From Lachnospiraceae bacterium (GTDB lineage: Bacteria; Bacillota; Clostridia; Lachnospirales; Lachnospiraceae): a stretch of DNA of 53,647 nucleotides. A program made the translations under genes and the position numbers. The stretch spans positions 1-53,647 of the forward strand of contig JAAUZC010000045.1 of assembly GCA_014804795.1 (NCBI GenBank). The letters run 5' to 3'. Position 1 is the first letter of the stretch, and the number at the start of each line of letters is the position of its first letter. Below are positions 1 through 53,647 of this stretch, piece after piece. The notes beneath the pieces were generated by a model that saw only the letters and a list, made by a program, of their open reading frames with translations, was not told where the DNA came from and did no database searches.

Positions 1-574
<574 letters not shown>

Positions 575-580
575 ATCTTC

Positions 581-662
581 TTTCAGCTTCCTGCCCTTAT
601 GCATGCACCCCCCTCCGGTCTCCCGGCTGGACATGCCCTCAGGCCTTTTCAGCTTCCTGCCC
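581..662 (-). repeat. 16-bp direct repeat in the 16S leader
   Basis: The 16-mer GGGCAGGAAGCTGAAA (minus strand) occurs twice, at 581-596 and 647-662, in the otherwise unannotated leader between promoter and mature 16S. The remaining leader (663-850) is rich in A and G on the transcribed strand and shows no open reading frame with a ribosome binding site. Leader repeats of this kind can take part in 16S processing or antitermination; that role is an inference. Confidence 0.5.
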
Positions 663-851
663 AAGTTAAACTTGGCTTTTCCTTTTTTACTGCTTCTTTA
701 GGTTTGTTTCGTTCGTTTTTTTCTTTCTCTGAAATCATTCCGCTGTCCCTTACAGGCGCTTCCAGGCTTCCCGCCTCTCCGCTCCATAGACAGCTTCGGA
801 ATATTTTCAGGGCTGCATTACTGTTTATTTGTCAAGGTGCTGAAAAGTCTT

Positions 852-890
852 AAAAGCTTCACATCAAAGCACATCAGATGTGAAGCTTTT
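852..890 (-). terminator. Terminator-like hairpin at the start of the rRNA leader
   Basis: A 14-bp perfect inverted repeat (852-865 with 877-890) encloses an 11-base loop. Read on the minus strand, the stem ends in CTTTT followed by AAGACTTTT. It sits between the rRNA promoter and the rest of the leader. It could therefore terminate transcripts from the upstream ABC gene, or act as an early attenuator of the rRNA operon. The short T tract makes its strength uncertain. Confidence 0.5.
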
Positions 891-892
891 AT

Positions 893-921
893 ATGATATC
901 AAACCCGCGGGCAATTGTCAA
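893..921 (-). promoter_or_regulatory. rRNA operon promoter
   Basis: On the minus strand TTGACA (916-921) is followed, after exactly 17 bases, by TATCAT (893-898). This is a near-consensus sigma-A promoter about 320 bases upstream of the 16S 5' end. A second perfect TTGACA lies downstream (830-835) but has no good -10 at normal spacing. The predicted start, near 886, falls inside the hairpin at 852-890. Confidence 0.7.
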
Positions 922-971
922 CCCACATTTTGGATTTTTTTGGTTTTTTTACCTCATTTTTTACTATATTT

Positions 972-3194
972 CTACTTCCCCTCCGCCATTTTCAGCTGCG
1001 CCGTCACCAGGCCGTAATAGATTCCCTTCTTTTCCAGCAATTCATTGTGTGTCCCGATCTCTGCAACACCATGCTTGTCGATCACCACAAGTCTATCTGC
1101 ATTTCGCAGGGTGGAAAGCCTGTGGGCGATTGCAAAGGTAGTCCTGCCCTTCACCAGACGGTTAAGCGCCTGCTGAATCAAAAATTCACTCTCCGTATCC
1201 AGCGCGGAAGTAGCTTCATCCAGGATCAACAGCCTCGGATCATTCAGGATTGCTCTGGCAATCGCAATTCTCTGCCGCTCACCGCCGGACAGATTATAGC
1301 CATGTTCACCCACATAGGTATTGTAGCCGTCCGGCGTCTTGCAGATGAAGTCATGCGCATTTGCGGCCTTCGCCGCCTGAATCACCTCCGCCAGTGAAGC
1401 GTCCTGTCTGGCAAACCGGATATTGGCGAGAATGCTGCCGGAAAACAGAAAAGTCTCCTGAAGCACCACACCAATCTGGGAATGCAGGCTTTCCGTTTTT
1501 ATATCACGGATATCCACGCCGTCAATGGTAATCTTCCCCTGATCCACGTCATACAGGCGCATGATCAGATTGATCAATGTAGACTTTCCCGCGCCGGAAG
1601 CGCCCACCAGTCCGATCATCTCTCCCGGCTTTACGTCAAAGCTGATATTCTCCAGCACCGGTTCATAGGTATGGTAGCCGAAGGATACATCCTCAAAGGT
1701 AAACGCACCCTCAATAGGAAATTCCTTACTGTCCGCCCTGTCCGTGATGACCGGTTCTTCATCCAGAACGTCATAAATGCGGTTCAGGCTGGTGATCATC
1801 TGCATCATCATTCTGGGCAGCTGGGTCATCCAGCTCAAAGGACCAAACAGATTTCCGCAGTAGGTGATAAACTGCACCAGCTCACCCATTGTCATATCCC
1901 CCCTCAGCACGTCAATACCTCCAAAGTACACCGCAATATAAGAACCCGCTCCTAAAAGGAAGGTCAATATGGGAAAGAAAATCGACCAGAAGCTCTCATT
2001 CTTCCTGCTGATTTCTGCATATTCCTGCGCTTTTTTCTGAAATCTGGCCGCCTCCCGCTCTTCCTTTCCAAAAGATTTCACCACACGCATTCCGGAGATG
2101 ATATCCTGCAGACTGCTGGCCAGATCATCTATTTTCAACCATTGTTTATGAAAAATAGTGTGAATATGATGCCAGAAAGCTTTCATGATCACAAAAACCA
2201 ACACAACAAATACCATTGACAGCAGTGTCATTTTCCAGCTGATCATAAACATCACTACCAGAGACACTATCATGGTAAACAGGGTGGAAAACATATCACC
2301 GAACACCTCTTCCATGAAATTCCGAATCTGACTCGTATCTCTGGACACGCGGTTCAGCAGCTCGCCCGGCTTTCGATTGTTAATAAAAGAAAGTGAAAGG
2401 GACTGTATCTTATAGTAAAGCTTGCTTCGAAGAGTCATACTCAATGATGCCCCCAGCAAAACGCAATTCCAATAGCGGTAAACAATCAACAGAATCCGGG
2501 CGATCATCAAGGTGAATGTAAGACCCACAAAAACCCAAAAGTCCGTCCATGTACCGTTTCCCGTGGACAATGCCCCGTCAATAAAGTCCCGCTGTATCAT
2601 GGGTATCGCCAGATTCATTGCCGCTATCCCCGCCATAAGCAGGGAAATCAGCAAAAGTTTTCCCACATATTCCCCGCACAACGCCGTGAATTTCTTCAGG
2701 ATATCCGCCTTCCCCTCACAATAAGGGCATTTGCTGGTTCCCGGAAGCGCCCTCCCGCACTTCTCACAGTATTTCTCATATTCCAGGCTCTTTACCCGCT
2801 CCGGCCTGCTCCCATTTCGCCTTGCGGTAATGATGGCCTGCGCCCCTCTTGCCACATAAGCCACCCTTACGATATGCCGCATGGAAAAACGAGCCGCACA
2901 TATCATCTGTCCATCCTTTTTTGTCACGGTGAGAATACCGCTGTGTACCTGATGCTCACACTTAACTTTCTCACAATCGTCCAGCGTAAAGGATGCTGCT
3001 GGATGTTCTCCCTCCAGCACTAACAGACGCTTTTCTGTCACCACCAGCCAGACCTTGTCCGCATAAGCTTCCACCGCCTGCATCTTCCGGCTGTCAAATT
3101 CCAAATCTACAGGTACGCAGTACACCGGCTCTTCCCCGGCTTCAAGCCCCAGAGCATTTCTCTGCGCCCCATCTATTGTATATAAAAGTTTCAT
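972..3194 (-). CDS. ABC exporter half-transporter with PH-like N-terminus and zinc ribbon
   Basis: This 740-residue protein fuses a membrane domain to an ATPase domain, as in type IV (MsbA-like) exporters. Residues 1-135 look like a bacterial PH-type domain. A four-cysteine zinc ribbon follows (C143, C146, C156, C159), then six membrane segments (about 175-470). The nucleotide-binding domain has Walker A (GASGAGKST, about 531), an LSGGERQR signature (about 635), Walker B with the catalytic Glu (LLILDE, about 660) and the switch His (about 691), so this ATP site looks complete. I chose the ATG at 3194 over one at 3314 because the longer form would overlap the upstream gene and carries a poor extra segment. 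The gene lies last in the cluster with the DUF1854 gene, the DJ-1 gene and a second, similar half-transporter, with which it probably forms a heterodimer. The substrate is unknown. Confidence 0.9.
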   Translation of the reverse strand: MKLLYTIDGAQRNALGLEAGEEPVYCVPVDLEFDSRKMQAVEAYADKVWLVVTEKRLLVLEGEHPAASFTLDDCEKVKCEHQVHSGILTVTKKDGQMICAARFSMRHIVRVAYVARGAQAIITARRNGSRPERVKSLEYEKYCEKCGRALPGTSKCPYCEGKADILKKFTALCGEYVGKLLLISLLMAGIAAMNLAIPMIQRDFIDGALSTGNGTWTDFWVFVGLTFTLMIARILLIVYRYWNCVLLGASLSMTLRSKLYYKIQSLSLSFINNRKPGELLNRVSRDTSQIRNFMEEVFGDMFSTLFTMIVSLVVMFMISWKMTLLSMVFVVLVFVIMKAFWHHIHTIFHKQWLKIDDLASSLQDIISGMRVVKSFGKEEREAARFQKKAQEYAEISRKNESFWSIFFPILTFLLGAGSYIAVYFGGIDVLRGDMTMGELVQFITYCGNLFGPLSWMTQLPRMMMQMITSLNRIYDVLDEEPVITDRADSKEFPIEGAFTFEDVSFGYHTYEPVLENISFDVKPGEMIGLVGASGAGKSTLINLIMRLYDVDQGKITIDGVDIRDIKTESLHSQIGVVLQETFLFSGSILANIRFARQDASLAEVIQAAKAANAHDFICKTPDGYNTYVGEHGYNLSGGERQRIAIARAILNDPRLLILDEATSALDTESEFLIQQALNRLVKGRTTFAIAHRLSTLRNADRLVVIDKHGVAEIGTHNELLEKKGIYYGLVTAQLKMAEGK

Positions 3195-3234
3195 AATACC
3201 TGCATGCCTTTCCCTCACACATATGCATGTGAGT

Positions 3235-3813
3235 TTAGATAAAGAGATCCAGCTTCTTCCTCTCCATAACACCCAACTGATAAAAATCAGGTATTTCATA
3301 TCTGTTTCCGTCAATATCTGTCACCAACAGCCTGGAATCGCTCAGATGGATGACCGCATCACCGCTCATCTGGGTGGTAAACCGGCAAGCGCCAAAGGAA
3401 GTTATCACATTCCAGTATGCATAGCCGTACTCATCTTTCACGTCTAATACCTTAGTAATAACGGGTCTGAAATAGCGCAGTTTGATCTGCTCTTGCAGCA
3501 TCTCCTGCTGCTCCTTCGGCAGCTGCGAAAGCTTCTCAATGATGCCGATCTCTTTTGCCTTCTCGTCCGCCTCCCGAATCGAAATATATTCCTCGGCATT
3601 CGTCAACGGGAAAGTTAAGTACACGCCCACTCTCGAATACTCCTTATCCTTCGTCTTCAGCGCGATAAATCCGCCCGGGGTTCTGGTAAATTCTGCATTC
3701 TCACCTGTCAGCATCCGCATTTCCAACAGCTCCTCCGACTCCTTTTTCAGCGCCTCTTCGTCAAATTCATGCAAATCCAGCAGGTCCTGTTTTTTATTTT
3801 CAAAATCATTCAT
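3235..3813 (-). CDS. DUF1854 family protein
   Basis: The 192-residue product matches the DUF1854 pattern: an EFTRTPGGFIAL start, a TFPLTNAEEYISI segment, then YFRPVITKVLDV, a YWNV strand and a C-terminal DIDGNRYEIPD motif. Members of this family are found beside ABC exporters (for example those annotated with cyanophycin metabolism), but the biochemical role is not established. The ATG at 3813 is preceded by AAAGGACG. A GTG at 3906 would add 31 charged residues and lacks a good ribosome binding site. The gene lies 40 bases upstream of the first ABC half-transporter and probably shares its transcript, so a role as an accessory or regulatory subunit of the exporter is likely. Confidence 0.85.
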   Translation of the reverse strand: MNDFENKKQDLLDLHEFDEEALKKESEELLEMRMLTGENAEFTRTPGGFIALKTKDKEYSRVGVYLTFPLTNAEEYISIREADEKAKEIGIIEKLSQLPKEQQEMLQEQIKLRYFRPVITKVLDVKDEYGYAYWNVITSFGACRFTTQMSGDAVIHLSDSRLLVTDIDGNRYEIPDFYQLGVMERKKLDLFI

Positions 3814-3927
3814 ATATAATATTTTCGTCCTTTCTGCCTTTTCCTGTATTGCTATTTCGCTTTTTTGTTTTTCTGTCTTTTCGGCAAAATAGCCCCTTTT
3901 AACCACACCACAAACCAGCAGCCGCTG

Positions 3928-4563
3928 CTATGTGGTGTATTCTTTCAATTCCTCCAAAAATTCCTGATAATCATTATCAGACCAATAAAATGTCAGTTTC
4001 TCCTCTGTGTATTCGTCTGGGACATAACGCATGAAGTTATCACCAATGTCATATCCAAATCTTCTCAACACAGCTTCCGCAAATTCTCTGAAAAACATCC
4101 CTATCCCTGTTATGACATTTCCATCCTCCACGATCCCTTTGTGCATGAAGTTCTCATTTTCCACAAAGTCAAACGTGTCCGCCATTTGCATGAAATAGCC
4201 GGAAGTAAACTTCTTACCCTTCAGAATTCCTGCTTTCGATAATAAAATTGGAGAGGATGATATTGCCGCGAAAACGATGCCTGTATCCTTTCCGCTCTCA
4301 ATAAATTCGATCAACCTGTCATCAAACAGCGCAGGCAGCGGATGGATTGTCCCCGGCAAAATCACGCAGTCATAGTCCGTAATCTTTGCATTTGCTGTCG
4401 TTTTGTCAGGAACAACCCGCAAACCATCTTCACTGCAATACTCCTTATTCTCACTTGCAATGTAATCAATTTTCTCGCCAAACCAGACTGTCAGTGCTGA
4501 TGTCAGGCAGGTTATCTCCTGCAAAGAAAAGTCCGGATATAATAAAACTGCATATTTCCTCAT
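3928..4563 (-). CDS. DJ-1/PfpI family protein lacking the usual nucleophile Cys
   Basis: The 211-residue product has the DJ-1/PfpI fold signature: an N-terminal VLLYPDFSLQEI strand, the conserved acidic residue of that helix, a DYDCVILPG segment, and the elbow followed by SKAGILKGKKFT. Where DJ-1 proteins have the reactive cysteine (typically AICAGP), this protein has AISSSP, so the nucleophile position is Ser102. That argues against glyoxalase or protease chemistry that depends on Cys. The start at 4563 is supported by GGAGG eight bases upstream. The gene sits between the DUF1854 gene and the second ABC half-transporter in the same direction and is probably co-transcribed with them. Confidence 0.85.
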   Translation of the reverse strand: MRKYAVLLYPDFSLQEITCLTSALTVWFGEKIDYIASENKEYCSEDGLRVVPDKTTANAKITDYDCVILPGTIHPLPALFDDRLIEFIESGKDTGIVFAAISSSPILLSKAGILKGKKFTSGYFMQMADTFDFVENENFMHKGIVEDGNVITGIGMFFREFAEAVLRRFGYDIGDNFMRYVPDEYTEEKLTFYWSDNDYQEFLEELKEYTT

Positions 4564-4593
4564 TCTGCTTTCCTCCATAATTTCCGGCTGTGC

Positions 4594-6912
4594 TCATTCA
4601 ATCCCTCTCATCGCAAGCGCTTTCGTCTGCAGCTCGCTCAGTTTATAATAGGTTCCCTTCCGGGCAAGCAACTCCTCATGCGTTCCCGATTCCATCAGCC
4701 GTCCGTCATCCAGTACGATCAGATGCGTGGCGTTTCGCAAAGTAGAGAGTCTGTGTGCAATGGACAGCACCGTCCGGCCCTTCTCCAGCCGCTCCAAAGA
4801 CTTTTGAATAGCAAGTTCCGTCTCTGTGTCCACTGCCGAAGTGGCTTCGTCCAGAATCAATATCTTAGGGTCCGCCAGAATGGCTCTGGCGATAGAGATT
4901 CGCTGTTTTTCCCCGCCGGACAGGGAGCGGCTGGAGGATCCTAAAAGCGTGTCATAGCCCTCCGGCATCTTGCAGATAAAATCATGGGCATTTGCCTGAA
5001 TTGCCGCACGGATAATCTCCTCTCTGCTTGCCTCCGGCCTTGCATACGCAATATTCTCCGCCACCGTTCCCATAAAGATATAGGTCTCCTGAGACACCAT
5101 TGCCACATTTTTGCGCAGCTCTCTAAATCCATACTGTTTTACGTTGATGCCATCCACCAGCACTTCCCCCTCCCAGGTGTCATAGAGCCTTGATATCAGG
5201 TTTACCAGTGTGGACTTTCCTGCACCGGAGCGTCCCACGATGCCGAACACTTCTCCGGCATTCACATGAAAGCTGATATCTTTCAGGATGGGTTTATTGG
5301 CTTCATATCCAAAGGTTACATTTTTTAATTCAATCTCCCCTTTCAGTTCCCGGGGTCTGACAGGATCCGGCACTTCCTTTACTTCCGGCACCGCATCAAT
5401 GATCTCGAACATTCGCTGGGCGGAATTCATGCAGTTGGTATACCAGCGGATAATGCGGGAAAAAAACTCCAACGGTCCCTTCAACTGTCCCACATAACCC
5501 GAGAAAGTGAGCAGCAGTCCCAGCTCGATATGGGATCCCCCGATCATCATAGCGCCGCCCACAGCCCACACCAGAAAGCTGATCGTATCCTCCACCGAAC
5601 AGTACAGTGCAAAAAATCTATTGTCATACCGGGCCAAATCCAGTTCCGCCGTTTTCACCTTTCCGTTGCTTTTGGCAAACCGGCCCATCTCCTGTTCCTG
5701 CTGCCCAAAGGCTTTGACCACGCGCGCACCGGTAAAATTCTCATTCACCTGCCCTTTCAGGCGGCGGTTCGCCCGATGTCTCTTGCCGTAATAGTGCCAG
5801 AGATGAGGCATCATCCGACAGCTGATCACCACCAGAAGAGGCATGAACATAAGGGACATAACAGCTAACAGGGGATTTAACAGAAACATGATCACACTCG
5901 TAGCCAGTATCGTCCCCATATTCATAAAGAAATAGGGAATCCCGTCTATGAAAAAGCTGGATATCTCCTCCGCGTCATCCGAAACCCGCGTCATCAGTCC
6001 GCCTGTCTGCCTTTTGGCGTAAAAACTGATGGACAGCCTGCCCATGGATGTAAATACCTGGCTCTTTAACTTTGCCACCACTTCCGGAGCAATTCTTGCA
6101 GTCAGCACCCCCTGCAGGATTCCCAGCGCCTGAAGCATCATCTTTGTCACGATCATGGTGATCACCAGCATTGACAGCGCTGTAACAAAACGTCCTGCCG
6201 GAATATGTAAGAAGGCAAGAAATTCCTCATTGCGCGAAAGCACCTGATCATAGAGAATGGTTCCGCTCAGATAAGGCCAGACCAGATTCAAAACCCCGGT
6301 CCCGATATAGCAGAAAACCATCACTGCCAGATATTTCTTATAGGGTTTAAAATAGGACAGGACACGCAGGAGGATAGACTTCTTATCCATACACTTCGGG
6401 CAGACCCTCCGCTCCTGATCCGGATAGATCATGCCGCATTTCGGGCAGCACTCTTTTCCGTTTTTTGCATCCAGATCCTCTTTTGTTATTTCCTTTTCCT
6501 CTTTTAATTTCTGCAGCAGACTGCAGCCCTTTAAGAAGGTTCCCATGCGGGTATTGGAAAAATGACACAGACTCTGTTCCACACCGTTTATTTCTGCCAG
6601 CAGAACCCCGGTCGCCACCTGTCTAAGCACTTCCATCCTCCCGACGTCTTTCAGATCATAAATCTGCAGTGCCGGTTCCAGATCAAGAAGCGCATCTTCC
6701 TTCAACTGCCATCCACTGTAACCGCCGAACCGATATTCCGCTTTTTCCTGATACGGATATGCGGCCAGCAAAAGCTTCTCCTCTGTCAGCGCCACGATAG
6801 TATCCGCAAACCGGTACTCCATATCAAAATCAGCCATAGCCGCAAAGATGATTTCCTCTTTCTCAACCCCATACTTTCCGGCAATGCTGACAAAACTTTT
6901 CGGCAAATTCAT
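4594..6912 (-). CDS. ABC exporter half-transporter with PH-like N-terminus and zinc ribbon (partner subunit)
   Basis: This 772-residue protein has the same plan as the ABC protein at the end of the cluster. A PH-like region (about 1-140, with a CHFSNTRM strand) is followed by a zinc ribbon (C156, C159, C171, C174), six membrane helices (about 185-480) and an ATPase domain. That domain has Walker A GRSGAGKST (about 560), signature LSGGEKQR, Walker B ILILDE and the switch His in SIAHRLS. Both partners keep the catalytic Glu, so neither site of a heterodimer looks degenerate. The start is fixed by GGGAGG six bases before the ATG. It is the first gene of the exporter cluster, 103 bases downstream of the terminator that follows the small peptide gene. 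The substrate is unknown. Confidence 0.9.
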   Translation of the reverse strand: MNLPKSFVSIAGKYGVEKEEIIFAAMADFDMEYRFADTIVALTEEKLLLAAYPYQEKAEYRFGGYSGWQLKEDALLDLEPALQIYDLKDVGRMEVLRQVATGVLLAEINGVEQSLCHFSNTRMGTFLKGCSLLQKLKEEKEITKEDLDAKNGKECCPKCGMIYPDQERRVCPKCMDKKSILLRVLSYFKPYKKYLAVMVFCYIGTGVLNLVWPYLSGTILYDQVLSRNEEFLAFLHIPAGRFVTALSMLVITMIVTKMMLQALGILQGVLTARIAPEVVAKLKSQVFTSMGRLSISFYAKRQTGGLMTRVSDDAEEISSFFIDGIPYFFMNMGTILATSVIMFLLNPLLAVMSLMFMPLLVVISCRMMPHLWHYYGKRHRANRRLKGQVNENFTGARVVKAFGQQEQEMGRFAKSNGKVKTAELDLARYDNRFFALYCSVEDTISFLVWAVGGAMMIGGSHIELGLLLTFSGYVGQLKGPLEFFSRIIRWYTNCMNSAQRMFEIIDAVPEVKEVPDPVRPRELKGEIELKNVTFGYEANKPILKDISFHVNAGEVFGIVGRSGAGKSTLVNLISRLYDTWEGEVLVDGINVKQYGFRELRKNVAMVSQETYIFMGTVAENIAYARPEASREEIIRAAIQANAHDFICKMPEGYDTLLGSSSRSLSGGEKQRISIARAILADPKILILDEATSAVDTETELAIQKSLERLEKGRTVLSIAHRLSTLRNATHLIVLDDGRLMESGTHEELLARKGTYYKLSELQTKALAMRGIE

Positions 6913-7014
6913 TTTATTCCTCCCATTTCAACTCCCGGATGCAACATGCAAACAATCAATATGTCCCACAGATCTTCCTTGGCTCTAATAGACAATTGCA
7001 TATCCATAAAGCAC

Positions 7015-7051
7015 AAAAAAGCCATGACTCCTGAGAACAGGCAGTCATGGC
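7015..7051 (-). terminator. Rho-independent terminator after the 28-residue peptide gene
   Basis: On the minus strand a strong stem (7043-7051 with 7021-7029, extended by CCTG/CAGG around one bulged base) is followed directly by TTTTTT. It lies between the small peptide gene and the first ABC gene, so exporter transcription from the peptide promoter would need read-through. Confidence 0.85.
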
Positions 7052-7094
7052 TCATCTTATGCTTTCTCTATGACATACAAAAACACCAGTGAAC

Positions 7095-7181
7095 TTAATC
7101 TACAATATCTCCGGGAGGCAATTTCGTTTTCTTCAATTGTGATACGTTGTTTTGAATACTGTTCAATACTCTGTTGGTCAT
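7095..7181 (-). CDS. 28-residue peptide, previously uncalled small gene
   Basis: A short reading frame of 28 codons plus stop begins MTNRVLN and ends PPGDIVD. The middle is rich in Asn, Gln and Lys; there is no Cys and no hydrophobic leader. The case for a real gene is strong. AAAGGAGG lies at ideal distance from the ATG, a consensus promoter with 17-base spacing lies upstream (7228-7256), and a strong terminator follows the stop codon. It forms a self-contained unit directly ahead of the ABC/DUF1854 cluster. I do not recognise the family. It could be a signalling peptide, a precursor of a modified peptide exported by the neighbouring transporter, or a regulatory leader; context favours a link with the exporter but does not prove it. 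Confidence 0.75.
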   Translation of the reverse strand: MTNRVLNSIQNNVSQLKKTKLPPGDIVD

Positions 7182-7227
7182 CACTTTACTGCCTCCTTTC
7201 TTCTAAATTTTTTTCAGACCAATTATC

Positions 7228-7256
7228 ACTATAAGCATATCCCCATAAAATGTCAA
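7228..7256 (-). promoter_or_regulatory. Promoter of the 28-residue peptide gene
   Basis: TTGACA (7251-7256), a 17-base spacer and TATAGT (7228-7233) on the minus strand form a near-consensus sigma-A promoter, with a TG upstream of the -10. A second TTGACA lies 14 bases further upstream. The predicted start gives a leader of about 40 bases. Confidence 0.8.
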
Positions 7257-7311
7257 CTGTTTTTGTCAACTTTTTTACCGGTCGGCTAAAATCTCCCTTA
7301 TCCGCCAGTTC

Positions 7312-7800
7312 TCACAAAAATATCCCTATCACCGTCTGAATAAAATGATAAAGTAAATTATGCTGATACAAAAAATCAAGAAATCTGTTTTGCGTGATCA
7401 GTTCCACAAGCGGCTGTCCCTTTACCGGGATTTTCAGGCAGGATATCACCGCAAATGCCACCCACACTACTACAGTGGCTTCTATAATGCCTGCCAGGGT
7501 GCCGAGGAACTTGTTTAAACCGTTTATGAGCGGCAGTTTGGCGATCAGTCCCAGAGAGCAGAATACCGCCCTGATCAGTTTTCTTGCGAGCAGAATAATG
7601 AGCAGAATGATTCCCGATACAAGAAACCCTATCAGGTTTTTCCCCAATACGGATTCCACTATAACAATTCCGGCCACCACTGCAAAGGAGACGATCACAA
7701 TATCCGCGAGCGCTCCCACTTCATCAATCAACCCGTTTCGGGAGCCGCTGAAAACTCTCCATATGTAAATCAATATAACAGCTGCTAAAACAATATACAT
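7312..7800 (-). CDS. CvpA family membrane protein
   Basis: The 162-residue protein is almost entirely membrane segments (four predicted, at about 1-15, 31-50, 56-75 and 100-125). It has the CvpA pattern of an RNGLIDEVGALADI motif after the first helix. CvpA homologues are needed for colicin V export in E. coli and affect envelope stress resistance, but their molecular function is unsettled. The start has GAGGGAAGG upstream. It is the last gene of the run ybaB-recR-galM-DUF5711-cvpA, 13 bases after the DUF5711 gene. Confidence 0.85.
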   Translation of the reverse strand: MYIVLAAVILIYIWRVFSGSRNGLIDEVGALADIVIVSFAVVAGIVIVESVLGKNLIGFLVSGIILLIILLARKLIRAVFCSLGLIAKLPLINGLNKFLGTLAGIIEATVVVWVAFAVISCLKIPVKGQPLVELITQNRFLDFLYQHNLLYHFIQTVIGIFL

Positions 7801-7813
7801 TCTGTCCTTCCCT

Positions 7814-8992
7814 CTATTTCAGCTCTATCGCATTAATTGACTCCTGATTCACCAGCGTAAATCTGCCGATGGAATCTCCCGGAATCAGAAGACTGATATT
7901 TTCATTCATTGCCCCGTTATATTTCTCCACGCCCGACATATTATAGACACAGCATTCCGATTCTCCATAAATATAGACATTTTCCCCCTTCAGAACAACA
8001 TTCCTGTATTCCAGGTCAAACCCCCGGCTCAAACGGGTTTCCCCTGTACTGTCATAAACATTGATCATATATTTATGGCTTCCGGTCGTATCATACGATA
8101 CAAGAGCTACATAGGTTTCACTATTGTAAACGGAACGTACTTCATCCTCCAGCAGCTTTTCCGATTTACTCACCGGTTTCTGTGCCCCCTCATAAAACGC
8201 CAGCCTGTCATCCGCCACAGCAAAAGCCAGTTCGGAAGACATAAAACGCACATACGGCACCACCGCCTGATAGTCATAACCGCTCATATATTTATCTACT
8301 TCATCCTGTCCCACTTCCCCGAAGTTATAGAACGCCACACTGGATTTTACGCTTCCCTCGTCTTCCGCCAGAAAAGAAACCATTGCAAGATTGCTGTTCG
8401 GGGATAATGATATATCGATCGGGTACCCGAACTGGCTCATGGTTGTTCTGATCCGGACTGCCACTTCGCCTTTACTGTTAAAAAAATAAATCCATGTGAC
8501 GTCCGAATCATCCAGTACCGCCGCCACAACGCCGTTCTCCGCCACAGCGAGAGCCCGAATGGGCATATTGGTCGTTCGCTCACCGAGAATGCCCTGACCG
8601 TTCATCACATATATTTTTCTTCCGTTATAATCACCAAATGCTACCGTCGTATTACAGGTTGCCACAATAGGATCCTGCATTTCAAACGTTTCGTTCCAAA
8701 TTGCTTTTCCTTTTGTGTCAAAGCAGCTTGCACCGTCATTGCTGTATGTCAGGATATAATCTCCCAGGGCAATCGTTTTTGCACTCGCGGCCACTGTTCT
8801 TTCATAACTCTCCACCACAGTATATTCCGTATACACTCTGTTTTTCTGCGTGATCCACAGCGCCACTGCCACCGCCGCCAATGCTACGGCCGCCAATGCA
8901 CCCTGATACAGTCTGTGAAGCCGATGCTTTACAATCTTATCCGAGTAATGTTCCCTCTCACGGCCTTCCGCTTTTTCCTTTTTTCCGAACAT
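7814..8992 (-). CDS. DUF5711 family membrane-anchored beta-propeller-like protein
   Basis: The 392-residue protein has a basic cytoplasmic start, one membrane helix (about 28-48) and a long extracytoplasmic part made of repeated short beta segments with FDTKGKAIW- and MNGQG-type turns. These look like WD40/PQQ-type blades. This arrangement is that of DUF5711 proteins of Lachnospiraceae. The role is unknown; a surface sensor or assembly platform is possible. I chose the ATG at 8992, with GAAGGGTGG upstream, over a TTG five codons earlier. It shares the operon with galM and cvpA. Confidence 0.75.
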   Translation of the reverse strand: MFGKKEKAEGREREHYSDKIVKHRLHRLYQGALAAVALAAVAVALWITQKNRVYTEYTVVESYERTVAASAKTIALGDYILTYSNDGASCFDTKGKAIWNETFEMQDPIVATCNTTVAFGDYNGRKIYVMNGQGILGERTTNMPIRALAVAENGVVAAVLDDSDVTWIYFFNSKGEVAVRIRTTMSQFGYPIDISLSPNSNLAMVSFLAEDEGSVKSSVAFYNFGEVGQDEVDKYMSGYDYQAVVPYVRFMSSELAFAVADDRLAFYEGAQKPVSKSEKLLEDEVRSVYNSETYVALVSYDTTGSHKYMINVYDSTGETRLSRGFDLEYRNVVLKGENVYIYGESECCVYNMSGVEKYNGAMNENISLLIPGDSIGRFTLVNQESINAIELK

Positions 8993-9031
8993 TGTTCCAC
9001 CCTTCAAGCATATCCTTTGTAAACGTGATCA

Positions 9032-10081
9032 CTATCTGTTACAGAACTGATACACTGTGCTGGACACATACTGTCTGTCCGGCCCGAATACCACATCAGG
9101 GAAATTCTCCTTATGGATAGAGTCAGGAAAGAACTGTGTCTCCAAAGCAAGACCGCATCTGTCATGGTATTTTACTCCTGACTTGCCGTCCTGATCTCCG
9201 AGAAAATTTCCGGCATAAAACTGAAGTCCCGGCAGCGTTGTATATACTTTCATCACTCTGCTGGTTCCCGGTGCCGTCACCTGCGCCACAAATTGCAGTT
9301 GTCCGTCCGCATCATCCAGTACCCAGTTATGATCGTATCCACCGGCCAGTTTAAGCTGCTCAAAATCCGCTCCGATTTCCTGCCCGATCTCTTTTTCTTC
9401 CGTAAAGTCCATGGGCGTTCCTTTTACCGGCGCGATCTCTCCCGTGGGAATAGAGCCTGCCGCGGCAGGAGTATAATGGGAGGCTTTCAGCCAGATCACA
9501 TGGTCTTCAATGCTTCCCCCGTCCTGTCCTCTCAAGTTAAAGTAACTGTGGTTTGTAGGATTTAAAACGGTCCGCTTATCGCTGATAAAATGATAATCTA
9601 TTCTTAATTCATTGTCCTGCGTCACGGTATAGATCATTTCCAGCTTTTTATTGCCCGGAAATCCCATAAGCCCGTCTTCATCCTGCAGCGTCATCTTAAT
9701 GCTGTTTTTTCCCTCTTCCACGTCGAATATTCTGGCGTGATAACCGTTTTCCTTATCGCTGTGCAGATTATTTCCGTTTTCATTTGCGGGAATCTCATAT
9801 ACGGCACCGTCAATTTCGAATTTTGCGCCGCCGATGCGATTCGCACTCGGGCCTACCGCCGCTCCCAAAAAACCGGGATTCTCATAATAGGGCTCCAAAG
9901 TATCATGTCCTAATACCACATCCGCCAGCTTTCCGTCTTTATCCGGCACCCACAGCTCCCGGACAATTCCGCCAAAATTCAGAATTTTGGCGCACATACC
10001 GTTTTCGTTCTCTATTCTGTATTCGTATATCGCCTTCCCGCTTTTTTTGTCTGTTCCTAAAACTTTTCTTGAAATACTCAA
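9032..10081 (-). CDS. galM: Aldose 1-epimerase (mutarotase)
   Basis: The 349-residue product belongs to the galactose mutarotase family, which interconverts alpha and beta anomers of aldoses in the cytoplasm. The catalytic acid His178 lies in NPTNHSYFNL and the catalytic base Glu314 in LALETQFFPDS. The substrate-binding GGYDHNWVLD segment is also present, and the length is normal. The start is a TTG, strongly supported by CAGGAG six bases upstream. The same leader contains GCGGAAC just before that site, a heptamer also seen ahead of ybaB, spmA and dnaX. No other galactose genes are near; it follows recR by about 43 bases. Confidence 0.92.
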   Translation of the reverse strand: MSISRKVLGTDKKSGKAIYEYRIENENGMCAKILNFGGIVRELWVPDKDGKLADVVLGHDTLEPYYENPGFLGAAVGPSANRIGGAKFEIDGAVYEIPANENGNNLHSDKENGYHARIFDVEEGKNSIKMTLQDEDGLMGFPGNKKLEMIYTVTQDNELRIDYHFISDKRTVLNPTNHSYFNLRGQDGGSIEDHVIWLKASHYTPAAAGSIPTGEIAPVKGTPMDFTEEKEIGQEIGADFEQLKLAGGYDHNWVLDDADGQLQFVAQVTAPGTSRVMKVYTTLPGLQFYAGNFLGDQDGKSGVKYHDRCGLALETQFFPDSIHKENFPDVVFGPDRQYVSSTVYQFCNR

Positions 10082-10124
10082 TTTTCTCTCCTGTTCCGCT
10101 CCTGCATCAGCCCGATATGCTGAC

Positions 10125-10721
10125 TCACAGTTCTATTCTGCCATCCAATGCCCGCAAAAGCGTTACTTCATCAATATTTTCCAGATCTCCGCCCACAGGT
10201 ACGCCGCTGGCGATCCTCGTCACTTTTATGCCCGCGGGCTTGATCAGTTTGCTTATATACATTGCGGTTGTCTCTCCCTCCAGGGACGAATTTGTGGCAA
10301 TGATCACTTCTTCTATATCATTTTCCAAACGCACCATCAATTCTTTTAATCGAATATCTCCGGGTCCGATTCCCAGCATCGGGGAAATGCAGCCGTGCAG
10401 CACATGATAGACCCCCTCATATTTTCCGGTCTTTTCATAAGCCGCCAGATCTCTGGGGTTTTCCACCACCATAATAAGTTTGTGATTCCTGTGGGGATTT
10501 TCACACACAGGGCAGCACTCCCTGTCCGTCAGGGTAAAGCATTCCTTACAGTAGCGCACATTGTTTCGGGCTTCCGTCAATGTCTTAGCCAGTCTTTCCA
10601 CCCGGTCTTTCGGCATGTTGATAATATAAAATGCCAACCGCCCCGCCGACTTTTCCCCGATTCCCGGCAGAGAAGCCAGTTCCTCAATCAATTTATTGAT
10701 ATTGCCGCTGTAAAGTTCCAT
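10125..10721 (-). CDS. recR: Recombination protein RecR
   Basis: The 198-residue protein has all the parts of RecR: an N-terminal helix-hairpin-helix (LASLPGIGEKSAGRLA), a four-cysteine zinc finger (CKECF and CCPVC around 58-73), a Toprim domain with an IIATNSSLEGETTA core, and a C-terminal Walker-like end. RecR acts with RecO and RecF to load RecA at gaps. The gene overlaps ybaB by one base and has GGAGG within the ybaB 3' end, the classical ybaB-recR coupling. Confidence 0.97.
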   Translation of the reverse strand: MELYSGNINKLIEELASLPGIGEKSAGRLAFYIINMPKDRVERLAKTLTEARNNVRYCKECFTLTDRECCPVCENPHRNHKLIMVVENPRDLAAYEKTGKYEGVYHVLHGCISPMLGIGPGDIRLKELMVRLENDIEEVIIATNSSLEGETTAMYISKLIKPAGIKVTRIASGVPVGGDLENIDEVTLLRALDGRIEL

Positions 10722-11062
10722 CAGAAAGGCAGACCTCCTGTCATCTTGCCCATCAGCTCGCCGTTCGCGGCATCCGCCTGTTTTAACGCTTCGTTTGCCG
10801 CTGCCATGATCATATCTTCCAGAGTTTCAATGTCTTCCGGATCTACGGCCTCTTCGGAAAGTTTTATCTTTGTAATCTCTTTTTTACCGGTCACGGTTAC
10901 TTCCACTGCACCGCCGCCCGCTTTTGCCGTAAATTCCTTTGTCTCCAGTTCCTTCTGGCTCTCCTCCAGCTGGCGCTGCATTCTCTGCGCCTGCTTCATC
11001 AGGTTGTTCATATTTCCCGGCATTCCCATCATACCGCCCGGATAACCGCCTCTCTTTGCCAT
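10721..11062 (-). CDS. ybaB: Nucleoid-associated protein, YbaB/EbfC family
   Basis: The 113-residue protein has the family hallmarks: a Gly/Met-rich start, a long helix (MNNLMKQAQRMQRQLEESQ), the beta-strand VEVTVTGKKEI and the EDLETLEDMI-like C-terminal helix. The family binds DNA as a dimer. It is one base from recR. Unusually, a flotillin gene separates it from dnaX, and a structured leader (11088-11176) precedes its AGGAGG. Confidence 0.95.
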   Translation of the reverse strand: MAKRGGYPGGMMGMPGNMNNLMKQAQRMQRQLEESQKELETKEFTAKAGGGAVEVTVTGKKEITKIKLSEEAVDPEDIETLEDMIMAAANEALKQADAANGELMGKMTGGLPF

Positions 11063-11087
11063 AACACTTCCTCCTAATTATAGTTCC

Positions 11088-11176
11088 GCATCAGGCTTTC
11101 CGGTATCATTAGTGGCAGAGAGATTTCCAGCCGCTCTCACGTCTGTAAATCCTCTGGTTACCGTCCAGCCTGATGC
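11088..11176 (-). ncRNA. Structured leader RNA upstream of ybaB (copy 1 of a two-copy motif)
   Basis: On the minus strand this element folds as one long arm. The closing stem has 10 bp (11167-11176 with 11088-11097), followed by a symmetric GGA/GAA purine loop (11164-11166, 11098-11100) and a 5-bp stem (11159-11163, 11101-11105). Next come a one-sided bulge starting CCAC (11106-11115), 5 bp, a single bulged U (11121) and 5 bp (11122-11126 with 11047+100 to 11051+100, i.e. 11147-11151). GCGGAACT and AGGAGG follow at once. The element upstream of spmA repeats this plan with different paired bases. It is not terminator-like, since there is no T tract. A cis-regulatory RNA is the best reading; I do not recognise a known riboswitch class. 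Confidence 0.65.
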
Positions 11177-11192
11177 TGTTTACAATAAATTG

Positions 11193-11221
11193 ATTCTACC
11201 TCAAAATCCCGTTTTCGTAAA
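11193..11221 (-). promoter_or_regulatory. Probable ybaB-recR promoter
   Basis: On the minus strand TTTACG (11216-11221), 17 bases, TAGAAT (11193-11198) lie between the flotillin stop and ybaB. The predicted start, near 11186, would place the structured element at the very 5' end of the ybaB-recR transcript. The -35 is only a 4/6 match. Confidence 0.5.
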
Positions 11222-11228
11222 CTATCGT

Positions 11229-12815
11229 TTATTTATCTGATTTCCCGGTTGACTCTGCAACCTTTGCTCCCGCAAATCCTGCCAGAACAGATCCGAGGTC
11301 AATACCCGTAGATTCTTTTAATCCGTCTGTCACCTGCGTCAGTGTTCCCATGATATCCTTCACTAGCTTTGCAGAATTTCCGTCGCCGTACATCGTGATC
11401 TTATCCACTTTCGCAAGAGGTTCCGCAATATTTCTGGCAATTTCGGGCATTGCTTTAAAGTACATCTCCAACACGGCGGCCTCGCCCATCTGCTTCATGG
11501 CTTCCGCTTTCTTTTCGATACCTTCCGCTTCTGCAAGTGCTTTCGCCCTGATCGCCTCCGCTTCCGCAAGACCCTTGCTGCGGATACCTTCTGCTTCCTG
11601 TTCCATCGCATATTTCTGTGCTTCGGCTGTTGCTTTCAGCGCTTCCGCTTCTTTTTCCCTCTCAAACTTATCCGCTTCCGCATTTTTCTGACGCTCAAAC
11701 AACTGTGCTTCGGATTTTCTCTGCGTCTCATACAACATTGCATCCGATTCCTGCTGCTTTGCATATTTTTCGGCCTCCGCCTGTTTCTTGACAGTCGCTT
11801 CCAGTGTACGTTCTGTCAGCTCTACTTCTTTTTCTTTTAGCGCAATGGCTTTTTCCTGTCTCGCGAGATTTGCGTCCGCGGTCGCAACTTCCACTGTCTT
11901 TCTTTCCGTCTCCTGCTGGATCTGATAGGCCGCATCCGCGATAGCTTTCTTGGTGTCGGCGTCTTTCTGTAATTCTGCTTTACGGATGGCCAGATCATTT
12001 TCTTTCTGGGCGATCAGTGTTTCGGCATTGATCTGTGCTTCTTTCGATTCTCTGTCCGCTTCCGCCTGAACCACAGCTTTTTCTTTTTGTGCCCTGGCCT
12101 TCGCATTGGCAATTTCAAGTTCCGAGCTTACCTGCGCATCATTTGATTCTCTTCTCGCCTGCGCCTGTGCTTTCGCAATTTCTTTTTCGCTTTCCGCCCT
12201 TGAAATAGCTGCATTTTTCTGAATCTTTACAATATTATCCACACCCAGATTTTCGATAACGCCATTCCCGTCCACGAAATTCTGGACATTAAAGCTTACG
12301 ATATCAAGCCCCATCGCGGCAAGATCAGGTTCCGCATTTTCTTTCACAAGATTTGCAAACTTCTGCCTGTCACTGACCATCTCCTCCAGATTCATCTTGC
12401 CGACAATTTCACGCATATTACCTTCCAGGACTTCTCTGGCAACCTGTGCAATATAATCTGTGGGTTTGTTCAGGAAATTCTGCGCTGCAAGTGCGAGACG
12501 TTCTTCGTTGTCACTGATTTTTACGTTTACAGCAGCATCAACTTTAATGTTGATGTAGTCTGCTGTGGGCACCGCACTTGATGTTTTTACATCAATAGGA
12601 ATCAACTGTAAGTTCAATTCATCTTTCTTTTCCAGAAAAGGAATCTTTATGCCCGCCTTACCGATCAAAACCTTCGGATGCTTTCTCAACCCGGAAATTA
12701 TGTAGGCAGTATCCGGAGATGCTTTTACATAACCGGATGCTAATATTATAATGACTATAATGACTGCTAAAACAGGTATGATCATTCCAAACATTCCCAA
12801 TAACATATTAAACAT
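11229..12815 (-). CDS. Flotillin family protein
   Basis: The 528-residue protein has an N-terminal membrane hairpin (about 8-28), an SPFH/band 7 domain (about 30-200) and a long Ala/Glu-rich coiled coil with AEA repeats (about 205-450), then a Gly-rich tail. Flotillins scaffold membrane microdomains and help assemble membrane complexes; they usually form large oligomers. AAGGAG precedes the ATG. It lies 24 bases downstream of dnaX and so interrupts the usual dnaX-ybaB-recR order. It does not have the NfeD partner often found beside flotillins. Confidence 0.93.
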   Translation of the reverse strand: MFNMLLGMFGMIIPVLAVIIVIIILASGYVKASPDTAYIISGLRKHPKVLIGKAGIKIPFLEKKDELNLQLIPIDVKTSSAVPTADYINIKVDAAVNVKISDNEERLALAAQNFLNKPTDYIAQVAREVLEGNMREIVGKMNLEEMVSDRQKFANLVKENAEPDLAAMGLDIVSFNVQNFVDGNGVIENLGVDNIVKIQKNAAISRAESEKEIAKAQAQARRESNDAQVSSELEIANAKARAQKEKAVVQAEADRESKEAQINAETLIAQKENDLAIRKAELQKDADTKKAIADAAYQIQQETERKTVEVATADANLARQEKAIALKEKEVELTERTLEATVKKQAEAEKYAKQQESDAMLYETQRKSEAQLFERQKNAEADKFEREKEAEALKATAEAQKYAMEQEAEGIRSKGLAEAEAIRAKALAEAEGIEKKAEAMKQMGEAAVLEMYFKAMPEIARNIAEPLAKVDKITMYGDGNSAKLVKDIMGTLTQVTDGLKESTGIDLGSVLAGFAGAKVAESTGKSDK

Positions 12816-12839
12816 AATCGTTTCTCCTTTTGTTATTTT

Positions 12840-14417
12840 TTACTCCTCTTCAATCTCCATATGGATCATGCCCAGATCAGGATATTTCATATCCGCCTCT
12901 CTCTCATCCGCCGCCAGCTCAAACCGTACTTCCACCCGTTTTTCGATCATATCGGATATGCTCTCTTCAAGCTCTGTCTTATGTTCCTCTGTGGAAAGCC
13001 AGTCATAATGCGTATTATCTGAAGTGACAAGCAGCAGCCTGTTCTCATTATCTACGCTCAGCCGTACATTCCTCAGATAAGATTTCATCGGCTGGCCGAT
13101 ATGATTGGTAATAGCGGGCCATCGCTCCACGACCTGTTTCACATCCTCCGGAATTGCGGCCGGAAGCGGCGCTTTTGTGACACTCATATCATTTCTTATC
13201 GTATTATTTTGCAGCTCACTCCCCACGGGCATTCCCGGCATATTCTGAACCGGTATCCCGTTTTCTACTTTCCGTTCCAGGGTTCGTATCCTGTCCGCCA
13301 GAGAATCCGTGTCGCTTTCCATCTGGGGTCTGCAAAGTTTGATGAGCGCCATCTCTATCATGATCCTTTTCTGTGCTGACAGACGAAGCTGCCCGGAAAG
13401 TTCCGAGAGAATCCTGATATAGCGCAGGATCGTTTCCATGTCTGTCATCCGGGCTTCTTCTTTTAACTTTTTCAGATTGTCGGAAGAAATATCGATCACA
13501 TCTTCCATTGCTCCGGTATCAGAAGTCCTGATCAGCAGAAGATTTCTGAGGTACCATGTAAAATCCGCCACGAACTGAACAAGTTCCCTTCCCTGCATGA
13601 TCATCTCTTCCAACAGTGAGATACAGCCCGCCGCATCCTGCGAAAGAGCGCTGCGCAGCAATCTGCTGAATACGTCAGTGTCCACCGCCCCCAACACTTC
13701 AAGAGCTTTATCATAGGTCAGTTCTTCTCCATAATAAAATGCAATGCACCGCTCCAACAAGCTTAACGCATCACGCATGGACCCGTCAGCGGTTTTTGCA
13801 ATATAGCGAAGCGCCTTATCCTGCACCTGCACGCCCTCTTTCTCCATCAGCTCCTGCAATCTTATGGTGATCGTCTCAATGGATATCCTTTTAAAATCAT
13901 ATCTCTGACAGCGGGACAATATCGTGATCGGTATCTTATGAACCTCTGTTGTCGCCAAAATAAAGATCACATAGGAGGGCGGCTCTTCCAAAGTTTTAAG
14001 CAGTGCATTAAATGCAGATGTAGAAAGCATATGAACTTCATCTATAATATAAACTTTATATTTCCCTTCAGCCGGAGAATAAGAGATATCTTCTACGATC
14101 TCCCGCACGTCATCCACGCCGTTGTTGGAAGCCGCATCCATCTCGATCACATTCATTCCTGCTCCGGAGAGAATGTTTTTACAGGAAGTACATTCCCCGC
14201 AAGGGCTGCCGTCTACAGGATTTTCGCAGTTTACCGCTCTTGCCAGAATCTTCGCAATGGTCGTCTTACCGGTTCCTCTTGTCCCTGTAAACAGATAGGC
14301 ATGCCCGATCCGGTCTGCCCTGATCTGGTTTTTCAGCGTTGTGACAATATGTTCCTGCCCTTTTACATCCTCAAAACAAAGGGGACGAAATTTACGGTAA
14401 AGCGCTGTATATGACAT
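12840..14417 (-). CDS. dnaX: DNA polymerase III subunit gamma/tau
   Basis: The 525-residue AAA+ clamp-loader subunit has Walker A GTRGTGKT (45-52), a four-cysteine zinc site (C64, C73, C76, C79), Walker B VYIIDEVHM (122-130), sensor 1 in FILATTE and the SRC motif in ILSRCQRYDF. It loads the sliding clamp and links the polymerase to the helicase. The C-terminal tau part is short (about 150 residues) and weakly conserved. TAGGAG precedes the ATG, and a GC-rich hairpin and GCGGAACT precede that. Confidence 0.97.
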   Translation of the reverse strand: MSYTALYRKFRPLCFEDVKGQEHIVTTLKNQIRADRIGHAYLFTGTRGTGKTTIAKILARAVNCENPVDGSPCGECTSCKNILSGAGMNVIEMDAASNNGVDDVREIVEDISYSPAEGKYKVYIIDEVHMLSTSAFNALLKTLEEPPSYVIFILATTEVHKIPITILSRCQRYDFKRISIETITIRLQELMEKEGVQVQDKALRYIAKTADGSMRDALSLLERCIAFYYGEELTYDKALEVLGAVDTDVFSRLLRSALSQDAAGCISLLEEMIMQGRELVQFVADFTWYLRNLLLIRTSDTGAMEDVIDISSDNLKKLKEEARMTDMETILRYIRILSELSGQLRLSAQKRIMIEMALIKLCRPQMESDTDSLADRIRTLERKVENGIPVQNMPGMPVGSELQNNTIRNDMSVTKAPLPAAIPEDVKQVVERWPAITNHIGQPMKSYLRNVRLSVDNENRLLLVTSDNTHYDWLSTEEHKTELEESISDMIEKRVEVRFELAADEREADMKYPDLGMIHMEIEEE

Positions 14418-14447
14418 CGATAGTTCTCCTATTCCAGTTCCGCTTTC

Positions 14448-14484
14448 AAAGTCCCGCGGCCGCTCTCGGCAGCTGCGGGACTTT
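14448..14484 (-). promoter_or_regulatory. GC-rich leader hairpin upstream of dnaX
   Basis: A perfect 10-bp stem (14475-14484 with 14448-14457) encloses a 17-base loop that can itself pair (GCCG/CGGC). On the minus strand GAAAGCGGAACTGG and TAGGAG follow, ahead of the dnaX start. It lacks a T tract, so it is a leader structure rather than a terminator. It shares only the GCGGAACT tail with the ybaB and spmA elements. Confidence 0.5.
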
Positions 14485-14547
14485 CTTTAACATAAGGGTG
14501 GCTTGCAAAGCGTGCCGACCGTTGTTTTTTCTTTATTTCATCAGGCT

Positions 14548-15621
14548 TTAGTCACCAAAGCTGATGCCTAACATTTTTGCTTCTCTGATAATATCAGAAT
14601 CCGGCGCAACCATTTTCAACTTTCCTGCTACATCTTCCAACGGAACTTTCACGATCTCACGGTTCCTGTAACCTACCATGAAGCCATACTCGCCATTTAA
14701 GATCAGACGGCCTGCTTCCGCGCCGAGACGGCTTGCAAATACACGGTCATACGGGCAGGGGCTTCCGCCTCTCTGTGTATGTCCGGGTACAGTAACACGT
14801 ACATCCAGACCGGACTTTTTCTGAATCTTTTCAGCGATCTCATAGGAAACGGACGGATATTTGTAGTTTGCCATTTTTTTCTTGTATTCTTTTTTCGAAA
14901 GCGCTGCGTCTTCTTTGGAGATAGCGCCTTCTGCCACCGCCAGAATCGTAAACTTACTGCCTCTTTCAGAACGTTTATTAATAGCCTCTACCACTTTATT
15001 AATATCATAGGGAATCTCAGGAATCAGAATAATATCCGCTCCGCCAGCCATACCGGCATTTAACGTCAGGTAGCCAACCTTATGTCCCATAACTTCCACG
15101 ATAAACACACGTCCATGGGAAGCTGCTGTAGTATGTATGCAGTCAATACAGTCCGTTGCGATATTCACTGCGCTCTGGAAACCGAAAGTCATATCTGTTC
15201 CCCAAAGGTCATTGTCGATCGTCTTTGGCAGTGTTACAACATTAAGGCCTTCCTCGCGAAGCATATTCGCTGTTTTATGGGTTCCGTTTCCGCCCAGAAT
15301 TACAAGACAGTCCAGGCGAAGCTTATAGTAGTTCTGCTTCATAGCTTCTACTTTATCCAGACCATTCTCATCCGGCTCCCTCATCAGTTTAAAGGGAGTC
15401 CTGGAACTGCCCAGAATGGTGCCGCCCTTTGTCAGAATACCGGAAAAGTCTGCACCTGTAAGCATTCTGAAATTTCCGTAGATCAGTCCTTTATACCCCT
15501 CTAAAAAGCCATAAATCTCCACAGGCTCTCCGCTGTAGGATAAACTTTTTACTACGCCCCTCATTGCCGCATTCAGCGCCTGACAATCTCCACCGCTGGT
15601 AAGCATACCGATTCGTTTCAT
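14548..15621 (-). CDS. 6-phosphofructokinase (phosphoryl donor uncertain)
   Basis: The 357-residue protein belongs to the PfkA family, which phosphorylates fructose 6-phosphate in glycolysis. The substrate motif PKTIDND (132-138) carries the catalytic Asp. Classical ATP enzymes have GGDG and PGTIDND, and pyrophosphate enzymes have GGDD and PKTIDND. Here the sequence is GGNGT (110-114) with PKTIDND, a mixed signature. The Gly after Asn favours ATP and the Lys favours pyrophosphate, so the donor cannot be read with confidence. The start at 15621 has AGGAGG upstream; an earlier in-frame ATG lies inside the leader. The gene has its own promoter and a structured leader. Confidence 0.9.
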   Translation of the reverse strand: MKRIGMLTSGGDCQALNAAMRGVVKSLSYSGEPVEIYGFLEGYKGLIYGNFRMLTGADFSGILTKGGTILGSSRTPFKLMREPDENGLDKVEAMKQNYYKLRLDCLVILGGNGTHKTANMLREEGLNVVTLPKTIDNDLWGTDMTFGFQSAVNIATDCIDCIHTTAASHGRVFIVEVMGHKVGYLTLNAGMAGGADIILIPEIPYDINKVVEAINKRSERGSKFTILAVAEGAISKEDAALSKKEYKKKMANYKYPSVSYEIAEKIQKKSGLDVRVTVPGHTQRGGSPCPYDRVFASRLGAEAGRLILNGEYGFMVGYRNREIVKVPLEDVAGKLKMVAPDSDIIREAKMLGISFGD

Positions 15622-15658
15622 ATGATTTCCTCCTCTTCCCGCAATATTTTTGCTCGTT

Positions 15659-15733
15659 AACTCATGGCCGCTATCGCGGCCTCCCCTGTCACTGCCGTTC
15701 CAGGGGCAAAGTGCTTCGCACTTCCCATGAGTT
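15659..15733 (-). promoter_or_regulatory. Multi-arm structured leader of the phosphofructokinase gene
   Basis: A 9-bp outer pairing (15725-15733 with 15659-15667) encloses three hairpins. These are AAGTGC/GCACTT with loop GAA, CCCCTG/CAGGGG with a 12-base loop, and GGCCGC/GCGGCC with loop GATA. The innermost bases of the outer pairing compete with the last hairpin. The predicted transcription start (about 15729) falls at its edge, so the outer stem may form only partly in RNA. No known riboswitch was recognised. Confidence 0.45.
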
Positions 15734-15735
15734 AC

Positions 15736-15764
15736 ATTATAGTATATTTTCCCTGCTATCACAA
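15736..15764 (-). promoter_or_regulatory. Promoter of the phosphofructokinase gene
   Basis: On the minus strand TTGTGA (15759-15764), 17 bases, TATAAT (15736-15741). The perfect -10 is convincing and the -35 matches at four of six positions. The 5' leader would be about 105 bases long. Confidence 0.7.
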
Positions 15765-15820
15765 GATTTTATTCTGCCGAAAAATCGGGGAATTTTTCGT
15801 GCAATATTTTTAAATATGAT

Positions 15821-15849
15821 TTGACTGTTTGGGATGAAACCGTTATAAT
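15821..15849 (+). promoter_or_regulatory. Promoter of tRNA-Ser
   Basis: TTGACT (15821-15826), a 17-base spacer and TATAAT (15844-15849) lie just upstream of the tRNA on the plus strand. This is a near-perfect sigma-A promoter, with its start a few bases before the mature tRNA 5' end. Confidence 0.85.
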
Positions 15850-15862
15850 GTTTACAGTTTAT

Positions 15863-15950
15863 GGAGATGTACCCAAGTGGCTGAAGGGTCCGCACTCGAA
15901 ATGCGGTAGGTCGGGCAACCGGCGCGAGAGTTCAAATCTCTCCATCTCCG
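15863..15950 (+). tRNA. tRNA-Ser (CGA)
   Basis: An 88-base class II tRNA. The acceptor stem pairs GGAGATG with CATCTCC, G is the discriminator base, and the anticodon loop reads CTCGAAA, giving anticodon CGA. It has a long variable arm (around GGTCGGGCAACCGGC) and a T-loop TTCAAAT. CCA is not encoded. It has its own promoter and terminator and is the only plus-strand gene in this part of the window. Confidence 0.96.
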
Positions 15951-15958
15951 TTATAGCA

Positions 15959-15998
15959 AGAAGACAGTCCCTTTACAGGGGCTGTCTTCTCAATTTAT
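15959..15998 (+). terminator. Terminator after tRNA-Ser
   Basis: A 13-bp stem with one G-U pair (15959-15971 with 15978-15990) and a 6-base loop is followed by CAATTTATTT on the plus strand. It lies 8 bases past the tRNA and ends the monocistronic transcript. Confidence 0.75.
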
Positions 15999-16073
15999 TT
16001 CTAACATTCAAGAAAAACAAATCTGTTAAAACTAACTCGTCCAAAAAGTATCCCGAACATACACAGCACCTTC

Positions 16074-17234
16074 TTACTGGCGAGTCATAAACTCCTGACC
16101 GTATCGCAGCAACTCCTCAGCAAACGTATTCTGATCTTCATAATCACGGCCAATAAAATTGCTTTCCATATACTGCATAATTTCATCTTTACCGCATCCA
16201 TTCAGCAACAGTTCAGCATAACAAATATAAAAAATACCTATCGTCTTGGTCAATGCAGTTGCCTGCTCTGTCTTGTCATCATTTCGCAAAATCTTGTCTG
16301 TCAAATAAAGGGCAAGGTCGGCATTACGTTCTATTCTTTCATTAAGTTGGGTCGTTGTATGTATTTTCAGGAAGTTCAGTTCTTGCAAAGTAGTAACATA
16401 TTTTTCCTGTAACTCCTTAGTATCGATTTCCCTTCCCGAAATTTCTCCAATCTGCCGATTCAGTTCCTGAATCTTTGGATTGGTATTGATAATTGCCTCC
16501 AGCAGCACAGCATCCAGATCGCTGTCCGGCAGTTTTGAAACATCCTGCTCCATTTCCGTCTCCACTTTTTCCTGATATTCCGTCAGGAAATCCCGAATTT
16601 CCTGAAACTCCTTGTCCGCCACTTCCAATAACCCGGCAAGACGGGAGAAACTGCGCCGAATATCTTTGGGTATGGCAATCTCACTTTTATAACCTAAGTC
16701 GTGCTCTATTTCTGCCCAGGCGTGCTGCAATACGGTACGAATCTGAATTTCACACTTCATCCCGGCATATGCCCTGCACTCCGGCAGCTTCAACCGCTCT
16801 TCATTCATCGACACTACATAGTGAACACTGCAATAGCCGAACTTCTCCGGATCAAGAGCTTCACGCTTGTCAATGGAATTCTCCTTATCAACGCAAAACT
16901 CCCTCTCTATTATTTCCGCCACCCGGTTTACATCATTATCATAGTAAGTAATCACACGAATGCCGGCAATGTCCGTAATCTCTGATAAATCGCCGTATTT
17001 ATCCTGCTTAACGTCAATCTTTTTACCGAGACTGTCCCTCTCTTTCACCCGACTGGTGATTGCATTATAAACAATCCCTTCTTCCTCAAGAATGCAGCGG
17101 ATCTGGTGCTCTACCTCTTTCGAAAATCGCTCATATTTTTTATGTCGCTGATCATACTGCTTCAGGACAGAATCCTTGTTTGCCATAACGGATACCCCCG
17201 TTTTCCTCTGTCGTTTTTTGTTTGATTTTGGCAT
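16074..17234 (-). CDS. RelA/SpoT-domain alarmone synthetase-like protein with long C-terminal region
   Basis: The product (370-386 residues) has the RelA/SpoT nucleotidyltransferase domain in its first 200 residues: SRVKERDSLGKKI, ITDIAGIRVITYY, FGYCSVHYVV and the EIQIRTVLQHAWAEIEHD signature. It has no hydrolase (HD) domain and no TGS/ACT domains, so it is a stand-alone synthetase type. A helical, partly coiled-coil C-terminal region of about 170 residues follows. The family includes (p)ppGpp makers and toxic or antiphage enzymes; which this is cannot be told from sequence. The start is uncertain: ATG at 17234 or 17186, neither with a good ribosome binding site. It lies next to a tRNA gene, a common insertion point for accessory genes, and has no visible antitoxin gene. 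Confidence 0.8.
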   Translation of the reverse strand: MPKSNKKRQRKTGVSVMANKDSVLKQYDQRHKKYERFSKEVEHQIRCILEEEGIVYNAITSRVKERDSLGKKIDVKQDKYGDLSEITDIAGIRVITYYDNDVNRVAEIIEREFCVDKENSIDKREALDPEKFGYCSVHYVVSMNEERLKLPECRAYAGMKCEIQIRTVLQHAWAEIEHDLGYKSEIAIPKDIRRSFSRLAGLLEVADKEFQEIRDFLTEYQEKVETEMEQDVSKLPDSDLDAVLLEAIINTNPKIQELNRQIGEISGREIDTKELQEKYVTTLQELNFLKIHTTTQLNERIERNADLALYLTDKILRNDDKTEQATALTKTIGIFYICYAELLLNGCGKDEIMQYMESNFIGRDYEDQNTFAEELLRYGQEFMTRQ

Positions 17235-17298
17235 AGATTTGCTGCTCTGCCAACTATTCGCGGGGAAATTAAAACTGTTTATGCCTGTAATGATCGCT

Positions 17299-18180
17299 TC
17301 ACGCTATTTCCACAAGTTCATATTCCCTGCTGCCGAGTCCCAGTTCCGCGGCCGCCTCGATTGTATGCACACCGTGTCTTGACTCCACTCTCTCCAGAAA
17401 ATGTGCCTTTCCCGGATCATCCGAAGCATAGATCAAATCAAGACATGCCTGATCTAAAGCCACCGGATCAAGGGAAGATAAAATGCCGATATCTTTCATG
17501 CAGGGGTCTTCCGCCACCGCACAGCAGTCGCAGTCCACGGAAAGATTGCACATAATATTGATATAGGCAAGGTTTCCCTTAAAATAATCCACTACAGAAC
17601 CGGCCGCATCCGCCATTGCTTCACAGAACGTATCCTGAGGTGCCACGTGATCCCAAAACTCCTCCTGCGTATCCGATTCTCCCGCCGAATGGATCAGGCA
17701 CTTTCCGGCAGTTGATGCGCAGCCAATAGAAAGTTGTTTCAAAGCTCCGCCATATCCTCCCATCGGGTGGCCCTTAAAGTGGGCAAGCACAAGCATGGAG
17801 TCATAATTTTGGGTATTCTTTCCAAGAAGATTTTCTTTGATCGCCTTTCCGTTCGGAATCTCCACTCTCAGATCCGGTCCCTCCGCATCCAGAATATCTA
17901 TATTGAAGCATCCCGACCAGCCATGTTTCCTCATCAGCTGTCTGTGTTTTTCCGTTGTATTTCTCGCGCCGTCATATGCGGTATTGCATTCCACGACCGT
18001 CGCACCCACTTTTTCAATGACCGGTTTCCAGAATTCCGGATGCAGGAAATTCTGATTCCCGTCCTCTCCGGAGTGAACCTTTGCCGCCACTTTTCCGGTC
18101 AACGGTTTTCCCAGCATTTCATACATTTCCAGCACCTTCTCCGGTGTGATCGTTTTAGTAAAATAAACTTTTGATTTCAT
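17299..18180 (-). CDS. DUF362 domain protein
   Basis: The 293-residue product matches DUF362: the N-terminal KVHSGEDGNQNFLHPEFW segment, a MLVLAHFKGHPMGGYGGALK core and a C-terminal DCDCCAVAEDPCM cysteine cluster, followed by SSLDPVALDQACLD. Members often carry ferredoxin domains; this one has only the Cys cluster (about 215-226). The function is unknown, probably redox-related. GGAGGG precedes the ATG. It stands between the RelA/SpoT-like gene and a HAD phosphatase. Confidence 0.85.
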   Translation of the reverse strand: MKSKVYFTKTITPEKVLEMYEMLGKPLTGKVAAKVHSGEDGNQNFLHPEFWKPVIEKVGATVVECNTAYDGARNTTEKHRQLMRKHGWSGCFNIDILDAEGPDLRVEIPNGKAIKENLLGKNTQNYDSMLVLAHFKGHPMGGYGGALKQLSIGCASTAGKCLIHSAGESDTQEEFWDHVAPQDTFCEAMADAAGSVVDYFKGNLAYINIMCNLSVDCDCCAVAEDPCMKDIGILSSLDPVALDQACLDLIYASDDPGKAHFLERVESRHGVHTIEAAAELGLGSREYELVEIA

Positions 18181-18263
18181 GCTTACCCTCCAAATCCACT
18201 ATATTATACACTGTATTTTTTCTTTTTCCATTCCATTTTATCCCAATGTAGTGCAAATGTCAC

Positions 18264-18962
18264 TTACTTTTTCTCCAACCGGCTCACACAACTATACAAC
18301 TCCTGCTCCGTATAAACCGTATAATCCGGCTCTACAGATAAAGTCTTCTCTTTTTCCCTCCGGTTAAACCAGATCGTACGCCATCCCGCATTTGCTGCAC
18401 CTGCAATATCATTTTCTATCGAATCACCGACAAAATAAGTTTCTTTCTTATCCAATCCCATTTTATTTACTGCAAGATCAAATATCTCTTTATGAGGTTT
18501 TGTGACATGAACTTCTCCCGAGATCACTATATTCTCCCGTGGAATCCATTCCGTCAAACCCAGTGCATTCACCTTATTCCATTGATGTTCTGCCGGACCA
18601 TTTGTAACAATACCTATCCTCGCCCGTCCCTTCAGATAACTTAACAGTTTTTTTACCTTTTCCGACAGTGCAATATCCATCTGGAATTTCTCATAATACC
18701 GCTGAAATTTTAACGCCGCCTCATCCGAAACACAAATCCCAAATTCTTCCAGTGCTTTTTTCGTCCGGTATATATACATCTCCTCCATCGTCATCAGCCC
18801 GTTTACCGACGCCTCAAATACTTCATCCGAATACCTTCTGCTGGCCATAAATATTTTATCGGTATTTTCACTTTTCTTTCCGAATAATTTGATATAGGCA
18901 TTTGTAAAGGGCTGCATCTGGTCGTAAAGCGTATCATCCACATCAAAAATAAAAGCTTTCAT
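18264..18962 (-). CDS. HAD family hydrolase, YjjG/YfnB-like
   Basis: The 232-residue protein has all four HAD motifs: DVDDTLYD (nucleophile Asp7, acid Asp9), VTNGP, the Lys in VTKPHKEIF, and GDSIENDIAGA. A helical cap domain lies between motifs I and II. This subgroup includes pyrimidine nucleotidases (YjjG) and other small-molecule phosphatases; the substrate cannot be read here. It starts four bases after the 851-residue upstream gene ends, so translation is probably coupled. Confidence 0.88.
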   Translation of the reverse strand: MKAFIFDVDDTLYDQMQPFTNAYIKLFGKKSENTDKIFMASRRYSDEVFEASVNGLMTMEEMYIYRTKKALEEFGICVSDEAALKFQRYYEKFQMDIALSEKVKKLLSYLKGRARIGIVTNGPAEHQWNKVNALGLTEWIPRENIVISGEVHVTKPHKEIFDLAVNKMGLDKKETYFVGDSIENDIAGAANAGWRTIWFNRREKEKTLSVEPDYTVYTEQELYSCVSRLEKK

Positions 18963-18966
18963 TTTG

Positions 18967-21522
18967 TTATTTTCCCGTTCGCATATACGTTATAAACCGG
19001 TTGCCGTTCTCCTGCAGCATTGCCGTGGCATCATTCATCCCCACTTTATATACCGTCCCGTCTTTCGGATCCATCACCACAATATTCAGCTCATTAAAGC
19101 CTGTGATCAAAAGCGCGCCTCCGTCTTCCAATGTTGTAAGCACCGGAATATCCTGATTTGTATAATACAAAATCGCATCCAACGCACAGCCCGTCAGGTC
19201 AAGCACCTGAATATCAGGAATATTTTCCTGCAGAATCTCCACCGTACTCATACCACTGTCAAGCATATACTGGGTGCTGCGGTTCACGCCTTCAAACTCC
19301 AATATCGTATTCAGACATACCGCAAGTCCACTGGTTGCCTCATCCTCCGTCTCTCCTCCGGTAATCTTCATAATCTGGTTTCTTGTCACGCGGTTTCCCC
19401 TGTACCAGACATAATTTCCCGTAATGTCAGTCACAACGCCTGCTGCCTCATAAGCCGCACTGACTGCTGCCGCCTCCTCTGTATACGCTCCTGTCAGGCC
19501 ATGAATTGTGTAAACAAAAAATCTCTTTATCTCTTCCTGTTTGTCCGGCAATGATATCTTGTTCTCGCCCTCAAACAACACCTCTCTCGGCGTTAAGAGC
19601 TGCAGCGTATCTGTGTCAATATTACTCTTAACCGCAATCTGCGTCAGTGTTTCTATCCGGTCCACAACGATCGTCTCCACCAGATTTTTGCCGGTATCCT
19701 CCTTTTTGCTGTACATGATCTGATCGTCTGACTCTTCCACATACACAAGTTCACCGGTTGCTTCCTCAATCCCTTTTTTCACCCTGTGAAGCACAATCTG
19801 ATTTTCCTGCACATCGCAAGACATGACATACGTATCAGGTACTGTGTACTCTTTTAACACACTTTCTTTCTCATCCTGTATACGCACTGTGTGCATCGGA
19901 AAAAAGATTCTTCCCGCATTGTCTCTGGCTACATCCCGCCGATTCGCGATGCCATAAATCAGATCATCTCCCATAAAACCAAGGGGCTGCACATACTCCC
20001 CGTAACCGGCCTCTATCGTCATCCTCTTTCCGCTCATCAGGTTCATGAACTGCATAGACTGCGCTTCATGCCGGTTCCCCTCTATCCAGGCAAACATCTT
20101 TCCGTTCCCGGATACTCTGAAACAGTCTCCATCCAGATTTTCCGCAATAGCACGACACTGCCTGGAAGACAGATTCATCTCATAAACCGTACTGTCCACC
20201 ATCATATAAAAACGTCCGTTATTTCCTGCAAAAGAAAGCCTGCTTATATCCTGCTCCAACAGTTCCGGCGATTTTGTATACGGAATAAACACCAGTTCCT
20301 CTATTGTATTCTGACTGCTGTTGTAGAGATTGACCTGTACGCCGGTCTCCCCCTCGAGGCGTCCCCTGTTCATATAGCCATATACAACAAACTGCACATT
20401 TCCGGCCTCATCCACATTTAATATTCTGATCGTATGCTTATCATATATCGTGCGCCTGTCAAGGTTGTCCTCATTTTGAAAACTGAATAAAAGCGCCAGC
20501 TTATTATCTATCACATTATAGGAAAACAATCTGTTCCCCGCCACAAACGCAAAAATATTGCCTCCGTCGCACTCCATCAGTTCAACCTGATCTGCTCCCT
20601 GAATACCAAGAGAAATTTTATTATTACTGTAAACGCTCTTTTTTTCATCAAAAAGTTGGTTCATTTCCCGCTCAAAATCAAGCAGATAAATCCGGTCAGT
20701 CGTATAACGTATCCTGTAATATTCGTTTACAACATACCGCTCCCTTTTTCCCTCATAAGGAATCTCCACCTGATAATGCACCTGAAAAGAAGCCGTCTGC
20801 GGCATCATCTCTTTAATATCAACAATCGCTTCCGACACTTTCTCTACTGCAAGATCACCCCATGTCACCTGATTCCAGCTGCTGTGAATATCCACCCTTG
20901 CAAAGGAACTGTTATCCCCCTGCTTGTTGGATTCCAGATACATCGAAAGATTTTCCTCCACATTTTCCTTATCAAAAGTATCCTCATGGAACTTTTTCAC
21001 AAACTCCGTTTTCTCCCAGACATGATAATCCTGTCCCAGCAGAATTCTTGTATAATAATGAACATCCCGTCCGGAGTCCAACCTCAGATTGACAATAAAA
21101 TTATACTCTTTTCCCTGCTCTAACAGATCTTTCACGGTAAAATAAGCCGTCAGAAAATTCTCCGACTCATCATACTCCGTAATCTCTGTCTCCTCAATCA
21201 ACCGACTCCCGTCACAGCTACGAATCTGATAAGATATTTCCGAAATGCCTGTCCCAAATTTTTCCACGGTAATGCCCAGATTTCGCCCATTATCCAAAGG
21301 CGTGATCGTATCCCGCATATAAGCAGGCTCCATCTCATTCTTATATCCGTGCAGACAATTCACCTGTTCCCCTGACACATTCATATAGACAAGCGGATAA
21401 GATGCCGGAGCCATATCCGCCGTCATATCCGTATTTCCCAAATTCATCACCGTCTCAAACAAAAACAGCGCCGCAAATAATACAATTCCAAAGAAAATCC
21501 CTTTTAAAACCGACTTCTTCAT
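18967..21522 (-). CDS. Large membrane-anchored protein with C39-peptidase-like C-terminus
   Basis: I do not recognise a named family for this 851-residue protein. It has one N-terminal membrane helix (about 5-25), so most of it is outside the cytoplasm. A middle region of repeated beta segments resembles a propeller (about 300-580). The last 190 residues resemble a papain-like C39 fold: QVLDLTG, a DAILYYTNQDIPVLTTLEDGG stretch and NIVVMDPKDGTVYKV. The His expected near GGALLITGF is missing, so it may be an inactive, binding version. The ATG at 21522 has TAGGAG upstream. A 170-base multi-arm leader precedes it. Confidence 0.75.
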   Translation of the reverse strand: MKKSVLKGIFFGIVLFAALFLFETVMNLGNTDMTADMAPASYPLVYMNVSGEQVNCLHGYKNEMEPAYMRDTITPLDNGRNLGITVEKFGTGISEISYQIRSCDGSRLIEETEITEYDESENFLTAYFTVKDLLEQGKEYNFIVNLRLDSGRDVHYYTRILLGQDYHVWEKTEFVKKFHEDTFDKENVEENLSMYLESNKQGDNSSFARVDIHSSWNQVTWGDLAVEKVSEAIVDIKEMMPQTASFQVHYQVEIPYEGKRERYVVNEYYRIRYTTDRIYLLDFEREMNQLFDEKKSVYSNNKISLGIQGADQVELMECDGGNIFAFVAGNRLFSYNVIDNKLALLFSFQNEDNLDRRTIYDKHTIRILNVDEAGNVQFVVYGYMNRGRLEGETGVQVNLYNSSQNTIEELVFIPYTKSPELLEQDISRLSFAGNNGRFYMMVDSTVYEMNLSSRQCRAIAENLDGDCFRVSGNGKMFAWIEGNRHEAQSMQFMNLMSGKRMTIEAGYGEYVQPLGFMGDDLIYGIANRRDVARDNAGRIFFPMHTVRIQDEKESVLKEYTVPDTYVMSCDVQENQIVLHRVKKGIEEATGELVYVEESDDQIMYSKKEDTGKNLVETIVVDRIETLTQIAVKSNIDTDTLQLLTPREVLFEGENKISLPDKQEEIKRFFVYTIHGLTGAYTEEAAAVSAAYEAAGVVTDITGNYVWYRGNRVTRNQIMKITGGETEDEATSGLAVCLNTILEFEGVNRSTQYMLDSGMSTVEILQENIPDIQVLDLTGCALDAILYYTNQDIPVLTTLEDGGALLITGFNELNIVVMDPKDGTVYKVGMNDATAMLQENGNRFITYMRTGK

Positions 21523-21554
21523 CTGAACTCCTAACATGTCCGCCTGCAGTTTTT

Positions 21555-21722
21555 ATGATACACGGATTGTTTCGTGCTACGCACTCTCACAATCCTGACA
21601 AATATTCGGATATCGCGGGGCACACGCCCCACTTTCATCCTCATATTTGGGCGGGTCATTAAGTCATAAAACCACTTATGTGCAAGCACAACGTGGTTTA
21701 TGACTTTTGCCCCTGGTATCAT
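21555..21722 (-). promoter_or_regulatory. Multi-arm structured leader upstream of the 851-residue gene
   Basis: A 7-bp outer pairing (21716-21722 with 21555-21561) encloses three arms. The first is a long hairpin (21693-21706 with 21661-21675, one bulge). The second is GGGGC/GCCCC (21617-21630). The third is GGATTGT/ACAATCC (21564-21570, 21589-21595), which contains GTGC/GCAC. A 63-codon open frame across this region lacks a ribosome binding site and is not called as a gene. The structure may be a leader RNA or an intergenic repeat element. Confidence 0.4.
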
Positions 21723-21730
21723 TATATATT

Positions 21731-22135
21731 TTACCTATATTTCTGTAAAACCTCAACCGGTTTTATCTTATTTTTATTCGTATGCCGTCTTTTATACACT
21801 TCATAATACAACAAAATCTGCACCAGTTCCTCTATCCACGCCCATTTTTCTTCAGATATCTTCTCTTTCTCATCCTGTGCCTCTCTCCGCAAAACCGCCA
21901 TAACACTCTGACATAACCTGTATAACTGCCATCTGCACGGATATTCGTCATAGAGCAGACTTCCATTATAATCTATTTTATCAAGCACCGATGCAATTTT
22001 TTTCTGGTACTTTTTCGCATCAGCCGGATACATCTGCTGCATATATTCCAGATCACGCATCACGGCTTCCTCCTCCTGCCCTGTTATCGGAAGCGGATAA
22101 ATCATATAAAAAGGTAAAATATTTTCTTTTGGCAT
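21731..22135 (-). CDS. Conserved-looking hypothetical protein, 134 residues
   Basis: The product starts MPKENILPFYMIYPLP and is mostly helical and charged (EEEAVMRDLEYMQQMYP, QKKIASVLDKIDYNG). It ends in a basic tail. It has no membrane segment and no motif I recognise. The Shine-Dalgarno (GAGGTG) lies within the 3' arm of the weak terminator after atpC, so its expression may depend on read-through of the ATP synthase operon. Codon use matches its neighbours. Confidence 0.7.
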   Translation of the reverse strand: MPKENILPFYMIYPLPITGQEEEAVMRDLEYMQQMYPADAKKYQKKIASVLDKIDYNGSLLYDEYPCRWQLYRLCQSVMAVLRREAQDEKEKISEEKWAWIEELVQILLYYEVYKRRHTNKNKIKPVEVLQKYR

Positions 22136-22184
22136 AACAAAACACCTCTGCTGCTTTATTTTATCATATGCAGCAAAGGTGTTT
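22136..22184 (-). terminator. Weak terminator after the ATP synthase operon
   Basis: On the minus strand a 13-bp stem with one mismatch (22170-22182 with 22142-22154) encloses a 15-base AT-rich loop and is followed by TTTTG. The 3' arm carries the ribosome binding site of the next gene, which makes partial read-through likely. Confidence 0.6.
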
Positions 22185-22193
22185 TTCGTTCTT

Positions 22194-22598
22194 TTACTTT
22201 AAGACTTCTATTCTTGTCAGCGCACGTCTCAGTGCAATCTCTGCTCTATCGGTATCTGTCCCGGGAGCTTTCTCACGCAGGCGCTCCTCCGCTCTTTCCC
22301 TCGCTTCGTTCGCCCTGCTTTTGTCAATTTCCTCCGGCCATTCAATGATCTCTGCCAGAATCGTCACCTGGTTCTGTAAAATTTCTGCAAAACCCGCATG
22401 AAGCGCCGCTTCCTTTGAGCTGTCTTCCTCCGTGATCGTCAACACCCCCGGCTTAATAATGACCGTCATCGGGATATGCCCGGGCAGTACGCCAATCTCT
22501 CCCTCGACCGTATTAAACTCCACCATCTTAACAGGCTTCTCATAAAAAACCCTGTCCGGGGTAATGATTTTCAGCGTAAAATCATTTTTCTCCGCCAT
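22194..22598 (-). CDS. atpC: ATP synthase epsilon subunit
   Basis: The 134-residue protein has the N-terminal beta-sandwich (FTLKIITPDRVFYEKPVKMV, GEIGVLPGHIPM) and the C-terminal helical hairpin with REKAPGTDTDRAEIALRRALTR. Epsilon is part of the rotor stalk of F1 and can inhibit ATP hydrolysis. It is the last gene of the ATP synthase operon, 11 bases after atpD, with GGGGGTGAG upstream. Confidence 0.97.
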   Translation of the reverse strand: MAEKNDFTLKIITPDRVFYEKPVKMVEFNTVEGEIGVLPGHIPMTVIIKPGVLTITEEDSSKEAALHAGFAEILQNQVTILAEIIEWPEEIDKSRANEARERAEERLREKAPGTDTDRAEIALRRALTRIEVLK

Positions 22599-22609
22599 AC
22601 GCTCACCCC

Positions 22610-24001
<1,392 letters not shown>

Positions 24002-24033
24002 TTATTTCCTTTCTTCCTGCCATGCGGTAACTC

Positions 24034-24918
24034 CTATGAGATTGCTTCCGCACCCGCAATGATTTCTGTTAATTCCTGTGTAATGGAACCCTGACGGGCT
24101 CTGTTATACTGTAACGTCAGGTTACTGATCATTTCCTCAGCATTGCTCGTTGCCGAATCCATTGCCTGCATTCTGGCACCGTTTTCACTTGCCACCGCTT
24201 CCACCAGCGCACCATAGATCAGACTGGTGATATATTTGGGAATCAGAAGATCTAATGCTTCCTCATCATTCGGCTCAAAATTCATCGGAATTGAAAGTTT
24301 TTTCTCCTCCTGCGTACCATTTTCCATGCTCTCTGCCGGCTCATCTGATCCCGCCTCTACCGGCAGGAGCTTTATCAGCTTCGGCTCATGAACTACGGTA
24401 TTTTTAAAATTGGTATACGCAAGATAAATCTCTCCGATATTGCCCGCGGCAAACTCTTCCAAAAGCTTCTTTGAAAGCTGCATTGCATCTACATAAGCGG
24501 GTTCTTCAATAATTTCCGAATTTTCCCAGGCAATATGATAACCATATCTGCTCAAAGTATCCTTGCCTTTTTTACCGATACTGTAAATCTCCAGATCTTC
24601 TTTTTTCAGATCACCCCTTGTGATCAGCTTCACGATATTGGAATTATATCCGCCCGCAAGGCCTCTGTTGGAGGTGATCACGATCACTGCCTTTTTTGTT
24701 GAATCACCGGACTGCAGATAACGATGCTGCATCCCGTTTGCTCTTTTCAACACACTGTTTACGGTTTCATACATACAGTTAAAGTAAGTTTTGGATCGCT
24801 CGGCACGCTGCTTGGCTCTCTGCAGCTTTACGGTGGAAACAAGCTTCATAGCTTTGGTGATCTGCTGAGTACTCTGGATACTGCCCTTACGTCTTTTTAT
24901 ATCTCTCATAGAGGCCAT
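24034..24918 (-). CDS. atpG: ATP synthase gamma subunit
   Basis: The 294-residue central stalk subunit begins MASMRDIKRRKGSIQST and has the conserved ITSNRGLAGGYN segment and the C-terminal coiled coil with ATSNAEEMISNLTLQYNRARQ. It rotates inside the alpha/beta ring. I chose the ATG at 24918 (AAGGGAG upstream) over an in-frame ATG 12 codons earlier. An insert with GTQEEKK (about 205) is variable in the family. Confidence 0.97.
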   Translation of the reverse strand: MASMRDIKRRKGSIQSTQQITKAMKLVSTVKLQRAKQRAERSKTYFNCMYETVNSVLKRANGMQHRYLQSGDSTKKAVIVITSNRGLAGGYNSNIVKLITRGDLKKEDLEIYSIGKKGKDTLSRYGYHIAWENSEIIEEPAYVDAMQLSKKLLEEFAAGNIGEIYLAYTNFKNTVVHEPKLIKLLPVEAGSDEPAESMENGTQEEKKLSIPMNFEPNDEEALDLLIPKYITSLIYGALVEAVASENGARMQAMDSATSNAEEMISNLTLQYNRARQGSITQELTEIIAGAEAIS

Positions 24919-24937
24919 AACCGTCACTCCCTTCCCA

Positions 24938-24979
24938 GTGTGAACAAAGTTCACACACGAGTTTCGCTTCGCGAACTCG
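24938..24979 (-). repeat. Two tandem hairpins between atpA and atpG
   Basis: GTGTGAAC/GTTCACAC (24938-24945, 24949-24956) is followed at once by CGAGTT/AACTCG (24958-24963, 24974-24979), with an inner TCGC/GCGA. They lie in the gap between the atpA stop and the atpG ribosome binding site. They may protect or segment the operon mRNA; there is no T tract. Confidence 0.5.
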
Positions 24980-24987
24980 ACCCTTTG

Positions 24988-26493
24988 TTATGCAAAGCTT
25001 TTCTTAAACTCTTCTATTGCAGTTTTCAGTTTCTGTTCCGTCTCATCGGAGATTACCTTTTCTTCCGCAATGCTCTTCGGAATTTCAGGATATTTTGTAT
25101 CCAAAAATTCAAATAATTCCTTTTCAAATCTGGTAATGTCAGCTACCGGAACGTCCAACAGGTACTTCCCTGTTACCACATAGATAATGATAACCTGATA
25201 CTGTACCGGCATCGGCTGATACTGAGGCTGCTTTAATACTTCCTTGATTCTTTCGCCCTGTGCCAGCTTCTCCTTTGTATCCGCATCCAGCTCGGAACCA
25301 AACTGGGAAAATGCCGCAAGTTCTCTGTACTGCGCGAGTTCCACACGGATAGGCGCCGCGATCTTCTTCATCGCCTTGATCTGCGCCGCACCGCCTACTC
25401 GGGATACGGAAAGACCCGCATTTACCGCCGGACGGAAACCGGAATTGAACATTTCTGTTTCCAGATAGATCTGTCCGTCTGTGATGGAGATAACGTTGGT
25501 CGGAATATAAGCCGAAACGTCGCCCGCCTGCGTCTCGATGATCGGAAGCGCCGTCAGACTTCCTCCGCCGTACTCCTCACTCATGTGAGCCGCTCTCTCA
25601 AGCAGTCTTGAGTGCAGATAGAAAACGTCACCGGGATATGCTTCACGCCCGGGGGGTCTTCTGAGCAGTAAGGAGAGGGTACGGTATGCCGTTGCGTGCT
25701 TACTCAAATCATCATAGATGACAAGCACGTCCTCGCCGTTCTCCATCCATTCCTCACCGATGGTACATCCCGCATAAGGCGCAATATACTGTAAGGGCGC
25801 CTGTTCGCTGGCCGTGGAAGCCACAACAGTCGTATAAGCCATAGCGCCGTACTCTTCCAGTGTCTTCACAATAGAAGCTACTGTGGAAGCCTTCTGGCCA
25901 ATGGCAACGTAAATGCATTTTACGCCCTGTCCTTTCTGGTTAATAATAGTATCTACCGCAAGCGCCGTCTTACCTGTCTGACGGTCGCCGATGATCAGCT
26001 CACGCTGTCCTCTGCCGATCGGCACCATGGAGTCAATAGCCTTGATACCGGTCTGGAGCGGTGTATCAACGGATTTTCTTGTGATAACGCCGGACGCCAC
26101 TCTTTCGATCTGGCGGTATTTATCTGTCCGGATAGGTCCTTTTTCATCAATCGGCTGACCAAGAGCATTCACGACACGGCCTAACATGCAATCGCCTACC
26201 GGCACTTCCACAACTCTGCCGGTTGTCTTTACGGTATCACCCTCTTTGATATTCTGAGTACTGCCAAGAAGCACTGCACCCACATTATCCTCTTCCAGGT
26301 TCATCACCATGCCGTACACTTCGCCGGGGAACTCCAAAAGCTCTCCCTGCATCGCTTTTTCCAGGCCGTGAATACGGGCAATACCGTCTGCTACCTGTAT
26401 CACGGTTCCTACTTCGGATACTTCCAGCTCTGCCGCATATCTCTTAATCTGATCCTTGATGACCGAACTTATCTCTTCTGGTCTTAAATTCAT
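24988..26493 (-). CDS. atpA: ATP synthase alpha subunit
   Basis: The 501-residue F1 subunit has Walker A GDRQTGKT (169-176) and the [25 protein letters not shown] region of the alpha family; it binds nucleotide without turnover. The C-terminal [15 protein letters not shown] region is also present. AAAGGTG precedes the ATG. It is followed by two tandem hairpins and atpG. Confidence 0.99.
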
Positions 26494-26527
26494 GAATCAT
26501 ACGCACCTTTCTTTTTATTTTATGAAG

Positions 26528-27079
26528 CTAATTTTGAAGCTGTATTTTCAAAAGCTGCTGCTCTAAATAGCTTAGCTTTGACCGAATACTGCTGTCCGCC
26601 ACTCTGTCGCCGATCCGGATGACCATACCGCCTATCAGTTTTTCATCTACCTGATAGTGCATCTCCATCTCCTGAAACGAAGTGGTCTCAAGCAGCTTTG
26701 CTTCAACCTGCTTTTTCTGCTCTTCCCGAAGGGGCAGGGCAGATGTCACATAAGCTACGCCGATGCCTTTCAGTTTTTTTACTTCATCCAGGAAATACTG
26801 CATGATCTCCTGAATATTACCGTAACGGTCTTTCTCTACGATCAACCGCATAAACCCTGTCAGTTCATCGGATACTCTTCCTTTAAAAACAGTCTCTATC
26901 ACCTGAAGCTTTTCTTCCTTTATAATTTTCGGGTGCTTCATAATCTCCGAAAAATCAGGATTTTCCCCCAGTACCTGAAGCACAGCCTGAATCTCTTCAG
27001 TCAGCGCTTCCACTCTGTTTTCAGAAACAGCCAGCTCGAAAATCGCTTCTCCATAGGTTTTTGAAATCAACTTAGCCAT
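26528..27079 (-). CDS. atpH: ATP synthase delta subunit
   Basis: The 183-residue peripheral stalk protein has the helical N-terminal domain (TYGEAIFELAVSENRVEAL) and the C-terminal GIGVAYVTSALPL and LIGGMVIRIGDRVADSSIRSKL motifs of the OSCP/delta family. It connects F1 to the b subunits. Its start overlaps the end of atpF by 13 bases. Confidence 0.97.
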   Translation of the reverse strand: MAKLISKTYGEAIFELAVSENRVEALTEEIQAVLQVLGENPDFSEIMKHPKIIKEEKLQVIETVFKGRVSDELTGFMRLIVEKDRYGNIQEIMQYFLDEVKKLKGIGVAYVTSALPLREEQKKQVEAKLLETTSFQEMEMHYQVDEKLIGGMVIRIGDRVADSSIRSKLSYLEQQLLKIQLQN

Positions 27080-27630
27080 GTATTTTCACCTATTTCTTTC
27101 AAAGTTTCTTCCACGAGACTGTCCTGAATGGAAACATCCACCGCGCCTTTCGTGACTTTTCCGGCCATCATTGCCGCAATGGAGATCATTTCTCTCTTCA
27201 TATCGTCTGCCGCTTTCCGTTTCTCCAGTTCTGCTTCATTTCTGGCCTGTCGGATAATAGCTGCAGCTTCATTCTTCGCTTCCGCAATAATCCTGTTTTC
27301 ATTGTCCAGCGCTTTCTTTCTGGCCTGTGCCAGAATGTCTTCCGCTTCTTTATCAATGTTTTTCAGCTTATCTTCATATTCCGCTTTCAAGGCTTCTGCG
27401 GATTCCATGCTCTCTTTGGCGTCGTCCAGTTCTCCCTTGATCTTCTCCTGTCTCTTTTTCAACATCTCCCTTGCGGGATTGAACAGGAAATGGGAAGCGA
27501 TCAGAAACAGTGCAAATACTGCTATGATCATCAGTATAGCATCCTGCAAAAGCTGCCCTGTCAGATCAAACAGATAATCAAATCCTTCGCCGCTTAGCAT
27601 CACAAGATTAGCATTCAGTAATGCGTTCAA
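27067..27630 (-). CDS. atpF: ATP synthase b subunit
   Basis: The 187-residue protein has one N-terminal membrane helix (about 26-46) and a long charged coiled coil (NPAREMLKKRQEKIKGEL, then EAKNEAAAIIRQARNEAE), forming the peripheral stalk with delta. The start is a TTG with GGAGG eight bases upstream; the next ATG, ten codons in, has no such site. It overlaps atpH by 13 bases. Confidence 0.96.
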   Translation of the reverse strand: MNALLNANLVMLSGEGFDYLFDLTGQLLQDAILMIIAVFALFLIASHFLFNPAREMLKKRQEKIKGELDDAKESMESAEALKAEYEDKLKNIDKEAEDILAQARKKALDNENRIIAEAKNEAAAIIRQARNEAELEKRKAADDMKREMISIAAMMAGKVTKGAVDVSIQDSLVEETLKEIGENTWLS

Positions 27631-27675
27631 CCTGTAAACCTCCTTTCTCTGATTTTGAAATACAGTTTTTGAGGC

Positions 27676-27969
<294 letters not shown>

Positions 27970-27982
27970 TTAACTTGATTGG

Positions 27983-28702
27983 TTAATCTGTACTGCAGGC
28001 ATCCGCAATGTATGTCATTGTCAACATACAAAATACATATGTCTGGATGCATCCCGAGAACAGATCAAAGTATACATGCAGCGCCGCGGGCCATATGACC
28101 GCGATCTTCCCGAGCAGTCCGTAGATCAGTGCCATCATAACCACGCCCGAGAGCACATTCGCAAACAGACGAAGCGACAAAGAGATCGGCACCGCCACAT
28201 CACCGATCACATTGATCGGCGCCCAGATCGGCCATGGATCACAAAGTCCCTTAACAACGCCTTTCACCCCTTTATGCTTAAACTTGTTAAATGTTATCAG
28301 CGTAAAGGTCATAAGGCCGAGCGCTAACGTGGTTCCATAATCGGCTGTAGGAGGCCTAAGGCCAAACAGACCGGAAATGTTGCAGACCAGAATGAAAATG
28401 AAAATCGTACCGATATAATTGCGGAATGCCGGTGCACCCGCCCCCATGGTAGCGTTTATCATCCCATCCAGCTTCTCAACGATCAGCTCTACCACGTTCT
28501 GAAAGCCGGCCGGCACTTCACTGCCTTTCTTAATGGCGCGGTTTGCCGCAAAAATAAACAGCAGTATCACCAGAAAGACTATGACAGCACATACATGGGA
28601 CGTTGTGATCCATAAAGTCTGCCCGAACAGCTCATAGGAAAACACGCCGTGTATCATAAAATCAATATCGTCTGCGCCGGATAATAAAATACCCTGTCCC
28701 AT
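27983..28702 (-). CDS. atpB: ATP synthase a subunit
   Basis: The 239-residue membrane protein forms the ion channel of Fo. The essential Arg lies in the family motif SLSLRLFANVLSG, followed by the last two helices. It has five to six predicted membrane segments and normal length. GAAGGAGG precedes the ATG. The gene lies between atpI and atpE. Confidence 0.97.
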   Translation of the reverse strand: MGQGILLSGADDIDFMIHGVFSYELFGQTLWITTSHVCAVIVFLVILLFIFAANRAIKKGSEVPAGFQNVVELIVEKLDGMINATMGAGAPAFRNYIGTIFIFILVCNISGLFGLRPPTADYGTTLALGLMTFTLITFNKFKHKGVKGVVKGLCDPWPIWAPINVIGDVAVPISLSLRLFANVLSGVVMMALIYGLLGKIAVIWPAALHVYFDLFSGCIQTYVFCMLTMTYIADACSTD

Positions 28703-28706
28703 ACTT

Positions 28707-29096
28707 TCACCTCCTTCTTTTTCCCAATACTCTATGCAAAAGGGGCTGCAGGTACGCCGCAGCTTTTAACCCCATTACGCCTAAAAAGCAGCAGAGAGGA
28801 TTTCCCTCTTCTGTGATCATCAGAAGCAGCAAAACCGCTATGATCAGACCATACCGCATCATACTGCGGCTTGTCATATACTTCTGGGCATCTTTTTCAG
28901 AAAGATCAAGTGCCCTGTCCAGTGAACGGTACATATGCACTGCGCACAAAACTGCTGTAACAACACCAATCCACAGTCCCAGGCTGCAGCCCGCTTTATC
29001 CGGTACAAACCAGACCCCGGCCATCTGCCAGAAAATGCCCCAGAGAAAAATCCCGATCATCAACTCCAAAAGCGTTTCATTTATCTTTCTCTTCAT
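28707..29096 (-). CDS. atpI: ATP synthase protein I
   Basis: The 129-residue protein has four predicted membrane helices with a charged loop (DRALDLSEKDAQKYM) in the middle, matching the ATP synthase I family that helps assemble the c ring. The start at 29096 is chosen because the longer frame (from 29276) would lie almost entirely inside the preceding gene. It overlaps atpZ by 20 bases. Confidence 0.85.
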   Translation of the reverse strand: MKRKINETLLELMIGIFLWGIFWQMAGVWFVPDKAGCSLGLWIGVVTAVLCAVHMYRSLDRALDLSEKDAQKYMTSRSMMRYGLIIAVLLLLMITEEGNPLCCFLGVMGLKAAAYLQPLLHRVLGKRRR

Positions 29097-29361
29097 ATTT
29101 GTCTTTCTCGCTCTTCTCTTCATAGATGGTCTTTGCCATGCGATAGACATTTCGAAATCCCGCGGCCGCACCCAGAAAGAACAGCAGTACCATCCAAAAC
29201 TGCGTATCAAATTTCCTGTCCAAAAAAATCCCCAAAAAAGAGCAAAGAAAAATCGGAACCAGCATGGATATGCCAAACTGCGTGATCAAAACAAGGCTGC
29301 GGTATACATTCCTGTGGTATTTCACTTTCTTTCCCCTTTCGTCATTTTTCCACACATACAT
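29077..29361 (-). CDS. AtpZ/AtpI family protein
   Basis: The 94-residue protein has two membrane helices (about 22-42 and 53-70) with the LGIFLDRKF turn and GAAAGFRNVYRM typical of AtpZ proteins encoded at the head of F-ATPase operons. In other bacteria AtpZ and AtpI act together, in magnesium or calcium uptake or in ring assembly. AAAAGGAG precedes the ATG. It is the first gene of the operon. Confidence 0.85.
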   Translation of the reverse strand: MYVWKNDERGKKVKYHRNVYRSLVLITQFGISMLVPIFLCSFLGIFLDRKFDTQFWMVLLFFLGAAAGFRNVYRMAKTIYEEKSEKDKYEEKDK

Positions 29362-29446
29362 ATTGATTATACTCCTTTTGGAAAGATATGTCTATTGATA
29401 AGATAAAAAAAATTTTCATGAGCAGTTATGGATGCAGACATCCGAA

Positions 29447-29475
29447 ATGATATTAAATTTGTGAAAAATATTCAA
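29447..29475 (-). promoter_or_regulatory. Probable promoter of the ATP synthase operon
   Basis: On the minus strand TTGAAT (29470-29475), 17 bases, TATCAT (29447-29452). The predicted leader of about 80 bases contains a small GGATG/CATCC hairpin. It lies back to back with the promoter of the divergent DUF402 gene. Confidence 0.6.
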
Positions 29476-29484
29476 ATAATTACG

Positions 29485-29513
29485 TTGACTTTCCTATATT
29501 AACAGCGTAGTAT
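29485..29513 (+). promoter_or_regulatory. Probable promoter of the DUF402 gene
   Basis: TTGACT (29485-29490), 17 bases, TAGTAT (29508-29513) on the plus strand. The -10 is a 4/6 match. The start would be about 60 bases ahead of the gene. Confidence 0.55.
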
Positions 29514-29581
29514 CTATATTAAGATCACTTTTGAACACTATATATGATACATATTATTTTTCACTTTAACAGGAGATTTTT

Positions 29582-30058
29582 ATGATAACTCCAACTCTTT
29601 ACCGTAAACGTCTGATCCCAAACGAATGCATTTTATTAAAGGATGATATCATCTGGGAAGTCACAGAGGATCATATTCTGACAAAATGGAAAACCCTGAA
29701 GCCCAAAAAAGTTCTTCACCACGGCGATTCCTGCTATTATCTGAATAAAGGCGTGAAAGTCAGCAGGTTCTATACGAAAGATAATTTTCTGATCTGTTGG
29801 TACTGTGATATTGTTTCTTACGAGTGGAATGAAGACAGATCTTCCCTTACTGCCACCGATCTTTTGCTTGATGTTCTTGTTTATCCTGATAAGTCTTTCA
29901 AAATACTTGATATGGATGAATTAGCACAGGCTCATGCCGAAAAACTGATTTCCGACGAACTTTTACAGCGTTCTCTTTTTACTGCCAATCATCTCCTGAA
30001 TGATATCTATGATAATACATTCTATGAAATTTATACACCTGTATTTGAGAAATTATAA
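29582..30058 (+). CDS. DUF402 family protein
   Basis: The 158-residue product shows the DUF402 pattern: a WYCDIVSYEW strand, then TATDLLLDVLVYPDKSFKILDMDEL and a C-terminal helix. The family includes FomD-like and Ntdp nucleoside phosphatases that use metal-bound Asp residues, and the D-x-L-x-L-D-x-x-V array is present. Hydrolysis of a nucleotide is plausible but not shown. ACAGGAGA precedes the ATG. The next gene, tadA, follows on the same strand. Confidence 0.8.
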   Translation: MITPTLYRKRLIPNECILLKDDIIWEVTEDHILTKWKTLKPKKVLHHGDSCYYLNKGVKVSRFYTKDNFLICWYCDIVSYEWNEDRSSLTATDLLLDVLVYPDKSFKILDMDELAQAHAEKLISDELLQRSLFTANHLLNDIYDNTFYEIYTPVFEKL

Positions 30059-30109
30059 CAAAGCTTCACTGCCGGCTTGAGCATAATAACAGCAGAAGTG
30101 ATTACGTAT

Positions 30110-30604
30110 ATGGAAATAGAAGCTCTGAGAAAAAAACACGAAAAATATATGTGCGCCGCCCTGGGACAGGCAAAAAAAGCGCTTCTCTTAGGAGAAGTGC
30201 CTATCGGCTGTGTCATCGTTTATGAAGACAAGATCATCGCCCGGGGATATAACCGCAGAAATACCGATAAGAACACACTCTCTCATGCGGAGATCACCGC
30301 AATCAGGAAAGCGAGCAAAAAAATCGGCGACTGGCGATTGGAGGACTGCACGCTCTATGTGACGTTGGAACCATGCCAGATGTGTTCCGGTGCCATCGTA
30401 CAAGCCCGAATCCCAAAGGTTATCATAGGCTGTATGAACCCAAAAGCAGGCTGTGCCGGCTCCATTCTAAATCTCCTTGAAATGCCTGAATTTAATCATC
30501 AGGTCCAGGTAGAACGCGGCATACTTGAAGAAAAGTGCAGCGCCATCTTAAAACAGTTTTTTAAGGATTTAAGAATCCGCAATAAACTGGAAAAGAAAGC
30601 ATAG
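30110..30604 (+). CDS. tadA: tRNA adenosine(34) deaminase
   Basis: The 164-residue cytidine-deaminase-fold enzyme converts A34 of tRNA-Arg to inosine. The zinc site comprises His59 in the HAE motif (Glu61 is the proton shuttle) and Cys89 and Cys92 in PCQMC. The GEVPIGCVIV start strand and GCMNPKAGCAGS loop are typical of TadA. The start is uncertain: ATG at 30110 is used here, while a GTG and a TTG lie upstream in frame. SRP RNA follows, the usual neighbour in Firmicutes. Confidence 0.95.
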   Translation: MEIEALRKKHEKYMCAALGQAKKALLLGEVPIGCVIVYEDKIIARGYNRRNTDKNTLSHAEITAIRKASKKIGDWRLEDCTLYVTLEPCQMCSGAIVQARIPKVIIGCMNPKAGCAGSILNLLEMPEFNHQVQVERGILEEKCSAILKQFFKDLRIRNKLEKKA

Positions 30605-30607
30605 CAC

Positions 30608-30636
30608 TTGACTTTTCTGCCCAAACCCCCTATACT
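30608..30636 (+). promoter_or_regulatory. Promoter of SRP RNA
   Basis: TTGACT (30608-30613), 17 bases, TATACT (30631-30636) begin four bases after the tadA stop codon. The predicted start, about 30643, fits the 5' end of the folded RNA. Confidence 0.85.
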
Positions 30637-30644
30637 GAAAAACA

Positions 30645-30833
30645 TAACTGTATCGGGCAGCCTGTTGTTGCTGCCTTTCGTAAGCGGCAATGAAGCCGGG
30701 TCTTACGCAATGGAAATCTGTGAACCGTGTCAGGTTGGGAACAAAGCAGCACTAAACAGAACCTTTCATGTGACGTAAGGAAGCCTGGCAGAGCCGGCTG
30801 CAAAAGTACCGAGCAGCAGGCTGCCCGGTACAG
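30645..30833 (+). ncRNA. ffs: Signal recognition particle RNA
   Basis: The apical S-domain hairpin reads GTCAGGTTG-GGAA-CAAAGCAGC (around 30730-30752), with the symmetric CAGG/AGCAG loop that binds Ffh. The three base pairs next to the GGAA tetraloop differ from the E. coli UCC/GGA but remain paired (UUG/CAA). The 5' part TATCGGGCAGCCTG pairs with CAGGCTGCCCGGTA at the 3' end, closing a rod of about 185 bases. A T7 tract follows directly and ends transcription. It is longer than the minimal 4.5S form and shorter than Bacillus scRNA. Confidence 0.92.
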
Positions 30834-30846
30834 TTTTTTTCTCCTT

Positions 30847-32133
30847 TTATATCTCCACCTTTCTCAGGTAATACCCAAAATCACCATTCTGTGCCGGTTC
30901 CCGTTTTCCGTCAAAGGCCTCGAAGCCAAACATCACCGCCACCGCTTTTTCTCTGTCATGAAAAGTACCCGGTACCCCCAGATAATAGATCGCTTTGCTG
31001 TCCTTTTCCTTTCTTCCCAGAATCAAATGCTTGTAATTATAGTAGCCATGCAGCAAAAAACTATTATGAACAAGTTCCTGATATTTTTCCGTAAATATCA
31101 CAAAATCTCTTGGCTCAATCTTCAGATATTCCTCATCTTCCCTGATCGGATGCACCACAGGATATGTATTTCTCAGCTGCTCCCACTTGTCAGACTGCAG
31201 TTCCTGCTCCGGAAATCGTACTTCGCCTTCATCCCCCGTCTCTATTTCTTCCGCCTCTTTCATTCCCTGCTCAATTTTTTCTTTCAGCAGTTCCTGCATG
31301 GATCTTTCTTCTTCATCCGATACCTGTTCCGCAAACATTTCTCTCTCTGTAATCGTTACCTCTTTCGGTACTTCTATACTCTCTTCTGTTCCCCCTTCAC
31401 GGAAATTGCGTTTCTCCTCCTGCAGATTCTTCTCCGGCATCTCTGTCAAAAAATCCTCTTTTTGTATCTCTTCCATTATAATTTCTTCCGCTTGTTCCTC
31501 TTTTATCAGTTTTTCGACTCTCGACTTTTCTGACACAGGTGTCACAATTAAATTGATCTCCACCGGCTCCTTCTTCTGCGTACGGTTTTCCACGCTATGC
31601 TGCGTTTCCTCTACGCAGGCTTTGCTATCCTCCCGGCTCTTTCTCTCTGTATTCCGGCTGCCGTTTTGCGGTTTGCGCAGTTTATAACCTGCATTTTCTT
31701 CTTTCTGCATTTGCTGTCTTCGCGGCATAAAATTCACCACACTCCATTGCGATTCCAGATACTGGTATTCATGCAGTTCAATCTTAATACCACAGATTTC
31801 ATCATACCACAGACCGCTATCCGCCATATTTTCTGCATTCAGCCGCACCGCACAATGTCCCTGTCCATTGCGGATACTCAAAGTCCCGACCACGTGCTTT
31901 TCCAGGCTGTTTTTTCTGCCTCTTTCGTAAAGACCATCTTTCTCTTTTTCTCCCGGTTTTTCCGAAAGCAAATATACTCTTGCTTCCCCGCTTCCCATAA
32001 GCCGCGGTCCTTTTACATAAATGATCATCTGGCAGAGGCTGTCCCTCACCTGAAATTTCACATACCCTGCATTTTGCAGCTTAATATCACTCTCATAGTA
32101 GCTCAGATATCTGATTCTTTTATCATAATACAA
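30847..32133 (-). CDS. DUF6128-like hypothetical protein with acidic repeat region
   Basis: The 428-residue product has a conserved-looking N-terminal part (about 1-130, all beta) and C-terminal part (about 310-428, with NSFLLHGYYNYKHLILGRK and YYLGVPGTFHDREKAVA). They are joined by a highly charged Glu/Lys-rich linker of about 170 residues. The C-terminus resembles what I remember of DUF6128 proteins of Lachnospiraceae; that name is tentative. The role is unknown. The start is a TTG eight bases after AAAGGAGG, and the site lies within a possible hairpin (32135-32201). Confidence 0.7.
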   Translation of the reverse strand: MYYDKRIRYLSYYESDIKLQNAGYVKFQVRDSLCQMIIYVKGPRLMGSGEARVYLLSEKPGEKEKDGLYERGRKNSLEKHVVGTLSIRNGQGHCAVRLNAENMADSGLWYDEICGIKIELHEYQYLESQWSVVNFMPRRQQMQKEENAGYKLRKPQNGSRNTERKSREDSKACVEETQHSVENRTQKKEPVEINLIVTPVSEKSRVEKLIKEEQAEEIIMEEIQKEDFLTEMPEKNLQEEKRNFREGGTEESIEVPKEVTITEREMFAEQVSDEEERSMQELLKEKIEQGMKEAEEIETGDEGEVRFPEQELQSDKWEQLRNTYPVVHPIREDEEYLKIEPRDFVIFTEKYQELVHNSFLLHGYYNYKHLILGRKEKDSKAIYYLGVPGTFHDREKAVAVMFGFEAFDGKREPAQNGDFGYYLRKVEI

Positions 32134-32134
32134 A

Positions 32135-32201
32135 CCCCGTTTCCTCCTTTAGACAAAAGTTTTAACAAGTTTCCTATTGTCCATCTTATGAGAAAACGGG
32201 G
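32135..32201 (-). promoter_or_regulatory. Possible hairpin covering the ribosome binding site of the DUF6128-like gene
   Basis: CCCCGTTT (32194-32201 on the minus strand) can pair with AAACGGGG (32135-32142), which lies between AAAGGAGG and the TTG start. The pairing is perfect over 8 bp but the loop is 51 bases, so it would compete with other folds. Translational control is an inference. Confidence 0.35.
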
Positions 32202-32215
32202 CTCTGTATTCCAAT

Positions 32216-33304
32216 TCATTTTTGTTCTGCTTCCAGATAGTTCATATAATTTACCACCATCAGCGCAATTTTTAAGGTGAGTGCATCATCAAACACCCGA
32301 ATGTCCAATCCTGTTGCTTTCTGAAGTTTTTCAATTCTGTAAACCAACGTATTCCGATGAATAAAAAGCTGTCTTGAAGTTTCCGAAACATTCAGATTAT
32401 TTTCAAAGAACTTCTCAACGGTTACTAATGTTTCATCATCAATCTCCTCCGGTATACTCTCTCCAAAAATCTCATGGATATACATTCTGCAGAGGTTCAC
32501 AGGAAGCTGATAGATCAGCCTGCCGATTCCCAAAAGCCTGTAGGATATGATCGTTTTCTCCGGATAAAAAATCTTTCCCACATCAGAAGCCATCTTAGCT
32601 TCCTTATAGGACTTCGACACATCTTTTAATTCCTGCACCATTGTCCCGAATGATACCCGTACATTGATCATAGCCTCCGCATTAACCATGTCCACAATGG
32701 TTCTTGCAATCGTTTCCAGTTCTTCCTCACTTGTTTCTTCATTTAACGCTTTGATAAGAACAACGCTGTCCTCATCGACAGTTGTCACATAATCTCCATT
32801 TTGTGTTGAAAACATACCTTTCATCAATTCACTCACAGAAAGCTCATCCCGATCACCTGATTCCACTATATAGACTACACGACTCTGCTGATCCGTAATA
32901 TGGAGGCGCTTCGCCCTGTTATATATATCCACGAGAAGCAGATTATCCAGTATCAGATTCTGGAAGAAATTATTTCTGTCAAACCGCTCTTTATATGCGA
33001 TCATCAGATTCTGAATCTGGCACACCGCCACTCTTCCCATCATATAGGCATCATCACTTAATCCTCTTGCATCCAGAATATAATTCACTTCCTCCTCATC
33101 CACAATCTTCAGAAGATGATGCGGACCGACCACCTGACTGTCCGCCGGTGAAGCCGCAAAGTTCATGACCAGCCCTTTTTCTTCTTCCGACGTCTCAAAG
33201 GTAGATGCCGCACAGTTGCCTTTTAAATCAAACACACCAAAATCAACTTTCGTAATATTTTTTAATTCCTCTATGCTGCCCTGAATAATCTGGTTTGATA
33301 TCAT
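32216..33304 (-). CDS. PucR/CdaR-type transcriptional regulator
   Basis: The 362-residue protein ends in the PucR C-terminal helix-turn-helix: VEKFFENNLNVSETSRQLFIHRNTLVYRIEKLQ (about 305-340). A GGDEF-like or sugar-diacid-type middle domain (about 125-270) precedes it, and a CdaR-like sensory region (about 1-110) is at the N-terminus. Such proteins activate sugar-acid, purine or amino-acid pathways. It lies just downstream of the shared sugar-transport ATPase gene, from which it is separated by a terminator. AAGGAG precedes the ATG. The effector is unknown. Confidence 0.85.
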   Translation of the reverse strand: MISNQIIQGSIEELKNITKVDFGVFDLKGNCAASTFETSEEEKGLVMNFAASPADSQVVGPHHLLKIVDEEEVNYILDARGLSDDAYMMGRVAVCQIQNLMIAYKERFDRNNFFQNLILDNLLLVDIYNRAKRLHITDQQSRVVYIVESGDRDELSVSELMKGMFSTQNGDYVTTVDEDSVVLIKALNEETSEEELETIARTIVDMVNAEAMINVRVSFGTMVQELKDVSKSYKEAKMASDVGKIFYPEKTIISYRLLGIGRLIYQLPVNLCRMYIHEIFGESIPEEIDDETLVTVEKFFENNLNVSETSRQLFIHRNTLVYRIEKLQKATGLDIRVFDDALTLKIALMVVNYMNYLEAEQK

Positions 33305-33317
33305 GCGCTTCTCCTTC

Positions 33318-33348
33318 CAAAAAGAGGGATGCTCACCACATCCCTCTT
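33318..33348 (-). terminator. Terminator after msmK, directly ahead of the regulator gene
   Basis: On the minus strand AAGAGGGATG (33339-33348) pairs perfectly with CATCCCTCTT (33322-33331) around a 7-base loop, followed by TTT. The regulator's ribosome binding site begins only a few bases after it, so it may also act as an attenuator. Confidence 0.8.
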
Positions 33349-33365
33349 ACTTGTTCATAATTCAA

Positions 33366-33499
33366 CTCGTAACGTTACTTATAAAGCAGCTTACTCGACT
33401 CGCAAACGCTTCGCTTGCCTTTGTAGCGCCGCTTGCAAAACAGCTTGCTTGACTCGCAAACGCTCCGCTTTTTGCTCGTATCGTTGCTTATAAAGCAGC
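33366..33499 (-). repeat. Two pairs of imperfect direct repeats between msmK and the regulator gene
   Basis: A 25-base unit occurs at 33366-33390 and 33475-33499 (2 differences), and a 30-base unit at 33387-33416 and 33441-33470 (3 differences), all in the same orientation, in the order A-B-B-A. The stretch carries no open frame. It resembles short intergenic repeats of the GCTTCGC type also seen between atpA and atpG. Confidence 0.65.
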
Positions 33500-33502
33500 A
33501 AC

Positions 33503-34612
33503 TTAGTTGCAGATTGTAACCTCTGTCTCTTTATCAAATACATGAATCTTCTCTACATCAAATGCAAACTTGATGTCATTGCCGGGTCTTGCATTGGTTC
33601 TGGAATCTACCCTCGCTGTAATCTGGAACTGTTCCAGATCAAAGTACAGATAAACTTCTGCGCCAAGCAGCTCGTATACTTTAACTTTGGATGTGAAGGT
33701 TGTCGATGCGTTTGCAAGGAACTCTTCAGAATCATATACATCCTCAGGACGAATACCGAATACTACTGTCTTTCCGTTGTAACCGCCATCGATCAGAGCT
33801 TTGGATTTTGCTGCAGGAAGTGCAATCTGCTGACCTGCGATCTCAAGGCTTGCTACATCGCCGTTTACTCTTACAACTGCATCTAAGAAGTTCATCTGAG
33901 GAGATCCCATAAATCCTGCTACGAACAGATTAGCGGGTTTCTCATACAGGTTCTGGGGTGTATCTACCTGCTGCACAACACCGGCTTTCATAACAACGAT
34001 TCTTGTACCAAGAGTCATAGCCTCTGTCTGGTCATGTGTAACGTAGATGATTGTTGTTCCCAGATTCTGATGCAGTTTAGCAATCTCTATACGCATCTGC
34101 ACACGGAGTTTTGCATCCAGGTTGGATAACGGCTCATCCATCAGGAATACTTTCGGTTTACGAACGATCGCACGACCCATAGCTACACGCTGTCTCTGAC
34201 CACCGGAAAGAGCTTTCGGCTTACGATCAAGAAGTGCGGACAGATCAAGGATCTCAGCTGCTTCACGAACTTTTTTATCAATTTCATCTTTCGGAACTTT
34301 TCTCAGTTTCAGACCGAAAGCCATGTTGTCATATACTGTCATATGAGGATACAGAGCGTAGTTCTGGAATACCATTGCGATATCTCTGTCTTTCGGCTCT
34401 ACATCGTTTACGAGCTTGCCATCGATATACAGTTCACCGGAAGAAATATCTTCCAGACCGGCTACCATACGAAGTGTTGTAGATTTACCACAGCCGGAGG
34501 GGCCTACGAAGATGATAAACTCTTTATCTTCAATTTCCAGATTGAAGTCTTTTACCGCTTCAAAACCATTGGGGTACTTTTTGCAGATATTCTTTAATGA
34601 TAAGCTTGACAT
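33503..34612 (-). CDS. msmK: Sugar ABC transporter ATP-binding protein, MsmK/UgpC type
   Basis: The 369-residue ATPase has Walker A GPSGCGKST (37-45), the LSGGQRQRVAMGRAI signature, Walker B VFLMDEPLSNLD and the C-terminal regulatory OB (TOBE) domain with the FGIRPEDVYD motif. This type energises several sugar importers in one cell and is typically encoded alone, as here; no permease genes are near. The ATG at 34612 has CAGGAGG upstream. The 245-base upstream gap holds a GACAAA/TTTGTC hairpin and a TATACT -10-like site, without a clear -35. Confidence 0.95.
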   Translation of the reverse strand: MSSLSLKNICKKYPNGFEAVKDFNLEIEDKEFIIFVGPSGCGKSTTLRMVAGLEDISSGELYIDGKLVNDVEPKDRDIAMVFQNYALYPHMTVYDNMAFGLKLRKVPKDEIDKKVREAAEILDLSALLDRKPKALSGGQRQRVAMGRAIVRKPKVFLMDEPLSNLDAKLRVQMRIEIAKLHQNLGTTIIYVTHDQTEAMTLGTRIVVMKAGVVQQVDTPQNLYEKPANLFVAGFMGSPQMNFLDAVVRVNGDVASLEIAGQQIALPAAKSKALIDGGYNGKTVVFGIRPEDVYDSEEFLANASTTFTSKVKVYELLGAEVYLYFDLEQFQITARVDSRTNARPGNDIKFAFDVEKIHVFDKETEVTICN

Positions 34613-34859
34613 TTTTTCTTTTCCTCCTGAATTTTTAAATGGGTTACTGACAGCTTTCTCAGACAAATTGCATTTGTCTTGTTCTATTTAGGTAGTATAC
34701 AGAAACCGAAAGCTTTTTGCCATACCACTATTTCATAAAAATTTTCTGTTATCTTGGTCAACTTGTTTACCAAACACACCTAAAAAGTCTTTGTTTGACA
34801 GATTGCACAATGAATTTTCAAATTTCTATACAATTTTCACAAACCGGCTTTTCCGGGCT

Positions 34860-35336
34860 CTATCGGATCCTTTTCTCCATCGGTGTATAGATAATACCGT
34901 CTTTTGTCAGCTGAGGCGCCACATCCTCAAAACCAATCTGATGGTAAAATCCTATCGCATAAGGCGCGGCATTTACGGTGATGGTTCTCTCCTGATACTC
35001 GTTTCGAATATACTTTTCCATGCATTCGATCAACGCTCTTCCAATCCCACGGTGATGATGTCCCTCTTCAACAAACAGCAGCGAAATATGTCTTTTATTT
35101 CTCAAAGATATCATACCTGCCTGTTTTTCACCGTCAAGTGCGATGAACATCGGATATTCCCCTTTTAAAAACATACGATGCAGCAAAGAATCTGACAGAA
35201 AATCCCGAAAGCTTTTGACGCCCTCCTGCCCGTATTCCTTTGCTTCAAATTTGAGAAATGTCCTCCAGGCCAAGGTAATAGCCTCATCCCAATCGTATAT
35301 ATTCGCCCGTCTGATCTGTATTGTATTTTCTGACAC
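34860..35336 (-). CDS. GNAT family N-acetyltransferase
   Basis: The product (158 residues from the start used here) has the GNAT core: IRRANIYDWDEAITLAW, a MISLRNKRHISLLFVEEGHHHRGIGRALI acetyl-CoA loop (motif A, HHRGIGRA) and the NAAPYAIGFYHQIGFE motif B. The substrate cannot be read. A GTG at 35336 with GGAGGG seven bases upstream is preferred; an ATG 13 codons earlier (35375) lacks a ribosome binding site. It follows metG closely and is probably co-transcribed. Confidence 0.85.
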   Translation of the reverse strand: MSENTIQIRRANIYDWDEAITLAWRTFLKFEAKEYGQEGVKSFRDFLSDSLLHRMFLKGEYPMFIALDGEKQAGMISLRNKRHISLLFVEEGHHHRGIGRALIECMEKYIRNEYQERTITVNAAPYAIGFYHQIGFEDVAPQLTKDGIIYTPMEKRIR

Positions 35337-35382
35337 CGTCTTTCCCTCCGCTGCTCTTTTTACCAATGTTCCCATTTCGGCT

Positions 35383-37392
35383 TCAACAAATTTCGGCTCC
35401 TGCAGGCATCACCTTTTCCGGTGTCATCAGTGCCAGATTTCCGTCAGCATCTTCCGCACAAAGCAGCATTCCCTGTGATTCCAGCCCCGCCATTTTTCTC
35501 GGTGCGAGGTTCGCAAGTACCATGACTTTCTTTCCCACCATTTCTTCCGGAGAATAGTACTGTTTGATGCCGGATAAGATCTGCCGTACTTCAGAACCGA
35601 TCTTCACCTGGGAACAGAGCAGTTTTTTCGATTTCGGCACTTCCTTACAGTCGATGATCTCGCCGACCAGGAACTGACATTTTGCAAAATCATCGTAGGC
35701 AATTTCCGGTTTTGCCTCGATATCTATGCCTTCCTCTTCCTGCTTCTCTTTTGTGGGCTCTTCTGCCGGAATATCCGCGGCCGCTTTCCGCTCCGCAAAC
35801 ATGGCTTCCACTTTTTCCATCACTTCCTCCGGCTTCAATCTCGCAAACAGGATTTCCGGTGTCTCTACCACCTGATTTCCGGACGGATAAAGTGCCCCTG
35901 TCTCCTGCGCATCACCCTGTTCCAGTTTATCAAAGCTGCAAAGCGGTGCCTTGATCTGATCCGCTATTTTCTTCGCTGTCTCCGGCATAAACGGCTCAAG
36001 CAGACTTGCCCCCACCAAAATACCGTTTAACAGATTATAGAGTACTGTAGCCAGACGATCTTTCTTTGTCTCATCTTTTGCCAATGCCCAGGGCATGGTT
36101 TCGTCGATATATTTATTACACCTCTTAAACAGGCTAAATATCTCGCTGATCGCATCTGCAACCCGCAGATCGTCCATTTTGGCAGAAACTTTCCGATACG
36201 TATTTGCTGCCACCGCTTTCAGATCGGCATCAACATCCGCCTGATCTCCGGTCTCGTTCTTATTCTCAACAACACCGCCGAAATATTTATTGCTCATGGA
36301 AACGGTTCGATTCACCAGATTCCCCATGGTGTTGGCCAGATCTGAGTTAAACCGTTCGATCATCAGCTCCCAGGTGATCACGCCGTCATTTTCAAAGGGC
36401 ATCTCATGCAGTACAAAATAGCGCACCGCGTCCACGCCAAAAAAGGAGATCAGATCCTCCGCATAGATCACATTTCCTTTGGACTTGCTCATCTTGCCGT
36501 CCCCCTGCAAAAGCCAGGGATGTCCGAATACCTGTTTCGGCAGTTCTTCATCCAACGCCATCAGAAAGATCGGCCAGTAGATCGTATGGAAGCGGATGAT
36601 ATCTTTCCCGATCAGATGGAGATCCGCGGGCCACAGCTTTTCATACTGCTCTGTGGACTTTCCCTCCGCATCATAGCCTATACCGGTAATGTAGTTGGTC
36701 AGCGCATCCAACCATACATAAACCACATGCCTGTCATCAAAGTCTACCGGAATGCCCCATTTAAAGGAAGTCCTCGAAACACACAGATCCTGCAGGCCGG
36801 GCAGCAAAAAGTTATTCATCATCTCGTTTTTCCGGGAAACCGGTTGGATAAATTCCGGATGATCATTGATGTGTTTGATCAGCCTGTCCGCATATTTGCT
36901 CATTTTAAAGAAATAAGCTTCCTCTTTCGCCGGCTTTACTTCACGTCCGCAGTCAGGACATTTACCGTCCACAAGCTGCGATTCTGTCCAGAATGATTCG
37001 CAGGGCGTACAGTACAGCCCCTCATAAGCGCCCTTATAGATATCCCCTTTCTCATAAAGGCGTTTAAATATCTTCTGCACCTGCTTTTCATGATAATCAT
37101 CCGTCGTTCTGATAAACTTATCATAAGAAGTATCTAAGGAATCGCAAATCTCCTGAATCTGCTTTGCAACGCCGTCCACAAATTCCTTTGGCGTAACACC
37201 TGCATCCTGTGCTTTCAGCTCAATCTTCTGCCCATGCTCGTCCGTTCCTGTCTGGAAGAACACATCATAGCCGTCTTTTCTTTTAAATCTGGCAATGCTG
37301 TCTGCCAGCACGATCTCATAGCTGTTGCCGATATGCGGCTTGCCCGATGTATAGGCAATCGCCGTCGTAATATAATATTTCCCCTTGTTCAT
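35383..37392 (-). CDS. metG: Methionyl-tRNA synthetase with tRNA-binding domain
   Basis: The 669-residue class I synthetase has the HIGH-type motif PHIGNSY (19-25), a zinc site with two CxxC pairs (CTPC and CPDC), the KMSKSKG loop, the anticodon-binding helical domain, and a C-terminal EMAP-type tRNA-binding domain (about 565-669, with VGEIIDCKEVPKSKKLL). A charged linker (about 530-565) joins them. It charges tRNA-Met and initiator tRNA. GGGAGG precedes the ATG at 37392. Confidence 0.98.
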   Translation of the reverse strand: MNKGKYYITTAIAYTSGKPHIGNSYEIVLADSIARFKRKDGYDVFFQTGTDEHGQKIELKAQDAGVTPKEFVDGVAKQIQEICDSLDTSYDKFIRTTDDYHEKQVQKIFKRLYEKGDIYKGAYEGLYCTPCESFWTESQLVDGKCPDCGREVKPAKEEAYFFKMSKYADRLIKHINDHPEFIQPVSRKNEMMNNFLLPGLQDLCVSRTSFKWGIPVDFDDRHVVYVWLDALTNYITGIGYDAEGKSTEQYEKLWPADLHLIGKDIIRFHTIYWPIFLMALDEELPKQVFGHPWLLQGDGKMSKSKGNVIYAEDLISFFGVDAVRYFVLHEMPFENDGVITWELMIERFNSDLANTMGNLVNRTVSMSNKYFGGVVENKNETGDQADVDADLKAVAANTYRKVSAKMDDLRVADAISEIFSLFKRCNKYIDETMPWALAKDETKKDRLATVLYNLLNGILVGASLLEPFMPETAKKIADQIKAPLCSFDKLEQGDAQETGALYPSGNQVVETPEILFARLKPEEVMEKVEAMFAERKAAADIPAEEPTKEKQEEEGIDIEAKPEIAYDDFAKCQFLVGEIIDCKEVPKSKKLLCSQVKIGSEVRQILSGIKQYYSPEEMVGKKVMVLANLAPRKMAGLESQGMLLCAEDADGNLALMTPEKVMPAGAEIC

Positions 37393-37409
37393 TTTGTCTA
37401 TTCCTCCCT

Positions 37410-37655
37410 TCATGAATGCACACTGTCAATCGATACACATATATCCTCTTCGTTTTCTGCCGCTTCCATTGCCGCCACTGTTACTGCACCCGGAATCTTT
37501 TTACTTATCATAAACGGCATCTGCTGTTCTCTTACGCACTGCCTCAGAAAAATATTAAATGCAGTCGAAAGACTCATCCCCAACTCTGAGAACAAAGAAT
37601 CCGCCTGCATTTTTAACTCTTCATCCACTCGAAAAGTTACATTCACACTCTTCAT
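37410..37655 (-). CDS. Orphan DinJ/RelB-type antitoxin
   Basis: The 81-residue protein begins MKSVNVTFRVDEELK, a ribbon-helix-helix DNA-binding segment, followed by the MSLSTAFNIFLRQCV pattern of DinJ. DinJ antitoxins bind a YafQ/RelE-type RNase toxin, but no toxin gene lies up- or downstream; metG follows after 18 bases. The start at 37655 has GGAGG eight bases away, while a TTG and another ATG lie just before. A perfect palindrome on the promoter suggests autoregulation. Confidence 0.85.
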   Translation of the reverse strand: MKSVNVTFRVDEELKMQADSLFSELGMSLSTAFNIFLRQCVREQQMPFMISKKIPGAVTVAAMEAAENEEDICVSIDSVHS

Positions 37656-37685
37656 GTTCATTTCCTCCAAATTTTACATATAATG

Positions 37686-37715
37686 GATTATACATAATCT
37701 TTATTTTAAAGTCAA
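37686..37715 (-). promoter_or_regulatory. Promoter and palindromic operator of the antitoxin gene
   Basis: On the minus strand TTGACT (37710-37715), 17 bases, TATAAT (37687-37692). The -10 lies inside the palindrome GATTAT-GT-ATAATC (37686-37699), which is well placed for a ribbon-helix-helix repressor. It probably also drives metG. Confidence 0.8.
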
Positions 37716-37830
37716 TATAGAGTGTGCTTTTAGCGTGCATATTGTGTGCATCTATTTCCCTGTGTTCATCCCTTTTACTCTCATTTCAGAAAATATCCCG
37801 TTTCCCACATTATGTTGCAAACGCTGTAAG

Positions 37831-38535
37831 TCAATCCCATTTTCTCTTCTGAAAAAGAACCCCGAACAAAATGAAAAAGAATATCAGATAAGCCGCGGCA
37901 ATTACAAGTTTCCAAGATAAAAACTCATCAGATGTTCCCAGTTTTCTGATTGCCTCTCCAATTTGATAACTATAGGTGAACTGCGCCGCTTTTTCTATGG
38001 TCTGATTAAAAAAGGCCAGCATCGGGAGAAATGCAAATACCATGCCCATGGGCACGGCAAGCGCATTTGCCGTCGCCATATTTCGCGCGTACATGCCGAT
38101 ACACATCCCCAGAATAACGGAGGGCACACAGGCCGCGGTGAAAAGAAACAGCAAACCTGCCCCCTGCAGCGGACTGCACCCGGCCATCAAAAGAAAGGAT
38201 ATCCCTGTAATCTGTGTGGCCATCCACACAAAAAAGCCGATGCTGAACAGATACTCAAGCGGCTTCACGCCGGACAAAATTAACACCCGCAGCGTATTCT
38301 TTTCTTTTTCTTCCGAAAGAACAGCGGCCGTACTCACAACCGGCGTAAAGACACAATGCATCACCGCAAACGTAGACAGAAAAAAATAGCGGCTCTCTTC
38401 CTGTTCTCCCATTGCCTGTATCATCACAAAAGCAACTGCGGGATATATGATAAACAAAACCAGCACCTGCATATTTTTCAATGTATCCCATATCTGTTTG
38501 ATAAACACAGCCTGTATATTTCGAATCCGTATCAT
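37831..38535 (-). CDS. ABC-2 type transporter permease
   Basis: The 234-residue membrane protein has six predicted helices with the ABC-2 pattern: an early helix LFIIYPAVAFVMIQAMG, an SEEKEKNTLRVLILSGVKPLEYL cytoplasmic coupling region and ALAVPMGMVFAFLPML near the end. It is the membrane partner of the ATPase encoded just upstream, with which it overlaps in ATGA (start 38535). Together they may export a drug, lipid or peptide. Confidence 0.88.
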   Translation of the reverse strand: MIRIRNIQAVFIKQIWDTLKNMQVLVLFIIYPAVAFVMIQAMGEQEESRYFFLSTFAVMHCVFTPVVSTAAVLSEEKEKNTLRVLILSGVKPLEYLFSIGFFVWMATQITGISFLLMAGCSPLQGAGLLFLFTAACVPSVILGMCIGMYARNMATANALAVPMGMVFAFLPMLAFFNQTIEKAAQFTYSYQIGEAIRKLGTSDEFLSWKLVIAAAYLIFFFILFGVLFQKRKWD

Positions 38536-39392
38536 ACATCCAACTCCTTTCCTGTCAAAAACCGAAACACAGTATCCAGGTCCGGTTCCGATGTGTGAAG
38601 TGCCTTTATCCGCCCGCTTTTCAGATAGCCGCATAAAACTTCTGCTTCCTGCGGCGTATTGCCCAAAACATCCCTGTTGCCGTCTGTCAGGGTGACATGT
38701 ATCTTCTGTGCGCGGTCATGCCGCAGGCAGATCTCATCCGGCTTCCCCGATTCTACAATTTTTCCCTCATGTAGTAGTACAATATGACGGCAAAGCTTCT
38801 GTGCCTCGCTCATATTATGCGTGGTCAAAAGGATTGTCATTCCTTCTTTCCTCAGTTCCTCAAGCAGCGTATGCACCGCCGATGCCGTAGTCGGATCCAG
38901 ACCGCTTGTCGGTTCGTCCAAAAACAGTAACCTGGGGTGGTGCAGAATTGCCCGTGCAATTAACAGCCGCTGCCGCATTCCTTTGGACAGTCTGCCCACT
39001 TTTACATTTCTGTCCTTCCACAACAGCACCTGCTTCAATACTTCCTCTATGCGTTCCTGCCCCACACCTTTGATACGGGCCAAAATCTTCAAATTTTCAT
39101 AGCAGGACAACCTGTCGTATAGCCCGCACCGGTCCGCTACGATTCCCACATTTTCATAGCGGTTTTTCTCCTGATAAGCACAGCTTTGTCCTAATATTTC
39201 TGCTTTCCCCTCAAACGGCATCTGCCCCGTCATAATATGGATCAACGTAGTCTTCCCTGCTCCGCTTGGCCCCAAAAGCCCAAAGATTTCTCCCGCTTCA
39301 ACCGAAAAAGAAACGCCTTTGAGCACCTGCTTTTCTGAAAACGATTTATGAATTTGTTCCAATCGGATCACATTGCCTTTCTGCCTGGTCAT
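38532..39392 (-). CDS. ABC transporter ATP-binding protein
   Basis: The 286-residue ATPase has Walker A GPSGAGKTT, the signature RLSKGMRQRLLIARAI (LSKGM in place of LSGGQ, common in the ABC-2 exporter group), Walker B LLFLDEPTSGLDP and the switch His in LLTTHNMSEA. Its C-terminal extension is also typical of this group. It pairs with the permease encoded next. Its start overlaps the DUF3021 gene by 47 bases. Confidence 0.93.
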   Translation of the reverse strand: MTRQKGNVIRLEQIHKSFSEKQVLKGVSFSVEAGEIFGLLGPSGAGKTTLIHIMTGQMPFEGKAEILGQSCAYQEKNRYENVGIVADRCGLYDRLSCYENLKILARIKGVGQERIEEVLKQVLLWKDRNVKVGRLSKGMRQRLLIARAILHHPRLLFLDEPTSGLDPTTASAVHTLLEELRKEGMTILLTTHNMSEAQKLCRHIVLLHEGKIVESGKPDEICLRHDRAQKIHVTLTDGNRDVLGNTPQEAEVLCGYLKSGRIKALHTSEPDLDTVFRFLTGKELDV

Positions 39393-39855
39393 GCTCTGCC
39401 CCTTCCCTTCTTTGATATTTTTTTAACAGCTTTTCATATTTACAACTCTGTATATGCGTCTTTAAAATCATACAGCCTACGCTCACACAAACGCAGATGG
39501 CAAAACTTACTATAAATCCGATCCATCCTTCCACATTGCTGATCGGAAACCACCCGCATACAGCAATAAAACAAACCATGGACACCATGATCGCAAACAG
39601 CATTCCTATCGTTCTCCACAAAATCATCATATTCTTAAATATCTTCCCGGAAAAGAAAAGACTTTTCCATCCTGCGATCACCGCCGCACTGAAAAAATAC
39701 TGCATTATCGTCTCAAGCGCCAGTCCCTCGCTTCCCAACCGGAACATGGTCGAAACTCCCTTTGCACTCTCCCCGAACAAAAACACCATAAGGGTCAATA
39801 CCAAAATGTCAATTGCAAAAATATACATCGTATCCTTGATAAATGAGTGATTCAT
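39346..39855 (-). CDS. DUF3021 family membrane protein
   Basis: The 169-residue protein has four predicted membrane helices and a basic C-terminal tail, the DUF3021 arrangement. Such proteins are encoded beside LytTR regulators and hold them inactive at the membrane in streptococcal-type LytTR systems. It overlaps the LytTR gene by 4 bases and the ATPase gene by 47 bases. GGAGG precedes the ATG inside the LytTR gene. Confidence 0.85.
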   Translation of the reverse strand: MNHSFIKDTMYIFAIDILVLTLMVFLFGESAKGVSTMFRLGSEGLALETIMQYFFSAAVIAGWKSLFFSGKIFKNMMILWRTIGMLFAIMVSMVCFIAVCGWFPISNVEGWIGFIVSFAICVCVSVGCMILKTHIQSCKYEKLLKKYQRREGAEHDQAERQCDPIGTNS

Positions 39856-40295
39856 AAGACCTCCTCCAGTTTCTTTTTAAAATTTGAAGCATACTGTCTG
39901 GACACATACAGTTTTTCACCGTTACTCATCGTCAAAAGCAGCCTGCCTCCCAAATCCGCCCGCATCGATCTGATTTTGTGAAAGTTTACAATGCAGGATT
40001 TATTTGCCCTCATAAAATCCAGAACCGCCAGTTTTTCCTCCAGTTCATATAGCTTCAGTGTGGATTCATAAACATCCTTATCCAGATAGAAAAAGGTTCT
40101 TCGGTCTGCCGTATCAATATATAATACTTTCTCAGCATCCAGAATATAGGACTCGCCCGCCCTGCTGCCAGTCAGTTTCAAATCCATGACCCGAAGCAGA
40201 GTTACCAGTTTTTCGACCTCCGAAGTCAGCTTTTTGCAGCAGACGGTGATCTCCATTTCTTCACAGCGATCGTCTTCAACAATATTAATCCTCAA
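39852..40295 (-). CDS. LytTR DNA-binding regulator
   Basis: This small regulator (147 residues) has a short N-terminal part (RINIVEDDRCEEMEITVCC) and a LytTR domain (about 55-147): ILDAEKVLYIDTADRRTFFY, FMRANKSCIVNFHKI and KLYVSRQYASNFK. It probably controls this operon through direct DNA binding, with DUF3021 as its partner. The start is a TTG at 40295 with AAAGGAAG upstream; an ATG at 40313 is possible. An ATG at 40340 lies upstream of the predicted transcription start and inside a palindrome, so it is rejected. Confidence 0.85.
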   Translation of the reverse strand: MRINIVEDDRCEEMEITVCCKKLTSEVEKLVTLLRVMDLKLTGSRAGESYILDAEKVLYIDTADRRTFFYLDKDVYESTLKLYELEEKLAVLDFMRANKSCIVNFHKIRSMRADLGGRLLLTMSNGEKLYVSRQYASNFKKKLEEVL

Positions 40296-40321
40296 CTTCT
40301 CTCTTCCTTTCATCAAACGCA

Positions 40322-40369
40322 GGCGGCGGTTACTATCCATAGTGTAACCGCCGCCCGTTATTATTACAA
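40322..40369 (-). promoter_or_regulatory. Promoter and palindrome of the LytTR-ABC operon
   Basis: On the minus strand TTGTAA (40364-40369), 17 bases, TACACT (40341-40346). A 12-bp inverted repeat (GGCGGCGGTTAC, 40344-40355 with 40322-40333) spans the -10 and start region with a 10-base spacer. It may be an operator or form a 5' hairpin. Confidence 0.5.
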
Positions 40370-40444
40370 CGCTCCTCTGCTTATGTTGTATCTTTTAATG
40401 CGTAAGCTGCCTTTATCAGCTCATCTGTTCTCTCACTCCCTCTT

Positions 40445-41620
40445 TCACTGCTGCATGGCCTTCTGTCTTTCCCGCAGTGCACAGATTATACTGTCGCAGG
40501 CTCTTTCAACATTTTCCCGCGAAGTCGCTATGTTCATCCTTGCAAAGGCATCATACCCTTCTGCGCCAAACCAGGAACCGTAGTCCATCGCAATTTTACA
40601 CGTCCGCTGCAAAAATTCTTTCAATTCCTCCTCTGCATCAAAAAATGCGCTGAAGTCCAACCACATCAGATAAGTACCTTCCAGATTGCTGATCTTTACT
40701 TCCGGACACTCCGCCTTAAAACGTTCCCTGATATATTCATAATTGCCGTAAATAACATCTTCCAGCCAGGCTTCCCCGCCCCTTAAAGCCGCCTCCGCCG
40801 CAATATAACCAAAAGCATTTCCACTGCCCAAAGACAGGTTTTCCATAAACTGTTTAAACTTTTCCCGGTTCGCTTTGTCCGGAATGATCACGAAAGAATT
40901 CTGCACAGCCGCTATATTAAAGGTTTTGCTTGCGGCCGCCATCGTGATCAGCATATCATCATAATCCCCCACCTCGGCCGCAGTTACTTTTTCCCTTCCA
41001 AGCTTCGGATTGATAATATCCTGATGAATCTCATCCGAAATCACCATCACATGATGCTTTTTGCACAGATCAAGCAGTCTTTTTAACTCCTCTCTTTTCC
41101 ATACACGCCCTATGGGGTTATGGGGATTGCACAAAATATAAAGCTTCACATTGTGCTTCACAATGTCTTCTTCAAATCTGTCAAAATCTATTTCATAAGT
41201 CTGGCCCGTTCTTTTCAGCTCACACTTTATCAGTTTTCTCTGCTCGCAGTGTTCTACGGCATGCATAAACGGATAATAAACCGGGGGTGATACCATAACA
41301 CTGTCTTCCGGCTTCGTGAATACCCTGACCGCCCAGTAAATGGCAGGCACCACACCCGGCGTGACGCAAATCCACTCCGGTTCTATCTCATAGTTATGAT
41401 GCTCTCTCTCCCAACGCACAACCGTTTCAAAATAGGATTCCGGAGGGATAAAATATCCTAACGGCGCATTCATATATTGCTTTAAAGCCTCTGTTACACA
41501 ATCCGGACATGCAAAATCCATGTCAGCCACCCACATAGCCAGAAGGTCTTCTTCCCCAAACTCTTTTTTCAGTCCGTCCCATTTCACGCAGTTTGTATTT
41601 TTCCTGTTTCTGTATTCCAT
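40445..41620 (-). CDS. patB: PatB/MalY-type PLP-dependent aminotransferase (C-S lyase)
   Basis: The 391-residue fold-type I PLP enzyme has the Schiff-base Lys232 in AASKTFN, Asp196 in ISDEIHQD and the NPHNPIGRVW segment. The MalY/PatB group cleaves cystathionine and related C-S compounds. The KWDGLKKEFG start and WVADMDF motif are typical of the group. The gene has its own promoter (41693-41721). The specific substrate, and thus any role in methionine or thiol metabolism, is inferred from the family. Confidence 0.93.
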   Translation of the reverse strand: MEYRNRKNTNCVKWDGLKKEFGEEDLLAMWVADMDFACPDCVTEALKQYMNAPLGYFIPPESYFETVVRWEREHHNYEIEPEWICVTPGVVPAIYWAVRVFTKPEDSVMVSPPVYYPFMHAVEHCEQRKLIKCELKRTGQTYEIDFDRFEEDIVKHNVKLYILCNPHNPIGRVWKREELKRLLDLCKKHHVMVISDEIHQDIINPKLGREKVTAAEVGDYDDMLITMAAASKTFNIAAVQNSFVIIPDKANREKFKQFMENLSLGSGNAFGYIAAEAALRGGEAWLEDVIYGNYEYIRERFKAECPEVKISNLEGTYLMWLDFSAFFDAEEELKEFLQRTCKIAMDYGSWFGAEGYDAFARMNIATSRENVERACDSIICALRERQKAMQQ

Positions 41621-41692
41621 TCTCTTTCTCCCGTTCTGTCAATTTCCTGGCCGCCGCACTTCAATACTTAAAATCTCCGCTGCGATATTTTT

Positions 41693-41721
41693 ATTATAGC
41701 AAAACAAGATATCTGTTACAA
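41693..41721 (-). promoter_or_regulatory. Promoter of the PatB gene
   Basis: On the minus strand TTGTAA (41716-41721), 17 bases, TATAAT (41693-41698). The -10 is perfect. The leader would be about 65 bases. Confidence 0.7.
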
Positions 41722-41796
41722 TGCCCACTTCAACCGTTGTGCTAATACATGCCCCGCCCGGCATATATTTTAAGGACTTACTTTTCAGGAGCTCTT

Positions 41797-43662
41797 ATGC
41801 GTTTCTTATCCAAAATCCACAACTTTTTTTCCGGCAAAAAGCTTTTTTCCATGCTGTTACTCTGTTTTCTTTTGTTTTCAGCCGGTTTTTTATCCTTTTT
41901 TATTTATCGGAACGCGCCCTCGTTTCTTGCCGACGTCTCTTACAACAAGCTCTGTCGGGAAATTTTTCGTGACGAGCTTTCCGGCAACACCTTAACGCTC
42001 CATTATACCCTAAGGAACCCGGCGGACTACGGCATCTACGACGATGAACCGCACCTTCCCGCCTACAGCGCCGAAAACAGAGCGCTATCCAATGCGGCAG
42101 TCACCGAATGGCTTGAGCAGCTTTCCGCTATCGATCCGGAACAACTTTCGGAAAAAAACAGGTATAGTTATACTCTGCTTTCCCGTTATCTGACGCTCCA
42201 GCAGTCCCTCTCGGCTTATACCTGCTATAACGAACCTCTTTCTCCAAACAGCGGTATGCAGCAGACTCTTCCCGTACTTTTTGCCGAATATCGGTTTGAC
42301 AGGCGCAAGGATATTGACAATTACCTTTCCCTGCTCTCTCAGACAGGCAGTTATTTTGTAGGACTTCTTGCCTATGAACAGGAAAAAGCCGATGCCGGTC
42401 TTTTTATGTCCGAAAACAGTGCGGCCGTACTTGCAAAAGAATGTGAAGCCTTTCTGACAGAGGACGCCATAGACAGCGGTTCCCATTTTCTTGTGGATTC
42501 TTTTTCCTCAAGACTTACGGAATTTCAGAAAACCTACCCTGAATTATTGAGTGATGAGCTCTTTGATATTTATTATCAGGAAAATATACGCATCTTAAAA
42601 GAAGACGTGATGCCTGCCTATCAGATGATTGCAGAAGAAATGACACACCTGTCAGAAACCGCCGTCAGAAAAGATCTTCCGCGAAATTCTTCTGCATTTA
42701 CAGAAAAACAACGCTACTATACATTATTAGTGCAAAAAGATACCGGCTCCTACCGCTCTATAACGGAACTACAGGAAATGCTCTATGAACAGTTTGACGC
42801 ATTACGTCTTGAATTGATAAACCTTAAAACGCAGGAAGCCGACACACAGGCGACGGCCAAACATACCCATCCTCTCTCTGTCGAAAATATTCTTACCTTT
42901 TTGCAGGAGGATATGAAAGAAGACTTTCCGCCGCTTCTCTCCGGCACTGCGGATGAATCAAAGAGCCTGATCAAAAGACAGCTTCCGCCCATCTCCTGTG
43001 ACATTAAATATATTTCCGAAAGTCTGTCCGCCACCAGCGCACCGGCTTTTTACCTGACGCCCCAGATGGATGCATTTCACAAAAATGTCATCTATATCAA
43101 CCCTGCATCCTCTTTGGAGGGCGTATCCCTTTACACCACGCTTGCCCACGAAGGTTTTCCCGGACATCTTTATCAGACTGTCTACGCCAGGGAAAGCGGC
43201 ATTGCCGATACAAAAAATCCGCTTCGCGGAATTTTAGATTACCCGGGCTATGCAGAGGGTTGGGCGCTCTACGTGGAGCTTCTCTCCTACGACTATGCCG
43301 GGAATTACTATGCCGCAGATACGAATCTTCAAAAGACCGCCCGCTCTATGGAACTTTGCCTGTGCGCTCTTTTGGACCTTCATATTCATTATTATGGCCT
43401 TACGCTCTCTCAGACTCAGGTTCTTCTCGGACAGTTCGGCATTTCCAAAGATGCCGCACAGAATATTTATTCTTATATTGCACAGGAGCCTGCCAACTAC
43501 CTGAAATATTATGTAAGCTACCTTGAGATTTTATCTTTAAAGCAGGACGCTATGCAGCTCTGGAAAGAAGACTACTCAGACTACCGCTTTCATCAGTTTT
43601 ATCTGGATGCCGGCCCCTCGGATTTTCTGTCTTTAAAAGAGCGGCTGCAGGAAAACAGATAA
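41797..43662 (+). CDS. DUF885 family membrane-anchored metallopeptidase-like protein
   Basis: The 621-residue product begins with a basic stretch and a membrane helix (about 16-37) without a lipobox, so it is probably anchored and faces outwards. The DUF885 core has the zinc motif H451-E452-GFPG-H457 and, about 30 residues on, EGWALYVELL with the third ligand Glu487. The family is thought to be metalloprotease-like (gluzincin). TCAGGAG precedes the ATG at 41797; a frame starting 16 codons earlier has none. It is divergent from patB and convergent with spmB. Confidence 0.88.
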   Translation: MRFLSKIHNFFSGKKLFSMLLLCFLLFSAGFLSFFIYRNAPSFLADVSYNKLCREIFRDELSGNTLTLHYTLRNPADYGIYDDEPHLPAYSAENRALSNAAVTEWLEQLSAIDPEQLSEKNRYSYTLLSRYLTLQQSLSAYTCYNEPLSPNSGMQQTLPVLFAEYRFDRRKDIDNYLSLLSQTGSYFVGLLAYEQEKADAGLFMSENSAAVLAKECEAFLTEDAIDSGSHFLVDSFSSRLTEFQKTYPELLSDELFDIYYQENIRILKEDVMPAYQMIAEEMTHLSETAVRKDLPRNSSAFTEKQRYYTLLVQKDTGSYRSITELQEMLYEQFDALRLELINLKTQEADTQATAKHTHPLSVENILTFLQEDMKEDFPPLLSGTADESKSLIKRQLPPISCDIKYISESLSATSAPAFYLTPQMDAFHKNVIYINPASSLEGVSLYTTLAHEGFPGHLYQTVYARESGIADTKNPLRGILDYPGYAEGWALYVELLSYDYAGNYYAADTNLQKTARSMELCLCALLDLHIHYYGLTLSQTQVLLGQFGISKDAAQNIYSYIAQEPANYLKYYVSYLEILSLKQDAMQLWKEDYSDYRFHQFYLDAGPSDFLSLKERLQENR

Positions 43663-43669
43663 TCTGCTT

Positions 43670-44188
43670 TTAGCCCAAGAATACAATGACCATACTCGCC
43701 ACAATGCCGACGGCGGTTGCGAGGAGTGCACCGGGCAGCGTCCATCTTGTTTTTTTCACTTTCGCCGCCATATAATAGACGCTCATTGTATAAAAACAGG
43801 TTTCCGTACAGCTCATCATAATAGATGTCAAAAGTCCTGTACGGGAATCCGGGCCATACTGCTCGAAAATATCCAACACCAATCCGGTGGCTGCCGACGA
43901 GGAAAACATCTTAATAAATACAAGCGGAACAAATTCCGCACCAATCCCTATTTTCTCTGTCAGCCCGCCAAAAAGACTTCCGAGCAGCGACAGAAAACCG
44001 GAAGCGCGAAGCACACCTACCGCTATCATCAGCCCCACCAGTGTCGGCATTATGTTCACAACTGTTTTTAACCCATCCATGGCTCCTTTTACAAAAGCGT
44101 CATACACATCCGTCCTATTTAATACGCCATTCAGCACAATATAAAAAATAACTGCAGGGATAATGATTACCGAAAGCCTCATCAACAT
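43670..44188 (-). CDS. spmB: Spore maturation protein B
   Basis: The 172-residue protein has five predicted membrane segments and the SpmB motifs MDGLKTVVNIMPTLVGLM and FSSSAATGLVLDI. In Bacillus, SpmA and SpmB are needed for full dehydration of the spore core. It overlaps spmA by 7 bases. Confidence 0.95.
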   Translation of the reverse strand: MLMRLSVIIIPAVIFYIVLNGVLNRTDVYDAFVKGAMDGLKTVVNIMPTLVGLMIAVGVLRASGFLSLLGSLFGGLTEKIGIGAEFVPLVFIKMFSSSAATGLVLDIFEQYGPDSRTGLLTSIMMSCTETCFYTMSVYYMAAKVKKTRWTLPGALLATAVGIVASMVIVFLG

Positions 44189-44766
44189 CCGTTTTTCCTC
44201 CCATACCGCATCTTAATATAGAGAATTCCTGCCAGCGTGGAAAAACAGGTTGCAAGAATTGCCGGCAAAATAATACCGGACGGGTTGGAGGATCCATATT
44301 TTGTCCGGTAAACGATCATATTGACCGGAATAAGCTGCAATGACGAAATATTTAAGATCAAAAAGGCACACATTGCATCGCTGGCTGTTTCTCTATTCCC
44401 GTTTAATGCGGACAATTCCTCCATTGCTTTTAAGCCCGCCGGTGTGCAAGCCCACCCCAGTCCAAGAATATTCGCCACAAGATTTGTCGCAATATAGCCT
44501 CTCGCCGGATGATCCGCCGGTACGTCGGGAAACAGAAAACTGATAAACGGCTGCAGTTTATTTGTAAACTTTTCTATCAGTCCCGCTTGTCCCGCAATTT
44601 CCATTAATCCTACCCAGAGCGCCATTGCCCCGGCCATCGTGATGCACAATGTCACTGCTGACTCCGCATATTCCAGACAGGCATTGGAAACGGCCTCCAT
44701 ATTACCGGTAAACAGAGCATAAACGATTCCAATGAGAAGCATGCCCGCCCAAATGTAATTTAACAT
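44182..44766 (-). CDS. spmA: Spore maturation protein A
   Basis: The 194-residue protein has several membrane segments and the SpmA hallmarks ANILGLGWACTPAGLKAMEEL and CAFLILNISSLQLIPVN (nucleoside recognition/Gate-type fold). Together with spmB it points to a spore former. TAGGAGG precedes the ATG, and the structured element at 44792-44887 precedes that. Further upstream a GTCAAGTT...GCATAAAGAT pair (near 44935-44965) faintly resembles a sigma-E promoter, the class that drives spmAB in Bacillus; that match is weak. Confidence 0.95.
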   Translation of the reverse strand: MLNYIWAGMLLIGIVYALFTGNMEAVSNACLEYAESAVTLCITMAGAMALWVGLMEIAGQAGLIEKFTNKLQPFISFLFPDVPADHPARGYIATNLVANILGLGWACTPAGLKAMEELSALNGNRETASDAMCAFLILNISSLQLIPVNMIVYRTKYGSSNPSGIILPAILATCFSTLAGILYIKMRYGRKNGC

Positions 44767-44791
44767 CTGTTGTCCTCCTATTTGAAGTTCC

Positions 44792-44887
44792 GCAGATTCT
44801 CTTCCAGCACACCTTTGTGGAGCTTACATTTACGGCTGTCAAAAAACGCCATCCGTAAATGAAGCTGTGCGCTGTCCGAGAATCTGC
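44792..44887 (-). ncRNA. Structured leader RNA upstream of spmA (copy 2 of a two-copy motif)
   Basis: On the minus strand the 10-bp closing stem (44878-44887 with 44792-44801) is followed by GGA/GAA (44875-44877, 44802-44804). An 8-pair stem comes next, with one A-C mismatch (44867-44874, 44805-44812), then a one-sided bulge starting CCAC (44813-44820). Five base pairs follow (44862-44866, 44821-44825), then a single bulged U (44826), 9 bp (44853-44861, 44827-44835) and a loop. GCGGAACT and AGGAGG follow. Every element matches the ybaB leader, while the paired bases differ and stay complementary. A duplicate GCGGAACT lies just upstream (44892-44899). There is no T tract. Confidence 0.65.
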
Positions 44888-45029
44888 TGTTAAAGTTCCG
44901 CTGCGCGACGGCTCTTTACATCTTTCTCTATATCTTTATGCGCCTGTCCGGGAAAACTTGACCATTATTTTTCCGAAGGCTCACCAGAGGACTTTTCATA
45001 CGGAAGCCACTCGAAATTTATTACCGCAC

Positions 45030-45069
45030 AAAAAAAGACCCCCGAAATTTTATACCATTTCAGGAGTTC
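45030..45069 (-). terminator. Terminator after acpP
   Basis: On the minus strand a 12-bp stem with two G-U pairs (45057-45068 with 45037-45048) is followed by TTTTTTT. It ends the acpP transcript. Between here and the spmA leader (44900-45029) I see only the possible sporulation promoter noted for spmA. Confidence 0.85.
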
Positions 45070-45107
45070 TTCTTTATTTTTTCATTCCATTTCGTGTTCC
45101 ATTTTTA

Positions 45108-45344
45108 TTAAACGTCGATGCCCTGTTCTTTGATAAAACGAATCACATCGCCTACTGTCTTCATATTCTCCAGATCGTCAGACGGGAATTCCACACCGTA
45201 TTCCTCTTCACACCGCATTACCAACTCAAATAAGTCCAAAGAATCCGCACCAAGATCGTCCTTAAAAGAAGTTTCCTCTGTAATCTGACTCGCGTCTACG
45301 GTCCCTAACTGTTCTTCTATAATTACCGCAATTTTTTCCAACAT
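45108..45344 (-). CDS. acpP: Acyl carrier protein
   Basis: The 78-residue acidic four-helix protein carries the phosphopantetheine site Ser35 in GADSLD, and the ENMKTVGDVIRFI helix. It shuttles acyl groups in fatty-acid synthesis. It is not next to fab genes here and has its own promoter and terminator, so it may be a second ACP. AAAGGAGA precedes the ATG. Confidence 0.95.
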   Translation of the reverse strand: MLEKIAVIIEEQLGTVDASQITEETSFKDDLGADSLDLFELVMRCEEEYGVEFPSDDLENMKTVGDVIRFIKEQGIDV

Positions 45345-45431
45345 CCTCTTTGTCTCCTTTTTTTAATCTAGCCTTTTCAAATTATGAATTTCTGCTTCCG
45401 GTTGGTTTTCAAAGCAGACGGCTTTCTCAGT

Positions 45432-45468
45432 CTATACAGAGTATAGTTACCCTTTTTCTATTTGTCAA
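45432..45468 (-). promoter_or_regulatory. Promoter of acpP with a small palindrome
   Basis: On the minus strand TTGACA (45463-45468), 17 bases, TATACT (45440-45445). The -35 overlaps the 3' end of rsmI. An inverted repeat CTATAC-TCT-GTATAG (45441-45446 with 45432-45437) covers the -10 and could be a repressor site; it does not resemble the FapR or FabT consensus. Confidence 0.75.
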
Positions 45469-46300
45469 GCATATACTGATAAATTTCTCGTTTACTGACC
45501 CCTCTGTCTTTCGCAACCAGCTTCATCGCTTCTTTTCGTTCCACTCCTGTCTCTTCATACTGTCTCATATGTTCCTCAATGCTAAGACTTAAAAATCCCT
45601 CCTGCTTTTCCTTCTTTTTCTGCAGAAGGCTCTTTCCCTCTATCACAAGCACATACTCGCCGCGGGGTTCTTCCTTCTCATAAAATGCAAGGGCTCCCTC
45701 CATCGTAGTCGGCATCACAGTCTCAAACTTTTTTGTCAGTTCCCGGCAGATCGTGATCTTCCTCTCGCCTAACGCCTCATAGAGTTCTTTTAAGGTGCGT
45801 TTCAGATGATGCGGCGCCTCATATAATATCATCGTCCTCGTCTCTTCTGCAAGTGCTTCCAAAATTTCTGCTTTCTCCTTTTTGTCCGACGGTAAAAATC
45901 CTTCAAAACAGAAACGTCTCGTTGAAAGTCCTGATAATGTCAGTGCTGTAATACAGGCTGCCGCCCCCGGCAGGGATGTCACGGTAATTCCTTCCTCCTG
46001 ACAAAGCTTTACAAGTACTTCCCCGGGATCCGAGATTGCTGGTGTTCCTGCATCCGTGATCAGGGCCACATCCTGCCCCTCCTTCATCTTCTGTACCAAC
46101 GCCTGTGCCTTTTCCACTTTATTATATTCATGATAGCTTGTCATAGATGTCTTAATGCCGAAATGGTTTAACAGTTTGATGCTGTTTCGCGTATCCTCCG
46201 CCGCAATCAGGTCTGCTGCCGACAAAGTTTCAATAACACGCGGTGTTATATCGCCAAGATTACCGATCGGGGTGGCGCATAGATATAATGTTCCATACAT
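45458..46300 (-). CDS. rsmI: 16S rRNA (cytidine(1402)-2'-O)-methyltransferase
   Basis: The 280-residue protein is a class III SAM methyltransferase: LYLCATPIGNLGDITPR at the start, AAEDTRNS, LITDAGTPAISDPG and SLPGAAACITAL. It methylates the ribose of C1402 in 16S rRNA. It is the last of the conserved run holB-ricT-trmN6-rsmI, matching the yaaT-yabB-yabC order in Bacillus. AGGAAGG precedes the ATG. Confidence 0.97.
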   Translation of the reverse strand: MYGTLYLCATPIGNLGDITPRVIETLSAADLIAAEDTRNSIKLLNHFGIKTSMTSYHEYNKVEKAQALVQKMKEGQDVALITDAGTPAISDPGEVLVKLCQEEGITVTSLPGAAACITALTLSGLSTRRFCFEGFLPSDKKEKAEILEALAEETRTMILYEAPHHLKRTLKELYEALGERKITICRELTKKFETVMPTTMEGALAFYEKEEPRGEYVLVIEGKSLLQKKKEKQEGFLSLSIEEHMRQYEETGVERKEAMKLVAKDRGVSKREIYQYMLDK

Positions 46301-46327
46301 AAGTACATTCCTTCCTGCGTTGTCCGC

Positions 46328-47071
46328 TCAATACCCGTAGATATCGTATATTTCAGGTGTGTATACGCCCGGACTCTGATAGACGATCAGCGGTTTCTCC
46401 ACAGTCATCCGGGGTCTGCCGCCGCGGACAGCTTCCATCAGCACCATGTTGGGTTCTTTATCCGCAAAGGGATACACTAACTGCATACGCTTAGGTTCCA
46501 GCTTGCAGTTGCTCAATGTCACCAGTATTTCTGCAAGGCGGAAAGGTCTGTGCACAAGATAAAAGCGGCCGCCCGGCTTTAACAGCTTTACTGTCATTTC
46601 CGCAATATCCCGGAAAGTGCAGCACACTTCATGGCGGGCGATCGTTTTGGATCGTTCCGCATTCTGTAAGCCATGCTGTCCGATCATATAGGGCGGATTA
46701 CAGGTGATCACGTCAAAAGAGGCTGCTTCAAACCACCTGTCAGCCTCCTTGATATCCCCTGTTATGATCTCTATTTTTTCTTCAAGCGCATTCAATTTTA
46801 CACTCCGCCTGGCCATCTCTGCGCTTTCTTCCTGAATCTCAATTCCGAAAAGGTGTGGTATCTGTGTCCTTGCTTCCATCAAGAGCGGCAAAATACCTGT
46901 TCCTGTTCCGATGTCTAACAGTCTTTCCCCTCTCGCTTCCTTTGCGAAGCCGGCAAGCAGCACAGCATCCATTCCGAAGCAGAAGCGTTCCGGATCCTGA
47001 ATAATGCGATAACCGTTTCTCTGCAGGTCGTCGATTCTCTCTCCCGGTTTTACCAGATTATTTTCTTCCAT
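46328..47071 (-). CDS. tRNA1(Val) (adenine(37)-N6)-methyltransferase family protein
   Basis: The 247-residue Rossmann methyltransferase has the SAM motif DIGTGTGILPLL and the amino-methyltransferase motif CNPPYM (N6-adenine type). It starts GERIDDLQRNGYRIIQDPERF like YabB/YfiC. Position between ricT and rsmI matches yabB of Bacillus. Family members modify A37 of tRNA-Val; whether that is the target here is inferred. Confidence 0.92.
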   Translation of the reverse strand: MEENNLVKPGERIDDLQRNGYRIIQDPERFCFGMDAVLLAGFAKEARGERLLDIGTGTGILPLLMEARTQIPHLFGIEIQEESAEMARRSVKLNALEEKIEIITGDIKEADRWFEAASFDVITCNPPYMIGQHGLQNAERSKTIARHEVCCTFRDIAEMTVKLLKPGGRFYLVHRPFRLAEILVTLSNCKLEPKRMQLVYPFADKEPNMVLMEAVRGGRPRMTVEKPLIVYQSPGVYTPEIYDIYGY

Positions 47072-47080
47072 AAACTTCCC

Positions 47081-48001
47081 TTATTCATCCAGTCCGGATA
47101 ACTGTTCTTTCTTCTCTTTCTTTTCCAGTTTCTCAAGCTCTTTCAGCTCTTTTAATTCCTCTGTGGACGCATGGTCTTTCCTGTTTTTATGGCGTCTCTT
47201 AAACCGAAGTTTATCCACCTTATATTCTTTCAGCTCTTTTTCATCGTTGACTTCCACCAGTACTTTCACAAGCTGGCGCAGAATATTGACGCTCTGTACT
47301 TCCCCCTTCAAGCCATCTTCTGTTGTGACAAAGTCGCCCACGCCCGGCAGTTTGCGGTTCAGTTCCTCATAAATTTCTTCCTCATTATTCAGGCAGCACA
47401 TCAGTCTGCCACAGACGCCGGAAATCTTCGTGGGATTCAGGGAAAGATTCTGCTCTTTTGCCATTTTAATGGAAACCGGCGCAAACTCTGATAGATAGGT
47501 GTGGCAGCAAAGCGGCCTGCCGCAGATGCCGATGCCGCCCACAATTTTTGTCTCATCTCTGACACCGATCTGGCGCAGCTCAATTCTTGTTTTGAAAACC
47601 GCCGCCAAATCCTTCACCAGTTCTCTGAAATCGATACGCCCGTCTGCCGTAAAATAAAAAAGAACTTTGTTATTGTCAAACGTATATTCCGCATCGATGA
47701 GCTTCATTTCCAGCTCATGCTTTTTTATTTTTTCCAGACAGATCTGGAATGCTTCTTTTTCCTTCTTTCTGTTTGCCGCTTCCTGCTCAATATCTTTTTC
47801 CGTAGCAAGCCTGAGTACGGGCTTTAACGGCTGCATGATCCGTGAATCTTCTATCTCGGTCGGCGGCATTACTACCGTGCCGAACTCAATTCCTCTGGCC
47901 GTCTCCACGATCACATGATCGCCTCTTTTTATTGAAAACTCCCGGGGCGCAAAATAGTAAATCTTACCTGCTGTCCGGAATCGTACACCGATTACTTTCA
48001 T
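47081..48001 (-). CDS. ricT: RicT/YaaT, PSP1 domain protein
   Basis: The 306-residue protein has the PSP1 domain (about 60-150) and the conserved cysteines of RicT: GICGRPLCC and VCGRLMCC. In Bacillus RicT forms an iron-sulfur complex with YlbF and YmcA that controls RNase Y and sporulation. A charged Lys/Glu-rich tail ends the protein. It lies between holB and trmN6. Confidence 0.95.
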   Translation of the reverse strand: MKVIGVRFRTAGKIYYFAPREFSIKRGDHVIVETARGIEFGTVVMPPTEIEDSRIMQPLKPVLRLATEKDIEQEAANRKKEKEAFQICLEKIKKHELEMKLIDAEYTFDNNKVLFYFTADGRIDFRELVKDLAAVFKTRIELRQIGVRDETKIVGGIGICGRPLCCHTYLSEFAPVSIKMAKEQNLSLNPTKISGVCGRLMCCLNNEEEIYEELNRKLPGVGDFVTTEDGLKGEVQSVNILRQLVKVLVEVNDEKELKEYKVDKLRFKRRHKNRKDHASTEELKELKELEKLEKKEKKEQLSGLDE

Positions 48002-48030
48002 CTATGACCTCACATTCTGCCTTTCGGCAA

Positions 48031-49020
48031 TTAATTTTCCTGAATGGTAATAAACAGAAGTTCCATTACCAGTTCAAAATTTACATTGGCCCGCAGCCTG
48101 TTTTTCGCGCTGTCAAGTGCCTTTAATATATTTTCTATCCCCTCGTAGGCGCTTTTATCAGCCGCCTTTCTAATATATGGTATCTCCTCCCTGAAAATCA
48201 AGTGGTTTGTATCATTTGTCGCTTTAAAAAGAAGCACATCGCGATACCAGATTGAAAGCACATCCAGATATTCGTTTACATCAATATGGTATTCCCGGAT
48301 TTTTTTGATCGCTGCCATCACTTCATGCAGTTCCATACTTCGGATATTTTTCACAAGGCTCAACGCCTCATGACAAATGTTCTCAAACTCTTCGCTTGTC
48401 GCAAGCTGCTTTGCCTGTCCAATATTCCCCCTTGCAAAAGCAACACAAATGTCGGCTTTATAATCCGGAATCATCAGCTCTGTTTTCAGATATTCCTTTA
48501 CCTGTTCATCCCTTACCGGCCTCATATGAAGCACCACACAGCGGCTTAAGATCGTCGGCAGAAGCGCTTCCAGATTGGTCGTTAAAATGAGTAACACTGC
48601 ATAAGCGGGCGGCTCCTCCAACGTTTTTAACAGGGCATTCTGCGCCTGGGGCGTCATCTTTTCACCCTCATTGATAATATAGATCTTATAGGGGCTGCTG
48701 TAGGGTCTGATCGCAATATCGCCGTTGATCTGGCTGCGCACATCCTCCACACCGATAGAATTCGGCTTCTCATGCCCCACATAAACAATATCCGGCTGGT
48801 TTCCACTCTGAAACTGTTTACAGGAATGGCATTCCCCACAAGGTTCTAAACCCTGCTTCTCACACTGCAGCGTTGCTGCAAATGTCTTTGCTATAAATTC
48901 CTTGCCGGAAAAAAGTTCTCCCTGAATAATATAAGCATGCGAAATCTTATTCTGTGAAATTGCATTCTGTAAATATTCTTTAATGTGTTCCTGCCCGATA
49001 ATGTCTTTAAAACTATGCAT
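48031..49020 (-). CDS. holB: DNA polymerase III subunit delta'
   Basis: The 329-residue clamp-loader subunit begins MHSFKDIIGQEHIKEYLQ. It has a P-loop-like GELFSGKEF, a zinc site with three closely spaced Cys (CGECHSC), the LLKTLEEPPAYAVLL motif and ILSRC. The start at 49020 has GAGGGG upstream. It sits between yaaR and ricT, as in Bacillus. Confidence 0.95.
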   Translation of the reverse strand: MHSFKDIIGQEHIKEYLQNAISQNKISHAYIIQGELFSGKEFIAKTFAATLQCEKQGLEPCGECHSCKQFQSGNQPDIVYVGHEKPNSIGVEDVRSQINGDIAIRPYSSPYKIYIINEGEKMTPQAQNALLKTLEEPPAYAVLLILTTNLEALLPTILSRCVVLHMRPVRDEQVKEYLKTELMIPDYKADICVAFARGNIGQAKQLATSEEFENICHEALSLVKNIRSMELHEVMAAIKKIREYHIDVNEYLDVLSIWYRDVLLFKATNDTNHLIFREEIPYIRKAADKSAYEGIENILKALDSAKNRLRANVNFELVMELLFITIQEN

Positions 49021-49050
49021 ATATCCCCTCATTTCAGTGCTGCATCATGT

Positions 49051-49491
49051 CTAAGTAAAAATATCCAGAAGCAGCCCTTCTATTTCCCCTATTTTGCTGA
49101 GAATCAAAAGATTATCTTTCTCATCTTTCATCAGTTCCTGCGCCAGATCATCCAGATTCTGGTCGATCAGTCGAATAATGCCATATACACGATGCCGTCC
49201 CCTCCTGTCCAAAAAATTTTCTCTGGAAAAATGATGAGAACGGGTTACCACTTCATTTAAAAAATCTTTGATCAGTCCCCGATATCGCTTCATGTCTTTC
49301 ACATCACGGCGTTTTCCAAGACGTTTTCCCTGCATCGTAATCTCTTCCATCAGGGCTGTCAGTTTCGCCTGCAGTTCCTGTTCTTCCACACGGCTGGCCA
49401 GTGTAAATTTAAAACTGCCGTCCGCAGGCGCCTCTTTTTGTGTTTGCTGCGCTTGTGACACCTGTGTCAATTGATTGACTTTAATTTCCAA
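49051..49491 (-). CDS. yaaR: YaaR family protein (DUF327)
   Basis: The 146-residue helical protein has the family core [32 protein letters not shown] and [19 protein letters not shown]. The function is unknown, although its position beside holB is conserved in Firmicutes. The start is a TTG with GAGGAGAG upstream. It overlaps the preceding gene by 11 bases. Confidence 0.9.
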
Positions 49492-50080
49492 AACAAAGCT
49501 CTCCTCTGATATATTCTAATATTTCTGAAAGACATCTGTCCAGATCATCATTTATGAAGCGCTTTTGTATACCTGCCGCCGCCTGCTTCTCCACACTGAA
49601 ATCCTGTACGTCTGCCAAATAACGTCTGCACATTTCCTCATATTGCGGTATCTCCTGTGTGCGTTCTCTATCCAACGCCCGCTGTAGTCTTTCCCCGTCA
49701 TCTAAGTCAATAAACACGGGAATCATTTTCTCACGGCCGAAATATGCACATACTTTCTTGTAGGATTCAAGCGTCCCTATCATCAGATAATTTTTTCCCG
49801 GCTGGAATGTTTCCTTCTCCACCACAGTAAAATACCGCCACATTCCCTGCACCGTATTGTAACTTCTGTCCTCTATTACCTTGCCCTCTTTCTGCAGTTT
49901 CTGAAAGCCGGCCTCATCCGTAAAATGATATTCCACGCCGTCCGTCTCTCCCGCCCGGACGGGTCTGGTCGTATAAAGTACTACCGTATGAAAGAAAAAC
50001 TCTTTCTGTTGCAGGAGCCTTTTATAAACAGTATCCTTGCCTGATGAACTTTTCCCCATAAGATACACGATTTTTCCCAT
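49481..50080 (-). CDS. Guanylate kinase-like P-loop kinase
   Basis: The 199-residue protein has the P-loop GKSSSGKDT (9-17) and guanylate-kinase elements: [18 protein letters not shown], the GMP-binding region, and a [16 protein letters not shown] lid. The P-loop and lid differ from GMP kinase proper, which has GPSGVGK, so GMP as substrate is not assured. In Bacillus the same slot is occupied by thymidylate kinase (tmk), so it may be a divergent nucleotide kinase. A 200-base upstream gap holds no clear promoter. Confidence 0.8.
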
Positions 50081-50283
50081 AGAATCCTCAATACGATAAT
50101 GTTTCTTTCATTTGAGCATACTTCATTTACAGTTTAACACATTTTCTTCTTTAAAAGAAGCCTTATCCAATAAAATCCATGGGATTTTTATGAAATTCCT
50201 CATTCGAAAATTTAAAGTGATCGTGTTGCTCTTTTTCAAAAATTCATGGAATACTTATATACTTTTACTGTATACGTGAATTG

Positions 50284-51771
50284 TCATTTCAATTTGCAGC
50301 ATTTCAACACACACAATTTTCCATCATCAGAAATTCCCGTCATATACTCTTTGCTTTCCCTGCACTGTCTGATTTTACAGATAACCTCCTCACTGACCAC
50401 TTCGCCCGGGACAAGAAACGGAATACCGGGCGGATAGAAAAAGAGAAATCCGCCACTGATTCTTCCTCCGGCTTCTTCCGGGAAAATCCACTCTTTTTCT
50501 CTCTGTATCGCCTCATAAATGCTCAATACAGAGACAGGCCGCTCTATGTTATACATATCGGCCCTTTTCTTCTCATTCTTTATCCCGGCACACTTTTCAT
50601 CTTTCCCGGAAATTTCCCTGTCTATTTCTGCAAGCGCGCCTGTAAGCCGCTCTATGCCTTCCTCTGTATCCATAACACTCAAAATACCAAGCACATAGTC
50701 CGGAGCTGCCATCTCCATCTGCAAATGATATTTTTCAAGTAATATCCGATAAAGTTCCCACCCCGTCATACCTGTTTCTTTTACGGAAATAACCAGTTTT
50801 CCCGTATCCCGTCTCTCTCCTGCAGGCATCAGACGAATACAGGAAAACGCGGCAGCCGCCTGATCTACTCTGTCCCTAAGCGCCAACAGGCCCGCATACC
50901 TTTCCTCCCCTTCCTCTGCGATAAAATCCATACACTGGTCTATGCTCGCCATAAGAAGATAAGACGGACTGCTACTTTGATACATCCCTAAATAGTTTTT
51001 CAGTTTTTTCCTGTCTATAAGCGATCCCTGCACATGCAGCAGCGCGGTCTGCGTCAGGGCAGGCAGCGTTTTATGAACACTATTAATTACAATATCAGCG
51101 CCGCACTGCACCGCGCTCTCCGGCGCATTTTCCGACAATGCAAAGTGTGCCCCATGGGCCTCATCCACAATAAGCGGTATATGACAGGCGTGCACTGCTT
51201 TTGCAATTTCCCGGATATCCGATATCACGCCGTCATAAGTCGGTGAAGTGATCACCACGCCGCAGATATCCCGCCGCCCTGCCAGATATTCCTGTACCTG
51301 TTTCGCCGTAATCTCTCCCTGCACGGCAAAGTCCTCTATCACCTGCGGATACAGATACTCTGTCTGCAGACGATTTAATACTACGGCATTGTATACCGAT
51401 TTGTGACAATTTCTTGCTATCAGAAGTTTTTTCCCATCCTCTGCCACCGCAGAAACAGCACTTAGTATTCCACCTGTGCTGCCGTTTATGAGAAAGAAAC
51501 TCTGTTCAGCATGATAAATACCTGCCGCTTTTTGTTGTAATGCAAGCAACAGGTCCTTCGCATCATGCAGATTATCAAATCCTTCTATTTCTGTAATGTC
51601 ATATTGGTATAGATATTCCAGACGCTTATAGCAGGGAGGCGCACTTTCCTTCGGAAAACGCTTATAGCAGGCCAACGCGCCCTCCTTCGGAGAGCGCTTA
51701 TGGCCAGGCATGTGAAATGGATAATAGTCTGATTCGCTGTAAGTTACAAGCTGTTCCCAAAGATTTTTCAC
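50284..51771 (-). CDS. Orn/Lys/Arg decarboxylase family protein, YaaO type
   Basis: The 495-residue PLP enzyme has the PFHMPGHKR start, NGSTGGILSAV, the Asp of VDEAHGAHF and the Schiff-base Lys in NSVHKTLPAL, as in the basic amino-acid decarboxylase family. It is the short form without an N-terminal receiver wing domain, as in YaaO/SpeA. The substrate (Arg, Lys or Orn) is not readable. The GTG start at 51771 overlaps the HD gene stop (GTGA); a longer start at 51828 would lie inside that gene. A 36-base tandem repeat inserts about 24 residues after HMPGHKR. Confidence 0.88.
   Translation of the reverse strand: MKNLWEQLVTYSESDYYPFHMPGHKRSPKEGALACYKRFPKESAPPCYKRLEYLYQYDITEIEGFDNLHDAKDLLLALQQKAAGIYHAEQSFFLINGSTGGILSAVSAVAEDGKKLLIARNCHKSVYNAVVLNRLQTEYLYPQVIEDFAVQGEITAKQVQEYLAGRRDICGVVITSPTYDGVISDIREIAKAVHACHIPLIVDEAHGAHFALSENAPESAVQCGADIVINSVHKTLPALTQTALLHVQGSLIDRKKLKNYLGMYQSSSPSYLLMASIDQCMDFIAEEGEERYAGLLALRDRVDQAAAAFSCIRLMPAGERRDTGKLVISVKETGMTGWELYRILLEKYHLQMEMAAPDYVLGILSVMDTEEGIERLTGALAEIDREISGKDEKCAGIKNEKKRADMYNIERPVSVLSIYEAIQREKEWIFPEEAGGRISGGFLFFYPPGIPFLVPGEVVSEEVICKIRQCRESKEYMTGISDDGKLCVLKCCKLK
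51623..51705 (-). repeat. 36-base in-frame tandem repeat in the decarboxylase gene
   Basis: Units at 51623-51658 and 51659-51694, plus a partial third (51695-51705), share CGCTTAT and CCTTCGG. They code for two copies of a KE-G/S-A-CYKR-type block inserted between the HMPGHKR and YDITEIEGFDN motifs, where homologues usually have a short loop. Repeat-number change is expected to keep the frame. Confidence 0.75.
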
Positions 51772-52313
51772 TTCTTTCTTTTTCTCCGATGTCCTTTTTG
51801 TAAATGTACCGTCTCCAAAAACGAACAATATTTATCCGCCGCAGTCACCATCCAGGCCTCTCTGCACATAGGAGGCTTTATCGTAAGCGGCCACATATGT
51901 TTTATAATGATTTCCCTTTGTCTATCCGTCAACTCATATTCCTGTTCTGCATTTTTCAAAGCCCTTGCCGGATGATGAAAGCCATGCAGCCTGTGCGGAT
52001 TCTCCTGATCAACATGGTGCCAGTCATACAGAAAATAATCATGTAGGAGTGCTCCCCTTATCAGATCTCTGCGGTTATGTTCTATTCCCAACATATCCGA
52101 AATCCGTATGCTCTGTCTGGCAACCTGAATGCTGTGCTCTTTTACGGATATTGTACCATGCTGCATATTATTTTTGCTTGTCTCAAAATTTTCAGAATGA
52201 AGAATATCTGAAGCATACCGTCTCAGCTCATTTTCGATATTTTTCTGTCTTTCAAAATACTCTCTACGGCGCTTTTTTCTGCGTTCATTCAAATATTTTT
52301 TCAGCCTTTCCAT
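51768..52313 (-). CDS. HD domain protein
   Basis: The 181-residue protein has a basic coiled N-terminus and an HD metal-dependent phosphohydrolase domain: VKEHSIQVARQ, ALLHDYFLYD (the HD pair), HLHG-FHHPARA and IIIKHMWPL. The substrate is unknown; nucleotides or cyclic dinucleotides are possible. The ATG at 52313 is preferred over a GTG 13 codons earlier. It is the first gene of the run that continues with the decarboxylase. Confidence 0.85.
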   Translation of the reverse strand: MERLKKYLNERRKKRRREYFERQKNIENELRRYASDILHSENFETSKNNMQHGTISVKEHSIQVARQSIRISDMLGIEHNRRDLIRGALLHDYFLYDWHHVDQENPHRLHGFHHPARALKNAEQEYELTDRQREIIIKHMWPLTIKPPMCREAWMVTAADKYCSFLETVHLQKGHRRKRKK

Positions 52314-52547
52314 TTTGCATCTCTTTTCTTTCAATATCCTGCCTGCTATCACACTGTTATTATCAGTATAGCATCCAAAAACATAAAAATAAACTGCAAA
52401 CCGGATAATTATATATTTTAACCTTTCAACTCTTAAAAAGGGAGATGAAAAAATTTTAAATGGAATTGTGTATGTATATGTGATAAAATAATAAAATTGT
52501 ATAATTCAACAAAAAATCTTAGTAATGACTTCCTGGGAGGTATATAT

Positions 52548-53204
52548 ATGTACAGACATAAAAAGATAACCATACTGGTATGTGCTTTTTTAACAGCCTT
52601 AAGTATTGTTGCTTGTGGGCGGACAAATACTGCAAATCAACAGGAAAGCAATGTGCAGGCAGTTGAAAATATAGATTCGGAAATGACAGCAGAAGAACTA
52701 TTGGATTTATTTATCGATGGCTCAATAAACGCAGTTGACTCCACAGATTTGACATCTACATTTTATATTACTGATTTAAATATGAACTCTGGAGAATGGG
52801 ACTCATATTCTATTGGAGAAAAAATTGATCTTGACAATGATGGAGAAAACGAACTGATTATTAACGGCCCTTATGGCGGAATATACCTTGATGCACGCAA
52901 TAATAAGGTATATAAATTTGCCGCGGGAGATGGCAATGCTATCATTCTTTCTTATACTTATTATAACGGAGCTACATGGATTATGTATAGCAACAGAATG
53001 TATGTAGGATACGAATGTTACCATATGGAAAAATTTGAAGGAGCTGATAACTTAGTTGCAGAAATGAATTTTTCAGAAGAACTTGTTGACCCAAATAATT
53101 CAGAGTCTGAAATGAAATATACCTTGAATGGAACTATCATTTCTTATGATGAATACACGGAATTATGCAGCAAAATTTTCGCCGCTGAAGTAAATACAGG
53201 TTGA
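52548..53204 (+). CDS. Putative lipoprotein, function unknown
   Basis: The 218-residue product begins with a signal sequence ending in the lipobox LSIVACG, so it is probably processed and lipid-anchored at Cys23. The mature part is acidic, with Asn- and Asp-rich beta segments and DLDNDGENELIINGP, an FG-GAP or calcium-loop-like stretch. No family was recognised. GGGAGG precedes the ATG at 52548, and a terminator follows. The gene is clearly more AT-rich than its neighbours and stands next to a tRNA cluster, which fits horizontal gain. The 235-base gap to the HD gene shows only an AT-rich region with weak -10 sites. Confidence 0.75.
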   Translation: MYRHKKITILVCAFLTALSIVACGRTNTANQQESNVQAVENIDSEMTAEELLDLFIDGSINAVDSTDLTSTFYITDLNMNSGEWDSYSIGEKIDLDNDGENELIINGPYGGIYLDARNNKVYKFAAGDGNAIILSYTYYNGATWIMYSNRMYVGYECYHMEKFEGADNLVAEMNFSEELVDPNNSESEMKYTLNGTIISYDEYTELCSKIFAAEVNTG

Positions 53205-53291
53205 AAGAAAAACTTTAATTGAATGTGCCGTTTGTGCAGATGTCCCGAATTTGATGGAAATAGATTTGGAAAATGAAAATTTCAGACAACA

Positions 53292-53333
53292 AAAAACCTA
53301 TAGCTTCTGTGTTTGTAGAATCTATAGGTTTTT
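53292..53333. terminator. Bidirectional terminator between the lipoprotein gene and the tRNA cluster
   Basis: A perfect 12-bp stem (53292-53303 with 53322-53333) has A-run and T-run flanks on both sides, so it can stop transcripts from both the lipoprotein gene (plus) and the tRNA operon (minus). Confidence 0.85.
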
Positions 53334-53346
53334 AGCCAATAATAAA

Positions 53347-53419
<73 letters not shown>

Positions 53420-53436
53420 ATAGACTTTCGTCTTCG

Positions 53437-53510
53437 TAGCGGGGATAGGATTTGAACCTACGACCTTTGGGTTATGAGCCCAACGAGCTTCCAGACTGCT
53501 CCACCCCGCG
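53437..53510 (-). tRNA. Initiator tRNA-Met (CAT)
   Basis: A 74-base tRNA with anticodon CAT. The first base C faces a T instead of pairing, and three GC pairs (GGG/CCC) sit next to the anticodon loop; both are hallmarks of initiator tRNA. The T-loop is TTCAAAT. No CCA is encoded. Confidence 0.95.
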
Positions 53511-53542
53511 ATATCAATATTTCATTACTGGCATCAGCCAAA

Positions 53543-53624
53543 TGGATGGAGGTGGATTCGAACCACCGAAGCAATTTGCAGCAGATTTACAGTCTGTCCC
53601 CTTTGGCCACTCGGGAATCCATCC
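53543..53624 (-). tRNA. tRNA-Tyr (GTA)
   Basis: An 82-base class II tRNA with a long variable arm. The acceptor stem pairs GGATGGA with TCCATCC, discriminator A follows, and the anticodon loop CTGTAAA gives GTA. It is the first gene of the tRNA cluster seen here; the remaining 23 bases of the window are AT-rich and empty. Confidence 0.97.
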
Positions 53625-53647
53625 ATATACATTAATATTATTGCCAG

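Follow-up and report, generated by a model that had tools for sequence, protein, structure and literature searches.

Bacterial interspersed repeats are usually viewed as DNA parasites, and for the ERIC and Correia elements we know of no placement at start codons. The BOX and RUP repeats of Streptococcus pneumoniae are described as interspersed, parasitic and now slow to insert (Croucher et al. 2011, PMC3049150), and a role in translation is suggested for the TAACTGA repeats (MacGregor 2015, PMC4679880). Here we describe a folded repeat of Lachnospiraceae that sits flush with Shine-Dalgarno sequences. The starting point was the window, a stretch of 53,647 nucleotides from the 3.45-Mb genome of a gut bacterium (G000), in which a first-pass annotation had proposed a new class of cis-acting RNA from two copies, one in the ybaB leader and one in the spmA leader; eight sister genomes of the same genus (among them G001-G005, G007 and G008) were compared with it. 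The structured RNA element is real and covarying, and we propose with moderate confidence that its copies, interspersed units of about 107 nt that often stand in tandem, form a lineage-specific repeat family acting as RNA, as insulators of the ribosome-binding site or as intercistronic spacers.

Results

Both structures were confirmed in the leaders of the window, with the 10-bp closing stem, the 3x3 purine loop, the second stem, the one-sided bulge, the bulged U, GCGGAACT and AGGAGG all present as annotated (Table 1). The minimum free energies are -44.4 kcal/mol (z -5.1) for the ybaB leader and -51.9 kcal/mol (z -6.6) for the spmA leader, and 0 of 200 shuffles folded as well; since the plus strands at both leaders also fold well (z -6.0 at ybaB and -3.8 at spmA), the strand cannot be told by folding alone. 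The judgement that neither copy is terminator-like agrees with the stem being followed by GGAACU and the Shine-Dalgarno sequence, with the U-run absent, and an intrinsic terminator was rejected on this ground. Both copies sit between a promoter-like block and the Shine-Dalgarno sequence. As compared by eye, the TTTACG-17-TAGAAT pair of the ybaB leader, a putative promoter, recurs in five of the eight same-genus ybaB leaders, all without the element, while among the same-genus spmA leaders GCATAAAGATATA is found in six of eight and GGTCAAG in three of eight; the GGTCAAG..GCATAAAGATATA block may be sigma-E-like.

Table 1. Coordinates of the repeat copies and of the features around them (window positions unless a contig is given)
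Feature	Position	Strand	Basis and remarks
Element copy, ybaB leader, one full unit	11075..11181	-	R1, 113.4 bits, E 1.8e-31
Outer stem arms, ybaB copy	11167-11176 + 11088-11097	-	
Conserved 3' flank GCGGAACT, ybaB copy	11082..11089	-	sequence
Shine-Dalgarno AGGAGG of ybaB, abutting the element	11070..11075	-	sequence; many arrays with the same offset
Promoter-like pair TTTACG-17-TAGAAT, ybaB leader	11193..11221	-	comparison by eye
ybaB (YbaB/EbfC family)	10721..11062	-	TIGR00103, E 1.7e-24; start 11062
Element copy, spmA leader	44779..44892	-	R1, 96.7 bits, E 1.9e-26
Outer stem arms, spmA copy	44878-44887 + 44792-44801	-	
GCGGAACT remnant 5' of spmA copy	44894..44901	-	sequence
Conserved 3' flank GCGGAACT, spmA copy	44786..44793	-	sequence
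Shine-Dalgarno AGGAGG of spmA	44774..44779	-	sequence
Promoter-like block GGTCAAG..GCATAAAGATATA, spmA leader	44929..44963	-	by eye
spmA (name from the first-pass annotation)	44182..44766	-	ORF; start 44766
Extra-hairpin copies in G000	C10:96085-96195 (L213); C39:45870-46032 (L212)		

Rfam 15 gave no match at gathering score at either copy, and membership of an Rfam family was rejected; annotation that relies on Rfam would therefore not report the element. At E below 10 one weak sub-threshold match, none meaningful, lies near each copy, the sole one at ybaB being the L31-Firmicutes leader (RF03156, 16.9 bits where the gathering score is 33.3, E 0.21) at 11050-11083, which covers the Shine-Dalgarno sequence and start codon and lies off the hairpin. 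The same search at 20 further loci returned nothing but a T-box beside one copy. Other RNAs of the window are a Clostridiales-1 RNA (RF01699, 131.9 bits) at 21556-21721 on the minus strand and a large SRP RNA (RF01854) at 30648-30833 on the plus strand. The spmA product gave no match in an NCBIfam scan at 1e-10, and spmA matches are present in 10 of 12 genomes. The gene encodes 194 aa in the window, whereas in five same-genus sisters the match is 627 bases (209 codons) long; the G003 match is split in two, and the spmA versions differ by some 15 aa in an internal stretch.

A DNA search of G000 with the ybaB leader found 29 places. A covariance model (R1), built from a MAFFT alignment of 21 copies with the structure from RNAalifold, gave at least 97 matches in this genome at E up to 0.01, from 150 candidates scored, and these group into 77 arrays, each with one to three units detected. 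The unit length is about 107 nt; the matches reach at most 171 bp, and none of them is a version carrying its own gene. Many arrays are preceded by an apparent truncated unit ending CGGAACT-nn-AA, and the remnant 5' of the spmA copy is likewise read, from its sequence, as the end of an upstream unit that is truncated. There are also short "mini" forms, which have little beyond the outer stem. The G000 contig C22 and contig C59 of G291 end within an element array or at its edge, and the repeat may therefore break up assemblies. The C22 array runs off its contig, which leaves 76 arrays with a visible 3' side.

The consensus starts 5' with AA-CAG and an outer stem of about 10 bp, followed by a G-N-A/G-N-A internal loop and the second stem; the inner part has a third stem with a frequent bulged U, a terminal hairpin and a one-sided bulge of about 8 nt, and the 3' end is CGGAACT-nn-AAT, then the Shine-Dalgarno sequence. 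Position counts were taken from 72 near-full-length G000 copies. The claim that the unpaired parts are the conserved ones stands for the flanks, which are the most conserved unpaired parts of the element: C-A-G before the stem is kept in 71, 71 and 72 of the 72 copies, the G being the first stem base, and GGAACT after it in 66, 69, 64, 69, 70 and 64. The latter counts are quoted from the model alignment because the placement, accessibility and anti-Shine-Dalgarno scripts locate the tail by a pattern that fixes some of its letters by construction. For the loops the claim holds only in part. The 5' side of the internal loop is GGA in 38 copies, GAA in 13 and GTA in 11, and its 3' side GAA in 33, GCA in 12, GGA in 10 and GTA in 7; the bulge most commonly starts CCG (39), with CCA in 11 and CGG in 9, and 51 copies have the bulged U. 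The outer stems vary, with 50 distinct 5' arms in 72 units, and the interiors resemble each other more closely. Outer-stem pairs 10/201 and 11/200 have G-A (12) and A-G (21) as their most frequent non-standard cells, which could, judging from the letters, form tandem G-A pairs. The copies before rpoC and a leuC-like gene have an extra hairpin, TGCATCG..CGATGCA, just 5' of CGGAACT (Table 1).

Compensatory change with pairing kept, proposed at first from two copies, was found over all 21 copies of the plain MAFFT alignment (A2) used for the shuffle test. At its 32 pairs 95.1% of the cells pair, against 82.1% in shuffled alignments and 28-45% when slid by 1-3 columns, and double-sided changes occur at 20 of the 32; on each of five measures none of 500 shuffles comes up to the real alignment, with the caveat that related sequences can exceed shuffles. 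The first-pass annotation had named many hits in leaders with covarying stems as support for a new class and an Rfam match as its refutation; such hits were found, and Rfam gave no match at gathering score.

The G-U and A-C cells bear on the strand. In the unfitted A2, G-U cells stand to A-C cells as 34:6, and in the alignments fitted to the model, a fit that prefers G-U cells to A-C ones and inflates the ratio somewhat, as 117:31 (A4, 72 G000 copies), 59:1 (A5, 31 G007 copies) and 107:24 (A3, 80 rows from named contigs). These are cleaned counts, from which rows below 95 nt, opposite-strand duplicates and identical rows were taken out (72 of 79, 31 of 41 and 80 of 97 rows kept for A4, A5 and A3); with those rows in and identical ones merged, the counts are 124:33, 59:3 and 122:26. 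At pairs that are mostly Watson-Crick they are 19:6 (A2), 63:31 (A4), 32:1 (A5) and 107:24 (A3), and at one second-stem pair most copies of G000 and G007 have G-U. Action as duplex DNA would predict about equal numbers of G-U and A-C cells; the excess of G-U together with the conserved G-U pair therefore indicates selection on the sense strand, as RNA, the copies being related and the samples thus not independent.

In 71 of the 76 arrays the tail is followed after 6-34 nt by an ATG that opens an ORF of 45 or more codons on the same strand, against 607 of 2758 random sites (22.0%), and when a 5/6 Shine-Dalgarno match is added the counts are 58 of 76 arrays and 72 of 2801 random sites (2.6%), the control sites being on the same strand of the same loci. 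An earlier script likewise placed 71 of 76 starts in this range. Within 0-40 nt of the other side of the arrays, read on the opposite strand, there is an ORF start in 5 of 76 and one with a Shine-Dalgarno sequence in none. The leftover arrays have a start codon nearby by eye, for example a TTG at C44:5384; in a few of them the tail was misplaced by the script or the Shine-Dalgarno sequence is weaker. AGGAGG is the commonest run at positions 7-12 behind GGAAC (42-53 of 76 at each position), and copies at C9:48492, C4:4691 and C20:33078 are without a separate Shine-Dalgarno sequence. In G007 an ORF start lies within 60 nt in 27 of the 28 arrays examined, which come from the best 30 of 66 matches. 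The array at C44:57818 (L058) stands before a short ORF, some 34 codons long (MKGYTTSQGYMGWTGSGYMLFASEREYREYMEE), which may encode a small protein.

ORFs were called by script, without a gene finder, and an NCBIfam scan of 70 of the 76 downstream proteins assigned a family at E up to 1e-10 to 56, some of them below the curated cut-off. The genes include rpoC, valS, nusA, dnaG, clpX, a ClpB-like ATPase, frr, smpB, secD, rsmE, adk, purA, purE, a pgk, tpiA, a transketolase part, argD, asd, aspartate kinase, hisC, a LeuC-type subunit, pyrI, rnfA, rnfC, uppP, gpsA, aroB, pdxT, deoC, larB, spoIIAB and genes of SpoIIE- and SpoVAC-like proteins. Most of them seem to lie inside operons. No common pathway was found among the proteins scanned, which argues against a metabolite riboswitch. 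In another species (L107, 6493-6901, minus strand) a T-box leader with terminator is followed by an element copy and then by the Shine-Dalgarno sequence of a pheS-like gene, which we take to be pheS.

In folding calculations the cost to open the stretch from the Shine-Dalgarno sequence to the start codon is 2.79 kcal/mol with the real element, 3.77 with a shuffled one and 2.12 without the element; the site is thus harder to open with the element than without it, and the real element is cheaper than the shuffled in 61 of 73 arrays, which are related and not independent samples. At spmA the real element gains little over shuffled ones (9.06 against 9.62).

Orthologues of ybaB and spmA were found in all eight same-genus sisters, and by eye the element is absent from both leaders in every one. 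R1 agrees with the empty leaders in the sister regions scanned and has no match anywhere in G002 and G004. Both window copies are, by this comparison of sequences, insertions. When the 76 G000 downstream proteins were compared with 29 of 30 G007 loci, four sites (C9:2892, C39:2636, C2:65621 and C2:14269) were filled in G000 and empty in G007, and eight were filled in both with different units, orthology being less sure at two of the eight because the proteins are only 65% and 76% identical. Between the eight outer stems of G000 and G007 there are 14 double-sided changes that keep pairing, or 10 without the two less sure sites. The stems are imperfect in places, three of the eight compared G000 stems pairing at 7 of 10 positions. 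At C10:223005 there is a mini form in one relative, one full unit in G000 and two units in Acetatifactor muris, and in the gap behind recR, G001, G005 and G008 carry a unit, G003 gives a weak match and G000 keeps a decayed trace. Interiors have a mean best identity of 0.821 within G000 and 0.781 to G007 at equal sample size. The filled and empty sites, the differing units and the within-genome likeness of the interiors indicate that sites are gained, lost and rewritten. The trace in G000, between recR and the next gene at 10082-10124 on the minus strand, reads GTCAGCAT..GATGC..GCGGAACAGGAG, and three sisters have a full and a partial unit in this gap.

Copies occur in seven of the nine same-genus genomes (G000 and six of the eight others) and in none of 22 outside the genus, with 69 matches in G001, 13 in G005, 15 in G008, 66 in G007 and 0 in G002 and G004. 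Scans with strict filters and nine candidates scored per genome, whose counts are lower bounds, gave matches in 9 of 397 genomes and 8 of 334 genera at family level and, among 392 genomes at order level, in G000 and one marginal same-family genome (E 8.4e-4). The model also matches in Acetatifactor muris DSM 23669 and other Lachnospiraceae. Of 114 contig stretches found by pattern, some of which are likely chance hits, 80 were scanned with R1; 67 match, 57 of them with a match of at least 95 nt. Occurrence in phages was rejected: the 17-base pattern was present in four viral contigs, with no model match in the DNA scanned, and a few chance hits are expected by a rough estimate.

Nothing examined as a partner tracks the copy number. 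A Y1 transposase does not (69 matches and no Y1 in G001, 13 and none in G005, 0 matches and four Y1 in G004), nor does a reverse transcriptase, for which the draft genomes of G001 (69 matches) and G008 (15) gave no RVT_1 match, nor CsrA, encoded in all nine genomes including the copyless G002 and G004; IS200/REP transposase, reverse transcriptase and CsrA were accordingly rejected as tracking partners. Target-site duplication over the 76 arrays is at control level except for one of 27 bp. This direct repeat flanks the two-unit array C15:12874-13086 (L010 1571-1788) and contains the upstream gene's end and the next gene's Shine-Dalgarno sequence; the G007 version is imperfect.

Discussion

The first-pass annotation had suggested a ligand- or protein-binding RNA. 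A ligand-type regulator is unlikely, since the downstream genes are without a common pathway and none of the eight sisters has the element in its ybaB or spmA leader, and the reading is weakened further by the tandem, truncated and mini forms, by the between-species differences at one site and by the merely partial conservation of the GGA, GAA and CCAC loops. In the insulating repeat family that we prefer, each unit would, after transcription, fold on its own and wall off the RNA upstream, leaving the A-rich linker, the Shine-Dalgarno sequence and the start codon nearly unpaired. With the ribosome-binding site left in this way, an insertion into an operon gap or a 5' leader would keep the next gene translatable, and the unit would act as a ribosome-binding-site insulator or an intercistronic spacer, as the folding energies suggest. 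Copies without the arrangement that spares the ribosome-binding site would be lost. The family would spread and then expand, shrink or exchange interiors as repeats do. Insulation alone does not account for the strict orientation, since a hairpin in reverse might also insulate.

A global translational regulator is improbable in our view and less favoured than the insulating repeat family. In this case an RNA-binding protein or other factor would recognise the G-N-A loop and CGGAACT and control dozens of core genes, and the 3' strand of the third stem could occlude the Shine-Dalgarno sequence in an alternative fold. Such a fold is possible in that this strand is complementary to the Shine-Dalgarno sequence, at about -6.1 kcal/mol with its own one compared with -2.8 to -4.0 for other windows, and at -5.5 with a generic one in 83 copies of other species. 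In 36 of 74 arrays the best complementary 9-mer starts within positions 63-69 of the final 106 nt, and the high conservation of the flanks and the presence of the GGA binder CsrA in every genome of the genus set are in line with a bound factor. However, no co-variation of the strand with its own Shine-Dalgarno sequence was detectable, permuted ones pairing as low in 286 of 2000 permutations, CsrA is also encoded in the two genomes without matches, some target genes differ between sister species, and the predicted default fold leaves the Shine-Dalgarno sequence largely free.

We give about the same low credence to a purely parasitic DNA repeat, MITE- or REP-like, in which the hairpin would serve transposition and the position at start codons would only be where insertions survive. 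The between-species insertion differences, the tandem and truncated copies, the within-genome similarity and the single 27-bp flanking duplication at C15:12874 are what such a repeat would leave. It fits poorly with the opposite array side, where no ORF start with a good Shine-Dalgarno sequence occurs, with the G-U excess and the conserved G-U pair, which favour one strand, and with the double-sided changes at sites common to G000 and G007; Y1 transposase correlation and general target duplication are also missing.

Somewhat less credible is an element of mRNA processing or stability, the interrupted helix being cut or protected by an RNase so that mRNA levels within one operon are separated. 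A same-strand ORF of at least 90 aa ends within 150 nt upstream of 66 of the 77 arrays, an upper estimate from script ORFs, and ERIC and Correia repeats are reported to bring cleavage by RNase E or RNase III (PMC3049150). But the element is flush with the Shine-Dalgarno sequence, closer than processing would need, and it is also found behind the promoter-like block of ybaB itself and behind a T-box. Quite improbable, and the least likely of these readings, is a mobile RNA module that targets ribosome-binding sites, inserting only 5' of Shine-Dalgarno sequences in one orientation and holding a conserved anti-Shine-Dalgarno strand in its own third stem. A single translational on/off device would then govern dozens of core genes, those of RNA polymerase, a tRNA synthetase and primase among them, with the gene set rewired per species.

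The family combines strong sense orientation, a place beside the Shine-Dalgarno sequence before core genes and covariation at the RNA level, and raises the question of how an insertion can find a ribosome-binding site. If the proposed function holds, it would be a natural portable insulator for operons, and a repeat would rewire how essential genes are translated or coupled in their operons from one sister species to another. Among the literature matches listed, none describes the element in its title or the beginning of its abstract.

With MITE- and BOX-type repeats the element shares many copies, insertion differences and folding; general target duplication was looked for and not found, and the element is therefore set outside any named repeat family. 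The likeness to BOX and RUP lies in many interspersed copies, in length (107 bp for RUP), in folding when transcribed and in the modular build of BOX, one BOX composite with T boxes inviting comparison with the copy behind the T-box in L107 (PMC3049150). In contrast to BOX and RUP, the element stands beside the Shine-Dalgarno sequence in one orientation, has the G-N-A loop, the CGGAACT flank and extensive compensatory change, and belongs to another lineage. The ERIC and Correia elements are likewise folded repeats that enter transcribed regions and may bring RNase sites (PMC3049150). Many sets of the TAACTGA repeats of marine Beggiatoaceae also lie directly 5' of start codons and mostly in one orientation, but they are heptamers overlapping the expected ribosome-binding site, with a Shine-Dalgarno sequence in about 10% of such intergenic regions, while the element is a long folded unit beside it (PMC4679880). 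The TAACTGA repeats appear to be without a fold. Overall, the comparison suggests that the element would work most like the folded repeats of the BOX and RUP type, and that in its placement it most resembles the TAACTGA repeats.
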